Assembly (NCBI GenBank): GCA_023666275.1
Contig: JAMPCJ010000002.1
Coordinates: forward strand, 62,001 to 126,000
DNA length: 64,000 nt
Direction of reading: 5' to 3'
DNA from: Treponema brennaborense
Lineage (GTDB): Bacteria; Spirochaetota; Spirochaetia; Treponematales; Treponemataceae
Part shown: piece by piece, positions 1-64,000 of the stretch
Layout of the letters: every line of letters starts with the position of its first letter
Position numbering within the stretch: position 1 is the first letter of the stretch
Translations under genes and position numbers: made by a program
Notes under the pieces: model-generated
Seen by the model: only the letters and a program-made list of their open reading frames with translations
Told to the model about the DNA's origin: nothing
The model's database searches: none

Positions 1-534
1 CTTGATTTGAGCGTCGGAACGGGAAATACTCATGCACGGCCGAACGCGCTGGAAAGCGCCGCTTCCTGCGCCGACACAAAACTTCTGACTGCGGAAACAC
101 GGCAGGCAGCTGCCCGATGCAATTCCGGAGCAATAAACATATACCGCTCGTGGTTTTCAATGCAGGGAACATATATGTCTTCCCGTTTTTTCAGACTGCG
201 GACAAACCATGACGGCATTTCGGATACGCTCGGCAGTATTCAAAATGCGGATATCGAGCAATTCTGCAAAGCACTTCCGGAAAATCCGCCCAAAATGCAG
301 TTTTTTTCATATACATTGCCGGATCGAAACGAGCGCAAAAAAAAGCTGCGCTCATATTTGCAAAAAGCGGAAAACAATCTGGACAAACCGCAGCAGCCGG
401 AATGCACTGCTTTAATCCGCACGGTTTCTCCTGCGGAATACGCGCAGTACGTAAAATACAACGATCTTTCGTACCTGAATCGTGCCGCAAAAAAAACGCA
501 GGAATTCATCGAACAGCTTAGGAAACTGGTATAA
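1..534 (+). CDS. C-terminal part of a DUF115/MAF-type protein (partial)
   Basis: The reading frame is open from the first base of the window, so this is the 3' end of a gene that begins upstream; the TTG at base 7 is probably internal. The visible text (THARPNALE near the start, then an IYRSWFSMQG stretch) resembles the distal half of motility-accessory-factor (MptE-like, DUF115) proteins, which are implicated in flagellin glycosylation in other bacteria. That match is by eye and moderate. The C-terminal 80 residues are charged and look helical. Its stop shares one base with the start of the next DUF115 gene (TAATG), so the two are translationally coupled and probably a tandem pair. Confidence 0.6.
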   Translation, partial: LDLSVGTGNTHARPNALESAASCADTKLLTAETRQAAARCNSGAINIYRSWFSMQGTYMSSRFFRLRTNHDGISDTLGSIQNADIEQFCKALPENPPKMQFFSYTLPDRNERKKKLRSYLQKAENNLDKPQQPECTALIRTVSPAEYAQYVKYNDLSYLNRAAKKTQEFIEQLRKLV

Positions 535-2228
535 TGACGGCTTACGGAGAACCGGCACAAGCAAAAAACGGCACGCTGTGTCCATGCTTTGCGGACGGAC
601 GTTCGGCATACTCTTTGTACAATCCCGAACGGGACGCAATGCAATTTGCGAATTCGGAAGAACTGCGCAGCGCGGAATTTATTGTCATCGGCGGACTCGC
701 GTCGGGACTGCATGTTGCGGCGGTGCATCAAAAAAATCCGAAAGCACGCATCATCGTGATAGAAAATTCGTCGGATTCATTTGAAACGCTCCGCGCCCAA
801 TTTGACCTTTCCGAACTGATTTCAAATCCGCACATTTCGTTTTCCACAACGGAAACAATCCGGAAAGACATAACAGAAGCGTATATTCCCGCTGCGCACG
901 GAAATTTCGCATTCAAAGCACTGCGTTCCTGGGCGGATTTTCATGAAGACATGATGCCGTCCATTCTTGCGGAAATACAAGCAGCCATCCGCGATACATC
1001 CGCCGATTATTCCGTGCAGGCAAGATTCGGAAAAATCTGGCAGCGCAATATTCTGCAAAATTTGTCGTTTCTTTTCGAACATCCGGAATGCTGCATTTTC
1101 CCGTCAAACTTAAAACTTCCGGCATCGAAAAAAGCGGCAATTATCGCAGCCGGCCCTTCGCTCGACAATTCGCTTAAAATACTGCAAAACGAACGAAGCG
1201 ATTTTTTCATAGTCTGCACGGATACGGCGCTGCAAAGCGTCATTGCACGCGGCATACACCCCGACGCATGCGTAACCATAGACGGCCAGCATATTTCGCA
1301 CAATCATTTTATGACAGACATCAAAATGCCGTTTCTCTGCATAATCGATCTTTGCGCCAATCCGGAAGCTGCGCGGACTGCGGCAAAATCGGGATGCAAA
1401 CTGCTATTTGCGAAAAGCGCTCATCCGTTTTGCGGTTTTGCGGAACAGATAATCAACAGCGTGCTGCCCGCAAATCAGACAGATACTATCCAGCGGAATG
1501 ATTTTCTTTTTCCGCTGTATTCGGGAAGCGGCACGGTAACCATAGCGGCAACCGATTTTGCGGCAAAAAGCGGATTTTCGCAAATTGTGTTCTTCGGCAG
1601 CGATTTCTGCTATCATTCGGGCAAACCGTATGCGGGCGGCACATATCTGGACGCACTGTACGCGGAAAAATCATTCCGCTGCGAACCGCTTGAAAACCGA
1701 TTTGCTTCGCTTATGTTCAGGACACCGCTCATGCCGTACCGTTCAAAAAAACAAACAGTGTATGCAAATTCCGTGCTCGAATCATACGCAAAGTCGCTTT
1801 CGCAGTACATAAAAAACACCCGCGGCATTTTATTTTATTCCGCGGAACAGGAACTGCTTCCCGCAGGAAAAAACCTCGGACTGCCTGTTTTGTGCGGCAA
1901 TGTTCCGAAAAATTCAAAGAAAAATTGTACCCGATTTCCGGCGGAAAACAAAATTCAAACAGATAATTTCGGATGCTGCTGCCGCATAAACAAAAAAAAC
2001 ACGATTCGAATTTTTCATGATGCAATGAAAAAAATTATCGGCGAATTGGAATCCGCAAATATTTCGGATATTCGATTGCCGCCGGCAGTGCAGGCAATAC
2101 TTCCGCTTGCCGCATGGATGAAAACCAATCAAAATACAGACAAATGCAGCGATGATAAAAAAATACTTTTTTTTGAAACAATAAACCTTGCAAAGAAAAT
2201 GATTGCTAATTATACTATGCAATCATGA
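534..2228 (+). CDS. DUF115 / 6-hydroxymethylpterin diphosphokinase MptE-like protein
   Basis: A 564-residue protein. Around residues 198-215 it has the family signature AAIIAAGPSLDNS, followed by a segment on a C-T-D-T-A-L-Q theme and IHPDACVTIDGQ, typical of the DUF115 Rossmann-like core. A later FFGSDFCYHSGKPYAGGTY block is also typical. Relatives include Campylobacter and Helicobacter motility accessory factors, which act in flagellin modification; archaeal MptE makes a pterin. The role here is therefore inferred, and flagellin or surface glycan modification is the likeliest. No signal peptide is seen, so it is cytoplasmic. It overlaps the upstream gene by 1 base and the downstream gene by 4 bases (ATGA), indicating one operon. 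The last 120 residues are unlike the core and unassigned. Confidence 0.75.
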   Translation: MTAYGEPAQAKNGTLCPCFADGRSAYSLYNPERDAMQFANSEELRSAEFIVIGGLASGLHVAAVHQKNPKARIIVIENSSDSFETLRAQFDLSELISNPHISFSTTETIRKDITEAYIPAAHGNFAFKALRSWADFHEDMMPSILAEIQAAIRDTSADYSVQARFGKIWQRNILQNLSFLFEHPECCIFPSNLKLPASKKAAIIAAGPSLDNSLKILQNERSDFFIVCTDTALQSVIARGIHPDACVTIDGQHISHNHFMTDIKMPFLCIIDLCANPEAARTAAKSGCKLLFAKSAHPFCGFAEQIINSVLPANQTDTIQRNDFLFPLYSGSGTVTIAATDFAAKSGFSQIVFFGSDFCYHSGKPYAGGTYLDALYAEKSFRCEPLENRFASLMFRTPLMPYRSKKQTVYANSVLESYAKSLSQYIKNTRGILFYSAEQELLPAGKNLGLPVLCGNVPKNSKKNCTRFPAENKIQTDNFGCCCRINKKNTIRIFHDAMKKIIGELESANISDIRLPPAVQAILPLAAWMKTNQNTDKCSDDKKILFFETINLAKKMIANYTMQS

Positions 2229-3523
2229 TTGGAAAAAGCATCCGAATTTTTGCGTTCTGTGTAACAGGCATATTCATCGCAACAATTGCAGTTTCCGCTG
2301 TTCATTTGAGCGTAAGTTCCGTTTCCGGCAGGGAAAAAGCACAGCAGCAGTTTTCTTTGCTGACCGAAGAAATTCAGCGAATGTTTGATGAATCGCTGCT
2401 TCTTTCCGATATATACGAATCGGCTTGGTATGCCGCAGAACGGAACCGTGCTTTTGCCGTACTGACAATTCTTCCGCAGAAAAAACAGGCAGGCGCCGAC
2501 TATCCTTTTATATATCCTGCTTCTTCTCAATTTTTTTCATACACACAAGACGGAGAACCTGTTTTGCGAATACATTCTCCGCTGATTAAAATTTTTACAT
2601 CCGCAGTGTCTTCGCATCGAAACGAAGTATATGCGGTAACGGCAGCAGTGTTTGTTCTTTCTCCCGCGGAAATATACCGCGTCGGGAAAACAGCGTTTTT
2701 CATCATTTTATGCTGCACAGCGGCGGTGTTCTGCGTTTTAATGGCAGCGAAATCTCCGCAGAACAGCATAAAAAACAATCGGTCGCGGCGGGCATCCGAT
2801 TCCGGCACAGACGCAGACGGCGAAGCGGAAAAGACCGAAGACGGAACGCAGGCCGGGAACGGCGCAAACGAAACTTCGGATGCTTCCGATAAAATGCCGC
2901 CGGAACAGCAGAATGAAAATGGAATGGACACCGAAACCGACGCACAGCAAAAGACGACAGAGGAATCCGCATTGCACGGAACGCAGCCGGACGGTGAAAT
3001 CCTCGATGAAGCAGATAATCCGCAGGGATTGTTTTCTCAGGCGACAGGAGTCGGCTGGAAGCAATATCTCCTGCCGCGGCTCGATGCGGAACTCGAACGC
3101 GCGGCGGCAGCGGAAGAGGATCTGACGATTGTTCTTGTACGTTTTAAGCATCTTTCAAACGCCGATTCGTATATAAAAGAATTTTCCGAAGCACTGGTTG
3201 ATATTGTAAAATTCAAAGATCTTATATTCGAATACAGTGACGGCGGTTTTGCCTGTATTCTGACAGATGCCGATATTGCCGTTGCCATGATCGCTGCGGA
3301 AAAAATATATACAAGATTTTATGAAATACTGCGGCAATTTTCTCCGGAAGCAAGCGCAGCGGTGGGAATATCATCGCGGAAATCACGGCTTGTTTCGGGT
3401 GAACGGTTATTAAAAGAAGCGGATCTCGCAGTCGACAAGGCATTCGAAGAACAAACGATGCCGATCGTCGCATTCAGTGCGAATTCCGAAAAATATAAAA
3501 ATCACATTACCGCAGGGAACTGA
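2225..3523 (+). CDS. Membrane protein with degenerate GGDEF-like domain
   Basis: A 432-residue protein with a hydrophobic N-terminal helix (about 7-27) and a second one (about 155-176), enclosing an extracytoplasmic segment of about 125 residues. A long acidic, Thr/Glu/Asp-rich, probably disordered linker (about 177-270) follows. Residues 280-415 have the length and pattern of a diguanylate cyclase fold, but the active-site GGDEF is replaced by SDGGF (within FEYSDGGFACIL). The metal and substrate residues are thus missing and cyclase activity is unlikely; a c-di-GMP or protein-binding role is inferred. It overlaps the DUF115 gene by 4 bases (ATGA). Its stop abuts the stop of the convergent TPR lipoprotein gene with no bases between them. 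Confidence 0.65.
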   Translation: MIGKSIRIFAFCVTGIFIATIAVSAVHLSVSSVSGREKAQQQFSLLTEEIQRMFDESLLLSDIYESAWYAAERNRAFAVLTILPQKKQAGADYPFIYPASSQFFSYTQDGEPVLRIHSPLIKIFTSAVSSHRNEVYAVTAAVFVLSPAEIYRVGKTAFFIILCCTAAVFCVLMAAKSPQNSIKNNRSRRASDSGTDADGEAEKTEDGTQAGNGANETSDASDKMPPEQQNENGMDTETDAQQKTTEESALHGTQPDGEILDEADNPQGLFSQATGVGWKQYLLPRLDAELERAAAAEEDLTIVLVRFKHLSNADSYIKEFSEALVDIVKFKDLIFEYSDGGFACILTDADIAVAMIAAEKIYTRFYEILRQFSPEASAAVGISSRKSRLVSGERLLKEADLAVDKAFEEQTMPIVAFSANSEKYKNHITAGN

Positions 3524-4252
3524 TTATAAATCCGTTTCGGAAAGTGTTTCCTGTTCTTCTTCGCCGTTATTCATTGGGGAATTTGCCGTAATTGAATCAG
3601 CCGGAATAGTATCCGTATTTTCTGCGGCGGGAATTTCCGCATCGGCAGTGTTTTCGTTTTTTTCGGCGGCTTGTTTTTCAAAAATTTCGGCGGCTTCTTT
3701 TTCCAAAGCAGCAATGCTTTCGTCGAGCGGGAACGTAACACGAAACGTTTCGATAAGTTCCTGCATTTTCGCTTCGTTTCCGGAAAGCGCCTGTACGAGC
3801 ACCGCATTTTTCAGCGCATTCGGTTCGTAAGGATATATCTGCATAATTTCGTCATACAAGACGGCGGCAGCTTCGATATCACCCTTTTTGGCAAGCACAT
3901 ACGCAAGCGATGTTTTTATCGAGGCGTTTTGCGGATCGTTTTCCAGCAGCTGCCGATACATTTCCGCGCTGTCATTCCAGTTTTCTGCCAAGGCATACGT
4001 TCTGGCGATTTTGTAGGACACCTGCAATGTATATTCTTTAACAGAAAGCAGTTTTTCATAATACAAAATTGCTTTGTCATATTTTTTCAATTTTGCATAT
4101 TCTTCCGCCAATGAATAATATTCCGCAAAAATATTATCCAATATCAAGCGATCGGAAAACGACACGTACGAAGATGAACAAAAACACAATCCGCAGACAA
4201 CGGCAAAGGCGGCTATGCAGGCAGCGGAAAACCGCAGTATCTTTCGTTTCAT
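3524..4252 (-). CDS. TPR-repeat lipoprotein
   Basis: A 242-residue protein. The N-terminus has Lys/Arg, a hydrophobic stretch and a Cys-rich segment (CGLCFCSSS) that can serve as a treponemal lipobox, so it is probably a lipoprotein. Residues about 45-165 contain at least three tetratricopeptide repeats (for example the YAKLKKYDKAILYYEKLL helix pair). The C-terminal 60 residues are acidic and Ala/Glu/Asn-rich, probably disordered. TPR lipoproteins usually scaffold envelope complexes, but the partner is unknown. It begins 8 bases after the stop of the UPRT-like gene and is the last gene of the minus-strand run from uvrA. There is no space for a terminator before the convergent gene. Confidence 0.75.
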   Translation of the reverse strand: MKRKILRFSAACIAAFAVVCGLCFCSSSYVSFSDRLILDNIFAEYYSLAEEYAKLKKYDKAILYYEKLLSVKEYTLQVSYKIARTYALAENWNDSAEMYRQLLENDPQNASIKTSLAYVLAKKGDIEAAAVLYDEIMQIYPYEPNALKNAVLVQALSGNEAKMQELIETFRVTFPLDESIAALEKEAAEIFEKQAAEKNENTADAEIPAAENTDTIPADSITANSPMNNGEEEQETLSETDL

Positions 4253-4259
4253 AATAAAA

Positions 4260-5330
4260 TCATTTGCTGCCCAAAACAGTTTGTTCTATTTTTTGAAGCT
4301 GAGAACGATACAAGCCTGCAACATCGGAACCGTAATCGGCAATCAGCTGAATAATATTGCGCGGAGGAAATTCCGTATCGCATCCGTTTAAGCGGTCGCC
4401 GGCATCGCCCAAGCCGGGCATAATATACGCGGAAGAATTCAGCACAGGGTCCATCCATAACGTATGGACCGTGCAGTTTTCAAGCGCACGGACGACACGC
4501 AGACTGCCTTTCAGCGCGGCAATAACATTAAAAAATTTTATCGAAGCAGGCTTTACGCCGCAGGAAAGCAAATATTTTACAACTGTCACAAGCGATCCGC
4601 CCGTTGCGTTCATGGGGTCGGCAAAAACAAGGTCTTTTCCGTCAAGTTCTTCTATATTAAAAAAAGAATTATTCAAATTAAGAATATATTCCATATCATT
4701 TTCGTTTTTTGTTTCATTCCGTTTGATTTTGAACAAGGCAAACGGCGTTACATATCCGTGAGAAGAATATGCTTCTATTTCTTTGGACATAATCATCGAC
4801 GGAAGCAGCGCGCCGCGCAGCAATACGCACATTACGGTGTTCTCGATTTTGCAGTCAATATCGGGAATTTTATGCACAGAATAATTTTGAACCGGAACGG
4901 AAACCGGCGTTTTTACGACAAGATAATTTTTATTGCTGCAATGAGTACCCGTGTAGGCAAGCCGAAAAAGCATTTCATACGCCCTTTGCGTATAATAGAC
5001 AAATTCCCGATGATTTGTCCGCACATCACGCAGCTTTGCAGTCACGCGGGATGCTTCCGCACGGCTTCCTGCCGGAGAAACAAACGGAAACACCTGCATT
5101 TCCGGCACTTGTCCGCAAACAGCCTGCATGATATGTCCCATTTCGTCAAACAGCGCAATCATTGTTTTCTGTTCAGCCGCAGCCGCCGAAGCGGAACCGC
5201 CGGTTTCGATTGCACGGAAACAATTCATAGCTCGTTTATATAAATTATCCAGATCGGCAAGATACTTCAGATCCTGTGCAGTCAAATATCCGTTAAGATC
5301 TTCCGCTTTTAATATAACTGTACCTGTCAA
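4260..5330 (-). CDS. upp: Uracil phosphoribosyltransferase-like protein with long N-terminal extension
   Basis: A 356-residue protein. The C-terminal 200 residues carry UPRT hallmarks: the PRPP loop [11 protein letters not shown] (about residue 230) and the uracil-binding segment [15 protein letters not shown] (about residue 300). Classical UPRTs make UMP from uracil and PRPP and are about 208 residues long; the first 140 residues here have no match I recognise and look helical. The start is a TTG at 5328-5330, preceded by a strong GGAGAGGAG about 3 bases upstream. It sits between a lipoprotein gene and a TPR lipoprotein gene in the minus-strand run. The function follows from the motifs; the extension may be regulatory or may alter specificity. 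Confidence 0.75.
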
Positions 5331-5346
5331 AACTCCTCTCCTAATC

Positions 5347-6243
5347 CTAGTACGGCATAGCTTGTTTTATCAATGAAAATAACGACTGCAGCGACAGCGG
5401 GAAACCCGACACAGAAACGCAGTTCTCGTTTTTCTGCGTTACCGATACAGTATTTTCCGAAAATATCGTAATCGATTTCAATGCAGCGGAAAGCAAAAAT
5501 ATAAGCGGTTTTGCCGCCTTGCCGTCTTTCAAAAACAAATCGATATCTGCCGAACATTCGCCGTCATTCATCAATGCAATATACCCCGCCGCATAATCGA
5601 CACCGAACTGAACACGCATGCCGATAAGCATATAAAAAAATGCTTCGGTATTTTTCACATAAAAATGCACGGAAGACTCATGTGCAGCGTCTGTATAAAA
5701 ATGCGCGTTTTTTTCTTCGGTATTAAAGCGTCCGCAAAGCGGCGGAATACGCATTTTTTCAAGCAGCGATGAAACCGGCACCGTTCCGCCGGAAAACAGC
5801 ACAAGCCCAGAAAAGGGCACGGCAGCCTGCAGTCCCGATTTATGGATAAAAACGCCGCCGGTTTTTGTCCAGCCGTTTTTCTTTGAAAAAGCCGTTTTCA
5901 CAAACGCCGCGGGAAAAGATCCGGATGCAATTACTTGAAACGACGAATTGTGCACATCGGAATCAGATACGGAAACACCGATCCATACCGCGTCCGTTCT
6001 GCCGGCAATTCGGGAAACGCTGTCGGGAGACAAATCCGAAAACAAAACGGAGGCAAGCTGATGCACCGCCGCTTTGTTTTCGGCAGCGGGAACATAGATG
6101 AGTATATCGGAATCATCATACAGCACGGAAAAGCCGTCTTCTTCCGCCGGCATAACACCGACAGAAGAACAGCCGAAAAAAAGAACATGCAGCAATATAT
6201 ATGCGAAAGAAATACCTAATACACAACAGCGGCGCCGTTTCAT
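5347..6243 (-). CDS. Predicted lipoprotein of unknown function
   Basis: The start is placed at ATG 6241-6243, four bases after the ileS stop, because it yields a proper signal peptide: an Arg-rich n-region (MKRRRCC), a hydrophobic core and the lipobox LFFGC with Cys25. The reading frame is open further upstream into ileS, but that extension lacks a signal sequence. The mature 270-residue protein is rich in beta-prone and Ser/Val/Phe segments. I recognise no domain. It is co-transcribed with ileS and the UPRT-like gene, which says little about its job. It probably faces the periplasm or outer membrane. Confidence 0.7.
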
Positions 6244-6247
6244 GCCG

Positions 6248-9200
6248 TCAAGCCCGCGAAAGCGATGTTTTCCAAGTACCGCCGTCAGAATCAATTGCAA
6301 GCGCCGCAGCGCTGTCGTCATCTGTCCAGATAATTTTCAGGGCAAGCGTTTCTCCAGCAATGTAATCGGAAAACTGCCGATATGCTTCTTTTAATACAGG
6401 CGGACCGCTGAGCGTGAGGACGATTCTGTCAGTTACTTCCAAACCGCTTTCTTTGCGCAGATTTTGAACGCCGCGGACAAGATCGCGAACATATCCTTCA
6501 AGGCGGAGTTCTTCCGTAATTTCGGCATCAAGCGCAACAGTTAACGTTCCGTCGTTTATCACTTTCAAATTATCTTTTTCAAGCCGCTCGACAATAATTT
6601 TATCCGCATTCAATTCGACAGCCGTGCCCTGAACATCAAGACTTAATGTGGAACCGGATAAAATCGACTGCACCGATTCCTGTCCCAGTTCCGCAATGGC
6701 AGCAGACGCCGCTTTCATAAGAGAACCGAGTTCTTTTCCGAGCGTGCGAAAATTCGCTTTCGCGCGGTACACAACCAGTTCATCTTCGCGTTCATGAAAA
6801 ACAACTTTTTTCACATTCAGTTCTTCGCGGATAGATTCTTCCATTTCAAGCAGGACTGCTTTTTCTTCGGGATTGCGCGTAACAAATTCGACACTGCGAA
6901 GCGGCTGCCGTATTTTCAGATTGAATTGATAACGCAAATTTCTTCCCATGGAAACAGCTTTCTGCACAGTTGCCATTTTAAATTCGAGTTCGGTATCGCG
7001 CTTTAATTCATTATATACAGGATAATCAGCCAAATGCACGGAAAAGCTGTCATCGGCAGTGCGCAAATTCCGCCACATCGCTTCCGTTATAAACGGAATT
7101 ACCGGCGCAGCCGTAAGCGCAAGCGTTTTCAGCGCCGAATACAGCGCAGCGTATGCCTCCTGTTTATCGCCGTCGTTTTCGCTTTTCCAAAAACGGCGGC
7201 GGCTGCGGCGGATATACCAATTATTCAGCTGATCGATATAGGACACAATCGGATCTATCGCGCGGGATAAATCGTAGGCATCCATTGCTTCCGAAACATC
7301 TTTCACCAGTTTCTGCGTAATTGACAAAAGCCAGCGGTCAAGCGGATTTACCGGCAGCGCGGAATCGAATTCGCGGCCGGAAAGCTGAATTCCGTCGATA
7401 TTCGCATACGTAACAAAAAAACTGTAACTGTTCCACAGCGGAATCAAAATACCTTTCAGCACGTCGCGCACGCCGTCATCGGAATACTTAAGATCATCCG
7501 CTTTTACAACGCCGGAATGCATTAAAAACAAGCGGATAGCGTCGGCGCCGAATTTTTTTACCGCGACAGCCGGATCCGTGTAATTGCGCAGGCTTTTCGA
7601 CATTTTTTTTCCGTCTGAAGCAAGCACAAGCCCGTTCACGACGCAGTTTTCAAAGGCAGGACTGTCAAACAGCGCGGCGGCAAGAACGGTAAGCGAATAA
7701 AACCAGCCTCGTGTTTGATCGAGCCCTTCGGAAACAAAATCGGCAGGGAAATGATTCTCGAAATATTCTTTGTTTTCAAACGGATAATGATTTTGCGCAT
7801 AGGGCATTGAACCCGATTCAAACCAGCAGTCAAGCACTTCGGGAATCCGTTTCATAATGCCGCCGCACTTACAGGGAATCGTAACGGCATCCACAAAATG
7901 TTTGTGCAGATCTTCGGGATATACTCCGGAAAGCTCCTTGAGTTCGTCGCGGCTGCCGACGCAAATCGTATTTCCGCAGTCGGGACATTTCCACACCGGA
8001 ATCGGATTTCCCCAGTAACGGTTGCGGCTGATTGCCCAGTCGCGGGCGCCTTCGAGCCATTTGCCGAAACGCCCCGTCTTGATATGTTCCGGCTGCCAGG
8101 CGATTTTTTGATTTGCCTGAAGCATTTTATCGCGGATAGCTTCGACCTTCACGAACCAGCTGCCGACGGCTCGGTAAATAAGCGGACTCGAACAGCGCCA
8201 GCAGTGCGGATACGAGTGCAGAATCTGCTCGCGTTTGACAAGCTTTTTCTCCTGCTTTAAACGCTCGATAATATCTTTATCGCAGTCCTTGACAAAACGT
8301 CCCTGATAGTCCGGCACTTCCGCCGTAAATTTGCATTCGCTGTCAACAGGACAGATTGTCGGCACGCCGCTGCCTTTAAACACTTTGTTGTCATCTTCGC
8401 CGAAGCCCGGAGCGGTATGCACAATTCCCGTTCCGTCTTCCGTCGAAACAAAATCCGCGGTAAAGACACGGAACGCCCCGATTGACGGCGGATTTCCGTC
8501 GCTGCCGTCAGTTGTATTCGCAAGTTCCGCAAAATACGGAAAAAGCGGCTCGTAACGCGTGCCGGCAAGTTCGATTCCTTTTTTGCGCCATACAATATCG
8601 CAGGCTGCGGGATCTTTATAATACGCATGAAGACGGCTTTCCGCCAAAATATAACATTCATCTTCATCGCGCACTTTTACATAGTCTATATCCGGACCGA
8701 CTGTCAAACCGAGATTTGACGGAAGCGTCCACGGTGTCGTTGTCCAGGCGAGCATATATGTTTTTCCGTCTGCAATATCTTTGTCGCCGAGATTTTTCCC
8801 TGCCTGCGTTATTTTAAAACGGATGGTAATCGCCGGATCATGCACGTCTTTGTATCCGTCAAGCGCAAGTTCATGGTTTGAGAGCACCGTGGAACAGCGC
8901 GGGCAGTACGGAAGAATATAATGTCCCTCATACAGCAGCCCTTTCTGCCACAAACTTTTCAGCACCCACCAAATCGACTCCATATAATCGGGATTCATTG
9001 TTTTGTAGTCGTTGTCGAAATCGACCCAGCGGCCGAGACGGGTTATTGTCTGCCGCCATTCATTTGTGTAACGCAGAACGCTTTCTCTGCACTTTTCATT
9101 GAATGCGGCAACGCCGTATTTTTCTATGTCCGTTTTCGAATTAAGATTCAATTCTTTTTCTATCAGGTTTTCGACAGGCAGACCATGGCAGTCCCAGCCG

Positions 9201-9448
9201 AAACGCCGTTCGACTTTTTTGCCGCGCATAGTCTGATAGCGCGGAATAATGTCTTTTATCGTGCTTGGAATAAAATGCCCGAAATGCGGAAGCCCTGTCG
9301 CAAAAGGCGGTCCATCGTAAAATACATATTCGGGACAATTATCCCGCTGGCGTATTGATTTTTTGAACACATCATTTTCTTCCCAAAAACGCAGGATTTC
9401 TTCTTCCTGCTCCGGAAAATTTACTTTAGGATCGACGGGTTTATACAA
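6248..9448 (-). CDS. ileS: Isoleucyl-tRNA synthetase (eukaryotic-like type)
   Basis: A 1066-residue class I aminoacyl-tRNA synthetase that charges tRNA-Ile. The HIGH motif is HFGH at residues 55-58 and KMSKS lies near residue 613, separated by the CP1 editing domain (about 180-400) with its TTPWTLPSN motif. The text around the HIGH box (GLPHFGHF, STIKDIIPRY, ERRFGWDCHGLPVE) resembles cytosolic eukaryotic IleRS and the bacterial IleS2 type, not the E. coli type; spirochaetes are known to carry this form. The start is TTG at 9446-9448 with GAGGAAC just upstream. It follows the LptD-like gene by 84 bases and probably shares its transcript. Confidence 0.97.
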   Translation of the reverse strand: MYKPVDPKVNFPEQEEEILRFWEENDVFKKSIRQRDNCPEYVFYDGPPFATGLPHFGHFIPSTIKDIIPRYQTMRGKKVERRFGWDCHGLPVENLIEKELNLNSKTDIEKYGVAAFNEKCRESVLRYTNEWRQTITRLGRWVDFDNDYKTMNPDYMESIWWVLKSLWQKGLLYEGHYILPYCPRCSTVLSNHELALDGYKDVHDPAITIRFKITQAGKNLGDKDIADGKTYMLAWTTTPWTLPSNLGLTVGPDIDYVKVRDEDECYILAESRLHAYYKDPAACDIVWRKKGIELAGTRYEPLFPYFAELANTTDGSDGNPPSIGAFRVFTADFVSTEDGTGIVHTAPGFGEDDNKVFKGSGVPTICPVDSECKFTAEVPDYQGRFVKDCDKDIIERLKQEKKLVKREQILHSYPHCWRCSSPLIYRAVGSWFVKVEAIRDKMLQANQKIAWQPEHIKTGRFGKWLEGARDWAISRNRYWGNPIPVWKCPDCGNTICVGSRDELKELSGVYPEDLHKHFVDAVTIPCKCGGIMKRIPEVLDCWFESGSMPYAQNHYPFENKEYFENHFPADFVSEGLDQTRGWFYSLTVLAAALFDSPAFENCVVNGLVLASDGKKMSKSLRNYTDPAVAVKKFGADAIRLFLMHSGVVKADDLKYSDDGVRDVLKGILIPLWNSYSFFVTYANIDGIQLSGREFDSALPVNPLDRWLLSITQKLVKDVSEAMDAYDLSRAIDPIVSYIDQLNNWYIRRSRRRFWKSENDGDKQEAYAALYSALKTLALTAAPVIPFITEAMWRNLRTADDSFSVHLADYPVYNELKRDTELEFKMATVQKAVSMGRNLRYQFNLKIRQPLRSVEFVTRNPEEKAVLLEMEESIREELNVKKVVFHEREDELVVYRAKANFRTLGKELGSLMKAASAAIAELGQESVQSILSGSTLSLDVQGTAVELNADKIIVERLEKDNLKVINDGTLTVALDAEITEELRLEGYVRDLVRGVQNLRKESGLEVTDRIVLTLSGPPVLKEAYRQFSDYIAGETLALKIIWTDDDSAAALAIDSDGGTWKTSLSRA

Positions 9449-9532
9449 AACGGTTCCTCGCTTTTTAAAGTTTATTCGGATAACAGTATGCCATAAAATA
9501 TGTTTTTATTCTACTGCGGCTGTGCAGGTCTT

Positions 9533-12500
9533 TCAGTCCGGATTAAGCTGCAAATCGCCGTATTTATCCACGATAGAAGTTTTCATGCTGCTCATCGGGC
9601 GCCACACAACGGAAAGCGCAATATACGGATCCATGCGGATTTCATATTTTTTGGCAGAAGAATCATACTCTGTCCGCGGCTGCATGGTAATTTCAAGCGA
9701 CAGATTCCAGTCGTGCAAATCGTGTTCCGCTTTCAGCGAAAAGCTCTTCAGTTTGAACGCGGACTGAACACGTTTGTTTCTGTCCCAAAAGGCGAAAGAA
9801 TTCCATAAATCAACGAAAAAATTGGTTTCCGATGAAACCGGAATATCGTAATCCGCAAGCACGGTATCGTTGACATATTTGAAAATCGTGCTGTTTCTCG
9901 ATGATGTCGACAACGATATATCGAGGAATTGATTGATCGTAAACTTAACCGACGGCTCGAATACCAGATAACTGTTTGTCGGCTTTACCAAATCCGCATA
10001 AATCGAAGTGCTCAAACCGGGCGTAAAGTGAATGCGTTTTTTCCACCACACATGTTTTTTCGAAGGCATCGAGTATGATACTGACAGCGAATACGGATGG
10101 AATTGTTCGCCGTCTTCATTTACCGCCCATCCCGACGACGGATTGAATGAATAGTTTTTCGTGTACTGCATGTTGTACGATATTTGCAGTCCGTTCCAGG
10201 ACGCGCCGACTTTAAAAGAAACCGCCTGATCGTCTTCTATATTGTACGAAAACGACTGCGTTAATTTCAATTTATTCGAAAAAAAGTTCCAGGATGCGTT
10301 CTGCGTAAACGGATCGAAAACCCAACTCGAATCGGTTTCGCTTGTCTGTTTATATTTTGTCTGAGCGGAAAATGTCATAAACGGAAACGAAAAATATATT
10401 CTGCCCAGATATGAATCCACTTCCGGAGGAAGATTCGCCTGCAGCGTAAGCTGCTGGGAATAATTTTTCGCGCCGGAAGACGACAGTGTTACGTCAAACG
10501 TGTGGGCTGTAACGCTGTCTTTGTCATCGAAAATACTGCCCCAGTCGGGAGTTTTGTATGACCAGGTCGGATTTTCGGCACAGTCTTCTGCATCCGAGTC
10601 GAATTCGGAGCGCAGCAATTTCACCGAAGAATTCCAGGACAATGATGTATTCGAAAAACGCGGATAATTCGCAAACGGCTTGTACGTTACCGAGTTGGTA
10701 TTCAGCAAATCCATTTTCCGCGCGGCATAATCGTTTTTTCTGACGGAACTCGCAGACGAATATGTATAATAACCGTCCGCATCAACGACGTTTTTGTCTT
10801 TGTCTTCTTTCATCCACATAATCGGATGATCCTGCCAGTACGGATTGAATTTAAACGCATTTGTCATGGAAAACATGCTGTTTTTTATTTTAACGGAACT
10901 GGTAAGATTTATCGGCACGGCAACGGTATGATACAAATTCTGTATTTTGCTCAGTGAAATATCATCCGCGCTTTCAAAAGACGAGCCGTTATACGTGATA
11001 AGCGATGTATACGCCGGCGTAATATCATAGGACAGCGAATAATTTACATTTTCCATTTGCTGCGGAGAGGGAACGGACACCGCGATTTCCGGCAGATGCG
11101 AAATGCCGAATATCTCCGATGCTTCGCCGTTTTCCTGCGCCGCATTCGCCTTTTTTTCATCGGCAGCGGAGTCTTCGGTTTCGGCGCGCGACGCAGCTTC
11201 GGTTTGTTCTTCGCTTTCTTCCGCAAGATCGGCAGGCGGAAAAAACGAAACACTGCTTTTTTCGGATGCTGTTTCGGCTTTCGTTTTTTTCTTTTTGCCG
11301 GAAGAAGAATACGAAAACAATGTTCCGGCTATCTGGAACGTCGCCCGAAGCGGAGTAAACTGATACGGATAATAAAAATAATATTCGGGACTATACGAAG
11401 TTATTCCGCGCTCGGATGCGGCGGATGATGACAGCGATTTCGATGAAAATGCCATCGACGACGAAAAATTCGAAATTTGCAGCGAAGAAATATACGGATC
11501 GAGCGATTTCAGCCCCGGATTTACGGAACCGGTAAAAGACCAAGTAAACGAAGTTACGGAATTCGACGGAAGCGTTTCATCGGTATTTACCATTGCGGGA
11601 TTTTCGAGGATAAAATTGAGCCAGTCCATTGTTTCCGCTCGATCCATAAAATCGGCGTCGAATTTGTAATCCGAATACAGCGGCAGCTGCAAAGAACCGC
11701 TGAACGCGCTTTGTTTGAACGAAGCCTTGAAATTCATAAAATACCGAAACGGAAGCTCTATTCCGAACAACCCCGATGAATCCCAGCGCAAATCGCCGTT
11801 TGCATCATAAGGCGTATACGCGGTTGCGCCGCCGGATGTTTTCGGCGTAAGCGTATGGCTGAATCCCATGGCAGCGACAAATTCGACGTTGGATACAAAT
11901 AAATCTTTCGGATTCAAAACGCCGGAGAGGCCTACCATTGCGCCGAGGCTGCTGTACATATCCGCATATATTTTCATGTACGATTTCGATTCGACATCGT
12001 TTTCATTCAGGTTATGCAGAAACAAGCCTTCCCGTCTTTGCTTTTTCAGCTGCGTTGTCTTCAGAAAATCAAAAAAACTTTCCTCGCTGTCGGCAGTGTC
12101 AAGCGGCTTTCTGCCGATTATGTATGTCGTCGTCTGCATGAAATAGCCTTCCCGCTTCCGATAACCGAAAACAGGATTGAAAATCATTTCATCTTTCGGG
12201 TAATAAAAAAACGGAATGTACGCAATCGGTATGCTGCCGACATACAAAAGTCCGCCTAAAAACGAAAATTCATTGCCGGGAAGCAGCCATAACCGACGGG
12301 ATTTTATGCGCCAGTGCGGTTCCGGATCATCGCAGAATGTCAAATTCGCGTTCTTAAAGGTAATTGCGCCCGATTTGCTGCGCCCGAATTCTTCGGAAGC
12401 GATAATCATTGCGGAACCGGCAGGAAGATTTATGGCGTCGCTTTGCGCCTGCACGACGCGCCCGCCGTCGAAAACACCTTCCTGCGTATCGGTATCGAAC

Positions 12501-12862
12501 AGCACTGTCTGCGCTGTCAGCGTTTCGGAATTTGCGTCGGCGGATTCTTTTTGGATTTTGACATTTCCCTGCGCATACAGTTTGCTGCGCTCGCGTTCAT
12601 AAACAACAGTGTCCGCATAAATCGTTGTTTTTGTCTGCCCCTGCTCCACGGAAACACAAACATCGCCGGTCAAAACAATCGTATTGACGCCGTCGTCTTT
12701 ATTATGCCGATATTCGGTATTTTCCGCCGATTTAATGACAACCGTTGTCGTTTTTTTTTCGGAAGCCGCAGCGCTTTCCTGCGCAAAAAGACAGCCGCAA
12801 AGAAAACAAAGCGCAGCGGCACTGATGATTTTTCTTTTTCCGCAGAAAGCAGCGAAGTTCAT
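9533..12862 (-). CDS. lptD: LptD-like outer-membrane protein (OstA/LptA-like N-terminus)
   Basis: A 1109-residue exported protein with a signal peptide ending near residue 28 (SAAALCFLCGCLFAQ). Residues about 45-200 look like the OstA/LptA beta-jellyroll (YADTVVYERERSKLYAQGNVKI is typical but longer than can be quoted whole). The remainder is a large beta-barrel-like region with alternating aromatic and polar residues, interrupted by an acidic, Ala/Glu-rich insert near residues 540-600. Family members insert lipopolysaccharide in the outer leaflet. Treponemes lack classical LPS, so the cargo may be another glycolipid. Treponema pallidum has an ortholog next to uvrA, as here. GAGGA lies 11 bases upstream of ATG. 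It starts 39 bases downstream of uvrA. Confidence 0.85.
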   Translation of the reverse strand: MNFAAFCGKRKIISAAALCFLCGCLFAQESAAASEKKTTTVVIKSAENTEYRHNKDDGVNTIVLTGDVCVSVEQGQTKTTIYADTVVYERERSKLYAQGNVKIQKESADANSETLTAQTVLFDTDTQEGVFDGGRVVQAQSDAINLPAGSAMIIASEEFGRSKSGAITFKNANLTFCDDPEPHWRIKSRRLWLLPGNEFSFLGGLLYVGSIPIAYIPFFYYPKDEMIFNPVFGYRKREGYFMQTTTYIIGRKPLDTADSEESFFDFLKTTQLKKQRREGLFLHNLNENDVESKSYMKIYADMYSSLGAMVGLSGVLNPKDLFVSNVEFVAAMGFSHTLTPKTSGGATAYTPYDANGDLRWDSSGLFGIELPFRYFMNFKASFKQSAFSGSLQLPLYSDYKFDADFMDRAETMDWLNFILENPAMVNTDETLPSNSVTSFTWSFTGSVNPGLKSLDPYISSLQISNFSSSMAFSSKSLSSSAASERGITSYSPEYYFYYPYQFTPLRATFQIAGTLFSYSSSGKKKKTKAETASEKSSVSFFPPADLAEESEEQTEAASRAETEDSAADEKKANAAQENGEASEIFGISHLPEIAVSVPSPQQMENVNYSLSYDITPAYTSLITYNGSSFESADDISLSKIQNLYHTVAVPINLTSSVKIKNSMFSMTNAFKFNPYWQDHPIMWMKEDKDKNVVDADGYYTYSSASSVRKNDYAARKMDLLNTNSVTYKPFANYPRFSNTSLSWNSSVKLLRSEFDSDAEDCAENPTWSYKTPDWGSIFDDKDSVTAHTFDVTLSSSGAKNYSQQLTLQANLPPEVDSYLGRIYFSFPFMTFSAQTKYKQTSETDSSWVFDPFTQNASWNFFSNKLKLTQSFSYNIEDDQAVSFKVGASWNGLQISYNMQYTKNYSFNPSSGWAVNEDGEQFHPYSLSVSYSMPSKKHVWWKKRIHFTPGLSTSIYADLVKPTNSYLVFEPSVKFTINQFLDISLSTSSRNSTIFKYVNDTVLADYDIPVSSETNFFVDLWNSFAFWDRNKRVQSAFKLKSFSLKAEHDLHDWNLSLEITMQPRTEYDSSAKKYEIRMDPYIALSVVWRPMSSMKTSIVDKYGDLQLNPD

Positions 12863-12901
12863 TGCAATACTATTCCTCGACGCGCTGTTTCGCTTCGGCA
12901 G

Positions 12902-15745
12902 CTATCTGCGCCGCTGTTTTTCAAGCATATCTTTTACGTACTGTCCGGTATATGACGATTTTACCTTTGCGATTTCTTCCGGAGTGCCGCACGCGACAAC
13001 CTGCCCGCCGCGGAAACCGCCTTCGGGACCGAGATCGATGATATGATCCGATTGAAGAATAACGTCAAGATTGTGTTCGATCATAACAACGGTATTTCCC
13101 TGATCGACAAGCCGCTGAATTACCTGCATAAGCTGCTTTACATCGGCAAAATGCAGCCCCGTTGTCGGTTCGTCAAGGATATACAGCGTTTTTCCGGTGG
13201 ATTTGCGCGCCAGTTCATTTGCCAGTTTTACGCGCTGCGCTTCGCCGCCGGAAAGCGTCAGGGCAGACTGCCCCAGCTGAACATAGCCCAAACCGACGGA
13301 CACCAATGTTTCAAGCTTTCTTGCGATATGCGGAATGTGTGCGAAAAATTCCGCGGCTTCTTCTATTGTCATATGCAGCACGTCGTCGATATTTTTGCCG
13401 CGGTAACGAATTTCAAGCGTTTCCGTGTTGAATCGCTTGCCGCGGCAGGCATCGCAGGCAACATACACATCGGGAAGAAAATTCATTTCGATTGTTATCG
13501 TTCCCGCTCCCTGGCAATGCTCGCAGCGTCCGCCTTTGACATTAAAGCTGAATCTGCCGGCTTTATATCCGCGCGCTTTCGCGTCAGGCAGGCTGGCAAA
13601 TAAATCGCGAATGGCATTGAACACGCCGACATACGTTGCGGGATTCGAACGCGGCGTGCGGCCGATCGGACTTTGATCGATATTTATCACTTTGTCGATA
13701 TTTTCAAGTCCGGAAAGCGTTTTGAATTTGCCGACCGGCAGCTTGGAACGCATAACCTTATTCGACACCGCGGGAAAAAATACGTCGCTGAGCAGCGTGG
13801 ATTTTCCCGAACCGGAAACTCCCGTAATGCACGTGAATACGCCGAGCGGAATGCTTATCGATATATCTTTCAGATTATGTTCGGAAACTCCCGTAATTCG
13901 TATTTCGCTGCCGTTCCCTTTTCTGCGTTTCGCGGGAATTTCCATGCGCAGCACGCCGGCAAGATATTGTCCCGTAACGCTTTGCGCAACTTTTGCCACC
14001 TCGGCAGGCGTACCGGAGGCGACAATGTTTCCGCCGTGTATGCCGGCGCCGGGACCGAGATCGATAATCCAGTCCGCGGTACGCAGCGTCTGTTCATCGT
14101 GTTCCACAACGACAAGCGTATTTCCCAAATCGCGCAGATACAGCAGCGTATCTATAAGCCGCTGATTGTCGCGCTGGTGAAGCCCGATAGACGGCTCGTC
14201 GAGTATATACAGCACGCCCACAAGACTCGAACCGATCTGCGTTGCAAGACGGATGCGCTGCGCTTCTCCGCCGGAAAGCGTCGCTGCCTGCCGTTCCAGC
14301 GTCAAATAATCGAGCCCCACATTTTTCAAAAACGTCAGCCGGTTTTTTATTTCTTTTTCGATTTGCTCCGCTATTTTCCGTTCCGTCTGCGTCAATTCCA
14401 GCGCGGCAAAAAAATCAATCGATTCATCGACGGAAAGTTCGCACAGTTCATGAATGTTTTTCCCGCCGACGGTAACGGCAAGCACTTCCGGTTTGAGCCG
14501 GCGGCCGCGGCACGATTTGCAGATTCTGTGCGACATGAGCCGCTCCAAATTTTCTTTCTGCGCATCGGAAAAAGTTTCCGCATAACGCCGTTTCAGTTCC
14601 GGTACAATGCCGAGCCAGGGCTGCGTAAAATCCGAAGTGCCGGTGCCGTCCTGCCGCGTATAACGGAATTTTATCGGCTCCGCAGAACCGTGCATAACAA
14701 CGGAATACTGCTCTTTCGTGAGTTTTTCCACAGGCTCATCGAGGGAAAATTTGAACTTCGCCGCAAGGGCTTTGAAGCGCGTATGATTCCAGTTCGAATC
14801 GGGATTAAAGCCCTGCAGCGCGCCTTCGTTTATGGAAAGCGTTTTATCGGGAACAATCAAATCCTCGTCGAATTCCATGCGTTCGCCGAGACCGGCGCAT
14901 TCCGGACAGGCGCCGTACGGATTGTTGAACGAAAAAAAACGCGGCTGCACATCCGGAAACGAAAAGCCGCAGTCGGGACAGGCATTTTTTTGGGAAAAAA
15001 ACGCTTCCGTATCGCGCTCGGAATCGGGTTCTCGGCGCAAAACGGCAATCATGCCGCCGGAACTTGACAGCGCCGTTTCAACAGAATCGGCAAGCCGTTT
15101 GCGGACGCCGGCATCGACAATAATGCGGTCTATCACCAATTCTATCGTATGTTTTTTCTGCTTATCAAGCTTTATTATTTCATCAAGCTCAATCATCAGC
15201 CCGTCGATGCGGGCACGGATAAAACCGGCTTTGCGGGCGTCTTCGAATACTTTGTGATGTTCGCCCTTTTTGCCCCGCACGACAGGCGCAAGTATTTGTA
15301 TTTTGGTGCCCGCGGGATAATTCATAACCGTATCGATAATTTGATCGGTCGTCTGCTCGGTAATCTCGCTGCCGCAGTGCGGACAGTGCAGCTTTCCGAT
15401 CCGCGCAAACAGCAGACGGTAATAGTCGTAAATTTCCGTTACGGTCCCCACCGTGGAACGCGGATTTCTGTGCGTCGTTTTCTGTTCTATCGAAATCGCC
15501 GGCGAAAGCCCGGAAATATAATCGACATCGGGTTTATCCATTCTTCCGAGAAACTGCCGCGCATAGGACGAAAGACTTTCCATATAGCGCCGCTGTCCTT
15601 CCGCAAAAATAGTATCGAAAGCCAGCGAACTCTTTCCGGAACCGGACAAGCCGGAAATCACAACCAGTTTATCGCGCGGCATTTCGACATCGACATTTTT
15701 CAGATTATGCTCGCGGGCGCCTTTTATAATCAGTTTATTTTCCAT
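12902..15745 (-). CDS. uvrA: Excinuclease ABC subunit A
   Basis: A 947-residue double ABC ATPase that recognises DNA damage with UvrB in nucleotide excision repair. It has two P-loops (GLSGSGKS at 32-39 and GVSGSGKST near 640), two signature sequences ([12 protein letters not shown] and [12 protein letters not shown]), and zinc-binding Cys pairs (CPHCGSE, CPDCGFS and [14 protein letters not shown] and CDACRGK). Length and order are normal for the family. A promoter, TTGTTC-17-TAAAAT, ends about 12 bases before ATG, so the leader is only a few bases although GGAAAG lies near the start. It leads the minus-strand run through the LptD-like gene and ileS and is divergent from thiI. Confidence 0.98.
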
Positions 15746-15757
15746 AACTTTCCGTGT

Positions 15758-15786
15758 ATTTTACGATTTTGGCGCCGTTTGAACAA
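15758..15786 (-). promoter_or_regulatory. Predicted promoter of uvrA
   Basis: On the minus strand, TTGTTC (15781-15786) is separated by 17 bases from TAAAAT (15758-15763). The start codon of uvrA is 12 bases past the -10 box, predicting a leader of about 5 bases. Confidence 0.45.
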
Positions 15787-15898
15787 GTACGCAGAACCAT
15801 TTTCGGCGCTGCTCGATTCACGGCATCGGCGCCGCTGCCTTATCGCTCCGTTAATTCACGCGCAATCGAAAGCGCATCTTCTTTTTTTGCCGAATATT

Positions 15899-15907
15899 TG
15901 CTATACT
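15899..15907 (+). promoter_or_regulatory. Extended -10 promoter of thiI, leaderless
   Basis: TGCTATACT is an extended -10 element with TATACT at 15902-15907. The -35 region is T-rich but poor. The thiI ATG is 7 bases after the -10 box and no Shine-Dalgarno is present, so the mRNA probably starts at or next to the AUG. Confidence 0.5.
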
Positions 15908-15914
15908 TCGGAAC

Positions 15915-17168
15915 ATGGAAACAATTCAAAAGCAGGACAGCAGCGTTATCTATCTTGCAAAAGTGGGAGAACTGACGCTGAAAGGCTCGAATATCCGCGA
16001 ATTCGAACGCCGGCTCATTCAAAACGCCCGTTCGTATCTTGCGGAAACAGATGCCGTCATACAGCTGCGCGCGGGACGCATGTATATCGAATGCAGCGCG
16101 GAATTCTGCGACGCCGCGGAATACACGCTGCGGCACCTCATCGGAATTACCGGCTGGGCGCGCGCAATTTTATGCGAAAAAACAATCGATTCCATAAAAG
16201 CTGCGGTCATGCAGGAAGCGCTTGCCGCAAAAAACCGCGGCGCCGGAACATTCAAAATAGAAGCGCGCCGCTCGGACAAATCATTTGCGCTGTCATCGTA
16301 TGATATTTGCCGGCAGGCGGCGGAAGATGTCTTCGATCAAGGAATTCTCGCCGTAGATGTTCACAATCCGGATACGACGATAACCGTCGAAGTCCGCGAG
16401 CGGTGCTTTGTGTACGCCGATGCGCATAAAGGCTGCCGCGGACTGCCGCCGGGAACAGGCGGCAAAGGCGTGCTGCTGCTTTCCGGCGGACTGGACTCTC
16501 CCGTTGCCGGCTACCGCATGATGCGGCGGGGAATGCGCGTCGAATGCGTGTATTTTCACGCATATCCGTATACGTCAATGGAAGCGCAGGAAAAAGTCGA
16601 AAAACTTGCGCAAATCATTGCGCAGTACGGCATCGAAACGCATATCAACATCATTCCGTTTACCGCGGTGCAGATGCGCATCAAAGAAAAATGCCGCGCG
16701 GCAAATACAGGCTCAAAGGCAAATCCCGACGCTTTTACCACATTGATGCTGCGCGTCTGCATGATAAAAGCGGCAAATCTGCTTGCTTCCCGTATCCGCG
16801 CGCAGTGTCTTATCACGGGGGAAAGTCTCGGACAAGTTGCCAGCCAGACAATCGAAAACATGGCGGTTACGGAAAGCGCCTGCGATTTTCCGCTGCTGCG
16901 CCCGCTTGTCGGCATGGACAAAGAAGAAATCGTGGAAACCGCCAAATACATCGGCACGTATGAAACATCGATACTGCCATATGAAGACTGCTGCGTGCTT
17001 TTTTCGCCGAAGCATCCGGTGCTTCACGCAGACTTGGCAGAAGCAAAAGCGTTATACGAATCGCTGGAAGCAGATGCGCTTATCCAGGAAGCTTTCGATA
17101 AGCGTGAAATAAAATCGTTCTCCGCAAAAGAGTATGTAAACACGCATTTTCTTCAGGCACAAGAATAA
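15915..17168 (+). CDS. thiI: tRNA uracil 4-sulfurtransferase ThiI
   Basis: A 417-residue protein that adenylates and thiolates U8 of tRNAs; in some species it also supplies sulfur for thiazole. An N-terminal ferredoxin-like domain (LAKVGELTLKGSNIREFERR), a THUMP domain (to about residue 165) and a PP-loop ATPase domain with SGGLDSPVAGYRMMRRG (about 190-205) are in the expected order. The conserved EDCCVLFSPKHP segment near residue 357 carries the Cys of the thiolation site. There is no C-terminal rhodanese domain, as in most non-enterobacterial ThiI, so a separate persulfide donor is needed. The promoter is an extended -10 box 7 bases before ATG. Confidence 0.96.
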   Translation: METIQKQDSSVIYLAKVGELTLKGSNIREFERRLIQNARSYLAETDAVIQLRAGRMYIECSAEFCDAAEYTLRHLIGITGWARAILCEKTIDSIKAAVMQEALAAKNRGAGTFKIEARRSDKSFALSSYDICRQAAEDVFDQGILAVDVHNPDTTITVEVRERCFVYADAHKGCRGLPPGTGGKGVLLLSGGLDSPVAGYRMMRRGMRVECVYFHAYPYTSMEAQEKVEKLAQIIAQYGIETHINIIPFTAVQMRIKEKCRAANTGSKANPDAFTTLMLRVCMIKAANLLASRIRAQCLITGESLGQVASQTIENMAVTESACDFPLLRPLVGMDKEEIVETAKYIGTYETSILPYEDCCVLFSPKHPVLHADLAEAKALYESLEADALIQEAFDKREIKSFSAKEYVNTHFLQAQE

Positions 17169-17171
17169 ACG

Positions 17172-17225
17172 CGCCGCATTCCGAACATACGCGGCGATGA
17201 AAACCGCTGCCGCCGAAAATCGGCG
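17172..17225 (+). promoter_or_regulatory. Two-hairpin leader before the TIGR04076-type gene
   Basis: Two GC stems lie in the 79-base gap after thiI: CGCCGC (17172-17177) can pair with GCGGCG (17191-17196), and CGCCGA (17211-17216) with TCGGCG (17220-17225) across AAA. The second ends about 10 bases before the AGGAGG of the next gene. Neither is followed by a T-run, so they are not obvious terminators. They may protect the mRNA or control translation. Confidence 0.4.
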
Positions 17226-17247
17226 CGAACGCACAGGAGGAAACATT

Positions 17248-17640
17248 ATGAAACATAAAGTTAAAGTAACCGTTATTGACAAAAAGCTGTACCCGGAAAT
17301 TCAGCAGCAATTCTGCGCTAATCCCGCTGCAGGGAGCTGCTCATGCTACAATGTCGGGGACGAATTTGTCTTCTTTCGCGATGATGAACGTGATGATTTT
17401 TGGCATCAGGGACTGAACACCTTGACAAAAACGAACGGCAATCCCGACACAATTGCAGGCGGACCTCAAAAGCCCTTTTGTTCCGAAGCCTGGGACGCAA
17501 TCGCCCGCTATATATACGCAGGACTGCAGGGCGGTTCTATCATGAAAGGCTGGATGAAAGAAGAAAACACAATGATTGCCTGCTGCTCCGACGGCACACG
17601 TCCCGTAATATTCAAAATCGAAAGAATCGATTATGAATAA
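17248..17640 (+). CDS. TIGR04076 family protein
   Basis: A 130-residue small protein. The start is ATG 17248, supported by AGGAGG 9 bases upstream; the open frame before it is only leader. It shows the family features: an N-terminal KVKVTVIDKKL strand, a GSCSCYNVGDEF segment, then FCSEAWDAIARYIYAGLQGG and the C-terminal CCSDGTRPVIFKIERI. The function of TIGR04076 is not known. Several conserved Cys (CSC, a single Cys, then CC) suggest metal binding or redox chemistry; that is inference. It lies 79 bases downstream of thiI on the same strand and may be co-transcribed, although it has its own structured leader. Confidence 0.8.
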   Translation: MKHKVKVTVIDKKLYPEIQQQFCANPAAGSCSCYNVGDEFVFFRDDERDDFWHQGLNTLTKTNGNPDTIAGGPQKPFCSEAWDAIARYIYAGLQGGSIMKGWMKEENTMIACCSDGTRPVIFKIERIDYE

Positions 17641-17661
17641 CAGCATCAGTGAGTATATATT

Positions 17662-17687
17662 TCGGAATTCCTGCTTTCCGATGTTTT
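17662..17687 (+). terminator. Weak hairpin terminator after TIGR04076-type gene
   Basis: TCGGAA (17662-17667) pairs with TTCCGA (17676-17681) around an 8-base loop, followed by TGTTTTC. The stem is short and the T-run interrupted, so efficiency is doubtful. Confidence 0.35.
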
Positions 17688-17700
17688 CAAAAATACCGCA

Positions 17701-17717
17701 GTAAATTTTAAATTTAC
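17701..17717. repeat. A/T-rich palindrome
   Basis: GTAAATTTTAAATTTAC is a 7-bp inverted repeat around a 3-base centre. A second inverted repeat, TTTGCA around GTA, follows at 17724-17738. Both could be operator-like sites; neither has a T-run. Confidence 0.45.
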
Positions 17718-17797
17718 CGTCTATTTGCAGTATGCAAAATAGGCTGTTTGCGATATGCGCTGAAGGAGAACACCGCCGCTTAATCGGACAAATAAAA

Positions 17798-17898
17798 TTC
17801 GGCGTGTTTTCAAAAAAACTCGGCGAATAATTTAAAATATACGCCGTATAATTTTAAAAACTCGGCGAATAATTTTTTTTCTCGGCGTATATTTTCGC
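17798..17898. repeat. Helically phased CGGCG repeat array
   Basis: Five GC cores occur in A/T-rich DNA: CGGCG at 17800, 17821, 17863 and 17883, and its inverse CGCCG at 17842. Spacings are 21, 21, 21 and 20 bases, close to two helical turns. The best-matched pair shares CTCGGCGAATAATTT (17819 and 17861), and 17881 has CTCGGCGTATATTTT. Runs of T or A follow each core, so the DNA may be intrinsically bent. The array ends about 10 bases before the -35 box of the orphan promoter. The unit is too short and lacks the spacers needed for CRISPR. Confidence 0.7.
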
Positions 17899-17906
17899 TC
17901 GTTTCT

Positions 17907-17935
17907 TTGACTTTTTGCGAAAAGTGCGCTATACT
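17907..17935 (+). promoter_or_regulatory. Strong orphan sigma-70 promoter
   Basis: TTGACT (17907-17912), a 17-base spacer and TATACT (17930-17935) match consensus at 5 of 6 positions in each box with ideal spacing. Predicted start is near 17942 on the plus strand. No credible plus-strand gene follows; the transcript would run antisense into the 3' end of the outer-membrane protein gene at 18065. Confidence 0.6.
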
Positions 17936-18064
17936 GAAAAATCTTTTCCGATACCGCACGAGCCGCAAACCTTGCGCTTTGCGAAACTCGCACAAACGGA
18001 CGCACCGCAGCTGCCCGTTGTTTTCCGCACGGCTTTGCGGCGGCAGCCTGCAGCGCGCATTCTT

Positions 18065-19999
18065 TTATATGAACAGCTTGACGCCGAAAGACGCGATAAA
18101 GCCTTTTTCCGTGCCGTACTGCGGATCGTCGCTGTCGGCGCGGGTATAGTCGTGTTCGCTGTTGTCATTCGCGTAGGCATCGTCTTCAAGCACCGTGTAA
18201 TAGCTGTAGACATAGCCGATTTCTCCGTACAATGTCAGCGGAATGCGGAATTTTCTGAAAGAATACGACGCGCCGAGTTTTACCACATGGAACCATTGAT
18301 ACGCGCCGTCATGCAGAAAATATTTTTTCATGTCGTCGCGCCCTTCATTGTCAAGTTCCGAATACAAAGAACTGCCGCGGACAGCCTGACTTCCGTGGTC
18401 TGCCCCGCAGCGCGCAAACTGGTATTGGGCGTGAGCGCGGAAATTCGGCATCGGCATGGTTTCAAACAAAAAATTAAATTCATCGGAATTCGGCGGCATA
18501 TAATATCCGACCGGTTCTCCGTGATTCATGCAGGCTTCGGAAACATACTGCCCGAAATACCAAGGCGTATAATTTATCGAATGATGCGTATAGCAGTACG
18601 GTTCAATCTTTGTGTAGCGCGCGGAAAACGATGCAAACGGCAGGAACGGCACATTTACTTTTAACCCTGCCTGCAAGGCAAACATATCGCGCGTCGCATT
18701 AAAAATTTTTCCGCTGAGCATGCCGGTTGCAGTGCTGAATCCGTTCATTTCATCGAAATAACTGGAAAACCACACTCTGCCGAAGCCGGGGTACTGCACG
18801 CGGATATTGCCGAACAGGGCCAGATTGTCAAAATCGCCGACTTGGTTCTGATAAAAAACCATATTCACCAGCGGGAACATATAGCCGAGTTCAAACCGTT
18901 TCGGCCATACGCAGGTTGTTCCGCCGTCGACATGCAGATATTTGAAATCGGCTTCTATCATGGCAACGGAATACGCGTTTTGGAACATAGCCGACGGATC
19001 ATACGCCGTTACGCCGTAACTGCTTTCGTACAGCTCGTATTTATACGTATCTCCGTATACGTGTCCCGAAAGCGGCGCTTCGAGAATGCCCGTCATTGTC
19101 GCAATATTCAGCCATTTGAAAAGGCGCGCTTCCGCTTCAAAAGCGAGAAACGGTTTTGCGCGGCTGTTGACCACAAGCGAGGCGCCGTTGTCCATGGCAG
19201 CCCACTCGCGGTTTATGCGTCCGAGCCTGATTTGAATGCGGTTCTGCAATGCGGAATACGTAAACTCGCCCGTCATGCCGAAGCCGAACGCCAAGCCGTC
19301 GCACCAGTCTTCAAGCCCGTCGGCATCCATTGCGCCGGATTTATATACGACGCCGTCCCAGGGCTTGGTAAACGTAAACGGAAAAAACGCGCGGTTTCTG
19401 TATGTCTTGATCGTCTTTGTCGGTTTATTCGTATCGTACCAGAACTTTCCTATTTCATACGAGCCGTTCCAGTATGACAGCACGGAACGCACCGCAACGC
19501 CGAATAACGACAAATCGAACGAAAGCGAACTGCCTAAATCGCCGGCGGCGGAAAACATCGGCTTGAAATATCCGCCGAATTGTTTGTCGTCGCTGTATAT
19601 GCCGGCGGATATAAACGAATCGAGTTTTGCGGTAAGATCCATTGAAATGGGAACACCGCCGGACTGCGGAAAATACCAGCCGCCGCGCTGCCAGTCGAAA
19701 CCCGCTTTCCGCTCGAATTTTTCTGCCGCCTGCTTTAATATATCGATTTCTGCCGGCTTAAGCGCAGAAGTTCCGTCCGATTCTTCTTCCGCGGAAAGAA
19801 TTTCATTGACGGCACGTTTTATCGTTTGTTCGGAATAAGGGCGGGCGCCGGAAAGCGGCGAACACAAGCCGAGCATCTGCGCATGTTCTATCAGCATATA
19901 AATGTCGTCATCAATGTGAACAGACACATGTGTCTGCGCACATACCGAAGCGGCGCACAGCGCCAAAACAGCAAACAGACAAAACACCTTTTTTTTCAT
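18065..19999 (-). CDS. Predicted outer-membrane beta-barrel protein, Wzi-like
   Basis: A 644-residue protein with a signal peptide cleaved after residue 21 (CAASVCA/QTH). Residues about 25-80 have a helical IYMLIEHAQMLGL and ARPYSEQTIKRAVNEIL pattern, like the N-terminus of capsule-assembly Wzi-type proteins. The rest is rich in aromatic-flanked amphipathic strands typical of a large barrel and ends with Phe-Ile at the C-terminus (ASFGVKLFI), as outer-membrane barrels often do. Wzi anchors capsule in E. coli; treponemal relatives are uncharacterised. The start has AGGAAAGGGAT upstream. The next gene upstream (20105-21853) has the same architecture, so this is a tandem family pair. Confidence 0.65.
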   Translation of the reverse strand: MKKKVFCLFAVLALCAASVCAQTHVSVHIDDDIYMLIEHAQMLGLCSPLSGARPYSEQTIKRAVNEILSAEEESDGTSALKPAEIDILKQAAEKFERKAGFDWQRGGWYFPQSGGVPISMDLTAKLDSFISAGIYSDDKQFGGYFKPMFSAAGDLGSSLSFDLSLFGVAVRSVLSYWNGSYEIGKFWYDTNKPTKTIKTYRNRAFFPFTFTKPWDGVVYKSGAMDADGLEDWCDGLAFGFGMTGEFTYSALQNRIQIRLGRINREWAAMDNGASLVVNSRAKPFLAFEAEARLFKWLNIATMTGILEAPLSGHVYGDTYKYELYESSYGVTAYDPSAMFQNAYSVAMIEADFKYLHVDGGTTCVWPKRFELGYMFPLVNMVFYQNQVGDFDNLALFGNIRVQYPGFGRVWFSSYFDEMNGFSTATGMLSGKIFNATRDMFALQAGLKVNVPFLPFASFSARYTKIEPYCYTHHSINYTPWYFGQYVSEACMNHGEPVGYYMPPNSDEFNFLFETMPMPNFRAHAQYQFARCGADHGSQAVRGSSLYSELDNEGRDDMKKYFLHDGAYQWFHVVKLGASYSFRKFRIPLTLYGEIGYVYSYYTVLEDDAYANDNSEHDYTRADSDDPQYGTEKGFIASFGVKLFI

Positions 20000-20077
20000 T
20001 GTTTAATCCCTTTCCTAAATAATATAAAATTGCCGCGGCAGCAAAATGCGCGGCAGTTATTTTCGATTGCGGGCGGA

Positions 20078-20094
20078 TGCGATACTCTATCGCA
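20078..20094. repeat. Perfect 17-bp palindrome between paired OMP genes
   Basis: TGCGATACTCTATCGCA is a 7-bp inverted repeat around CTC. It lies 10 bases beyond the stop of the 582-residue outer-membrane protein gene and about 80 bases upstream of the 644-residue one. No T-run follows on either strand. It could be an operator or an mRNA 3'-end stem. Confidence 0.5.
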
Positions 20095-20104
20095 CTGTGC
20101 CGTG

Positions 20105-21853
20105 CTAAAACAATTTGGCAGTCACGGAAAGAACAAACTCCGCGCCGTGCTGCACATTATCCTCTTCGTGCCCTGCGTTCAGCACAATTGTATATGCGCA
20201 CTGTCCCGAAAGCGAAATGCGTTCCGTAAAAAAATACGATCCTTTAAGCAGGATTCTGTGGCTGTATTCGGCAATTCCCGTGGGCGCCCAGGTTTCCCGC
20301 GCGATCGCGATAGCCTGTTCTTCCGTATATTTTCCCGTATCGTAGCCGACGACCGGATAATACGTATACTTGCCTTTATATATTTCCGTTTCGGCGGTAG
20401 ACGAGCCGTCTTTGTTATAAAACAAATTGAAGCCGTTTTCGCCGTTTGCGGCAAAACGGTACTGCATTTCGCAGGACCATTTTGCAGGCACTTCATACCC
20501 GAAGCGGAACTGCACCGCTATCGTATCCGGTCCGAACGGAGTTCCGATCCAGGAAGCAATCGGCATTTTCGTGTTTTCCAGATTATCGAAACGTTCCCGA
20601 TACAATGACCAGTTCGGATCATGCTTAATGTACAGCCAGGGCGTTGCGTACAAACCTTCGAGCCCCGTTATCCAGATGCCTTTTTTCGCAGACGGCAGCT
20701 TTACTTCGATTCCGAGCTGACCGCCGAGACTGTCCGGGAACATTTTTCCGCGCGGACCGTCCAATTCCGGCGGAATTTGTATTTCATTCTGGGCGTATAC
20801 GCCGTAAATCCGCACGTTTTTGCAGACAGCGTAATCGAACGTTACGCCGAAATACGCGCAGACGCGGGACTCCCCGTACGTTTTCGCTTCTCCGTCCGCC
20901 TGCCCCGCATTGTAATTGCCGTAGCCTTCCCAGGGCGACATCGAATGCATTATCATCAGCGGATTCATGAAGCGCAGTTCCAGCGGCGCATTCACATACG
21001 TGCCTTCGATAACGCCGAGCTGAAAGCGCTTGAACGGGCGCGCCTCGATGCGGTGCAGATACAAAAATTTATTCACATCGACTTCGATAACATCGCCGGT
21101 ATATCTGATGCGCGGAGAAAACAGCGTCAGTCTTGCATAGGCTTCCGTTTCGAAATTTTCGGACAGAAAAATGCTTCCCATCTGCGTGGAGCCGACAGAC
21201 ATTGCGCCGCGGCCGAGCTGAAAATTGATGCCTGCCCTGCCGTCCGCAAAACGCAGACCGGTGCTCAAATAAGCGGTGCGCGGCCACAGGAATTCCATTT
21301 GATCGAACGCCAGCGGAATATTGCAATGGTTTTTCGCATCGGAAACCGCCCAGTAGTTTTTTCCGAAAAAAACATCGGATTCTATGCACAGCACATCCGC
21401 GACGTTAAGAAATACCGGCGCGGAAATTACGTTGTCTTTATAAAAATAATTGAAAGACCAGTCTATGTCATCATTTGTTTTGAAATACAATTCCGGCGTT
21501 ACGGATACCGACATTCCGAGCGATATAACGCTCGAACGCAGAAATATGCCGTCTGTTTTGCGAAAATACGACGACACACGTTCATACTGCGCTTTTCCGG
21601 AATCCGTCAGCTTTTCATAATCGATTCCCATAAGATATGCTTTTAATTCCGCAACGGAAAGCGGCGCATTCTGGACAAACGATACTTCGCCCTGCTCAAG
21701 CGCGAGATACATCAGCGAATCATAGATCCAGTGTCCTGCGGGAACCAGTTTTTGGAAAGACAGCGGCAAAGCAGGCGAACGGGAATCCGCCGCGGACAAA
21801 AGCGCCGCCGCATATATCATAAAAACGCCGAAAACAACAGAGAACTTCTTCAT
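20105..21853 (-). CDS. Predicted outer-membrane beta-barrel protein, Wzi-like paralog
   Basis: A 582-residue protein with a signal peptide to about residue 22 (AAALLSAADS). After it comes a helical HWIYDSLMYLALEQGEV and SVAELKAYLMGIDYEKL region that parallels the start of the neighbouring 644-residue protein. A long barrel-like section ends in Leu-Phe (VLSVTAKLF). Proposed location is the outer membrane, and the function is unknown. It has its own promoter, TTGACA-17-TACGAT, with the -10 box 7 bases before ATG and no Shine-Dalgarno, so a leaderless mRNA is predicted. The 105-base gap to the downstream paralog holds a palindrome. Confidence 0.65.
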   Translation of the reverse strand: MKKFSVVFGVFMIYAAALLSAADSRSPALPLSFQKLVPAGHWIYDSLMYLALEQGEVSFVQNAPLSVAELKAYLMGIDYEKLTDSGKAQYERVSSYFRKTDGIFLRSSVISLGMSVSVTPELYFKTNDDIDWSFNYFYKDNVISAPVFLNVADVLCIESDVFFGKNYWAVSDAKNHCNIPLAFDQMEFLWPRTAYLSTGLRFADGRAGINFQLGRGAMSVGSTQMGSIFLSENFETEAYARLTLFSPRIRYTGDVIEVDVNKFLYLHRIEARPFKRFQLGVIEGTYVNAPLELRFMNPLMIMHSMSPWEGYGNYNAGQADGEAKTYGESRVCAYFGVTFDYAVCKNVRIYGVYAQNEIQIPPELDGPRGKMFPDSLGGQLGIEVKLPSAKKGIWITGLEGLYATPWLYIKHDPNWSLYRERFDNLENTKMPIASWIGTPFGPDTIAVQFRFGYEVPAKWSCEMQYRFAANGENGFNLFYNKDGSSTAETEIYKGKYTYYPVVGYDTGKYTEEQAIAIARETWAPTGIAEYSHRILLKGSYFFTERISLSGQCAYTIVLNAGHEEDNVQHGAEFVLSVTAKLF

Positions 21854-21860
21854 TTTTGGT

Positions 21861-21889
21861 ATCGTAAAATCTTATTATGATGTTGTCAA
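21861..21889 (-). promoter_or_regulatory. Promoter of 582-residue OMP gene, leaderless
   Basis: On the minus strand a perfect TTGACA (21884-21889), a 17-base spacer and TACGAT (21861-21866). ATG begins 7 bases after the -10 box and there is no Shine-Dalgarno. Confidence 0.6.
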
Positions 21890-21913
21890 TAAACGAATGC
21901 TTCATTTTATTGC

Positions 21914-23113
21914 TTATTCCCCGCCGTTCACAAGCCAGTCTATGAGTTTTTTGTCATCGAATCTCAGATCCATTTCATCGTATTTTTTTTGAACGGAAGT
22001 GCGCAGCGGCGGCTCGAAACACAAATCCAGCGCTTTGCCGAAAATATCCCGCGGATGCCGGAAAAACCAGCCGATTCCCGCGGAAATGCAGAATTCCACG
22101 TTTCCCAATTCCTGTCCGTGAATAAACGCGGAAAAAATCACCGGTTTGCGGCAGGCGGCGGCTTCCATTGTCATCGATGCGCCGGCTTTCGTTATCACGC
22201 AGTCCGCGGCATGCATCAATTCGTGCATCGCGTTTGTATAGGTGAACACGCGCATATCAGCCGGCGGATGTTTTTTTTTGCGGCGGCACAAACGGATATA
22301 CGACTGCTTGTTTCTGCCGCACACCGCAATCACCGTCATATCAGGCGGCATACGGCGAAAGAATTCATCCGCAAGGCGGACTATATTCGGCAGTCCTTCG
22401 CCGCCGCCCGCCATCAGCACGACGGCATTTTTTTGCGGAATGCCGTATTTTTGTTTGAAGCGCCGCTGCAAAAGCATGCGCTCTTTTTCGTTCGGCGGCG
22501 CGAGAAACTGTCTGCCGACAGGGAACGGAAACACTTTTACCTGCGGACAATCGTCCGTGCCGCTCCCGATTTTATATTTTGCATGCATTTCATTTTTGAT
22601 TTGCGCCGAAAAAACCGCGAAACGCGCCGAACGCACCAAAAACCAGGCGGGATGAGCGGTAAACGGATCCGTTATTACAACCGTGAACGGCAGATTCCGC
22701 CGCACTCTGTCTGCCGCGCGTTTTGCCGCCGGCGCAACCGCAAAATGGAAGCACACAATGTCGGTAACATGACAGCGGCGCATTATTTTTTCGAGATAGC
22801 GGACGGTGCGCCAGGAACACAGCTGCTTTACCGTATGAAGCGCGGGATTCCAGGAAGTGAGCTCGTAAAACGCGGAATACGCAGCAGGCAGCAGCGAACA
22901 CGACAAACGATAGCCGTCTTCGAAAAACGAATGCGAAATAAACTGCCGCGGCCCGAAGCCGTTTTTCAGCACGACCGAGTATGCGGTTTGTTCTTTTTGT
23001 TCTTTCCGTGAAACATACGCTTCGTCCGCAAAATGAGCGCGCAGTATTCGAGCCGGAGACAGATGTCCCGCGCCGGTATCAAGATATAAAAACAAAAAGC
23101 AGCGCGTTTTCAT
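21914..23113 (-). CDS. GT28-type glycosyltransferase (MurG/MGDG synthase-like)
   Basis: A 399-residue protein when started at ATG 23111-23113. The N-terminal LDTGAGHLSPARIL matches the GxGHxxxA acceptor-site motif of diacylglycerol glycosyltransferases and MurG. The C-terminal half has MAGGGEGLPNIVRL and the sugar-nucleotide site VITKAGASMTMEAAACRKPVIF. It probably adds a hexose to diacylglycerol on the cytoplasmic face of the membrane. The longer frame (TTG 23128) is rejected because those codons form the -10 box TATAAT, only 6 bases from this ATG. It is divergent from a GT4 enzyme of the same pathway type. Confidence 0.75.
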   Translation of the reverse strand: MKTRCFLFLYLDTGAGHLSPARILRAHFADEAYVSRKEQKEQTAYSVVLKNGFGPRQFISHSFFEDGYRLSCSLLPAAYSAFYELTSWNPALHTVKQLCSWRTVRYLEKIMRRCHVTDIVCFHFAVAPAAKRAADRVRRNLPFTVVITDPFTAHPAWFLVRSARFAVFSAQIKNEMHAKYKIGSGTDDCPQVKVFPFPVGRQFLAPPNEKERMLLQRRFKQKYGIPQKNAVVLMAGGGEGLPNIVRLADEFFRRMPPDMTVIAVCGRNKQSYIRLCRRKKKHPPADMRVFTYTNAMHELMHAADCVITKAGASMTMEAAACRKPVIFSAFIHGQELGNVEFCISAGIGWFFRHPRDIFGKALDLCFEPPLRTSVQKKYDEMDLRFDDKKLIDWLVNGGE

Positions 23114-23119
23114 TCCGTT

Positions 23120-23147
23120 ATTATACAAGAAAAACCGATATTTTCAA
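23120..23147 (-). promoter_or_regulatory. Promoter of GT28 gene, leaderless
   Basis: On the minus strand TTGAAA (23142-23147), a 16-base spacer and a perfect TATAAT (23120-23125). Only 6 bases separate the -10 box from ATG, so the mRNA should begin at or within one base of the AUG. Confidence 0.65.
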
Positions 23148-23228
23148 AACCGCTTCTGAGCACGGAAAAGCACAAAAGCGGATTTTAATTCTGCGGGATG
23201 TGTCAACGGCTTTTAATTTTGCGGGCTG

Positions 23229-23257
23229 TTGAGCATCGTCGTTCTTTCGGATATACT
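23229..23257 (+). promoter_or_regulatory. Promoter of GT4 operon, leaderless
   Basis: TTGAGC (23229-23234), 17 bases, TATACT (23252-23257). ATG of the glycosyltransferase is at 23266, 8 bases after the -10 box, with no Shine-Dalgarno. Confidence 0.65.
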
Positions 23258-23265
23258 AAAGCGCT

Positions 23266-24534
23266 ATGACAATTGCATTGTTTTCGGATTGCTTTTCTCC
23301 GACAAAAAACGGCGTAGTAACCGTTATTCTGCAGCTTAGGGAACGTCTGCAAAAACTCGGACATACGGTTATCGTCGTTACGGTTCAGCCGGATATTCCG
23401 GTGCAGAAAGAACCGAATGTATACCGTGTCATTGCGGCGCCGATCGGCATGGGCACAGACCAATATCTTGCGTTCCCGAACGTCGTGCGGCTGGTGCATT
23501 TTCTGAAAGACAAACATATCGACATTATCCATGTGCACAGCGAATTTACCATGGGAGCAGCCGGATACCGAGTTGCGCGGATTCTTCATGTGCCGGCAAT
23601 ACTTACAACCCATACATTATGGGAAGAATTTTATCCGTACTATCTTCCGCTGGGAAAAATAATTCCCGCCGACATCATCCGCCGCTGGCTTCGTCATTTT
23701 TGCAGAAAATTTTATGCGCTGATAAACGTATCGCAGAAAGCATATAATTATTTCCATGAAGATTTTATGGTTCCCGAAAAGCCCGCCGCCATCATTCCGA
23801 ACAGCATCGAACCCGATAAATTCTGCAAAACGCATGCACTTCCGGAAGAAATTGCCGCCTTGCGCACAAAGCATTCCATAAAAGACGACGATGTTGTGCT
23901 TCTTTTTGTCGGAAGAATCGGCGAAGAAAAACGGGTTTTCGAATTATTGTCGGTCTGCCAGAATGTCATAAATCAGAACAGCAAAATAAAAATGATTTTT
24001 GTCGGCGCAGGACCGGCATTGATGCCGCTGCAAAAACTGGCGGCAGACGATGCCAAAAACGGCAGCATTATTTTTACCGGCTTTGTGAATTGGTATGAAG
24101 TGCATACTTACTACGAACTGGCGGATATTTTCGTTACCGCATCTTTATCGGAAATGCATTCCATGACGATACTCGAAGCGCTGCATTCCGGTTTGCCGGT
24201 AATTGCCCGCAGCGATTTAAGCCTCGCAGACACCGTTCACAGCGGCGAAAACGGCGTCCTTGTCGAAACCGAAGCGGATATGGAAAAGGAAATACTGTCG
24301 CTGGCGCAGGACGGTCAGCGAAGAACGCAGTACCGCGGCGAATCGCTGAAAATCGCGCAGAATTTTTCTCCGGAATTATTCGGACTGCGCCATGAACAAT
24401 TTTACAAAGAAGTACTGAAAGCGTTTCCGAAACCGTTGAATGAACAAGTGCTGAAAACAGCGCTTGCCGCTGTTTCCTGCGAAAATGCCGCGCAAAAACC
24501 GCCGCAAAACGATTCCGCGGAGAAAAATGCATGA
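23266..24534 (+). CDS. GT4 glycosyltransferase, 1,2-diacylglycerol 3-glucosyltransferase-like
   Basis: A 422-residue GT-B enzyme of family 4. The N-terminus MTIALFSDCFSPTKNGV and the acceptor region HVHSEFTMGAAGYRVAR with TTHTLWEEFYPYY are typical of alpha-monoglucosyldiacylglycerol synthases. The donor site includes VGRIGEEKRVFELL and the EX7E region SLSEMHSMTILEALHSGLPV. The likely reaction is transfer of glucose from UDP-glucose to diacylglycerol at the membrane. The last 35 residues are Ala/Lys-rich and variable. It is first in a tight plus-strand operon: the next gene overlaps by 4 bases, followed by priA and a DtxR-like regulator. Confidence 0.8.
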   Translation: MTIALFSDCFSPTKNGVVTVILQLRERLQKLGHTVIVVTVQPDIPVQKEPNVYRVIAAPIGMGTDQYLAFPNVVRLVHFLKDKHIDIIHVHSEFTMGAAGYRVARILHVPAILTTHTLWEEFYPYYLPLGKIIPADIIRRWLRHFCRKFYALINVSQKAYNYFHEDFMVPEKPAAIIPNSIEPDKFCKTHALPEEIAALRTKHSIKDDDVVLLFVGRIGEEKRVFELLSVCQNVINQNSKIKMIFVGAGPALMPLQKLAADDAKNGSIIFTGFVNWYEVHTYYELADIFVTASLSEMHSMTILEALHSGLPVIARSDLSLADTVHSGENGVLVETEADMEKEILSLAQDGQRRTQYRGESLKIAQNFSPELFGLRHEQFYKEVLKAFPKPLNEQVLKTALAAVSCENAAQKPPQNDSAEKNA

Positions 24535-25325
24535 ATGCGCAGGAAAAAGAGAAGCTTTTGGCGTTCCTCGACACAGCATATTCGTACGCATCCGGCATTC
24601 CGTTCGGCGTCTGTGCGGGAGAAGCAATGTGCGCGTTTCGGGATGACGCATCTTCGGTGCAGAATTCTGCTGCACGCTCCGGCGCGCACAGCGGAATCGG
24701 TAATCCGCAATCCGCCGCTGCCGTGCGGAATGCCGAACCGCAAAACGGCGGAATAACTATTGCGCAAATCGCGGAAAAAATATCGCACTGTACACGCTGT
24801 CAATTGTCGCGGACAAGAAAAAACACCGTTCCCGGCACGGGAGTTTTGCAGCCGCTTGTTCTTGTCGTCGGAGAAGGTCCCGGCGCAGACGAAGACGCAA
24901 GCGGAGAACCGTTTGTCGGAAAAGCCGGAAAACTGCTTGATAAAATGCTTGCCGCAATCCGGCTCGACAGGCATACCAACTGCTTCATTGCGAATATCGT
25001 AAAATGCCGTCCGCCCGGAAACCGTGATCCGCTGCCGGAAGAAGCCGATGCATGCAGATCGTATATAGAAGCGCAGATACATGTCTTGAAACCGAAAATG
25101 ATTCTTGCCGTCGGACGCGTAGCAGCCCAGAACCTGCTGCGGACAACGGAACCGATCGGAAAACTGCGCGGGCGGCTTCTCGATTACGGCAGCATTCCGT
25201 TTATGGCAACCTATCATCCGAGCGCGCTGCTCCGCAACGAAGCGCTGAAACGTCCCGCCTGGGAAGATTTGAAACAGTTCAAACGATGCCTCGACAGCCT
25301 GGTCGGCGATTCGGGCACATATTAG
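24531..25325 (+). CDS. Family 4 uracil-DNA glycosylase
   Basis: A 264-residue protein that removes uracil from DNA, starting base excision repair. The catalytic core starts near residue 80 with CTRC, then the A motif GEGPGADEDASGEPFVGKAG, IANIVKCRPPGNRDPLPEE with a later Cys, and the B motif TYHPSALLRN. The four Cys (CxxC, then a pair 15 residues apart) match the 4Fe-4S ligands of this family. The first 75 residues are a low-complexity Ala/Ser/Asn-rich extension, as seen in some family 4 enzymes. It overlaps the glycosyltransferase gene by 4 bases (ATGA) and lies 2 bases before priA. Confidence 0.9.
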   Translation: MNAQEKEKLLAFLDTAYSYASGIPFGVCAGEAMCAFRDDASSVQNSAARSGAHSGIGNPQSAAAVRNAEPQNGGITIAQIAEKISHCTRCQLSRTRKNTVPGTGVLQPLVLVVGEGPGADEDASGEPFVGKAGKLLDKMLAAIRLDRHTNCFIANIVKCRPPGNRDPLPEEADACRSYIEAQIHVLKPKMILAVGRVAAQNLLRTTEPIGKLRGRLLDYGSIPFMATYHPSALLRNEALKRPAWEDLKQFKRCLDSLVGDSGTY

Positions 25326-25327
25326 GC

Positions 25328-27316
25328 ATGCTTTATCTGGAAACGGTACTTAACGTACCGATTGCGCAATCATTCATCTATTCGTTTTCCGCACAATCAT
25401 CCGCAGAAAACGCAGACAGTGAAATTACTGCCGCTCCGGGAATGCGGGCAGAAGTAAGATTCGGCAGCAGAAAAATGACGGCTTTTATCATACGCGCGGA
25501 ACGGGAACTTCCTCCCGATTTTCCGCTGCCGCCTGAAAAAATAAAGCCTATTCTGCGCCTTATCGACAAAGAACCGCTGTTTACGCAGGAACAAATACAA
25601 CTTTCCTCCTGGATTGCGTCTTACTACATCTGCTCCCAGGGCGAAGCGCTTTCCGCAATGCTGCCGTCCGGAATAAAAGGAACACCGCTGCCTGATTTTT
25701 CATCGGCGAACAGCGGCGATTGGGAACAAAAAACACTTTCGGCGGAACAAAAAGCCGCGGCGGCAGGCATTCTTTCCGGCGGAACAATGCACTATTTATA
25801 CGGCCGGACAGGCTCCGGAAAAACGGAAGTGTTTCTCCATGCCGCGGAACAAATCCTTGCGCGCAGACAAGGCGTTATTTATCTCGTGCCCGAAATAGGA
25901 TTGACGCAGCAAGTTGAAGAAGCGGTGCTGAAACGATTCGGACAGACAGCCGCCGTTCTGCATTCCGGACTTACGCCGAGCCAGAAACTCACAGAATGGA
26001 AGCGCATTCTCCGAAAAGAAGCGAGAGTCGTTATCGGGGCGCGCAGTGCGGTATTTGCGCCGGTTCCGGATCTCGGACTCATTATCATGGATGAAGAGCA
26101 CGATCCGTCTTATAAATCGGGAAACACGCCGCGCTATCACGCACGGCAAATAGCCATGCACCGTGCATCGCAGCTGTCAATCCCGTTTGTCATGGGGAGC
26201 GCAACTCCGTCCGTGGAATCATGGCATTACATGGCAAACGGACTTATAAAAAAACATGTCCTGAGCAAACGGCTCGCCGGCGGGCAGGAACCGGAAATCA
26301 TCATAGAAGACATGTCCGAAAAAACAAATAATTCATGCCTTTCAAAACGGCTCGAAGAGGAAATCAGACAGACGCTTTCGGAAAAACGGCAAACCATTTT
26401 GTTTTTGAACAGGCGCGGCTTCAGCCATTTTTTCAGGTGCATAAGCTGCGGATTTGAACTGACATGCAAAAATTGTTCTGTTTCGCTTACATATCACCGC
26501 AGCGAACACCGTCTTCGCTGCCATTACTGCGGATGGTCCGTTGCGCCGCCGCAGTCATGTCCGGAATGCGGCTCCCTCGACATAGGATATTACGGATTCG
26601 GCACGGAATTCATCGAAAATGAGGTTCGCGCGAAATTTCCGTCGGCAAAGACCGATCGCATAGATACCGACACATTGGTAAAAAAAGATGATTTGCAGCA
26701 GAAAATCCGGAACTTCCGCGAGGGAAAAACAGATATTCTGCTCGGCACGCAAATGGTTGCAAAGGGGCTTAACTTTCCCAATTTGAAGCTGGTAGGCGTT
26801 GTAATGGCTGATACGGGAATGCACATGCCCGATTTCAGAGCGGCGGAACGGACTTTTTCTCTCATCGTGCAGGTTGCGGGAAGAGCCGGCCGATTTTTTC
26901 CCGACGGAAAAGTTATTGTGCAGACATTCAGTCCGAATGCCGTGCCGGTGGCATATTCATGCGCCGGCCGCATTGAAGATTTTTACTCCGAAGAAACAGA
27001 ACAGCGGCGCATTCTTGATTTTCCGCCGTTTTCACGGCTGCTGCGGCTGGTATTCCGTTCCGCAAACAAAACAGCGGCGGAACACGCTGCGGCAATGTTT
27101 CGGCAGCAAATGCGTCAATCGGAAAATTCCTTTGATATTCTCGGACCGTCGGAATGTCCGCTTGCCATGGTCGCCGCAAATTATCGTTTTCAATTGCTGC
27201 TGAAAAGCACAGATACAGAATCCATGAAAAAAGCAGTTCGGCTGGCACTGCACAGCTGCAAATTTCCGGCCGGAGTTTATATCGAAGTTGACGTTGACCC
27301 GCTAAACCTGTTATAA
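25328..27316 (+). CDS. priA: Primosomal protein N' (replication restart helicase PriA)
   Basis: A 662-residue protein; ATG 25328 is 2 bases after the udg stop. The same frame is open back to 25052, but that part lies inside udg and is not homologous. PriA reloads the replisome at stalled forks. The order is: an N-terminal 3'-binding domain; Walker A GRTGSGKTE (about 159); DEEH box MDEEHDPSYK (about 254); a zinc-binding region with four CxxC pairs (370-416: CISC, CKNC, CHYC, CPEC); and a C-terminal helicase half with LGTQMVAKGLNFPNL and QVAGRAGR. All catalytic motifs are intact. Confidence 0.97.
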   Translation: MLYLETVLNVPIAQSFIYSFSAQSSAENADSEITAAPGMRAEVRFGSRKMTAFIIRAERELPPDFPLPPEKIKPILRLIDKEPLFTQEQIQLSSWIASYYICSQGEALSAMLPSGIKGTPLPDFSSANSGDWEQKTLSAEQKAAAAGILSGGTMHYLYGRTGSGKTEVFLHAAEQILARRQGVIYLVPEIGLTQQVEEAVLKRFGQTAAVLHSGLTPSQKLTEWKRILRKEARVVIGARSAVFAPVPDLGLIIMDEEHDPSYKSGNTPRYHARQIAMHRASQLSIPFVMGSATPSVESWHYMANGLIKKHVLSKRLAGGQEPEIIIEDMSEKTNNSCLSKRLEEEIRQTLSEKRQTILFLNRRGFSHFFRCISCGFELTCKNCSVSLTYHRSEHRLRCHYCGWSVAPPQSCPECGSLDIGYYGFGTEFIENEVRAKFPSAKTDRIDTDTLVKKDDLQQKIRNFREGKTDILLGTQMVAKGLNFPNLKLVGVVMADTGMHMPDFRAAERTFSLIVQVAGRAGRFFPDGKVIVQTFSPNAVPVAYSCAGRIEDFYSEETEQRRILDFPPFSRLLRLVFRSANKTAAEHAAAMFRQQMRQSENSFDILGPSECPLAMVAANYRFQLLLKSTDTESMKKAVRLALHSCKFPAGVYIEVDVDPLNLL

Positions 27317-27317
27317 A

Positions 27318-27701
27318 ATGATAATGACAAAAAGCCTTGAAGATTATCTTGAAGCCATCGGAAATCTCGCTGTCGAAAACAATAATCCCCGCGTAAAAGA
27401 CATTGCGGCAGTACTCGACGTGTCAAAACCGTCAGTGCATACCGCGCTTCATATTCTTGAAGACCGTGGCATGATAAAACACGAATATTACGGTTCCATA
27501 ATAATGACCGAGGCGGGTTTTCAAACATACCGGCAGATAAAAGACAAGCACGATACGTTAAGCATGTTTTTGCAGAAAATAATCGGCGTTTCGCCGGAAA
27601 CAGCGGATAAAGATGCCTGCAAAATGGAACACATTATAAGCAGCGAAACGTTTGCCAAAATAAAACAAATCTTAGCAGCCGAAAGAAAAATTCGGGAATA
27701 A
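27318..27701 (+). CDS. DtxR/MntR-family metal-dependent regulator
   Basis: A 127-residue protein. An N-terminal winged helix (VKDIAAVLDVSKPSVHTALHIL) is followed by a dimer domain with DACKMEHIIS, which aligns with the Cys-x-x-Glu-His metal site of DtxR/IdeR, and with KHDTL upstream (His ligand). Asp9 and Glu12 near the start match the MntR ligands. The set therefore mixes Fe-type (Cys) and Mn-type features, and the metal cannot be told from sequence. It is shorter than MntR (about 140) and lacks the SH3-like domain of DtxR. It starts one base after the priA stop; no metal transporter is adjacent. Confidence 0.85.
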   Translation: MIMTKSLEDYLEAIGNLAVENNNPRVKDIAAVLDVSKPSVHTALHILEDRGMIKHEYYGSIIMTEAGFQTYRQIKDKHDTLSMFLQKIIGVSPETADKDACKMEHIISSETFAKIKQILAAERKIRE

Positions 27702-27718
27702 ATGGCGGCTGTCGGTAA

Positions 27719-27748
27719 TTGACAACTTTTATGCAAATGTTATACGAT
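27719..27748 (+). promoter_or_regulatory. Promoter of tRNA-Arg
   Basis: Perfect TTGACA (27719-27724), followed at 16 bases by TATACG (27741-27746) or at 18 bases by TACGAT (27743-27748). The mature tRNA begins 17-20 bases later. Confidence 0.5.
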
Positions 27749-27765
27749 AACAGATATTCCTAAAC

Positions 27766-27839
27766 GGGATCATAGCTCATCAGGATAGAGCAACTGCCTT
27801 CTAAGCAGTAGGTAGGGGGTTCGAGTCCCTCTGGTCCCG
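27766..27839 (+). tRNA. tRNA-Arg (anticodon UCU)
   Basis: A 74-base cloverleaf. The acceptor GGGATCA (27766-27772) pairs with TGGTCCC (27832-27838). The D-stem is GCTC/GAGC. The anticodon stem ACTGC/GCAGT encloses the loop CTTCTAA with anticodon TCT (27800-27802). The T-arm is GGGGG-TTCGAGT-CCCTC. CCA is not encoded. It reads AGA/AGG arginine codons. It stands alone between the priA operon and a convergent gene. Confidence 0.95.
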
Positions 27840-27850
27840 AAAACCGCATG

Positions 27851-28591
27851 CTATTCAAAATCGTTTTTGTCAATTGAAATAAATCCGATGTACAAAAGCT
27901 CGCTGTAGGTACTGACATACGCGGCGTCGAATCCCATGGACGCAGCGTACGCCAATATGTAAAAACGCGATTCGTCCCGGCTGCTGCTGTATTTGTAATC
28001 TTCATCGCTTTGATCGGGTTTTTTATCCGTTTCCAAGCCGTTTTTCTTAAAAAAATCGAAACTATTGCCGTTGTAGCGTTTCGGCAGTTTCGGAATTTTT
28101 TCATTCGCGGGAGTGCAGGAAATTTCAGCCGCATAATTTCCTTCCGTATACAGTCTGACGGCAATACTCTGTTCACCGCCTATTTGCGGAACCAAGCAGC
28201 CGGCATCACTGTCGTTTAATTTTTGGAATTTCAGAGATTCCAATCGTTCATATCCGGCACTTGATAATTCGCTGTTCGCGTTGTCGATAGATCTTCTGTC
28301 GCTGTCCATGGAAGAAAAACTATTGTATATTTTATAAAAAACCGTCGTTCCGATAAAAGTATGCTGAGAATCAACATTCGGAGTATAATTGCCCTGCTTC
28401 TTTGTTTCCGACGTCCTGAAGTTAAAATACCTGCCGGAAGGATCCCCTATGACAGTATCGTCGCTTGTTCCCGACTGCGGAAGAACCGCATCTGTCGGGG
28501 GCAGAAGTGCCTGCACATATACTTCAAGTCCGCAGGCAATTCCGCACCACACCAGTGCAGTCAGCACAGCGGGAAAAAAAACACGAAACAT
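27851..28591 (-). CDS. Secreted or lipid-anchored hypothetical protein
   Basis: A 246-residue protein with a hydrophobic N-terminus (VFFPAVLTALVWCGIACG) that is a signal peptide or anchor; a Cys at residue 16 or 20 could be lipidated, but the lipobox is poor. The mature part is polar, Ser/Asp/Tyr-rich, with no domain I recognise. It ends convergently 11 bases from the tRNA-Arg gene. A 29-base gap separates it from the upstream TPR gene on the same strand, so it is probably the last gene of the cmk-rpsA transcript. Its function is unknown. Confidence 0.6.
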   Translation of the reverse strand: MFRVFFPAVLTALVWCGIACGLEVYVQALLPPTDAVLPQSGTSDDTVIGDPSGRYFNFRTSETKKQGNYTPNVDSQHTFIGTTVFYKIYNSFSSMDSDRRSIDNANSELSSAGYERLESLKFQKLNDSDAGCLVPQIGGEQSIAVRLYTEGNYAAEISCTPANEKIPKLPKRYNGNSFDFFKKNGLETDKKPDQSDEDYKYSSSRDESRFYILAYAASMGFDAAYVSTYSELLYIGFISIDKNDFE

Positions 28592-28620
28592 GTGTTAATT
28601 TTTCTTCCCAATAATAAGAT

Positions 28621-29313
28621 TCAGTCGATTTTTCCTTCGGCCTGAAGAGACAGCAAACGTGTTTTTGCAAGATTCGCCCAGTAATCTCCCGGCTGCTGCT
28701 CAAAAAGCAATTGATACTGTGCAGAGGCATCGTTATATGCTTCTTTCTGCTCGTATATTCGTCCGAGATTGAAACGGGCGCGGTATCGAAGCGGAAACGA
28801 CTCGTCATCGGCTGCCTTTGCGAAAAATTCCGCAGCGGTATCGTAATCTTTCAATTCATCGCAGCAAACCGCTGCATTATAACATGCGACTGCGGATATA
28901 TACCCTGCCGCTTCAGACGCGGAAATATACGCTGTTTTTGCGGCATTCCAATTTTTGTTTTGGAATTCCATATCCGCAAGCAGCAAATAAGCCCTGCCGG
29001 AAACAGCTTTCGAACCGCATTCTTCCGCAAGCGCAGAAACCTTCAGCGCAATTTCTTTTTCCTTTTCGGCCAATTCGTTGCCTGCAAATGCCGCACGAGT
29101 TTCCGTCAAAGAAAAGCTCAATTCGTCAAGCGCCGAAAAACCTTTTTTGCGCCGCGATGTCTGCGCTGTGTATACAATGCCGGCTATAACGGCTGACAAA
29201 ATTAAAGCTATAACCAAACCAAGCAAAATTTTTCTATACTTTATCAAAATGCCGCCGGCAGCTTCGGACAGCGTTTTTTTCTCTTCATTCTGTTTTTCTT
29301 GAGTATCAGCCAT
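28621..29313 (-). CDS. Membrane-anchored TPR protein (YfgM/BamD-like architecture)
   Basis: A 230-residue protein with a short charged N-terminus, one transmembrane helix (about residues 31-53, ILLGLVIALILSAVIAGIVY) and tetratricopeptide repeats after it (YLLLADMEFQNKNWNAAKTA, then FNLGRIYEQKEAYNDASAQY). This resembles YfgM-type proteins that assist periplasmic folding near the Sec translocon, but the assignment is by architecture only. The start has AGGAG at good spacing. It lies 20 bases downstream of the sigma-54 activator gene. Confidence 0.75.
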   Translation of the reverse strand: MADTQEKQNEEKKTLSEAAGGILIKYRKILLGLVIALILSAVIAGIVYTAQTSRRKKGFSALDELSFSLTETRAAFAGNELAEKEKEIALKVSALAEECGSKAVSGRAYLLLADMEFQNKNWNAAKTAYISASEAAGYISAVACYNAAVCCDELKDYDTAAEFFAKAADDESFPLRYRARFNLGRIYEQKEAYNDASAQYQLLFEQQPGDYWANLAKTRLLSLQAEGKID

Positions 29314-29333
29314 ATATGCTCCTTATTTATATT

Positions 29334-30896
29334 TTACCGTATTCCAAGTTCATTCATCAAGCGCGATATATATGTCCGCTGAATTCCCAAAATTTTGCTG
29401 GTTTCTGTTTGATTCCAATTATGTTTTTCGAGAATTTTCGATATATATGCTTTTTTGAAATGCCGAACAGCGGTTTTCAGCGTTTCATCCCCGGCAGCAG
29501 CTCCTGAAGCGAAAACCGCATCAATCCCAAGCGAACAGTTTTTCCGGCATTCGGCTGCCGCCGATGTTTTTATGCATAAATCTTCCGAATAAATATAGGG
29601 CGGTTTTCCCAGCACGCAGGCCCGTTCGACACAATTCTTAAGTTCGCGCACATTTCCCGGCCAATGATATGCGTACATCGCTTCGAGCGCATCCTGAGAA
29701 AAACCGAAAAAATCCTTTTTTGTTTCCGCGCTGAATTTTCGGCAAAAATACGCAGCGAGCGGCTCTATGTCTTCTTTGCGCTGCCGCAGCGGCGGTATAT
29801 ATAACGGAAGAACATTTAAGCGGTAATATAAATCGCTGCGGAAAATTCCGGCGGAAACCATAGCTTCAAGATCCCGATTCGTAGCTGCGACAATGCGGAC
29901 ATCCACGGAAAATGTTTCATTAGCCCCCACTCGTTCAAGCGTTTTATCCTGTATGACGCGGAGAAGTTTTGCCTGCAAATCAACAGGCAGCTCCCCGATT
30001 TCGTCAAGGAAAATTGTTCCGCCGTCCGCCATTTCAAAACGGCCTTTTCTGCCGCGATCGGCTCCGGTAAAAGCGCCTTTTACATGACCGAATAATTCGC
30101 TTTCAAGAAGCGCCGGAGACAAGGCGGCGCAATTCACACGCACAAAAGGTTTATCTTTCCTGGCGCTTTTCACATGCAGCTGTTCCGCAAACAGCTCCTT
30201 GCCTACTCCGCTTTCACCGAGAATCAGCACGGAAGAATTTGTCTGCGCCGCTTTTTCGACAACTTCGAGCAAATCTTTCACAACCGAACTTTGCGAAATA
30301 AAAGTGTGATAGCCCGATCCCTGCAAAATCGTATTCTGCAATGTCCGTATTTCACTGCAAGCCAGCAAATACATATCTGCATTTTGATACGCGATTCCCG
30401 CCTGATCCGCAAGCAGTTCGAGGATTTCCAGATCCGGTCTGCAAAAAGCGCGCCCGCCCTTCTTGTTCAGCAGTTCGATAACGCCGATACATGCGCCGCG
30501 GCTGTGCAGCGGAACGGCAAGAAGATTCCGCACCGCATACCCCGTTTGTTCCTGAATAACAGTGTAAAAACGCGGTTCGTTTTGTGCATCATCAACAATA
30601 AGGCTTTGATCGTTGTCTACACACCATCCCGCAATACTGCTGCGGGCGACAGACAAAAATCGTACATCCGCATTGTTAAAACCGAGAACAGCTTTGAAAC
30701 GCAGCTGCGAACTGCTTCTGTCTGTCAGCAGTATCACCGCCGATTCGCATTCGGCAAGACGCGATGCCGATTCAAGTATATAAACCAGCAGCGCGTCTAC
30801 ATCGCCATAACTGGAATTGATAAGCGCATTTATTTCAATGAGAGCATTAAGTTTTTCCACATCGGCGGAATCCGACGGTATTCTACCCGCACGCAT
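29334..30896 (-). CDS. Sigma-54-dependent transcriptional activator with GAF domain
   Basis: A 520-residue protein. An N-terminal GAF sensor (about 20-175) is followed by a sigma-54 AAA+ domain with Walker A GESGVGKE (about 230), the sigma-54 contact loop GAFTGA (about 275), [14 protein letters not shown] and an R-finger region, then a Fis-type helix-turn-helix (about 480-520, [19 protein letters not shown]). It should activate RNA polymerase with RpoN at -24/-12 promoters in response to a small ligand or redox signal sensed by GAF; the ligand is unknown. This is an NtrC/NorR/FhlA-like layout without a receiver domain. It starts 9 bases past the rpsA stop, an unusual neighbour. Confidence 0.9.
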
Positions 30897-30905
30897 CCAG
30901 ATAAA

Positions 30906-32627
30906 TTAAGTATTTTTATCTTTCAAAAGATCAGCGAACGGATTATATGCGTCATCATCCTTGTTTCCGGTTGCCGCCATATACTGCGAAATTTCATCAC
31001 GCTGCTGCTTTCGTTTAAATTCTTTTACGGAAAACGCAGCCTTTTGCTTTTCGGGATTTATATCAACAACATACACATTGATTTTATCGCCGACAGCGTA
31101 TTTTTTCACCGCATCTTCGTAAGTTTCTTCGCGGTTCTCGCATAAATTTGCTTTATTAACAAGCCCTTCGATTCCGAACGGCGCCCGCACAAACAATCCG
31201 AAATCCGTAATTGAAACAATCTCGCCTTCCAAAGTGGATCCGGGCTTATACGCATTGCCGAACTGTATCCAAGGATCATCCGTAAGCTGCTTTACGCCCA
31301 GCCGTATTCTGTGATTTTCCGGACTGCATTCAATGATAACCGTTTCGATTTCCTGTCCGACGGATAATTCGCTGCCGGGATGCTTGATTCTTTTTGTCCA
31401 AGACAAATCATCGGTATGCAAAAAGCCGTCGATGCCTTCTTCCAATTCGACAAACGCGCCGGCATTGGTAACTTTGACAATTTTGCGCGTCAGGCGCGTT
31501 CCGACCGGATATTTTTCATTGATGGAATCCCACGGATTGGCAGTAGCTTGTTTTAATCCGAGAGAAACCCTGCCGGCCTGGATATCATAACCGAGAACCA
31601 TGCATTCGACAGTATCGCCGATTTTCACGACATCGCTCGGTTTATTTATTTTCTTTGTCCAAGAAAATTCACTGATATGAGCAAGTCCTTCAATGCCTTC
31701 TTCCAATTCGATAAACGCACCGAAATCCGTCAATTTCGTAACGGTGCCGGATACAATATCATTGACATGATATTTTTCTTCAAAATGCAGCCACGGGTCT
31801 TCCGAAAAATGCTTAAGCGACAGGTTGATTCTCTTTTCGGCAGGATCAAGACGGATAACCTTTAATTCAATTTCCTGTCCCTTTTTGACAAAATCTTTCG
31901 GGCGGGTTACATGCCCCCAGCTCATGTCATTGATATGAAGCAAACCGTCAAATCCGCCTAAATCAATGAACGCGCCGAAACTTGTAAAACTCTTCACCGT
32001 TCCTTTTACGGTATCGCCGAGTTTTACCGTTTCAAAAAATTTATCACGGGCATTTTCTATAAATTGTTCAAGATACTTTCTGCGGTTTACAACAATATTT
32101 GCCTTATTATCGGAATACAAACGCTCTATATAAAATTTGCCTTTCACACCGATGAGTTTTTCCGGTTTTTCGACCTTTTGGCTATCAGACTGGCTCACCG
32201 GCAGAAATGCTTTTGTACCGCTGCCGAGCTTTACTTCGAAACCGCCTTTTACGGTTTTTGCAATGACGCCGTCTACCGGTTCATTATTTTCAAACGCCTG
32301 GCGCAGTGTTTTCCATAGCTGCTTTATTTCCGCTTTTTGTTTGGAAACGATTACTTCGCCGTGTTTATTTTCTTTTGCAATAAGGACAACGCTTACCGTA
32401 TCCCCGACTTTCGGCATTTCCGAAAACTCCGATGCCGGAATTTTCCCTTCCGATTTATAGCCGACGTCAACAAACACTTGTTCCGGCGTAACTTGAATTA
32501 CAACGCCGTTAACGAGCTGTCCCTCTTCGAGAGATTCAAGACTTTTTAGATACTCCTCTTGTAATTGTGTCTGAATGTTCTCACCGGAGTTCTGCGATTC
32601 ATTCGTTCCCACTTCCATCTGATCCAT
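30906..32627 (-). CDS. rpsA: 30S ribosomal protein S1
   Basis: A 573-residue protein with six S1 (OB-fold) domains at roughly 30-100, 115-185, 200-270, 285-355, 372-445 and 460-530, each showing the GxVxxxxxxGxFVxLxxGxxGxxHxxE-type pattern (for example VKGTVKSFTSFGAFIDLGGF). It binds mRNA on the ribosome and aids initiation on structured leaders. Length and repeat number are as in Gram-negative S1. The start has AAGGG upstream. It lies 9 bases downstream of cmk, the widely conserved cmk-rpsA order. S1 is dispensable for leaderless mRNAs in E. coli, which matters given the leaderless signals here. Confidence 0.97.
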   Translation of the reverse strand: MDQMEVGTNESQNSGENIQTQLQEEYLKSLESLEEGQLVNGVVIQVTPEQVFVDVGYKSEGKIPASEFSEMPKVGDTVSVVLIAKENKHGEVIVSKQKAEIKQLWKTLRQAFENNEPVDGVIAKTVKGGFEVKLGSGTKAFLPVSQSDSQKVEKPEKLIGVKGKFYIERLYSDNKANIVVNRRKYLEQFIENARDKFFETVKLGDTVKGTVKSFTSFGAFIDLGGFDGLLHINDMSWGHVTRPKDFVKKGQEIELKVIRLDPAEKRINLSLKHFSEDPWLHFEEKYHVNDIVSGTVTKLTDFGAFIELEEGIEGLAHISEFSWTKKINKPSDVVKIGDTVECMVLGYDIQAGRVSLGLKQATANPWDSINEKYPVGTRLTRKIVKVTNAGAFVELEEGIDGFLHTDDLSWTKRIKHPGSELSVGQEIETVIIECSPENHRIRLGVKQLTDDPWIQFGNAYKPGSTLEGEIVSITDFGLFVRAPFGIEGLVNKANLCENREETYEDAVKKYAVGDKINVYVVDINPEKQKAAFSVKEFKRKQQRDEISQYMAATGNKDDDAYNPFADLLKDKNT

Positions 32628-32636
32628 AGTAACCCT

Positions 32637-33305
32637 TTATATGTGAATTTTGTTGATAATTATTCCACAAACCTGCTCAATAGTCAAGTCTGATGTATCA
32701 ATATACACTGCATCGGGAGCGATTTTCAGCGCGCCTTCTGCTTTGTTTCGATCCGCCGCATCGCGTTTTTTGATTGATTCCTTTATTTCTTCAAAGGATA
32801 AATCGCTGCAGCCTTGATTGTATCTGCGGCGCGCCTGCACATCGATTGATGCATCGAGATAAAATTTATAATCGGCATCGGGAAAAACAACCGTCGTCAT
32901 ATCGCGGCCTTCGCAGACAATGCTGAGGCGGGATGTTATGGCGCGCATTTTTTTATTGACCAAATGCCGTATCGGAACAATGGCAGAAACCGCGGAAACA
33001 TACGCATCGACAGAATCGGAATGCAGTTCATGTTCGATATCCGTTCCGTTCAAAATAAAATGAAATGTTTCCGCATCGTAATCCAAAGAAAGCGTTTCCG
33101 CAAACGCGGTAAAGTCCTCGGCTTTGGAAGCAATGTCCTGCGAAGATGCGGCACCGTCTGCGATTTTTCCGGCGCGAAGAAGCGCGAATGTGATTGCACG
33201 ATAAAAACTGCCGGAATTGAGAAACACAATGTTCAGGCGTTCCGCAACTTGTTTTGCAACAGTGCTTTTTCCGGTTCCTGCCGGACCATCAATAGCTATA
33301 ATCAT
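32637..33305 (-). CDS. cmk: Cytidylate kinase
   Basis: A 222-residue enzyme that phosphorylates CMP and dCMP with ATP. The P-loop is at residues 7-14 (GPAGTGKS); NSGSFYRA and the CMP-binding insert follow; CEGRDMTTVVFPDADYKFYL and the lid Arg-rich ARRRYNQG are typical. Length is normal. The -10 box TATAGT, with an extended TG, is only 6 bases before ATG and no Shine-Dalgarno is present, so the operon mRNA is predicted to be leaderless for this first cistron. It leads rpsA. Confidence 0.96.
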   Translation of the reverse strand: MIIAIDGPAGTGKSTVAKQVAERLNIVFLNSGSFYRAITFALLRAGKIADGAASSQDIASKAEDFTAFAETLSLDYDAETFHFILNGTDIEHELHSDSVDAYVSAVSAIVPIRHLVNKKMRAITSRLSIVCEGRDMTTVVFPDADYKFYLDASIDVQARRRYNQGCSDLSFEEIKESIKKRDAADRNKAEGALKIAPDAVYIDTSDLTIEQVCGIIINKIHI

Positions 33306-33311
33306 AACAGC

Positions 33312-33320
33312 ACTATATCA
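33312..33320 (-). promoter_or_regulatory. Extended -10 promoter of cmk-rpsA, leaderless
   Basis: On the minus strand TGATATAGT, an extended -10 with TATAGT at 33312-33317, 6 bases before the cmk ATG. The -35 region is weak. Confidence 0.45.
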
Positions 33321-33348
33321 CAAAGAAGCTTTTGCAGCCACAAAAAAA

Positions 33349-34035
33349 TCAGCGTTTCAGGCTCCGCAAATATGTTTTTTGCTCGGAAGAAACGCGGAAA
33401 CTTTCCAATGATTTTTGAATAGCTTTATTATGCGTCCAAATATCAAGCCGGTTTTGCTCAAGATAAACGATTGCCGCGTCATATTGCTTTGCAATTGCCG
33501 CAGAAAAATACCAGGCAATCATCATTTTCACATAATATTCATCGGAAGAAACCGCGGCAGCCATAGCCAAAAATTCAGGGGAAAAATGTTTGTCCAGGAA
33601 AAATTTCAGAAGCATGCCGACTGCAAAACGGATTGTGTATGCATGAGTGCTGCCGAGCCAGCGCCGAATGTCAGGCAAAAGCTGCGGCGGATATTTTTTC
33701 ATCGAACGGGGCGAAAGCAAATCACATGTCGCCCAATTATCGATATGCGGCAGGAATTCGTCAAGCGCGGCGGAACACATTTCGTAATCGCTCATCGCGG
33801 AAATGAGCAAGCCGTGCAGGTTGTTTTCTTCGAAGTATTGATGCGGAAGACATTTCAAAAACAGCGAAGCTTCCGGCTGTTTCGAAAATTCCGCCGAAAA
33901 TTTCCGCAGATTCGGCATTCTTATGCCGATGACGGTATCGGGGCTTATCGTCGGCATTAAGCGGCACTGAAAATCTTTGTACGGCAAATCCTGCATGCAA
34001 AATAATTGCTTTCTGACGGCATTTTCAATGTCCAC
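33349..34035 (-). CDS. DNA alkylation repair protein, AlkD-like
   Basis: A 228-residue all-helical protein of HEAT-like repeats. NWATCDLLSPR carries the Trp-x3-Asp pair that in AlkD lies at the DNA-binding catalytic cleft, and MMIAWYFSAA matches a later helix. AlkD removes bulky or 3-/7-alkylated bases without base flipping. The start is GTG at 34033-34035 with AAGGAG 8 bases upstream. It lies 49 bases downstream of rnhB on the same strand. Substrate range is inferred from family only. Confidence 0.85.
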   Translation of the reverse strand: MDIENAVRKQLFCMQDLPYKDFQCRLMPTISPDTVIGIRMPNLRKFSAEFSKQPEASLFLKCLPHQYFEENNLHGLLISAMSDYEMCSAALDEFLPHIDNWATCDLLSPRSMKKYPPQLLPDIRRWLGSTHAYTIRFAVGMLLKFFLDKHFSPEFLAMAAAVSSDEYYVKMMIAWYFSAAIAKQYDAAIVYLEQNRLDIWTHNKAIQKSLESFRVSSEQKTYLRSLKR

Positions 34036-34084
34036 AGCATAAACTCCTTGTTTTAAAATAATCCGCGTATAGTGAACGTGCTGT

Positions 34085-34648
34085 TCAATATCGAAATGAC
34101 AAACGTTGTATGGGGGACGGTCCTATTTCACGGCAAATTGCCCGATGCCGGGCGGTGGGATATCCTTTATGCTGCCGGTATCCGTAATTCGGATACAATG
34201 CGTCATAGGCAATCATAATTCTGTCGCGTTCGGTTTTTGCCAGCACAGACGCTGCCATAACCGCCGGAATAAATGTATCGGCTTTGACAACGGCGCGGCA
34301 CGGACACGGAATATCGGGACAAAATGTTCCGTCGGCGACGGCTTCCAAATTATGCATATCGATTTTTTTCAACGAAAGCATCTGCAAAAATGCGTTTTTC
34401 ATAGCGAGAAGGCTCGCCTGCAAAATATTTATTCGATCGATAACATCATGATCCACCGACGCGACAGCCCAAGCTACAGCGCGTTCTTTAATCAAGGCTT
34501 CAAGCGAAATCCGTTTTTTTTCGGATAATTTTTTGGAATCATTTAAAATCCCGCAGGGAAAATCGTCAGGCAGAATAACGGCAGCCGCAGTTACGGGACC
34601 TGCGAGCGGACCTCTGCCGGCTTCATCCATGCCGCACTGCATCATCAT
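34085..34648 (-). CDS. rnhB: Ribonuclease HII
   Basis: A 187-residue nuclease that cuts RNA of RNA-DNA hybrids and single ribonucleotides in DNA. The active site DEAGRGPLAGPVTAAAV (residues 6-22) supplies two acidic residues; others lie in ASVDHDVID and in the DTFIPAVMAASVLAKTERD block. The C-terminal HKGYPTARHRA matches the family. The length is compact but complete. The start overlaps the previous gene by 4 bases, tying it to the exported-protein operon. Confidence 0.97.
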   Translation of the reverse strand: MMMQCGMDEAGRGPLAGPVTAAAVILPDDFPCGILNDSKKLSEKKRISLEALIKERAVAWAVASVDHDVIDRINILQASLLAMKNAFLQMLSLKKIDMHNLEAVADGTFCPDIPCPCRAVVKADTFIPAVMAASVLAKTERDRIMIAYDALYPNYGYRQHKGYPTARHRAICREIGPSPIQRLSFRY

Positions 34649-35781
34649 TCGGCTGCTTCTTTTACGGTGAAAAACCAGGCAATGTCTGCCAGCTCTTCCG
34701 GAAATTTTCCGCAGACAGCATAATACACCGTTCCCGCGGAAAAATGCAGCGATACCTGCGGTCTGTCGGCGACATAATCAAGACTTACCGCCTGCATTTC
34801 ACCGGACTGAGTAAAAACCGCGCAAAATGCTTTTGCAGAAATCCAAGCACCGTTTTCATCGCAAAGCCCCGCCGTGTATTGTCCTTGTTCCGGAACGCAA
34901 AACACAAACACTTGCGGCTTTTCGGACAACGCTGCCGCAACAGGATGAAAATCAGCGGGCAGAACAAGCGGCTGCTCCGGCGCATAGTTCCGAACATTCG
35001 GAAGCCAAAAAGCAATTCGTTCCGCAATCGCAGCGGATGCCGGCATTGAAACCAGCGGAACATTTGTATTCGAATAATGCGGCGGTTCCGCTGTATTTTC
35101 CTGCGGAGTTTCCGCAGCCGGATTATACGGCGGATCTTCGGCAAAAATTTCCGGCAAAGTTTCATCAAAAACAGCGGCAAATACATAGACTCCGCCTGCC
35201 CTTCCCGAAAAAATATACGAAGTACCGCCGGCGGCAGCCTTTTGCGCCGGATACACCGGCGAGGGAACTCTTTGCAGAAGCCGGCCGTCTTCAAGGTGCA
35301 GCGAAACCAAAGCGGGATCGCAGTCCGTAAAAACTACTGCGTCGGCATACACGACCGGCGCCGATGCGATCGGAAAAATATTTTCATAAGACCACAACTG
35401 TTCGCCGTTTGTCAGGGAAGCAGTCAGCGTGTATCCGTCATCGGAAATCGATATTTCCGTCTTGCCGGAAACAAGCGGCGGCGGAAGCGCAGCGGAATTG
35501 ATTTTTTCGGCTTCCTCGGCGGAAGCATTTCGGAATTCCCATGACGCCGCAGCAACTTCCGCAGGCAAAGGTTCGGCAGATGAATCTTTCGGCACTTCGG
35601 ACACCGAAAAATCCGTCTGCTTCGCGGAAAAAATACGGCATAACAGCGCATCCGCGGCAGCGGAAAAATTCGGGCACAGCTCGCTGTTATACAGCAGCAA
35701 TACAACACTGACTGCCGAAAGCAGACAAATCAAAACAATGCACACGGCAACGGCACGATTTTTTTTATTACTGCAGGACAT
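34645..35781 (-). CDS. Membrane-anchored protein with PQQ-like propeller features
   Basis: A 378-residue protein with an N-terminal transmembrane helix (about 10-29, VAVCIVLICLLSAVSVVLLL) and an extracytoplasmic body. Segments such as LTNGEQLWSYENIFPIASAP and LVSLHLEDGRLLQRVPSPVY resemble blades of PQQ-like or WD-type beta-propellers, but only a few blades are visible, so the fold call is tentative. A Pro/Glu/Asn-rich linker lies near residue 210. It overlaps the upstream exported-protein gene by 14 bases and rnhB by 4 bases. GGGAGAAC precedes ATG. Function unknown. Confidence 0.6.
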   Translation of the reverse strand: MSCSNKKNRAVAVCIVLICLLSAVSVVLLLYNSELCPNFSAAADALLCRIFSAKQTDFSVSEVPKDSSAEPLPAEVAAASWEFRNASAEEAEKINSAALPPPLVSGKTEISISDDGYTLTASLTNGEQLWSYENIFPIASAPVVYADAVVFTDCDPALVSLHLEDGRLLQRVPSPVYPAQKAAAGGTSYIFSGRAGGVYVFAAVFDETLPEIFAEDPPYNPAAETPQENTAEPPHYSNTNVPLVSMPASAAIAERIAFWLPNVRNYAPEQPLVLPADFHPVAAALSEKPQVFVFCVPEQGQYTAGLCDENGAWISAKAFCAVFTQSGEMQAVSLDYVADRPQVSLHFSAGTVYYAVCGKFPEELADIAWFFTVKEAAE

Positions 35782-36928
35782 TGCTGTTCTCCCTGTGCAT
35801 CAACGCGCGGATACGGGGCGCATATATTCCGCATGAATCCGCAATAAAAGCAATTTCGCCGAGCGCTGCGGCACATTGTTCCGGCGGAAGCGACAATAAT
35901 ATATCGGGATATTGTTCCGCAGCGGCAAAAAGCGCGGCTGTTTCTTCCGTCAGTATTCTCTCCAGCGGAATTCCGTACTGTTCCGCGGCATTGCGGCAGC
36001 GCGGCATTATATCATGCAGCGCATATATCGATTCGGCAGCCGGTTCTTTTTTTTCATCGGGGACAGACCGAAACACCGTTGTATACAAATCAAACGGGAA
36101 CAGTATTCCTTTTTCGGATAAAAGTATCGGCTCATACAAATTTTTCTGTTTCAAAGGTTCTTCGGAAATATTGCCGTCAGCTTCAGGCGAAAACCGATTC
36201 CCGCCGTTTTCCGAATTTTTATGAGCATCGGCAGATGCGGAAGCGCTTCTCAAAAATGCAGTCAGGACAGAATAATAGCGGTTTTCGCCGTACAGTACAT
36301 GGACAAGCGCCGGATCATTTAATATCCGCAGAAACGCATTTTCCGAAAGCTGAAACGAAACAGCTTCCTTTTGCCGTTCTCTTGCGTATTCAAAACCATG
36401 CAGCAGCGCTTCCGCCTCCGCTTTTGCCCGAACATACGAAAAACGCTGCGCCTGCTCAGCCGGAATTGCTACGATTTTTTCGGGAACCGCGGCAAAAACC
36501 GGCAAAAACAATTGCTCCGGAATTTCCGACGGATTCAGCGACCGGCGCACCGCCGGATCCTGTGCGTAAAAAGAAAACAACGCATAAATTACAAGCAATT
36601 TACGAATGTTTTTTTCGGGAACGGCATATTTTTCAAATATTTTTTCAAAATCCAGAACAGGCGCGTCTTCTTCTTGCTGCCAAGGATAATGATGCTGTAT
36701 GAATACCGTATAAAACAAAAATTCGCCCGCAGTATACGGCAGCAGCTCCGTTACAGACTGCCCATCGGCAAAACTCCTGCGCAATTCCGCAGTATATGCC
36801 GAAAACAATTCTTCAGACGGATATTCGCAGTATTCCGCCCAGGCATCAGCAACGCGCGGCTGGCAAAAACCGGAAGCGGAAAAACATGCAAGCAGAACCA
36901 AACAAGCCGCTTTTACAGAACGAATCAT
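35768..36928 (-). CDS. Secreted hypothetical protein
   Basis: A 386-residue protein with a clear signal peptide (AACLVLLACFSASGFC) and possible lipidation at the Cys near residue 22. The mature part is mostly helical, with many Glu/Ala/Tyr/Phe residues and a polar low-complexity patch (about residues 235-265). I recognise no domain. Its stop lies inside the start of the PQQ-like gene, so the two are coupled and probably act in the same compartment. A 148-base gap upstream may hold its promoter, but no strong one is visible. Confidence 0.6.
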   Translation of the reverse strand: MIRSVKAACLVLLACFSASGFCQPRVADAWAEYCEYPSEELFSAYTAELRRSFADGQSVTELLPYTAGEFLFYTVFIQHHYPWQQEEDAPVLDFEKIFEKYAVPEKNIRKLLVIYALFSFYAQDPAVRRSLNPSEIPEQLFLPVFAAVPEKIVAIPAEQAQRFSYVRAKAEAEALLHGFEYARERQKEAVSFQLSENAFLRILNDPALVHVLYGENRYYSVLTAFLRSASASADAHKNSENGGNRFSPEADGNISEEPLKQKNLYEPILLSEKGILFPFDLYTTVFRSVPDEKKEPAAESIYALHDIMPRCRNAAEQYGIPLERILTEETAALFAAAEQYPDILLSLPPEQCAAALGEIAFIADSCGIYAPRIRALMHRENSNVLQ

Positions 36929-37076
36929 TTTATCTTTCCATAAAAATCGAAAAAATCATACCGCATTTTCCGCATGATTTTAAGGCGCCCGCAGCAAAGC
37001 GAAACGCCGCAATGATAAAAAATTTGCAACGCAAACTTACAAAAGCAGCCATGAATGCAGGCGTTTTTTCCCTGCC

Positions 37077-39329
37077 TCAAAAACCGTTTGAATCGGCCGC
37101 GGAAATAAATCCGCTTTCCATATTGCCGGTATTTTCCAAACAAACGCTGCGTTCATCCGACCACACAGCAGAAAGCGTGCCGGTTTCGGAAAGAGCTGTT
37201 CCTGTTTCCGAAACATCGCAGCGGGCAAAAATATTTCCGCACAGACGGTATTTCGAACGGGACATTTCGGCAATTCTGCCCAAATCCGCCATCACTGTGC
37301 AGCAGGAATCGGATAAATCAAGACTGCCGGCAACCGAAGACACGGCGACGGCTGCCGGTGCAATCACGGTCATCCGAGCGGCGTCGAATAACGCATCGGT
37401 ATTAAAAGCCGTTACGCATGCCGCATATTTTTTTGCCTGGACGGTTATTCCCGTACGCACGGCATCAACATCCGAATTTTCGGCATAGATAACAGTTCCG
37501 GTATCGCCGACCACAGATACAAGTTCGCAGTCAGACAATTTCAGCTGACCGCCGCGCACGGAAAACAAGTTCCGCCGAATCATCGATTCTTCGAGAATGT
37601 TTTCCCGCACGGAACGGGCTGTTTCCGAGTCTGCCGCATTTTCCGCGAAATATCCGCCCTCGATAATGCAGCCGGAAACAGACAATTTCGCATTCAAAAC
37701 GGAAATTCCCGCGCCGTCCGCAAAAGAAAGACGCGCAGCGCCGCCGCCGACAAATTCGCAGTCGGAAGAAATTGCAATCGGCGGCAAATCCGTAAAATCG
37801 CCGCTTACATGAAGACGGATAAATTCGCCGTTATTGAAAAGCGGCAGCGCATCGGCCAGCGACGCAAAAGGCCGTGCGGGACTGCCGTCGCCGGCATAAG
37901 CATTCGGCGCTCCGTTTTTCCGAACAAAATAATTATGCCTGTCGACAATAACCGGATACGCAGCGTAATCGCTCATATTTCCGGCATCATCAAGAACATA
38001 CGCATATACCGTATAAAAAACAGCGTCTTTTTCGGATCCGGAAAGTTCCAAAAGCATATTCGAAAATTTTTTATATTCCAATTTTGCGGCATCTGCCGCC
38101 GAAAACAATGCGGGTTCTATAGCCAAGTCGAAAAAATCGTTTCCCGAAATATGCGAGGCATCCACCGCATAAAACACGGTTCCGTTTCCCGTAATGTCAA
38201 GTTTCACCGCAGTGCGCGCATAAAAAGTACTGCCGTCGGAAGCAATCACCGGCGGCCGCGGAGGCTTTTTGTCGACGCGGTACGGAACGCTTAAATTCCC
38301 CTGTTTTACGCCGTCATAAAACACATCGAAATTCAAGTCGCCGGAAATTTCATCGCCGGCTACCGTATCGACACAGCATTCCGTATAAAACGGCATATCT
38401 TCGCGGGAATCGGAAAGCCGCATGGAAAATCTGACGTCGCTTAAATACATTTTCAGCGCCCCGGACGTGCCGGCAGAACGTGAAACTTTCAATATCTGCG
38501 GTTTTTGCGGGAGAACGACCGTCTCGATATCACTGTCGGTGCAGACCATGCCGTTTTCCAGCCGGACACGCTGCCATGAAACCGTATGAGGAAATCCGCG
38601 GTCAAGATTTTTTTCAATTACGCCGTTTTCCCATACGCCGCCGTCCACCGAAACAAGATATTCGTCGTCGCTGAAAAACGTCAGCGAATTCCAATCATCG
38701 CAGGAAAAAGGAAACGGCAGCGTTTTGTGCGGCACAGGCTGTTCGCAATCGGCAGCTGCGGCATGTATCATTGCCATAACACGATAGTCGGCATTTTCAT
38801 GTCTGATGCGGATCGGAAAAAAACGGGCGGAAGGAATTCCGTCTTCAACCCGAAGAACACAGCCGGTTATATACGGAGTTTCGTCATCGCCGATGCAGTA
38901 CGTCATGCATTCGGGAACAGAGAATTCCGTTCCGCTCCCGATTTGCACATACGGGGCGGAAACCGCGTCATTATAAAACGGATAATCGGCAGGAACAAGC
39001 GAAACAGAATAAGACACCGTCTGTTCATTTACTGCCGCGCCGGATTTCAGATCCATAGAATCGGGAATTGTAGCTACGCGGAGCGTTATATCCCCGGAAG
39101 CGTCAATCAGCACGGGACCGTCGTACGCGAATCCGGATTCAAGCGGATCGCTTCCCGAAAAAGAATACACGGCGGTGCAGTCAGCCGGCACATCCAATAT
39201 CAGGGACTGATAATTTGCCCAGGCGCCTTCTGCGGGGCTTATGATTTTTGCGGCAGGAAGCGCGGCGAACGGCAAACAGAAACAGAGCGAATAAAGCGCA
39301 GCGGCAGCATGAATCCGTTTTATATTCAT
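37077..39329 (-). CDS. Large secreted protein with beta-helix-like C-terminus
   Basis: A 750-residue protein with a signal peptide (AAALYSLCFCLPFAALPA). Residues about 25-110 and 350-480 resemble Ig-like or chitobiase-type beta-sandwich modules (ISPAEGAWANYQSLILDVPA; DKKPPRPPVIASDGSTFYAR). From about 485, YAGDGSPARPFASLADALPLF is the entry motif of many right-handed parallel beta-helix proteins, followed by repeats of short beta-turns to about 700. Such proteins often bind or cut polysaccharides or act as surface adhesins; no catalytic residues can be assigned. The start has GGAGAAAG upstream. Confidence 0.6.
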   Translation of the reverse strand: MNIKRIHAAAALYSLCFCLPFAALPAAKIISPAEGAWANYQSLILDVPADCTAVYSFSGSDPLESGFAYDGPVLIDASGDITLRVATIPDSMDLKSGAAVNEQTVSYSVSLVPADYPFYNDAVSAPYVQIGSGTEFSVPECMTYCIGDDETPYITGCVLRVEDGIPSARFFPIRIRHENADYRVMAMIHAAAADCEQPVPHKTLPFPFSCDDWNSLTFFSDDEYLVSVDGGVWENGVIEKNLDRGFPHTVSWQRVRLENGMVCTDSDIETVVLPQKPQILKVSRSAGTSGALKMYLSDVRFSMRLSDSREDMPFYTECCVDTVAGDEISGDLNFDVFYDGVKQGNLSVPYRVDKKPPRPPVIASDGSTFYARTAVKLDITGNGTVFYAVDASHISGNDFFDLAIEPALFSAADAAKLEYKKFSNMLLELSGSEKDAVFYTVYAYVLDDAGNMSDYAAYPVIVDRHNYFVRKNGAPNAYAGDGSPARPFASLADALPLFNNGEFIRLHVSGDFTDLPPIAISSDCEFVGGGAARLSFADGAGISVLNAKLSVSGCIIEGGYFAENAADSETARSVRENILEESMIRRNLFSVRGGQLKLSDCELVSVVGDTGTVIYAENSDVDAVRTGITVQAKKYAACVTAFNTDALFDAARMTVIAPAAVAVSSVAGSLDLSDSCCTVMADLGRIAEMSRSKYRLCGNIFARCDVSETGTALSETGTLSAVWSDERSVCLENTGNMESGFISAADSNGF

Positions 39330-39388
39330 TCTTTCTCCATATAAAAAACCAATATACCCCGCAGCGGCAGCTTAATGCCGGCTGCTTT

Positions 39389-40003
39389 CTATTTGCTTTT
39401 GGAAAACATCGGATCGAGAATCGCGCGCAGTTCCGGATCCTGCTTGTAATAATGCTCTTCAAGTTCTTCCTGCGAAAGACCGACTAATTCATGGCTCATA
39501 TAATGAATCCAAATATCATCTTCCGGGCGCGCAATTTCGAATTTGCGGCTCCAGTAATCCGGCTGAACGGGAAGCTGATCCGCAAGAAACGAAAAATGCT
39601 TATAATCATGCACGGCAACTTTTATATCTTTGCGCGGAATGCCTTTTTCAAGCAAAAGTTCAACCAAATAATTGATTGTCCGTCCGCTGTCAAAAATATC
39701 ATCGACCAGCAGAATTTTATCGCCATTGCGCAAATATTCAGGCGAATACGTCCAGCCGTCAACTTTGACGCGGCCGTGTTCGCGGATATCCGTATAAGAT
39801 CTGGCGACAACCGCGGCATACTGAACCGGATGAATATCCGTACGGGCTATTTTAAAATATTCGCTTATAACATTTGCCATATATGCGCCGCCGCGAAGCG
39901 ATGCATATATGACATCGGGAATAAAATTATCCAGATGAATTCGATGCGCCAACTTCAGCGCATCGTTTCTGACAGTATCGTATGACAAGAATTCTTTTAC
40001 CAT
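39389..40003 (-). CDS. Phosphoribosyltransferase (xanthine/hypoxanthine type)
   Basis: A 204-residue protein using ATG 40001-40003, which has GGAG 8 bases upstream; the longer frame start is less likely. The PRPP-binding loop is ILLVDDIFDSGRTI (about 95-108), with YASLRGGAYMANVI near the pyrophosphate loop and VDGWTYSPEYL before the flexible segment. It is a type I purine-like PRTase that should salvage a purine base to its nucleotide; base specificity cannot be read with certainty. The C-terminal 45 residues are longer than in bacterial Gpt. A good promoter precedes it and overlaps a divergent one. Confidence 0.85.
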   Translation of the reverse strand: MVKEFLSYDTVRNDALKLAHRIHLDNFIPDVIYASLRGGAYMANVISEYFKIARTDIHPVQYAAVVARSYTDIREHGRVKVDGWTYSPEYLRNGDKILLVDDIFDSGRTINYLVELLLEKGIPRKDIKVAVHDYKHFSFLADQLPVQPDYWSRKFEIARPEDDIWIHYMSHELVGLSQEELEEHYYKQDPELRAILDPMFSKSK

Positions 40004-40014
40004 GACAATCTCCA

Positions 40015-40044
40015 TTGCCGGAAGAAACAATCAGCTTGTATAAT
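40015..40044 (+). promoter_or_regulatory. Divergent plus-strand promoter
   Basis: TTGCCG (40015-40020), 18 bases, perfect TATAAT (40039-40044). It overlaps the minus-strand promoter of the phosphoribosyltransferase almost completely, so the two should compete. It points to a 72-codon frame at 40062. Confidence 0.45.
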
Positions 40045-40068
40045 AATGGATAAAAAGCATAATGGCAA
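40040..40068 (-). promoter_or_regulatory. Promoter of phosphoribosyltransferase gene
   Basis: On the minus strand TTGCCA (40063-40068), 17 bases, TATTAT (40040-40045). The start codon lies 36 bases downstream, preceded by GGAGAT. Confidence 0.55.
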
Positions 40069-40280
40069 GTTTTTCCGCCGATAAAATGCTCCTGCCGCTG
40101 CCGGAACAGCGCGTTTTGGCAGCCATTTGCTTCATCGGGAACAGCCGAGCATTATGCAGAATAATAAACCGCAACGGAGGATTTTTTCAGCGCATCAATT
40201 TTTCGGTAAAAAGGGAAACCGGCGTGCGAAACTGCTGCGGTAAAGCAAATATTCCGAAAACGCCGGCTGCGGTATTTTAA
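40062..40280 (+). CDS. Possible small protein (72 residues)
   Basis: An ATG-initiated frame that fills the 246-base gap between tpiA and the phosphoribosyltransferase gene, ending 4 bases inside the tpiA stop region. It is basic (several Arg/Lys in the second half), with two adjacent Cys and no recognised domain. Support is a near-perfect promoter 18 bases upstream; there is no Shine-Dalgarno. It may be a chance frame. Confidence 0.25.
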   Translation: MASFSADKMLLPLPEQRVLAAICFIGNSRALCRIINRNGGFFQRINFSVKRETGVRNCCGKANIPKTPAAVF

Positions 40281-41026
40281 TATATCTTGCAAATAGGCTC
40301 AAAGGTCGCTGCGGAAAGCGCCGCACCGCCGATAAGCCCGCCATCAATATCCGGCTGCGCGAGCAAATCTGCCGCATTGGACGCATTCATCGATCCGCCG
40401 TATAAAATATGCATATTTTGAGCAGCTTCTTCGTCATATAATTCTTCGATAAGCGCACGGATGCCGGAGTGAACAATCTGTGCATCGGAGGGAGTCGCCG
40501 TGCGGCCGGTACCGATAGCCCATACCGGTTCGTAGGCTATGGTAATATGCGGAACCTGTGCCGCGGAAACGCCGGCAAGCGCCGATCTGATTTGCCACTC
40601 GCAGACCGCTTCCGCAAGACCGCTTTCGCGTTCCACAAGAAGTTCGCCGACACAGAGAACTACATCAAGATCGTATTTCAGCGCCTGCAAAACCTTTCTG
40701 TGCACAAAATCTTCATCTTCGCGGTATATATTGCGGCGTTCGGAATGGCCGAGAATGACAGTTGAAACACCGAGATCTTTTAACATGGCGGCGGAAACTT
40801 CTCCCGTGTGAGCGCCGGAATCTTCCGCGGACATATTCTGCGCACCGAGCTGAATGCCGGTGCCTTTTATGACTTGCGCAACAGCGTCAAGACTGGTAAA
40901 GGACGGAGCTATCATATACTTATTTTTGCCGTCTTTCAAAGCTTCTGCCAATTCTTTTGCAAGCGCGACAGCTTCCGTTCTTGTTTTGTTCATTTTCCAA
41001 TTTCCCGCTATGTAATACGGTTTCAT
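40277..41026 (-). CDS. tpiA: Triosephosphate isomerase
   Basis: A 249-residue TIM-barrel enzyme that interconverts dihydroxyacetone phosphate and glyceraldehyde 3-phosphate in glycolysis. The sequence has AGNWKMNKT (Asn and Lys of the active site), GHSERR (catalytic His), YEPVWAIGTG (catalytic Glu and flexible loop) and the phosphate-binding YGGSMNASNA with DGGLIGGAAL. Length is normal. ATG is preceded by GAGGTGA at good spacing and by a consensus-like promoter, TTGCAA-17-TATAAT. Confidence 0.98.
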   Translation of the reverse strand: MKPYYIAGNWKMNKTRTEAVALAKELAEALKDGKNKYMIAPSFTSLDAVAQVIKGTGIQLGAQNMSAEDSGAHTGEVSAAMLKDLGVSTVILGHSERRNIYREDEDFVHRKVLQALKYDLDVVLCVGELLVERESGLAEAVCEWQIRSALAGVSAAQVPHITIAYEPVWAIGTGRTATPSDAQIVHSGIRALIEELYDEEAAQNMHILYGGSMNASNAADLLAQPDIDGGLIGGAALSAATFEPICKIY

Positions 41027-41057
41027 TTTTCACCTCGTTACTGACTGGTATTAAAAA

Positions 41058-41086
41058 ATTATATATGCAAAATTCAGATATTGCAA
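41058..41086 (-). promoter_or_regulatory. Promoter of tpiA
   Basis: On the minus strand TTGCAA (41081-41086), a 17-base spacer and a perfect TATAAT (41058-41063). The leader would be about 25 bases and contains a good Shine-Dalgarno. Confidence 0.65.
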
Positions 41087-41112
41087 GCAGGGCGCCCGTA
41101 AACAAGCAGCGG

Positions 41113-42948
41113 TCAGCAGCTGCATAAAGCATCTGCACGCAGAATCATATCGGTGTGCCAAGCAAGCAAAGCCTGTTCTTCTGCCGCGGAATTTTCCCCT
41201 CGGACATCGCACAGAACGCGAAATACAGGTTCCGTGCCGCTTCCGCGCATCCAAATAAACGCGGCGTTATTTCCTTCGGCATCCGTGAAAAGGATTTTCA
41301 GTCCGCCGCGCTTTGATTCTCCGAAATCGGATATATTTCTGCGCTCCTCGGTACCGTTGTTTGCAATCGCCGTATATCCCGTTATGCCGTATTTTTCGGC
41401 AAAATCGCTGCGGACACGGCGCCATTCCTGCTCGAATATATGCTGATATGCCTGCTTCAGTTTTGAATGATCGGCTGTCTTGACTTTCAGCACTGCCCGT
41501 TTTTCCGAAACGCAGGTCGTCGCATACGGCGGCAGGGAATCGAGCACATCAGTCATCGTAAAATCATCACGGTATATATGTTCCCTTCCGGAAAGACAAA
41601 GCCACAAATGAAACAAATTTTTACAGCCGGAATGATTTTCGCCGCGGACGGCAAGCAGTTTTATAACGGCGAACAGCGTATTCAGCGGATCTCTGACAGC
41701 AGCCGGAAAAGTGATATTGCCGCCGTTGGAGCCTTCTCCCAGAATACGCACGGCATAGCCGCGGCTTCGGACATCGCGCGCAAGATTCACGACATTTGCT
41801 TCGCCGACTTCCGCACGGAAAACTTCCGCGCCGAAAACAGCGGCAATATCTTCTACGCGCATTGAGGTCGGATCATTGACGACGACTGCCGTTTTTCCGC
41901 CGAAGCCGCTGTATTTCATAAATGCCAGTTCAGCAAGTACCGACAGCGCGAAAACTTCCTGCGCCGCGGGAATTTCCGGACGGCAGGTTTTCTCGTTCCA
42001 AAAGACAAGATTTCCGCGGTCGCCGTCGCAGTCCGGCATGTATCCGGCAATAATATTTTTGCAGGCGGCACTCCTGAGCCGGCGCATTTCATCGGCGCAG
42101 AATTCGAGATTTTCCAATTCCGGAATTATGCCGTGCACTATTTGTCCCGGTTTATCATTTATGGAATAAAAATCGATGCCGGTTTCCGCAAACAGCCGCT
42201 TGTCTATGGAGCAGGTTCTGGCGCTGCCGTTCATATCGCAGACGATGCCGATTTTTGCAGCGGCGGCATACGATTTGACCGCATCGAACACGAGATTCTG
42301 CGCGGAAGCTTCGGTAGAACCGCTGACAACTTCTTTGGTAAATTCATAATATGCGCTTTCTGCGGCAGCTTTGCATTCTTTTGAACACGCATACGTTTCG
42401 GACAGCAGGCGTTCATCGGCATTCAGCAGTCCGCGCGCAATGTCGATAACGGAAGTGTCGGCGCATATCCGGCGGAACGCGTCCGACAGCAGCGCCGATT
42501 CCTGCGCGGGCAGCACGCCGCCGTCATTCAGTCCGAATTTTATGCCGTTGTGGCCGATAGGATTATGGCTTGCGGAAATATATAAAAAACCGCTAAGCGT
42601 ACGGGAATATGCCATAATTTCCGGTGCGGCGACAACACCGGCATACCTGACCTGCACGTTCTTTCCGAGCAATACTCGAAGCACGGCATCCGCAATCGCA
42701 GGACCGGTAGGACGGGCATCAATGCCGACTGCAATAATCGGAGATTCCGAAGATTTTTTGAGCATAAAATCCGCAAAAACTGCGGCAGCCAACGCAGAAA
42801 GAACCGTATCGGCAGCGGAGATTTGAATACCGCCGTCATTTTCACTGCCGGACAGCGCGTATATTTTGCGCCATCCGGAGGCTGATAAAATCATTTTTGC
42901 GCATTCCGAGCGAACATCATCGCATTTCAATTTTGCCAGATCCGTCAT
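41113..42948 (-). CDS. Alpha-D-phosphohexomutase (phosphoglucomutase/phosphomannomutase)
   Basis: A 611-residue protein that moves phosphate between C1 and C6 of hexose phosphates. The phosphoserine loop is SASHNPIGHNG (about 127, Ser of ASHNP), the Mg site is DCDGDRGN (about 305-312), the sugar loop is GEGSNGGNI (the family usually has GEQSGH) and the phosphate-binding C-terminus has MRGSGTEPVFR. It is longer than the usual 450-580 residues, with extra segments in the middle. Substrate (glucose, mannose or glucosamine phosphate) is uncertain. It is divergent from a DUF4912-GH57 pair, which favours a glycogen or storage-sugar role. Confidence 0.9.
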   Translation of the reverse strand: MTDLAKLKCDDVRSECAKMILSASGWRKIYALSGSENDGGIQISAADTVLSALAAAVFADFMLKKSSESPIIAVGIDARPTGPAIADAVLRVLLGKNVQVRYAGVVAAPEIMAYSRTLSGFLYISASHNPIGHNGIKFGLNDGGVLPAQESALLSDAFRRICADTSVIDIARGLLNADERLLSETYACSKECKAAAESAYYEFTKEVVSGSTEASAQNLVFDAVKSYAAAAKIGIVCDMNGSARTCSIDKRLFAETGIDFYSINDKPGQIVHGIIPELENLEFCADEMRRLRSAACKNIIAGYMPDCDGDRGNLVFWNEKTCRPEIPAAQEVFALSVLAELAFMKYSGFGGKTAVVVNDPTSMRVEDIAAVFGAEVFRAEVGEANVVNLARDVRSRGYAVRILGEGSNGGNITFPAAVRDPLNTLFAVIKLLAVRGENHSGCKNLFHLWLCLSGREHIYRDDFTMTDVLDSLPPYATTCVSEKRAVLKVKTADHSKLKQAYQHIFEQEWRRVRSDFAEKYGITGYTAIANNGTEERRNISDFGESKRGGLKILFTDAEGNNAAFIWMRGSGTEPVFRVLCDVRGENSAAEEQALLAWHTDMILRADALCSC

Positions 42949-43022
42949 ATTCTGTTATCACCTATAATTTTGCTGCAAACCATTGTATCAGCGTGCAAAA
43001 CTCGGCGCAAGCATCCAATGAA

Positions 43023-43050
43023 GTTTCGGGATTTTTCATTGTTCCGAAAC
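43023..43050. repeat. Inverted repeat in divergent promoter region
   Basis: GTTTCGG (43023-43029) and CCGAAAC (43044-43050) enclose 14 bases. A second, imperfect pair with TTCGG and CCGAA arms follows at about 43063-43087. They lie between the phosphohexomutase and DUF4912 promoters and could be operator sites. Confidence 0.35.
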
Positions 43051-43125
43051 CCGCCGCACCGCATATTCGGCAAAATTTCCGAATGCGGGAATGCGCCGCT
43101 GTGTTTGCGGTATTCGAACGCTTAC

Positions 43126-43154
43126 TTGACATTATCTTCAATTACATTCATTAT
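43126..43154 (+). promoter_or_regulatory. Promoter of DUF4912-GH57 operon, nearly leaderless
   Basis: Perfect TTGACA (43126-43131), 17 bases, CATTAT (43149-43154). ATG at 43164 is 9 bases after the -10 box and has no Shine-Dalgarno. Confidence 0.55.
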
Positions 43155-43163
43155 TACGCGGTT

Positions 43164-43817
43164 ATGGATTGTTTGCACATTTCGCGTTCCTATCTGGATA
43201 CACTTTCAACGTCAGATTTAATGAGCCTTGCGGACGAATACAGCATCGATATTCCGGAAAATCTTGACAGGAATTTTATCATAGGAGAACTTCTCGAAGC
43301 GATAATTGACGCAAATACCGAAAAAGAGCCGGATCTGGAAGAAAACGAGTCGGGTTTTCGGCAAATTTCCGAACTGCCGAAAACATATAACGAAACACAG
43401 ATCAGAACTGTTTTGCGGAATCCCGCATGGTGCTACGTGTACTGGGATATCAGCGCCGCCGACATGCAAAAACTCGTTCAGGCTTCCGCGGCATTGCAGC
43501 TGCGCATACTCTTTTACAAAGAAATTTCCGATGAAAAGCCTGTGGAATTATTCGATATTCCGGTTTCATCCGAGGACAGGGAACGCTATGTGCTTCTTCC
43601 GGCGAGTGAACGGGTATTCAATATAGATTTGTATGCGGAATTTCAAAATCGTGAACCGTCTGTTCTGGCAGCAACACCGAAACATATCATTCCGAAAGGA
43701 TGTTCGGAAATAAGTTCCGCCGCATTGGAACAGGATATATCTCCTATTCTGAAATTATCGGGACTTCGGGAACTGTTAAAAAAACAATACGCAAACCACA
43801 GGCAGTCTTTTTTATAA
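43164..43817 (+). CDS. DUF4912 protein with Rho_N/SAP-like N-terminus
   Basis: A 217-residue protein when started at ATG 43164. The frame stays open upstream to 42897 but crosses its own promoter, so that part is rejected. Residues about 8-45 (LDTLSTSDLMSLADEYSIDI and following) resemble the Rho_N or SAP helix-extended-helix. Residues about 85-190 (NPAWCYVYWDISAADMQKLV) are the DUF4912 domain, found next to GH57 enzymes in several bacteria and possibly a glycan or partner-binding module. It is followed after 18 bases by the GH57 gene. Confidence 0.75.
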   Translation: MDCLHISRSYLDTLSTSDLMSLADEYSIDIPENLDRNFIIGELLEAIIDANTEKEPDLEENESGFRQISELPKTYNETQIRTVLRNPAWCYVYWDISAADMQKLVQASAALQLRILFYKEISDEKPVELFDIPVSSEDRERYVLLPASERVFNIDLYAEFQNREPSVLAATPKHIIPKGCSEISSAALEQDISPILKLSGLRELLKKQYANHRQSFL

Positions 43818-43835
43818 CAGACAAGAAGGTTATAC

Positions 43836-45413
43836 ATGAATAAAAAATCACTTGCGATCGTCATTTATGCGCAGCAGGGATATTTCAGGCATATATACGC
43901 AGATTCACAGCAATATAGCTGCAAACACAATCAGCTGTTTACCGCAATAACATATACATATCTTCCTTTGCTGAATATGTTCGCGAATCTCGAAGCGGAC
44001 GGCATTCCTTTTAAAATCGGATTGGTTCTTCCGCCGGTACTTTGCTCGCTGCTCGACGATCCTGTTATGCAGCAATGTTATATCGAATGGCTTGATACGC
44101 TTATAAAACTCGGTGAATCCGAAGCGGCGCTGTACGCAGACGATGATCCCCGCCGGAAACTTGCCTGCCTGTATTTAAAACAGCTTCAGTATGCAAAACG
44201 GGATTATACCGAAACGCTCGGACAAAATATATTGTCGAAATTTGCGTATTACGCAAAACGCGGAAACATAGAAATGATTGCGACAACAGCTACCGACTGC
44301 TTTCTTCCGCACATTCTGGATATGCCGGAAGCCGTCAGCGCGCAAATCGAAACAGGGCTTCAGTCACACAAATTTTATTTCGATGTACTTCCGGAAGGTT
44401 TTTGGCTGCCGGATCTGGGATACACGCCGGGACTTGAAAAAGCAGTCCGTTCTTACGGATTAAATTACACGATTCTTGATTCAGCCAGCGTACTTTTCGC
44501 GCATCCGACACCTGATTTGGGTATTTTTTCGCCCGTCCGATGCGAAAATTCGCTTGCCGTATTTGCGCGGGACAATGAAACAACGAATGACAGCGATATA
44601 CCTGTATATAATTCAAACCCCGTTTACCGTAATCAAAACAGAGACATCGGGTACGAAGCAGACAGCGATTATTTAAATACCATTCTGCAAAATAACTGCC
44701 GGAACGCGACAGGCTTTTGTTATTACGCAAACAACAAAAACTCGGTATATGATCCGGACAAAGCACAGCCGCAAATAGTTTCGGACGCGGAAAATTTTCT
44801 CGAATCGAAAATCAAAAAACTTGAGGCAGCGGCGGCATTCAAACCGGACGCGGATCTTTCCCTGGTATGTACATTCAGCGCAGAAACATTCGGCGGGAAA
44901 TGGCATGAAGGAATACTGTGGCTGGAACAAATTTTCAGGCAGGCGGCGGATAAAACGGATATTGATTTGGTACACTGCACCGATTTAACGCATAATCAGT
45001 TTTCGCTGCAAAGAGTGAATCCGTTCAACGGCGCATCGTCGGGAACAGGATACGGAGAAAATCTGCTCGACAGTTCAAACGGCTGGATGATGCGGTACAT
45101 CCATAAATCGACGGAACGAATGATAGATCTGGCGGCGCGCTTTTCCGATGATACCGGTTTGAAAGCTCGTTCGCTCAATCTGGCTGCAAAAGAAGTTCTG
45201 CTTGCACAGTCGTCTATTTGGGCAAAAATGATTCACGAAAAAACAGATCCGGAATACGCAACGGATTGTTTTTCAAAAAGCATTACAGCCTTTTCCACTG
45301 TATTTGAATCGCTTGGTTCGAACAACATAAGTACGGAATGGCTTACAAGGATTGAACGGGAACATCCGATATTTAACTGGATAAATTACCATGTATTCGC
45401 GACAAAAAAATAA
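43836..45413 (+). CDS. GH57-family glycoside hydrolase / glucan branching enzyme-like
   Basis: A 525-residue protein with a GH57 (beta/alpha)7-type layout and DUF1957-like C-terminal helices. The start region LAIVIYAQQGYFRHI replaces the usual HAHLPY. The catalytic Glu is probably in FSAETFGGKWHEGILWLEQ (about 350), which in branching enzymes reads AElFGHWW. A conserved FWLPDLGYTPGLEKAV segment occurs near 190. It probably remodels alpha-1,4/1,6 glucans in the cytoplasm. The altered N-terminal motif means activity is not assured; a regulatory paralog is possible. It pairs with DUF4912 upstream. Confidence 0.8.
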   Translation: MNKKSLAIVIYAQQGYFRHIYADSQQYSCKHNQLFTAITYTYLPLLNMFANLEADGIPFKIGLVLPPVLCSLLDDPVMQQCYIEWLDTLIKLGESEAALYADDDPRRKLACLYLKQLQYAKRDYTETLGQNILSKFAYYAKRGNIEMIATTATDCFLPHILDMPEAVSAQIETGLQSHKFYFDVLPEGFWLPDLGYTPGLEKAVRSYGLNYTILDSASVLFAHPTPDLGIFSPVRCENSLAVFARDNETTNDSDIPVYNSNPVYRNQNRDIGYEADSDYLNTILQNNCRNATGFCYYANNKNSVYDPDKAQPQIVSDAENFLESKIKKLEAAAAFKPDADLSLVCTFSAETFGGKWHEGILWLEQIFRQAADKTDIDLVHCTDLTHNQFSLQRVNPFNGASSGTGYGENLLDSSNGWMMRYIHKSTERMIDLAARFSDDTGLKARSLNLAAKEVLLAQSSIWAKMIHEKTDPEYATDCFSKSITAFSTVFESLGSNNISTEWLTRIEREHPIFNWINYHVFATKK

Positions 45414-45485
45414 TTGTTTTTTTAACGCCGCGATTGCGCGGCAATAAATGAAAACAAACGCGAACCATGCGGCATTCCGCAAGCT

Positions 45486-46247
45486 TCAGATTCCGTTCCG
45501 GCAGCAGCTTAGCAGGCTTTTAACTTCTTCAATAGAAAGTTCACGGAATTGTCCCGGCTGCAAACCGGTTATAGAAACAGTTCCGATTCGTATACGAGTA
45601 AGGCGCTTTATGCCTCTTTCAAAATAATCAAATACACGGCGAATTTCGCGGTTTTTGCCTTCCGTTAAAATAATTCGTACTTGACGGCTGCCGATTTTTT
45701 CCGCACGGCGGCATGCATAAAATACATTGTTTATCCGCAGTCCTTTTTCGAACCGTTCGGGAAGTTCATCCGGAACAGGAAGACTTGTATCAACGATGTA
45801 TTCTTTTTCCAATTCCGCAGAGGGATGCGAAATTTTCGCGGCAAAATTGCCGTCATTGGTAAAGATGATAAGACCGGAAGAAAACATATCGAGCCGCCCG
45901 ACGTTGTATAAACGTTCGCTGAAATACGGCTGAACAAGATCCAAAGCAACCGCTCTGCCTTTTTCATCCGAAAACGAACAAACATACCCCGCCGGTTTAT
46001 TCAGCAGAACATATTTTTTTGTATTCTGCACCGCAACCTGATTTCCGTCAACACATACTGTATCGGCGGGAGAAACTTTAATTCCCATTTCCGTGACCAC
46101 AGAACCATTTACGGAAACCCGCCCCGACGCAATTACAGCTTCGCAGGCACGCCGGCTTGCCACGCCACAGCGGGCAAGATATAACTGCAATCGCACAGAA
46201 GTTTGTTCGTGATTTTCGTCAGGCAAAATAATATCGGTTTTATTCAT
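45486..46247 (-). CDS. rluB: RluB-type pseudouridine synthase
   Basis: A 253-residue protein from ATG 46247; a TTG at 46274 is also in frame but overlaps scpB and has no better ribosome site. An S4 RNA-binding domain (LQLYLARCGVASRRACEAVI) is followed by a pseudouridine synthase domain with GRLDMFSSGLIIFTNDG (catalytic Asp), VLLNKPAGYV and EGKNREIRRVFDYF. Members modify 23S rRNA near position 2605 or related sites. RluB and RluE/RsuA relatives are hard to separate by eye. It follows scpB by 10 bases, a common gene order. Confidence 0.88.
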   Translation of the reverse strand: MNKTDIILPDENHEQTSVRLQLYLARCGVASRRACEAVIASGRVSVNGSVVTEMGIKVSPADTVCVDGNQVAVQNTKKYVLLNKPAGYVCSFSDEKGRAVALDLVQPYFSERLYNVGRLDMFSSGLIIFTNDGNFAAKISHPSAELEKEYIVDTSLPVPDELPERFEKGLRINNVFYACRRAEKIGSRQVRIILTEGKNREIRRVFDYFERGIKRLTRIRIGTVSITGLQPGQFRELSIEEVKSLLSCCRNGI

Positions 46248-46257
46248 AAATCGTTTA

Positions 46258-46803
46258 TCAGCGCGCGAGTTCAAAACGTTCGCTTTCGGTTTCGTCCAGT
46301 TTCGGCAAATCAGCGATGCTATTTAAACGGAAAAATTTCAGGAATTCTTTTGTTGTACCGAATTGAATAGGTTTGCCCGGCACATCTTTTCTTCCCACTT
46401 CCTTTATCAATTTGCGTTCCGAAAGCAATCGAATCATATTATCCGCAGAAACACCCCGGATAGCTTCAATTTCCGCGCGCGTAATAGGCTGCGAATATGC
46501 AATAATGGAGAGCGTTTCTATTGCTGCCTTTGAAAGCTTTCCTTCATTTTTTTTGCCGTACCGATCTTTCAAATAATCCCATAAATCGCGTTTCGGCGTT
46601 ATAAACCATCCGCCGGAAAGCCGAGATAATTCTATTCCGGAATTTCCGGCAGCATATTTTTCATTCAGTTTTTCGAGAACAATATCCACAACATCCCTTG
46701 ACAGTCCGGAAATTTTCGCAAGGGCATTTTCATCAAGCGGTTCTGTTTCAAGAAAAAAAATCGCTTCTATAAGTGCTGTTTCTTTTTCCAAGTGCAACTC
46801 CAT
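46258..46803 (-). CDS. scpB: Segregation and condensation protein B
   Basis: A 181-residue winged-helix protein that dimerises and binds ScpA and SMC to condense and segregate the chromosome. AIFFLETEPLDENALAKISGL, LSKAAIETLSIIAYSQPITRAEIEAIRGVS and GKPIQFGTTKEFLKFF are family hallmarks. Length is normal. It lies 30 bases downstream of scpA. No smc gene is in the window. Confidence 0.96.
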   Translation of the reverse strand: MELHLEKETALIEAIFFLETEPLDENALAKISGLSRDVVDIVLEKLNEKYAAGNSGIELSRLSGGWFITPKRDLWDYLKDRYGKKNEGKLSKAAIETLSIIAYSQPITRAEIEAIRGVSADNMIRLLSERKLIKEVGRKDVPGKPIQFGTTKEFLKFFRLNSIADLPKLDETESERFELAR

Positions 46804-46833
46804 AGCCGGTATTTCCTAAAGCGGCGGCGGATT

Positions 46834-47622
46834 TTATGCCGCCTTATACGGCACATAAGGACGTATCTTTATATCGCCGAACATCCTGTTCTGATATATG
46901 CAAGCCTGTTTAAACTTTACGGCTTCCAATATAGCCATAAATGCGCAAACAACGTCAAGCATGTTCCCTTTCCGCACAATTAAATCAGTAAACAGGCATT
47001 CCCCGTTTTTTTCAAGCAGCTCATTCATAAGCGTTATTTTTTCGCTCACAGACACTTCTTCGTACAAACTCAGCAGTTTTCCCGATGAATATACGGATAC
47101 AAGCGAAGAAAATGTTTTCAGAAGATCCCAGGCTTCTATCTTTTCCCATAATTCTTCTTCGTCAAACGGAAGTACTCTTTGGATTTTTTTCCGTTCAAAT
47201 GACCATTCCGCTTCATTTTCTTTTTCTTCCATCAAAACAGACAATTTTTTGAATTTTTGGTACTCAATAAGCTTATCAACAAGTTCCTGGCGAGGATCAT
47301 CGAGATCTTCGCCGTCAAATGTTACTTCAACCGGCAGAAGCATTCGCGACTTTATAAATAATAAATCGGCAGCCATAGCGTAAAATTCCGTAAGGTTTTC
47401 AAGATCGGGGCTGACTGCATAATCAAGATAATCAAGAAACTGTTCTGTTATTTCCGCTATCGGAATATCATAAATATTTATTTCATTCTTTTTTATCAGA
47501 AAAAGCAATAAATCAAGCGGTCCTTCAAACTTTCCCAATTTGAAAGTGGTTTCCGACTCTGGGTTCGGAGTGCCGTTTTCAAGTACCGAATTCCGTTCTT
47601 TGTCATATTCTAGTTCTGCCAT
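46834..47622 (-). CDS. scpA: Segregation and condensation protein A
   Basis: A 262-residue kleisin that bridges SMC heads. The start at ATG 47620-47622 has AGGA upstream and overlaps folK by 13 bases; the longer frame (47691) runs deep into folK. The N-terminal KLGKFEGPLDLLLFLIKKNE and INIYDIPIAEITEQFLDYL are diagnostic, followed by a helical linker and a C-terminal winged helix (FMAILEAVKFKQACIYQN). It is paired with scpB as in most bacteria. Confidence 0.96.
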   Translation of the reverse strand: MAELEYDKERNSVLENGTPNPESETTFKLGKFEGPLDLLLFLIKKNEINIYDIPIAEITEQFLDYLDYAVSPDLENLTEFYAMAADLLFIKSRMLLPVEVTFDGEDLDDPRQELVDKLIEYQKFKKLSVLMEEKENEAEWSFERKKIQRVLPFDEEELWEKIEAWDLLKTFSSLVSVYSSGKLLSLYEEVSVSEKITLMNELLEKNGECLFTDLIVRKGNMLDVVCAFMAILEAVKFKQACIYQNRMFGDIKIRPYVPYKAA

Positions 47623-48167
47623 TTTTCCGTTCCTACAGCAAACGGCTGCCCGTACAGGCGCACATTCTGGTCGGGTAATTGTTCCAGACACCGTTTGTAA
47701 AAATCCCTCTGTATAGCTTCGGCAGACTTATCGAAAATCTCAAGCATTGGAATTAAAACAAACGCACGTTCTGTTATTTTTGGGTGCGGAATATGCAAAT
47801 TCTCCGAATCAACAATTCTATCGCCGAACAATTCTATATCGATGTCAAGCGAACGCGGTCCCATTCGCTGTTCAAGTGCACGGTTTCTTCCCCAGTCAGT
47901 TTCCAGACGCTGAATTTCCGCCAAAAGCTGTTCCGGCTCGCCGCAAAAAAAGCCTGCCGCCGCCATATTAAAAAAATCATTTTGGTCAGTAAAATACATG
48001 GCAGCACTTTTGTAAACAGACGAAAATCTAATATCGGAAAGAACCCCTGACAAATCACGGCAGGCAGCCGCAAGCAGCTGCAGCGGCGATAATATATCTC
48101 CGCTGCGCAGTTGATACGGCATATTGGAACCGAGTCCCAGTACGACAAATTCTCCGGACATATTCAA
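47610..48167 (-). CDS. folK: 2-amino-4-hydroxy-6-hydroxymethyldihydropteridine pyrophosphokinase
   Basis: A 185-residue HPPK that transfers pyrophosphate to 6-hydroxymethyl-dihydropterin in folate synthesis. [50 protein letters not shown] (Mg-binding Asp pair) and [16 protein letters not shown] are the standard motifs. The start overlaps recA by 4 bases and the end overlaps scpA. No folP or folB is nearby. The long second loop is typical. Confidence 0.95.
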
Positions 48168-49429
48168 AACAATGCATCAGGCGCATCTGTGTGTTCGGCG
48201 GATTTTTCATTTGCAGATTCAGCAGGAACAGTTTTTTCCCCGGCAACAGCAGCCGCGATAGATTCCGCAGATGATAAACCGGCGCCGGCACTCTTCGGCG
48301 AAGTACTAGTTTGCACATCCGAACCTGAAGACATGCCGTTTTCCCGCTTAATACGGGAAGCCGAAGATGCAGTGCCGCCTTTTTGCTTCAGCGTTTGTCC
48401 CGGAAACAGTTTTTCACGGATCTGACGTTCGACATCATGCGCAAAATCAGCATTATTTTCAAGAAACTGGATAGCTGCTTCCCGTCCCTGCCCGACTTTT
48501 TCTGTTGCCGTAGTGAACCAAGCGCCGCGTTTATCTATAAACCCATGTTTCACCGCAGAATCGAGAAGGCTTGCCACAGCGGAAATGCCTTTTCCGAAAT
48601 AAATATCCAATTCAACTTTTCTGAACGGCGGCGCGACTTTGTTTTTTACAACTTTCACGCGGACTCTGTTTCCGACCGCATCCTCTACGCCTTTCGCATC
48701 GATTGATTCAATACGGCGCACTTCCAAGCGAACGGAAGAATAAAACTTCAGCGCATTGCCGCCGGTCGTTGTTTCGGGATTGCCGAACATGATGCCTATT
48801 TTCATGCGGATTTGGTTTATAAATACCAGCAAAGACTTCGACTTGCCGATTGTTGCTGTCAGTTTGCGGAGGGCCTGACTCATCAGCCGCGCCTGCAATC
48901 CCATGTGGGAATCGCCCATGTCGCCCTCTATTTCCGCCTGGGGAGTCAATGCAGCGACGGAATCCACAACGATAATATCGACGGCGCCGGATCGGACAAG
49001 ACTTTCGGCTATTTCAAGCGCTTGTTCTCCCGTATCAGGCTGAGAAACCCATAAATCGTCTATATTTACGCCCAAATTCTTTGCATAGACCGGATCGAGA
49101 GCATGTTCCGCATCAATAAAAGCCGCGATTCCGCCGAGCTTTTGCGCTTCCGCAATAGCATGAAGCGCCAGTGTTGTCTTTCCGGAAGATTCCGGTCCGT
49201 AAATTTCGATGATGCGCCCGCGCGGATAACCGCCGATGCCGAGCGCCTCATCGAGAAGCAGCGAACCGGTAGGAATAACATCTATGCCGGCAGCATCCGC
49301 CACCGCGCCAAGTTTCATCAAAGATCCCTGCCCGAACTGTTTTTCGATTTGAAGACGAGCCGCTTCAAGCGCTTTCATTTTTTCGGACATATCTTCGGGG
49401 TTTGTTATTTCATTTGTCATTTTTGCCAC
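48164..49429 (-). CDS. recA: Recombinase RecA with long C-terminal tail
   Basis: A 421-residue strand-exchange ATPase. The start is GTG 49427-49429, 7 bases after AGGAGG; a second in-frame ATG follows three codons later. Walker A is GPESSGKT (about 78-85), and loops L1/L2 are present ([39 protein letters not shown]). Usual length is about 350; here residues about 345-421 form a Ser/Ala/Glu-rich acidic tail with no fold. Acidic tails tune DNA binding in E. coli RecA. It overlaps folK by 4 bases. I see no LexA-type box upstream. Confidence 0.98.
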
Positions 49430-49501
49430 CTTTTCTCCTCCTTTAATATATTAGGCATCGACATACATTCTTTTTTGATTTTTTATAAATCTGCCGCCAA
49501 T

Positions 49502-50689
49502 TCAGCGGAACGGCTGATATATCGATTTGGCGAATAATACGCACTGCCCGTCGCGGGAACCAATCCGCGCAAGAATTTTGAGCGGACGCTCTGTTTCGAT
49601 TTGCATGCCGGACGGCACCACAAGCGGAACGATGCCGTCAATCTTCTGCATTGTATCATATCCGACAAGAAAATTGCATTCAACAGGCGCGTCCGAAACA
49701 ACAGTTTTCTGCTGAAGCATCGCTTCTGCCGTATCCGGCGGCGGAAGAACAGCATCGGAAGAAGATGAATTATCCGAATCCGAGGCGGAAGCAATTTTCA
49801 GGTTCGCGACACGTCCCGACCAAACAACCCAGCAATCCAGATACAAAAAGGGATCCGCCGCGACTTCCTGATAAGACAGCTGCCGTGTTTTTTTTTCAAG
49901 CATTGAATCGAATGTCGGTTCAGAAAAATATTCCATAAGGAGCCGCGCTTTTTGTTTCACGGAAGCCGCAGCATTGGAATACAAAAGCCGGTTTACCAAA
50001 ATTTGGGCGCCGTTGTCATCATATTTTTGAAACAGCTTCTTCATTTCTTCATAGGCAGCTTCCGCTTCTTTTTGCGTCAGGATATATCTGTACGGCTGCG
50101 TTCCCAAATCGCTTTCCAGCGGGTTGTGTTTTTCGGCGGCAGTCAAATCCAGCGCGGAAATATCGGCACGCAGCTGCGGCGGCGAAGACAAAGACGGCAT
50201 AACATGCACAGCAGCTATGCACAAAAATCCGCAAATAAAAACGGACATAATTGCCGTTTTTATTTGCGGCGGAAATCCCAGCACGGGATAACATTTTTTT
50301 ATTTTACCGCTTTCAGACAGAGCAAACAATGTTTCCGGATCGCCTTTCGTGCGGATAAACCGAAGCAGCCATGCCGCGCGGCGATGCGTCGGACATTCAT
50401 CGAGTATGGAAAGACAATAATCCACTGCCCGATCGGTTTCTCCGCGTCGCAAAAACAACGCAACATAAGCAAGCTGCAAATCCGGATCATTAACATGAAT
50501 CTGCCGCGCCCGTTTAAAATAGGATTCCGCGCCGCCGATATCGCCGACATACAGACACGCCACGCCCAGCGTGTAAAAAAACCGAAAAGATTCACGGTAT
50601 TCCATTACACGAGGTTCCAGCAGCGAGAGGACTTTCGAAAAATGACGCAAATTAAGTTCCCACTCCGCTTTGTCCAATACCGTACGCAC
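49502..50689 (-). CDS. TPR membrane protein with C-terminal domain
   Basis: A 395-residue protein. Residues about 15-110 contain tetratricopeptide repeats (FYTLGVACLYVGDIGGAESYFKR shortened: GVACLYVGDIGGAESYF). A transmembrane helix lies near 146-168. The 225-residue remainder is extracytoplasmic, with helical and then beta-rich parts (LKILARIGSRDGQCVLFAKS), unassigned. So the TPRs sit in the cytoplasm and the tail outside. The start is GTG, one base after the previous stop. It is the last gene before recA in an envelope-protein run. Confidence 0.65.
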   Translation of the reverse strand: MRTVLDKAEWELNLRHFSKVLSLLEPRVMEYRESFRFFYTLGVACLYVGDIGGAESYFKRARQIHVNDPDLQLAYVALFLRRGETDRAVDYCLSILDECPTHRRAAWLLRFIRTKGDPETLFALSESGKIKKCYPVLGFPPQIKTAIMSVFICGFLCIAAVHVMPSLSSPPQLRADISALDLTAAEKHNPLESDLGTQPYRYILTQKEAEAAYEEMKKLFQKYDDNGAQILVNRLLYSNAAASVKQKARLLMEYFSEPTFDSMLEKKTRQLSYQEVAADPFLYLDCWVVWSGRVANLKIASASDSDNSSSSDAVLPPPDTAEAMLQQKTVVSDAPVECNFLVGYDTMQKIDGIVPLVVPSGMQIETERPLKILARIGSRDGQCVLFAKSIYQPFR

Positions 50690-50690
50690 T

Positions 50691-51773
50691 TCAGTTCAGC
50701 CTTACCTTTTCCAGTATTGCATCAAGTTCGGCATTCAAGCGGCGAATTTCATTTTTATCGATAGATTCGAAATCATTTTCAAGGTGTCTGATTCGTTCCA
50801 GCAGCGCAGCGATATATTTTTCATCGAGCTGTTCTTTTGTAATAACAGCATAATCCGCAGAAAAATCATTGTCATCAAATTCATCTGTCTCGGCAGGAGC
50901 AGCTTCTTTCGGCGATGCGGAAGAAACAAGCGCTCCCGTAAAATACGGCGAAGCTGTATCCGCGGGAATTCCTTCATTTACGGCTGCGGAAAGATAAAAA
51001 CAAAAAGACACCGTCTGCTGCGGAGACAGTTTTTGCGGTTTCCAATGTATGGAAAGCGCAGAATTATTATATGAATACAGCGAATTAAAGCGGCGGCCGA
51101 CAACGACAGGCGGCATCCAGGTGTCAGACAAGAGAATATCCCGATTCGCGACAGTAACAGTTTCTATATCGGAAATATTTTCACCGTCAAGAATAAACTG
51201 CATGGAAACAGATCCGTTTGAGGTGCGCACCCATTTATCCTTTGCCATAGAAAAAAACTGATGCTCATTATTCAGCGATACGTGAGATGCGGTCGAAAAA
51301 TGGCGCGAAGTAAGTTCTCCGAGGCATGTGTCAAACACGCCCTTCAGCGCGCAGGAAACGCCTGAGGCTGATATATTCCGCAGAGAAAGCACGCATTGAA
51401 TTATATCTGCTTCTTTATCAGGCGCAGAAGATAAAAAAGTCATCGAAAAAGTAACTGCCGCTTTGTCTTTTACCGTATACTGCACGGAAACTCCGGAATC
51501 CGTCAGTTTTTGTGTTATTTCAACACCGGAGTTTTGATCAAGCGCATAGACAGTTTTTCCGTATTTCAGAAAAAATTTCGTATAAGAAGAGTTATCAATA
51601 GCGCTTAATAACGGAACGGATTTTCCGGCGTCAGCATCATACGCGTACAACGAAAAAGTTCCGGACGGTTCGCGCATGATAATTTTATAAATGCCGAATA
51701 TTTGCTCCTTGTCAGCCGCAAAAACAGCAGCGACACATAATGCGCAGACAAAAATCAGAAATTTTTTTTTCAC
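50691..51773 (-). CDS. Secreted hypothetical protein with C-terminal coiled coil
   Basis: A 360-residue protein with a signal peptide (FLIFVCALCVAAVFA). A large beta-rich middle (sugar-binding or Ig-like by composition only) is followed by an acidic stretch and a C-terminal coiled coil (about 315-355: LERIRHLENDFESIDKNEIR). The start is GTG with GGAGGAG upstream; it overlaps the stop of the previous gene by 4 bases (GTGA). Position between two TPR envelope proteins suggests a shared periplasmic complex. No domain is recognised. Confidence 0.65.
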   Translation of the reverse strand: MKKKFLIFVCALCVAAVFAADKEQIFGIYKIIMREPSGTFSLYAYDADAGKSVPLLSAIDNSSYTKFFLKYGKTVYALDQNSGVEITQKLTDSGVSVQYTVKDKAAVTFSMTFLSSAPDKEADIIQCVLSLRNISASGVSCALKGVFDTCLGELTSRHFSTASHVSLNNEHQFFSMAKDKWVRTSNGSVSMQFILDGENISDIETVTVANRDILLSDTWMPPVVVGRRFNSLYSYNNSALSIHWKPQKLSPQQTVSFCFYLSAAVNEGIPADTASPYFTGALVSSASPKEAAPAETDEFDDNDFSADYAVITKEQLDEKYIAALLERIRHLENDFESIDKNEIRRLNAELDAILEKVRLN

Positions 51774-52834
51774 TGTGCTCCTCCGTGAATCCGCTTTGAT
51801 TCATCGACTGCTTTTTGAAGTTCCGCGGCTTTCTTCTTCAGTTTTTCGAGTTCGAAACGCATTTCATCGCGGCCGGAAAGCTGTCCTGCGGCGGAATCCC
51901 GCGGCACGTCCGATTTTCCGGCAGAAGCAGGCGGCAGATCACCCCTCATTTGCGCATTTTCCTGTTCAAGCGATGCGATTTTTGCTTTCATTTCAAGGTT
52001 TTCCTTTATCAGCGCGTCGTTCATCGATAAAATTTCCTCCATGCGGGAGCCGCGGTCATCACTCAGTTTTTGAATCTCATCCATTCTGATTTTCGCAGTT
52101 TGCAGTTCTTCGTTTGCTTCGTTCAGCTGGCGGCGGAGTCCCAGAGCTTCCTCTGTCTGATACTGCTGAAGCTGCCGCTCGTATTCTTTTTTCGCGGACA
52201 AATACTCTTCTCCCGTTACTTTCAGCAGATACAGCAGTTTCTCTTCCCGTCCGCGCTGTTCAATTAAATCAAGCCGGTACAACGCTTCCGTATATTTGGG
52301 AGAATCGGGAAATTCCGACAAAATTCTTTCATACAAAGGACGGGCAAGATCGAAATAAAATGATTCGTACAACGATTCGGAAATCCAAAACAGCGCAGAC
52401 GAATACAATTCATGCGAAGGATTTTCGGAACAAAACGCACCGAGTTTCCTGATTGCGGCATCATTTTCTCCCAGATAATGATACGCGCGTCCCATTTGAT
52501 AATTCACATACAGCGCATATTGACTTTCCGGAAACAGCGAACAAAACAATTCCCCGTCATTTATTACCGCGGCATATTCTTCGGCATACATTTCCGCCGT
52601 TACCAGCATGTACCACACTTCCGCGGATAAGTTTTCGGGAATAGACACGGCTTTCCGAAAAAACAATAAAGCCGCCGGCCAGTCATTTTCCTGGAATGCT
52701 TTGAATCCCTGAACAAGCGCGTCATCCGCAATAATATTTCCGGCAGCGGGAACAGCGTTTTGCAAATCAGACAACGGGAAAACGCTTACTGCACAGAAAC
52801 ATAAAAGAACAGCTATTCCTGCCGGATTTTTCAT
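51770..52834 (-). CDS. Periplasmic TPR and coiled-coil protein, CpoB/YbgF-like
   Basis: A 354-residue protein from ATG 52832-52834, with GGGAG upstream; the frame is open further but lacks a signal. The signal peptide (IAVLLCFCAVSVFPLS) is followed by several TPR motifs (to about residue 190: YQMGRAYHYLGENDAAIRKL; ALFWISESLYESFYFDLARPL) and a long coiled coil (about 215-354). This reverses the CpoB order (coil then TPR), so the homology is only in parts. It may coordinate cell-wall or outer-membrane assembly. It lies 123 bases downstream of rpe. Confidence 0.7.
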   Translation of the reverse strand: MKNPAGIAVLLCFCAVSVFPLSDLQNAVPAAGNIIADDALVQGFKAFQENDWPAALLFFRKAVSIPENLSAEVWYMLVTAEMYAEEYAAVINDGELFCSLFPESQYALYVNYQMGRAYHYLGENDAAIRKLGAFCSENPSHELYSSALFWISESLYESFYFDLARPLYERILSEFPDSPKYTEALYRLDLIEQRGREEKLLYLLKVTGEEYLSAKKEYERQLQQYQTEEALGLRRQLNEANEELQTAKIRMDEIQKLSDDRGSRMEEILSMNDALIKENLEMKAKIASLEQENAQMRGDLPPASAGKSDVPRDSAAGQLSGRDEMRFELEKLKKKAAELQKAVDESKRIHGGAQ

Positions 52835-52957
52835 AACTTCACTCCCGAAAAATTTCCGCGCAAATAAGCGCATGTTTTTCAACGGTACATTGCATCGATG
52901 CGCTGCCGATTGCAGTTTCAAAACGGCGGAATGCGCCGCACCGACAAAACCCAAAAT

Positions 52958-53593
52958 TCAACACGTCTTTACGACAAGTTTTCCAGAAAAAAAAGCAGAA
53001 CCGGATACAACGACATCCGCTCCGGCGTCGGCAACCGGTTTTAATGTTTTCTCATCGATGCCGCCGTCAGCCGAAATTTTGAATGAATATCCGCTTTGTT
53101 CTCTAAGTTCCCGAAGTTTTTTTATTTTGGCAATACATTCGGGAATCAGTTTTTGTCCGCCGAATCCCGGATTCACGGTCATAACCAAAACAACATCGGC
53201 GAACGGCAGGATTTCCTCCAAGGCGCTGACGGGGGTTGACGGCACAATGCTTATCCCGCACTTTGCGCCTGCCTGCCTGATATTCTGCAAAAGCCGATGA
53301 TGATGCACTGTCGATTCATAATGGAATGTTACAATGTCGGCGCCGGCTTGAATAAAGCTTTCCGCATAGCGTTCGGGCTGCGCTATCATTAAATGAACGT
53401 CCAAGGGCAATTTTGTGGCAGCACGGATTGACGAAACTATCGGCTGCCCGAATGTAATATTCGGAACAAATGTTCCGTCCATTACATCGATATGTATCCA
53501 TTTGCCGCCGCGGTTTTCTATTAACGCAATCGATTCCGATAAATGCATAAAATCCGCCGATAAAACAGACGGAGCCAAAATAACATCGCTCAT
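52958..53593 (-). CDS. rpe: Ribulose-phosphate 3-epimerase
   Basis: A 211-residue TIM-barrel enzyme that interconverts ribulose 5-phosphate and xylulose 5-phosphate in the pentose phosphate pathway. LAPSVLSADF, HIDVMDGTFVPNITFG, DVHLMI, VNPGFGGQKLI and SADGGIDE hold the metal and phosphate ligands. Start ATG 53593 fits the family; the longer frame adds 12 unrelated residues. Its stop is followed by the TPR/coiled-coil gene. Confidence 0.97.
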   Translation of the reverse strand: MSDVILAPSVLSADFMHLSESIALIENRGGKWIHIDVMDGTFVPNITFGQPIVSSIRAATKLPLDVHLMIAQPERYAESFIQAGADIVTFHYESTVHHHRLLQNIRQAGAKCGISIVPSTPVSALEEILPFADVVLVMTVNPGFGGQKLIPECIAKIKKLRELREQSGYSFKISADGGIDEKTLKPVADAGADVVVSGSAFFSGKLVVKTC

Positions 53594-53682
53594 TACTGCA
53601 TAGTATATCATAAGCCGCAACAAATGCAAATATGCGCAATGATGCCGGAGCGGAAGACGGAATTTTTTCGGGAAAGAACCGT

Positions 53683-54411
53683 TCAGCTGTTTGTATTGCC
53701 GAACATATCGAGAACAAGCGATACTTCCGACATTGATACGCCTAATTGCTGGACAATCGCCGCCGGCGTATAACCGCTGCGGGATAAATCAAGAACTTTT
53801 TCTTTCAGCGTTCTGGCGGAAACAGGCTTTGCTTCGGCCGCAGGCAGCGGCACTCCGGATATATCGGTTGATTTTTCCGTCGATTGTTCCGGGCGGAAAA
53901 CAGCGCCGGATTTCTTATTGTCCTGCACAGAAGAAGCTGTTATATCGGACGGGGGAAAAGGCAGCTCCTGCGAAAAAACGGCATCATCGGCAGGCACTGT
54001 CTGCCGGATATTATCCGCATCAGGCAGCTGTTTCGCATGCGTGTTTCCCGTGAATTTCTGCGCATACATCGCCGGCACATAGCGCGCGGAAACATTTTTC
54101 TGCGAATTTTCCGGCACAGCCTGAACAGCGGCAAGAATTTCCTGCCCTTTTTCCCTTCGTTTCTGTTCTTTTTCGCTTAATGCAATTATCTCGTCAGCTC
54201 TTTTTATCAGCTTTTTTAATTCCGAGGAACGTTCCTCGATAATTGAAATATCGCGGTCCGTTTCTCTGCTTATTTCGACAAGCAGTTTATCCACTTCGAT
54301 GCGAATATCGGAAAGGACTTTTTCCGGAGAATATTTTCTGACAAACGCTTTCAGAAAAAAAATCCATGCCGCGCAATTCAGTGCAAAAAAGCAAACGATA
54401 TATATCAGCAT
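53683..54411 (-). CDS. Membrane-anchored coiled-coil protein with C-terminal helix-turn-helix-like motif
   Basis: A 242-residue protein with an N-terminal transmembrane helix (about 2-22), a charged coiled coil (about 28-90, with EERSSELKKLIKRADEIIAL), a low-complexity middle, and a C-terminal segment (about 205-235: LDLSRSGYTPAAIVQQLGVS) that resembles a helix-turn-helix. Similar proteins (DUF6115-like) sit near fliA in other flagellated bacteria. Location at the end of the flagellar block suggests a motility role, but that is inference. AGGA precedes the start. Confidence 0.65.
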   Translation of the reverse strand: MLIYIVCFFALNCAAWIFFLKAFVRKYSPEKVLSDIRIEVDKLLVEISRETDRDISIIEERSSELKKLIKRADEIIALSEKEQKRREKGQEILAAVQAVPENSQKNVSARYVPAMYAQKFTGNTHAKQLPDADNIRQTVPADDAVFSQELPFPPSDITASSVQDNKKSGAVFRPEQSTEKSTDISGVPLPAAEAKPVSARTLKEKVLDLSRSGYTPAAIVQQLGVSMSEVSLVLDMFGNTNS

Positions 54412-54426
54412 TATGCGTCCTTATAT

Positions 54427-54765
54427 TTATCCCCAGGTATCGATGCGGGTTCCCAGCGCGGGATCTTTCAAAACTTCCGGTGCGTTTTTTTGTTCGGAGT
54501 CCGGCGGCAGCTCCGCTTTTCTCTGCTTTTTTTTCCGCAAATCGGAATGATCGTCTTTTCTGCCGTTTCGATCCTGCACATGCAGCAATTCATCGCCGTT
54601 TGTTGTTTGTTTGACGGTTTTTTGCTGCTCCTGCAGCATTTGTGCGGATTTTTCCTGCTGAATCGCATTTTTCAGCGGCACTCCCTGCTGCTGAAACGCA
54701 ACATCTTTCGAAACTTTATCGAGCTGCGTATACAATGTCTGCAAATCAATTGGCTGAATACCCAT
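54427..54765 (-). CDS. Small hydrophilic protein of the flagellar block
   Basis: A 112-residue protein from ATG 54763-54765, overlapping the FapA-like gene end by 20 bases; the longer frame is rejected because it runs further into that gene. It is very polar, Gln/Lys/Asp-rich, with an N-terminal amphipathic segment (IQPIDLQTLYTQLDKVSKDV) and a disordered tail. No domain is recognised. Tight linkage to the FapA-like gene and fliA suggests a partner protein. Confidence 0.6.
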   Translation of the reverse strand: MGIQPIDLQTLYTQLDKVSKDVAFQQQGVPLKNAIQQEKSAQMLQEQQKTVKQTTNGDELLHVQDRNGRKDDHSDLRKKKQRKAELPPDSEQKNAPEVLKDPALGTRIDTWG

Positions 54766-56719
54766 CCGGAACCCGCTTTGTATCTTCTTCGGAAGGCGCT
54801 TCATATTTTCCGCGGCGCACAAATCCGTCTTCATAAAAGAAAGTAACGCTCTTCGTATCGGTGCGCACTTCATCTTTTTCATCACGGACATATACTTTCA
54901 CGCCCGCGTATACCGTGCCGGAAGCAGATACTTTTCCGATTACTTTCAGTTCACGCAAATGCTGCTGAATTTGCTCTATTTCTTCCAATATGACATCTGT
55001 TTCTTCGATAATTTCGTTTTTCCGCACAGTCATTGCCGCAAGACTTTCCTCTTTGTCATGCGGAAGCGTGCGCCGTACTTTTTTTGTATTTTCAAGCGTC
55101 TGGATGTTCAAATCAACTTCATCAAGTTCTTTCACAAGTTCGTTTTGTTTGTCCGTCAGTTCATTCAAACGGCGCTTTGCCCTCGGATCATAGCCGACTT
55201 CCAAAACAGTTTCCGAACCGCCGCCCGCGCTCCCGATATTTTTTGCGTAAATCTCTTCAGTCGCGAATAAATGGCCGCCGATAATCGCGGCACGTTTTCC
55301 CTGAACCAATATTTTTTTATTGGACACGACATTCGAATTGACGATGCTGTCGGAAACAATGATGTAATCCTCGACTTCGACGGTTGTGTTTTGGATGAAT
55401 TTTGCCCACAGCGATTTTCCGCAGCGAATGGAGCCCTCATCTCTTCCCATTACACCCTGCGAAACAACAATATCGCCGTCCGCATCAAGCAGCGATTTTC
55501 CGACAGTGCCGTACACTTCGATATTGCCGGATGCTTTCACGCTGAATCCGTCATCAACATTTCCTTTTACAATGACAGTACCCAAAAATGTGATGTTCCC
55601 CGTCTTTATGGAAACACCGTTTACTTCCATTATCGGTTCGACATTGATTTTATCGTTTATCAGAAGCACTTGCCCGTTCACTGCCGCAAGAATTTTGAGT
55701 CCGCTTTCATCAACAACGACATTTTTTCCCAAAGGAAGATTCATATCCCTGCCGTTTTTCGCTTCGAGATAACGTCCGGTAACGGTTTTTCCGGCTTTGC
55801 CGCGTTCCGGCAGTTTTTTTTCGGCAAGCAGCTGACCTTCCACGACATTCTGCACAAGATTCAGTTCTTTGAAATCAACTTGCCCGCTTTCGGTTTCTTT
55901 AAGCCGAAGTTTTGTTCGGTCCGTTTCAAAATGATATTCTATATACGCATCTCTTCCGTCGGCAGGAAGAACCGCCCCGGCAACCTGGTACGGAATTCCG
56001 TATACGGGATTGTCAACAAAATCATCGATTGCCTGGCGGTTAATGCCCGCAACAACGCCCTGTGTTTCAAGCAGGCGCTCAACTTGCTCGGCGGAAACAT
56101 CGGCACCGCCAATTGCCGGAGCAGTTACCGTAATAGTTGCTTTCATTTCATCATGCGATATATCCACGCCGACAAGCGCATCGCCTGCCTGATTGTGCGT
56201 ATACTGCCCGATCGGTTCATATACTCCGTCTGTTCCGCGCTCCACAAATCTCTTGATTTTTTCTTCGTCGAAAGATACCGTATCGGAGCGTTTCAAACGG
56301 GACAGCACTTCTTTCAGCGCAACCGGCTGACCGTTGCCGGCGGGAGGCACTACTTTCAAATTGATTTCGGAAGAAAAATAATGAACAAAAAACATTCCGT
56401 CTTTGTCCTGATTTTCCGGCAATTCTTCCGCTTCGCTTTTGCTGACAGATTCTTTTTTTTGTTTGTGCTTTTTTTCGGCAGCGAGCGCTGCATTTTCGTA
56501 TATTCTGAGCGTCCAGGGTTTTTTCAAAAATCCGATAAAACCGGCAGTACCTTTTTCCAAAACCTCATATTCAAGGCGGGCAACAGTAGTTTCTAGCTGC
56601 ACAGCCGCATCGGCAAGCGCATCTTCAAGAGTATCTGCATGAATATCCACGTACCGCAGATTTTTATCCTCCTGAAGCCGCTTTTCCATGTCTTTGCGAA
56701 TCATTTCAAGCGTAACCAT
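54746..56719 (-). CDS. Jag_N-FapA (DUF342) protein
   Basis: A 657-residue cytoplasmic protein. Residues 1-60 match the Jag N-terminal domain (KGTAGFIGFLKKPWTLRIYE at its end), also found in KhpB/EloR. The central region (about 150-500) is the FapA/DUF342 beta-helix-like repeat fold with many Gly/Val/Asp turns (IEVYGTVGKSLLDADGDIVV). A coiled coil follows (about 535-600). FapA in Vibrio links glucose signalling to polar flagella; the Jag_N fusion is common in spirochaetes and clostridia. It starts 27 bases after fliA with AGGAG upstream. Probable role: flagellar or cell-cycle regulation. Confidence 0.85.
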   Translation of the reverse strand: MVTLEMIRKDMEKRLQEDKNLRYVDIHADTLEDALADAAVQLETTVARLEYEVLEKGTAGFIGFLKKPWTLRIYENAALAAEKKHKQKKESVSKSEAEELPENQDKDGMFFVHYFSSEINLKVVPPAGNGQPVALKEVLSRLKRSDTVSFDEEKIKRFVERGTDGVYEPIGQYTHNQAGDALVGVDISHDEMKATITVTAPAIGGADVSAEQVERLLETQGVVAGINRQAIDDFVDNPVYGIPYQVAGAVLPADGRDAYIEYHFETDRTKLRLKETESGQVDFKELNLVQNVVEGQLLAEKKLPERGKAGKTVTGRYLEAKNGRDMNLPLGKNVVVDESGLKILAAVNGQVLLINDKINVEPIMEVNGVSIKTGNITFLGTVIVKGNVDDGFSVKASGNIEVYGTVGKSLLDADGDIVVSQGVMGRDEGSIRCGKSLWAKFIQNTTVEVEDYIIVSDSIVNSNVVSNKKILVQGKRAAIIGGHLFATEEIYAKNIGSAGGGSETVLEVGYDPRAKRRLNELTDKQNELVKELDEVDLNIQTLENTKKVRRTLPHDKEESLAAMTVRKNEIIEETDVILEEIEQIQQHLRELKVIGKVSASGTVYAGVKVYVRDEKDEVRTDTKSVTFFYEDGFVRRGKYEAPSEEDTKRVPDGYSAN

Positions 56720-56745
56720 AAAAACTCCTGTCGCGCAAGAACAAA

Positions 56746-57534
56746 CTATAAAATGCCTTTTCTGATATTCGTCAGTTTTGCCCTTAAACGCAGGTTTGCT
56801 TTTGTATGCAGCTGCGATATGCGGGATTCGCTCACATTCAAAACCTGCCCGATTTCCTTAAACGTCAAATCTTCGTGATAATACAGAACCAAAACCATTT
56901 TTTCTTTTTCCGGCAGCTCATTGATTGCTTCGATAATGACTCGGCGTATTTCTTCGCGTTCCACAATGACATCGGGATTCAAGCTGGACGGCGCCTCAAT
57001 GCTGTCGCCTATTGACAGCCGGTCGGAGTCATCGCCGGAATACCATACATCATTCAGCGACATCACGCTTGTACCGGACACTTTCAATACGGTCTGCCGA
57101 AATTCCTGCTCGCTGATTCCCATAGCCGACGCAATTTCCGCATCTGACGCCGGACGTCCGAGATTTGATTCCACATGGACAATTGCATCTTCGATTTCGC
57201 GTGCTTTTTGCCGCACCGAACGCGGAACCCAGTCAAGCTGGCGCAGTTCGTCAAAGATTGCACCGCGGATGCGCGTAACCGCATACGTTTTGAATTTTAC
57301 ATTCTTATCGGGATCGTATTTATTGATAGCATCCAGCAAGCCGAACTGACCGAATCCGACAAGATCATCAAATTCAACGCTGCCGGGCATACCTACGGAA
57401 ATTTTTCCGGCCACATATTTCACAAGCGGCATGTATTGTCTGATAAATTTATCCCGTAATGCCGGCGATTTTGTTTTGCGGAATTCAATCCAAAGCGCAT
57501 CTTCTGTCTTCTGCTCGTCAAGCGTATTATCCAT
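56746..57534 (-). CDS. fliA: RNA polymerase sigma factor FliA/WhiG (sigma-28)
   Basis: A 262-residue sigma factor. Region 2 has YMPLVKYVAGKISVGMPGSV and DLVGFGQFGLLDAINKYDP, followed by KFKTYAVTRIRGAIFDELRQ; region 3 has ALGI-like MGISEQEFRQTV; region 4 has the HTH LTFKEIGQVLNVSESRISQL. It directs transcription of late flagellar genes. Length is normal. No anti-sigma factor FlgM is adjacent. It lies 20 bases after a 254-residue membrane protein gene. Confidence 0.97.
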   Translation of the reverse strand: MDNTLDEQKTEDALWIEFRKTKSPALRDKFIRQYMPLVKYVAGKISVGMPGSVEFDDLVGFGQFGLLDAINKYDPDKNVKFKTYAVTRIRGAIFDELRQLDWVPRSVRQKAREIEDAIVHVESNLGRPASDAEIASAMGISEQEFRQTVLKVSGTSVMSLNDVWYSGDDSDRLSIGDSIEAPSSLNPDVIVEREEIRRVIIEAINELPEKEKMVLVLYYHEDLTFKEIGQVLNVSESRISQLHTKANLRLRAKLTNIRKGIL

Positions 57535-57553
57535 TCTTCAAACCCTTAGCACG

Positions 57554-58318
57554 TCAGTTGTCTTTTGACAATATTGTCCGGATCGCCTGCGCCATCAATC
57601 CCGTATCCTGCACAGACGTATCGGAATAAGCAGAACTCCGAATTTCCGGCGTTTGTTCCTCACTGTCTTCATCTTCTTCAGAATCAAGCTGCATAGAAGA
57701 AAGCAGATTATTCATATCGGGCAGACTGTCAAGTCCGTCAACATCGGTTTTCGCTGTCTGCGGCGGCGCAGACGTATTTTTTTCAGTGTTTGCCGCCGGT
57801 GCCGCTTCGTTTTTCGAATCGCCGGCTTCAGTTTCTGTGTCCCCTGATGCAGGATTTCCGTTTTCGGACGGAAGCGGCGGCTTGTTCTGCACGGGAACAG
57901 AACGCTCGGCGGCAGCGGTTTCCCTGCCGGAATTCTCCGGCATTTTTTCCGCCGCGGGAACAGCGGCAGCAGGCGGCGGCGCAGATGCTGCTTCTTTTTT
58001 TTCGGAAACAGCGGAAGATGCCGATACATCGACATGAAAAGAAGGACCGCCTCTGTCTTCCGGCAAACTTTCGTCGCCTATAGTTATATCGAGCGAATTG
58101 CCCGGAGCAGCGGTCTGCAGCGGAACAGTTTCGCCCGTATACGCAAGGAATTTATCCCATATAAAAGCAATCAGAAAACCGGCTGCTCCGCCGAGTACGG
58201 CGGAAAAAAGCGCACGCAGACATACTATACCAAACGGCACTTTGAACAGCAATCCGCTGAGAAAAGACAGTAAACACCCGATCGCCGCCGCGCAAGCAAT
58301 TGCCTTGGTGTTAAACAT
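57554..58318 (-). CDS. Membrane protein with long disordered tail, flagellar block
   Basis: A 254-residue protein with two transmembrane helices at the N-terminus (about 6-28 and 32-55) and then about 190 residues rich in Ala, Pro, Glu, Ser and Asp, probably disordered. The C-terminal 30 residues are conserved-looking (SSAYSDTSVQDTGLMAQAIR). No domain is recognised. AGGAGAGG precedes ATG and a promoter with TTGACC lies upstream, so it leads the fliA transcript. It may anchor a regulator to the membrane; that is inference. Confidence 0.6.
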   Translation of the reverse strand: MFNTKAIACAAAIGCLLSFLSGLLFKVPFGIVCLRALFSAVLGGAAGFLIAFIWDKFLAYTGETVPLQTAAPGNSLDITIGDESLPEDRGGPSFHVDVSASSAVSEKKEAASAPPPAAAVPAAEKMPENSGRETAAAERSVPVQNKPPLPSENGNPASGDTETEAGDSKNEAAPAANTEKNTSAPPQTAKTDVDGLDSLPDMNNLLSSMQLDSEEDEDSEEQTPEIRSSAYSDTSVQDTGLMAQAIRTILSKDN

Positions 58319-58342
58319 AAACTGCCACCTCTCCTAGAAATA

Positions 58343-58371
58343 AGATTACGGCAAAAACAATATTAGGTCAA
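58343..58371 (-). promoter_or_regulatory. Promoter upstream of the 254-residue protein and fliA
   Basis: On the minus strand TTGACC (58366-58371), 17 bases, TAATCT (58343-58348). It gives fliA and its followers an entry point separate from flhBAFG. The leader of about 20 bases contains AGGAGAGG. Confidence 0.45.
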
Positions 58372-58434
58372 GTTATTCCGCAGACTTGCTGTTTTATTCA
58401 ACAAAAACCCGAAATATACTTTCAATACGCCGTA

Positions 58435-59331
58435 TTACCGTTTCCGCGATTTTCCGGTCAATTTTCTCAAAAACCGCGAAAAGCCTTCTTCTTCTTCGAA
58501 ATCCGTTTTCTCGATTCTTCCTATAATGTGTTTTACGCACATGGCTGCTTTTGACGCCGGATTTTCAATCATAAACGGTTTTTGCCTGATAACAGACGTC
58601 GAAACAATCGGATCATCATAAATAAATCCGAGATATTCCATTTTATAATTCAAAAACTGCGCGGCGATATTTATTATTCTGTCGGAAATTCGTTTGCCTT
58701 CTTCGGCGGAATGCACCCGATTCACAAGCAGTTTCATATTCGTATTTTCGCCGGCAAGTTCCGTCGCGATTATTTTTATGATTCCGTACGCATCGGTTAT
58801 TGCAGTCGGCTCCGGAGTAGTTACCACATAAACTTCGTCGGAAGCCGCAACAAAGCTGAGAACATTATTCGAAATGCCCGCCCCTGTATCGATGATAATA
58901 ATATCCGCGTTTGAAAGAGTCGAAAATTCTTTCGCAAAATAATCAAGTTCCTGCGAAGTTAAATTGGCAATTCGGGAAAATCCGTTTGCGCCGGCAATAA
59001 ACTGAATCCCGAACGCGGTATCGAGAATTATATCGGAAATCTTTTTTTGCTGCGTGATGACATGCAGTAAATTCGACGTGGGAACGATATTGAGCAGAAT
59101 ATTGACATTCGCCATGCCGAGATCCCCGTCTATCAAAATAACTTTTTTTCCGATTTTAGCGTATGCGATCGACATATTCACCGCTAAATTTGTTTTACCG
59201 ACACCGCCTTTACCGCTTGTTATAGAAATGATTCTTGTTTTGTGCATAGTTCCCTGCGATCCCGCAGAAGAACCGAGCACTTCCCTGCGTTTCTGCATCA
59301 TTTCCCGCAATTCAGATGCCTGATCTTCCAT
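58435..59331 (-). CDS. flhG: Flagellar number regulator FlhG (FleN/MinD-like ATPase)
   Basis: A 298-residue protein from ATG 59329-59331, chosen because GGAG lies at good distance; an ATG four codons upstream contains that GGAG itself. The deviant Walker A is KGGVGKTN, followed by DGDLGMANVN and DTGAGISNNV. FlhG limits flagellar number by controlling FlhF and, in some species, FliA or FlrA. The C-terminus carries the amphipathic membrane-targeting region (FLRKLTGKSRKR). It lies after flhF in the standard order. Confidence 0.94.
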   Translation of the reverse strand: MEDQASELREMMQKRREVLGSSAGSQGTMHKTRIISITSGKGGVGKTNLAVNMSIAYAKIGKKVILIDGDLGMANVNILLNIVPTSNLLHVITQQKKISDIILDTAFGIQFIAGANGFSRIANLTSQELDYFAKEFSTLSNADIIIIDTGAGISNNVLSFVAASDEVYVVTTPEPTAITDAYGIIKIIATELAGENTNMKLLVNRVHSAEEGKRISDRIINIAAQFLNYKMEYLGFIYDDPIVSTSVIRQKPFMIENPASKAAMCVKHIIGRIEKTDFEEEEGFSRFLRKLTGKSRKR

Positions 59332-59364
59332 TCTATTCTCCATAAAATATTATTTTTCGGCAAT

Positions 59365-60651
59365 TCATATATTTATTTTCTTTACAAGAAATTTTTCTTC
59401 TATTCTGTCTCTGTTTATATTAAAGCCGCGAAGCTGCGTCAAAAAACGGACGACAGATGACGCTTCAAGACAGCGCGGAACACTTTGTCCCGTAGCAAGC
59501 CATGAAACCGATTTTCCCTTTTCCCACAATGCACTGATTATAGTGCCGACATGATCTGTTTCGTCAAATTTCGTAATTATAACAGAACGGTATCCGAATA
59601 TTTCATATTGCTGAATTATATCGCACATATCGCTGAATTTTGTCGATGCAGATACAGCAAGATAGAATTCCACCGCAACATTTTTTACGTTAAGGAATTT
59701 CCGCAAACGCGCAATATTTTCATAATCTTTCGGACTGTATCCGGGAGTATCAATCAGAATATATTCCACTCCGCGGTTATATAAATGCAGAAGGCTTTTT
59801 AGTTCGTCTTCGTTTTTGGGATTTTCTACGGGAATTCCCATAATTTCTCCGTAGCGCTCCAGCTGCTCTTTTGCGCCGATGCGGACATTATCCGTTGTAA
59901 TCATTCGGATTTCCCGCGGCGGCATAACCGTGCTGTCGCTGCCGATAAGCTGTCCCGCCATTTTTGCAATTGTCGTTGTTTTTCCTATACCTGTCGGACC
60001 GACAAGTACAATAACCTGCGGACGGGCGGTATAATTCGGCACAAAAACGCTTATGGACTCTCCGATCCAATCGACCACGGTATCCTGCACAGCATCAAAA
60101 TCATCCAGTTTATCCACCGTGAATTCTTTTCGCATCCGCTGCACAATCTGCTTGATGTATGCCGATGAAAATTCATTATCTTCCAGCAGCGCCGTGATTT
60201 TTGAAAAAGAAGCATGATTTGCCGTATCTTCCGTGTTTTTGGATAAAGAAATATCTTCACGCAAAGAACGGACTTCTTCAAGCACTTCTTTTATCTGCAC
60301 CGTTTGCAGCATGCCGGTTGCTGCGAGAACTTGTTTTTTTCTGTTTTCAAAATCATCGGCACCGGACGCAGGCAATGCGGATTTTCCGTACTGCAGCGCT
60401 GCGGAAATTTCGGTCTGCTTTTCGGAAATCCGCTGCGGAGATGACTCGGCAGAACGGGAAACAGCAGAAGGAATCAATGTAAATTTCACTTCAACGCCGT
60501 CTTTGCCAAAAAAACCGAGAAATCCGCCTATCTTTGCGGGGCGTTTTCCTTTGATAAAATAATCGCTTTCGTATGTTGACTTTATTTTGTCAATGCATTC
60601 AGCGTAAGAGCCGGCTTTTACGCTGAGTATACGTCCTTCTCCGTCAGTCAA
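59365..60651 (-). CDS. flhF: Flagellar biosynthesis GTPase FlhF
   Basis: A 428-residue SRP-type GTPase that places the flagellum. The N-terminal basic domain (about 1-60, GSYAECIDKIKSTYESDYF) is followed by a Pro/Ser linker, an N domain and a G domain with GPTGIGKTTTIAKMAGQL (about 218), DTPGYSPKDY and TKFDETDHVGTI. The start is TTG 60651, with GGGGGAGG 6 bases before; it overlaps the flhA stop by 8 bases. All nucleotide motifs are intact. Confidence 0.97.
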   Translation of the reverse strand: MTDGEGRILSVKAGSYAECIDKIKSTYESDYFIKGKRPAKIGGFLGFFGKDGVEVKFTLIPSAVSRSAESSPQRISEKQTEISAALQYGKSALPASGADDFENRKKQVLAATGMLQTVQIKEVLEEVRSLREDISLSKNTEDTANHASFSKITALLEDNEFSSAYIKQIVQRMRKEFTVDKLDDFDAVQDTVVDWIGESISVFVPNYTARPQVIVLVGPTGIGKTTTIAKMAGQLIGSDSTVMPPREIRMITTDNVRIGAKEQLERYGEIMGIPVENPKNEDELKSLLHLYNRGVEYILIDTPGYSPKDYENIARLRKFLNVKNVAVEFYLAVSASTKFSDMCDIIQQYEIFGYRSVIITKFDETDHVGTIISALWEKGKSVSWLATGQSVPRCLEASSVVRFLTQLRGFNINRDRIEEKFLVKKINI

Positions 60652-62740
60652 CTTTTACCTCCCCCAAAGATTCTACTTTTACATCATTTGCGATTTCGTT
60701 TACGGAAAGCACAACCAGATTCTGCAGTTCCGGAACACGTTCCGTGCTCACTTTAATCAGCAGCCGCGCCTCTTCGGGGCACAGCACCACCGGCAGGAAT
60801 CCTTTGTTCTGCATCGATGCCGCGGCGTTTATGAGCGCAGAAACCCATGCTCTGTACTGCACCGGATCCAGTGCGGCAACGACGCCGTTTATAGTGTCTT
60901 TCCGGCTGTCGACAAGCGTTTGCAGGAACGCAGGTTCAATGGTAATAACGTGGATCGTCTTGTTTTCGGAGTCGTCCATGTATTGCTGGCAAATTTGTCT
61001 GCCGAGCGCCTGCCGGACTTTTTCGACAATAATATCGGTCTGTTTGGTAATGCTGCCGTATTCTGCCATTGTTTCCAAAATCGTAACCATGTTGCGGACG
61101 GAAACACGTTCTTTTAAAAGTCCCTGCATAACACGGCGAATTTCTCCGGTAGAAAATATTTTCGACGCCGCATCGACCGCAGCCGGATAGTCTTTTCTGA
61201 GCGTATCAAGTATTGCCTGAACTTCCTGCAGTCCCAAAATATCGGCAGCATTGCGGCGGATAATCTCCGTCAGATGCGTGGCAATAATTGTCGGCGGATC
61301 GACAACGGCATATCCCGAACGCTCCGCTTTTTCGCGGTTTTCTTCACTCACCCATACGGCAGGCATTTTAAACACGGGATCTTTCGTGATTTCTCCGGGA
61401 ATTTCTTCCGTAACGCCGCCGGTATTCATGCATAAATACCAGCCCATTCTGATTTTTCCCCGATCGGATTCGACGCCTTTTATTTTAAATGCATATTCAT
61501 TCGGTTCAAGCGCAATATTGTCTATCATACGGATCGGCGGAACGACAAGCCCCAGATCGAGTCCCAATTCCCGCCGGATACGTCCGATGCGCTCTTTTAA
61601 ATCGCCGCCTTTTTCTTCGTCAAGCAAAGGAATGATGGCAAAACCGAGCTCCAGCGACAACGGATCAAGCGGCGCAACCGGACTGATGCCGGCAGGATTC
61701 CGCTGTGCGCCGTTTTTTTCGGCACCTTTTGCTTTCGACTCCACAGCCGCCTGCTTTGCAGCTTCGGCATTCTGAAGATGGCGCCCCGCATAGCACAGCA
61801 AAAGCCCCATCGGAATTAAAATATACCAAGGAAATCCCGGCATAATACCGATAACGGCAAGCGTAATTCCGCCGACATAATAAATCCACGCGCTGCGGGA
61901 AAATTCCCTGCGGACATTTTCGCCGAGCGTCGTTTTGCCGTCGGAAGCAGAGCGCGTAACGATAAGCCCCGTCGCGACCGAAAGCAGCAAAGACGGTATC
62001 TGCGAGAGCAAACCGTCGCCTATTGTAAATTTTGCGTACGTTTGGATCGCCGTAGCAAACGGTTCATTCCGAAGCGCCATGCCGAAAATAAGTCCGACGA
62101 CAAGATTGACAACAGTTATAAATATGCCGACTTTGACGTTTCCCGAAACGAATTTTGTCGAACCGTCCATGGAACCGTAAAAATCGGATTCCTGCTGCAC
62201 TTCCTGTTTTCTGCGACGCGCTTCTTCTTCCGTGATTGTACCGGCGTTGAATTCCGCATCGATGGCAAGCAGCTTATTCGGCATCGCATCAAGCGTAAAG
62301 CGGGCGGCAACCTCCGCTACCCGCGTCGCGCCTTTTGTTATAACGAACATTTGAACTGCGATTAAAATAACGAAAATAACGATGCCTATCAGAAGACCTT
62401 CCGTTCCGCTGCTGCCGACAACAAATTGTCCGAACGCGGAAACCATTTTTCCGTCGAAATTCAAGCCTTTGCTCAATATGAGCCGCGTTGAAGAAACATT
62501 CAGCGCAAGTCCGAACACCGTCGCCACCAGCAGAACCGTAGGAAACGAAGAAAAATCTATAGCACGCGGAGAAGAAAGCACAATAAGCACAATAAGCACG
62601 GAAAGCAGAAGATTGCACACCATGAGAACATCAAGCATTGCCGCCGGCAGCGGAATTATCAGCATAAAAATAACCGCTATAACTCCGACGGCAACAAAGA
62701 GATCTGTTTTATTTTCAAAAATACGTATTTTGTCAGCCAT
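60644..62740 (-). CDS. flhA: Flagellar export gate protein FlhA
   Basis: A 698-residue protein with eight transmembrane helices in the first 320 residues and a large cytoplasmic ring domain. The conserved FHIPEP region is present (SSFPTVLLVATVFGLALNVS and STRLIL), with the ATRVAEVAARFTLDAMPNKLLAIDAE block. FlhA forms the nonameric platform of the type III export gate that selects chaperone-substrate pairs. GGTGGG precedes ATG. It overlaps flhF and follows flhB by 27 bases. Confidence 0.98.
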   Translation of the reverse strand: MADKIRIFENKTDLFVAVGVIAVIFMLIIPLPAAMLDVLMVCNLLLSVLIVLIVLSSPRAIDFSSFPTVLLVATVFGLALNVSSTRLILSKGLNFDGKMVSAFGQFVVGSSGTEGLLIGIVIFVILIAVQMFVITKGATRVAEVAARFTLDAMPNKLLAIDAEFNAGTITEEEARRRKQEVQQESDFYGSMDGSTKFVSGNVKVGIFITVVNLVVGLIFGMALRNEPFATAIQTYAKFTIGDGLLSQIPSLLLSVATGLIVTRSASDGKTTLGENVRREFSRSAWIYYVGGITLAVIGIMPGFPWYILIPMGLLLCYAGRHLQNAEAAKQAAVESKAKGAEKNGAQRNPAGISPVAPLDPLSLELGFAIIPLLDEEKGGDLKERIGRIRRELGLDLGLVVPPIRMIDNIALEPNEYAFKIKGVESDRGKIRMGWYLCMNTGGVTEEIPGEITKDPVFKMPAVWVSEENREKAERSGYAVVDPPTIIATHLTEIIRRNAADILGLQEVQAILDTLRKDYPAAVDAASKIFSTGEIRRVMQGLLKERVSVRNMVTILETMAEYGSITKQTDIIVEKVRQALGRQICQQYMDDSENKTIHVITIEPAFLQTLVDSRKDTINGVVAALDPVQYRAWVSALINAAASMQNKGFLPVVLCPEEARLLIKVSTERVPELQNLVVLSVNEIANDVKVESLGEVKVD

Positions 62741-62767
62741 TATCCCACCCAGTTGACTTTGTGCATA

Positions 62768-63877
62768 TTATTTTTTCGTGAATGCCGTTCCTTTCATGCT
62801 GTAGACATGCGCAAGAATTTTTGCCATGGCTTCAAGATAAGCTTCGGGAATTATATCACCAATTTCAACTTCCGCATAGAGTGCACGGGCAAGCGGTTTA
62901 TTTTCGATAATGGGAACATCATTTTCTGCGGCTATCTGCTTTATTCGCTGCGCCATGCTGTCCGCGCCTTTTGCGGAAACCGCAGGAGCCTGCATTGTTG
63001 CCCTGTCATATTTGACGGCAACCGCAAAATGAGTCGGGTTGGTGATAACAACATCGGAAATAGCAACCTGATGCGGCATATCGTTCTGCAAAATGCGTAT
63101 CATATATTGCCGCAGTCTGCCTTTTACCTGCGGATCTCCTTCGAGCTGTTTGTACTCTTCTTTCACTTCCTGCTTAGTCATTTTCATCGATTCCATGAAC
63201 TGATGTCTTTGCACAAGATAATCGGGAACCGCAAGCACCAAAAAGAATACAGCAGCAATGACGAGCAGTTTTATAACCATTTGCGCAACATGCGTTACGC
63301 CGGACCACAAACTTACATTCATCATAGCAAGCAGTTTCGGCAAATCGTTTTTTATCAGCATATAAGAAACGACAAATAAAACGATAACTTTCAATATCGA
63401 TTTTACGACATTGAATGCGCCTTCGGCGGAAAAAAGCGTTTTTTTCAAATATTCGCCGAAACGCGGAACAAGTTTCGAAAACTTCGGCTGAATCGGTTTG
63501 ACGGTGAATATAAAACCTTTGTTTTGAATAAGGTTCGAAATTATGCCGGCAGCAAGCGCCGCAAGCGTAACCGGAAATATCATTTTCACAAACGAAACAA
63601 AAAACGCCGCGGCAAGTTCCCCGTCCGAAAAATCGGCTGTCACGCAGCGGTCAAAATAAAAACGCAGCACTTCCAGGCAGTTTGAAAACAATCTGCTGCC
63701 GAAAAAAGCAAGCACAAGAACAGGAATCAGCAGAACCAGCGCGCCTGTTACATCCTGACTTTTGGGAACACGCCCTTCTTCTTCGCGCGCTTTGCGCAGT
63801 TTGTATTCGGAAGGCTGTTCCGTGCGTCCTTCATCTTCTGCGGCGAACCACTGAAAATCAATATCAGCGCTTGTCAT
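62768..63877 (-). CDS. flhB: Flagellar export switch protein FlhB
   Basis: A 369-residue protein with four transmembrane helices and a cytoplasmic domain that cleaves itself in NPTH (about residues 278-281, in TNPTHFAVAVKYD). Cleavage switches export from rod/hook to filament proteins. The start overlaps the fliR stop (ATGA). The tail after NPTH includes PIIENKPLARALY, typical of the family. Confidence 0.98.
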   Translation of the reverse strand: MTSADIDFQWFAAEDEGRTEQPSEYKLRKAREEEGRVPKSQDVTGALVLLIPVLVLAFFGSRLFSNCLEVLRFYFDRCVTADFSDGELAAAFFVSFVKMIFPVTLAALAAGIISNLIQNKGFIFTVKPIQPKFSKLVPRFGEYLKKTLFSAEGAFNVVKSILKVIVLFVVSYMLIKNDLPKLLAMMNVSLWSGVTHVAQMVIKLLVIAAVFFLVLAVPDYLVQRHQFMESMKMTKQEVKEEYKQLEGDPQVKGRLRQYMIRILQNDMPHQVAISDVVITNPTHFAVAVKYDRATMQAPAVSAKGADSMAQRIKQIAAENDVPIIENKPLARALYAEVEIGDIIPEAYLEAMAKILAHVYSMKGTAFTKK

Positions 63878-64000
63878 AAACGGCGCGCTCCTATTTGCAC
63901 CAACAAATTTTCAAGTTTCGAAAACGCCATAGTGAACGAACGCAGAAAAAAATCAGCCATTGACGGCATCACAAACGCCAAGAGCAAAAAGCCCGCCATC
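63874..64000 (-). CDS. fliR: C-terminus of flagellar export protein FliR (partial)
   Basis: The frame on the minus strand runs from the window edge to TGA at 63874-63876. The visible 42 residues (LLLAFVMPSMADFFLRSF and following) are a hydrophobic helix and an amphipathic end, as at the FliR C-terminus. Position directly before flhB, with a 4-base ATGA overlap, supports the call. The 5' part lies outside. Confidence 0.75.
   Translation of the reverse strand, partial: MAGFLLLAFVMPSMADFFLRSFTMAFSKLENLLVQIGARRL

Follow-up and report, generated by a model that had tools for sequence, protein, structure and literature searches.

The window analysed here, a stretch of 64,000 nucleotides (G000:C11:62001-126000; 47% G+C) from a genome of 2.35 Mb, carries on its plus strand a promoter-like sequence that faces the 3' end of a gene for an outer-membrane-type protein. 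This raises the question of whether the promoter serves a regulatory antisense RNA or came to lie there in some other way. The surrounding genes are convergent: the ThiI gene (15915-17168, plus strand) and, downstream of it, a TIGR04076-family gene (17197..17640, plus strand, assigned by a family match and probably starting at 17249) run towards two adjoining genes for outer-membrane-type proteins of 644 aa (18065..19999, minus strand) and 582 aa (20105-21853, minus strand). The promoter lies in the 424-bp intergenic stretch between the TIGR04076-family gene and the 644-aa gene. Neither outer-membrane-type protein gave a Pfam match, nor did the 644-aa protein give one in NCBIfam; relatives of the latter were found only in Treponema, and no viral contigs encoding relatives of either protein were found. 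Rfam returned only tRNAs, both in the window and in the repeat-array loci scanned (see below).

The promoter consists of a -35 box TTGACT (17907..17912, plus strand) and a -10 box TATACT (17930..17935, plus strand) separated by 17 nt, as originally predicted. These are sigma-70-type hexamers near consensus (10/12 matches) and place the predicted start at about 17942. The claim that this is among the best promoters in the window stood in one respect and not in another. The pattern TTGAC-N18-TATANT occurs at this site only in the 64 kb, against 0.08 expected; by the 10/12 count, however, the promoter is not exceptional, being tied with 15 other sites while one further site scores 11, and these 17 sites scoring at least 10/12 compare with about 12 expected in shuffles. 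At least one such site would fall by chance in the 424-bp intergenic stretch in about 9% of cases, so that the motif alone is weak evidence. Promoters of the TTGACTTTTTGC type also precede apparent genes in the same genome and in one relative (L048, L049, L032). At L032 (G069:C1:2183967, another genus), a promoter nearly identical to that of the window (TTGACTTTTTGCGGAAAATGCGCTATCAT) is found directly 5' of an apparent protein gene, with no array beside it. Downstream of the window promoter there are only two plus-strand candidates, ORFs of 80 aa (17907-18149) and 249 aa (17915-18664), which agrees with the view that no credible gene follows. The 249-aa ORF was rejected as a real gene because it lies antisense to the 644-aa gene and matched no Pfam or NCBIfam family.

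The position and orientation of this orphan promoter were correctly described: it lies on the strand opposite the 644-aa gene and, from about 17942, reads into the 3' end of that gene, as expected for a cis-antisense RNA. We looked for features that would mark its product as a defined RNA. The predicted 5' part of the transcript (17942..18064, plus strand; 123 nt) is no more stably folded than shuffled sequence (z -0.24), and the same holds for a 309-nt stretch (z -0.44). No terminator was found on the plus strand near the predicted start, the first terminator-like site being a weak one at 18140, and the predicted RNA thus displays neither a defined 3' end nor a defined structure. A genome search with 17640-18100 matched the transcribed part nowhere else. 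Two homologues of this gene could be used for comparison (L052, L053), and neither has a 10-of-12 promoter at the matching place; conservation is a weak test here, since the homologues are few and only 37-42% identical. The proposal that the promoter makes a regulatory antisense or small RNA is therefore unsupported, and we regard such an RNA as possible but improbable.

The genome search did return partial matches elsewhere, one on contig C13 and one on contig C17, which brings the copies found in this genome to three, a count that rests on sequence searches and may be low. The repeated element, at 17796-17942, is an array of CGSCG units followed by the promoter. The array (17796..17895, plus strand) has about five units of ~21 nt with CGGCG/CGCCG cores, partly inverted to each other, and its left end is common to the C13 and C17 copies; a short junction (17896..17906, plus strand), also present in the C17 copy, joins it to the promoter. 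In the second copy (C13:234273-234418, minus strand), which is 85% identical to 17798-17942 of the window, both boxes and the 17-nt spacing are unchanged. The homology ends at the predicted start site, indicating that the promoter region was copied and not the RNA. The third copy (C17:105407-105474, minus strand) retains the left end but is missing two units from its middle; it stops after TTGACTTTTTGCG, so that no -10 box is present. The window array folds better than shuffles (z -3.25, with a long loop) and the C13 array still better (z -4.74); in the C17 copy no fold was clearly above shuffles (z -0.88). A GC-rich stem between A and U tracts, as in an intrinsic terminator, is present in the C13 array and weaker in that of the window. 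The presence in the same genome of a second copy with identical boxes and spacing may be taken as independent support for a motif that exceeds chance. Two other identities of the locus were rejected: a CRISPR array, because successive units are separated by nothing but A/T tracts, with no unique spacers, and the template of a diversity-generating retroelement, because a genome search with 17640-18200 matched only the array/promoter part elsewhere. No phage or plasmid records matching the cassette were found.

The C13 copy has a different downstream context. Its promoter is followed within ~60 nt by a small hairpin and then an 11-bp terminator, AGGCGGAGCACATCACGGTGTTCCGCTT, with a U run, past which lies a tRNA that has promoter-like boxes of its own. 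Given a strong intrinsic terminator so close to the promoter, this copy could yield an RNA of ~65-75 nt. The same terminator, 91% identical, also occurs on C10 and C12, in each case behind a lipoprotein-family gene; a paralogue of these two genes is located just upstream of the C13 array. As the terminator is shared with lipoprotein genes, the C13 short RNA may have arisen when the cassette with its promoter came to lie ahead of a terminator that was already there, and the idea of C13 as a clean sRNA gene was dropped. The hairpin, GGCGGAGCACATC..GTGTTCCGC followed by a T run, is a duplicated terminator found at G000:C13:234204-234279 (minus strand), G000:C10:49257 and G000:C12:276341.

Arrays of the same design were recovered from about 13 other genomes of the family, taken to be the Treponemataceae from the Treponema relatives of the 644-aa protein, and mostly of one genus (17 matching genomes minus four in which, on inspection, the match was only promoter-like or within coding sequence), with about 7-8 arrays each in G120 and G265 and several in others. 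Those of G120 and G265 form two near-perfect hairpins with A and U tracts on either side (z -6.4 to -8.3), a predicted fold which is the form of bidirectional terminators. Convergent genes flank 10 of the 26 distinct arrays that have a called gene on both sides, and many arrays lie at most 50 nt from a stop codon, the neighbours being called roughly, by a simple ORF rule; other gene arrangements occur too, so that position alone is no proof of a terminator role. A TTGAC or TTGGC box is present at most ~30 nt from the right edge in 7 of the 8 locus families of G120 and G265 (counting L061), sometimes with a -10 box after it (e.g. G120:C45, G120:C52, G265:C9). Shared descent of the copies explains part of this pattern. 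The array as a general promoter element was dropped, because TTGAC-like neighbours are confined to this genome and G120/G265 and stand beside none of the 13 arrays from other genomes. At L055 and L058 (G120:C45 and C52) and L059 (G265:C9), the array is combined with a TTGACA-17-TATNNN promoter and with downstream sequence that is alike among the three loci, two of which are in the same genome; this combination is a candidate non-coding RNA family. At L039/L070 (G120:C3) and L069 (G265:C2), a short repeat around GTAGTGCCTATACACGAAGTCC is present in several neighbouring copies, some of them inverted, ~150-250 nt past the array. Literature searches, with subscription papers mostly outside their reach, found nothing relevant on such repeats in Treponema. 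A more speculative reading, which we consider rather unlikely, is that the Treponemataceae carry dispersed elements of ~100 bp made of two terminator-like palindrome pairs, which in one subset end on the right with an outward-facing -35 box; at sites with a suitably spaced -10 box (the window, C13, G120:C45 and C52, G265:C9), the element might act as an insulated promoter that stops read-through behind it and begins a short or antisense RNA ahead.

For the promoter in the window, we favour an orphan promoter that is carried by the cassette and whose antisense read-through is incidental, with a probability of about 0.6. The promoter boxes, the convergent context, the three copies, the end of homology at the start site and the lack of a nearby terminator can be read directly from the DNA. 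The element at 17796-17942 would then represent a small cassette that has been duplicated, in which a palindromic repeat array precedes an outward-facing sigma-70-type promoter. In RNA, the array would probably be a weak bidirectional terminator between the two convergent genes, and the promoter would probably fire from about 17942. The resulting untargeted RNA would extend, in antisense, across the 3' UTR of the outer-membrane gene and into its 3' end, with Rho, collision or a weak hairpin eventually stopping transcription. Since the promoter rides on a short duplicated repeat, any antisense RNA is more probably a side effect than a dedicated regulator, and we infer that it has no dedicated function. 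In Treponema pallidum, antisense transcription has been reported in 44% of annotated regions, much of it from tail-to-tail gene pairs (PMC12223175), so that such an RNA needs no special role. Two observations go against an incidental origin. Both boxes were kept while the rest of the cassette diverged by ~15%, which hints at selection, neutral retention of both being estimated at ~12% of cases (0.84 to the 12th power). Moreover, the resemblance of the C13 copy to a short-RNA gene could mean that the cassette is a dedicated sRNA promoter.

The alternatives differ in whether the boxes are used and for what. Promoter-like sequence arising by chance, with unused boxes, would fit the 17 sites of like quality in the window against about 12 expected and the 9% figure for the intergenic stretch, but we consider it unlikely, since the C13 copy preserves both boxes and their spacing exactly and similar promoters precede apparent genes. 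That same preservation, together with a good promoter of fitting position and orientation, speaks for a regulatory cis-antisense RNA, which would tune the surface protein by pairing with the outer-membrane mRNA at its 3' end or by causing transcriptional collision. This we judge improbable: the transcribed part is single-copy, with neither terminator nor structure beyond shuffles, and the homologues, though few and distant, lack an equivalent promoter. Finally, the cassette may normally drive a terminated RNA of ~65-75 nt, as the hairpin and the 11-bp terminator with U run behind the C13 promoter suggest, the window copy having lost the RNA body and terminator. The window holds no trace of the C13 RNA, however, and the recurrence of the C13 terminator after two lipoprotein-family genes suggests that it may be an independent module, which makes a remnant of an sRNA gene very improbable.

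If the repeat does join a terminator to a portable -35 box or promoter, it would offer a natural route for seeding new transcripts, antisense ones included, into intergenic sites of spirochaete genomes, for which few transcripts have been mapped. For this single outer-membrane gene, the antisense proposal is of minor importance unless an RNA is demonstrated.

Among known systems, the locus resembles orphan or spurious sigma-70 promoters that give antisense transcripts (compare the tail-to-tail antisense RNA of T. pallidum, PMC12223175), in its sigma-70-type boxes, the absence of a downstream gene and its orientation towards the 3' end of an opposite gene. It differs from an isolated chance motif in being part of a multi-copy repeat. 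The repeat resembles REP/MITE-like dispersed palindromic repeats and intrinsic terminators, which are likewise short, multi-copy, intergenic and palindromic and often lie just past stop codons; several intergenic copies per genome were indeed found. The present family differs from these in its tandem ~21-nt units of partly alternating orientation and, in a subset (this genome, G120 and G265), in the TTGAC -35-like box at the right edge. Hybrid promoters can form at the ends of insertion sequences that carry an outward-facing -35 box, and the arrays are comparable to such ends in that the edge of the element provides the -35 box, with a -10 box present at some sites only.
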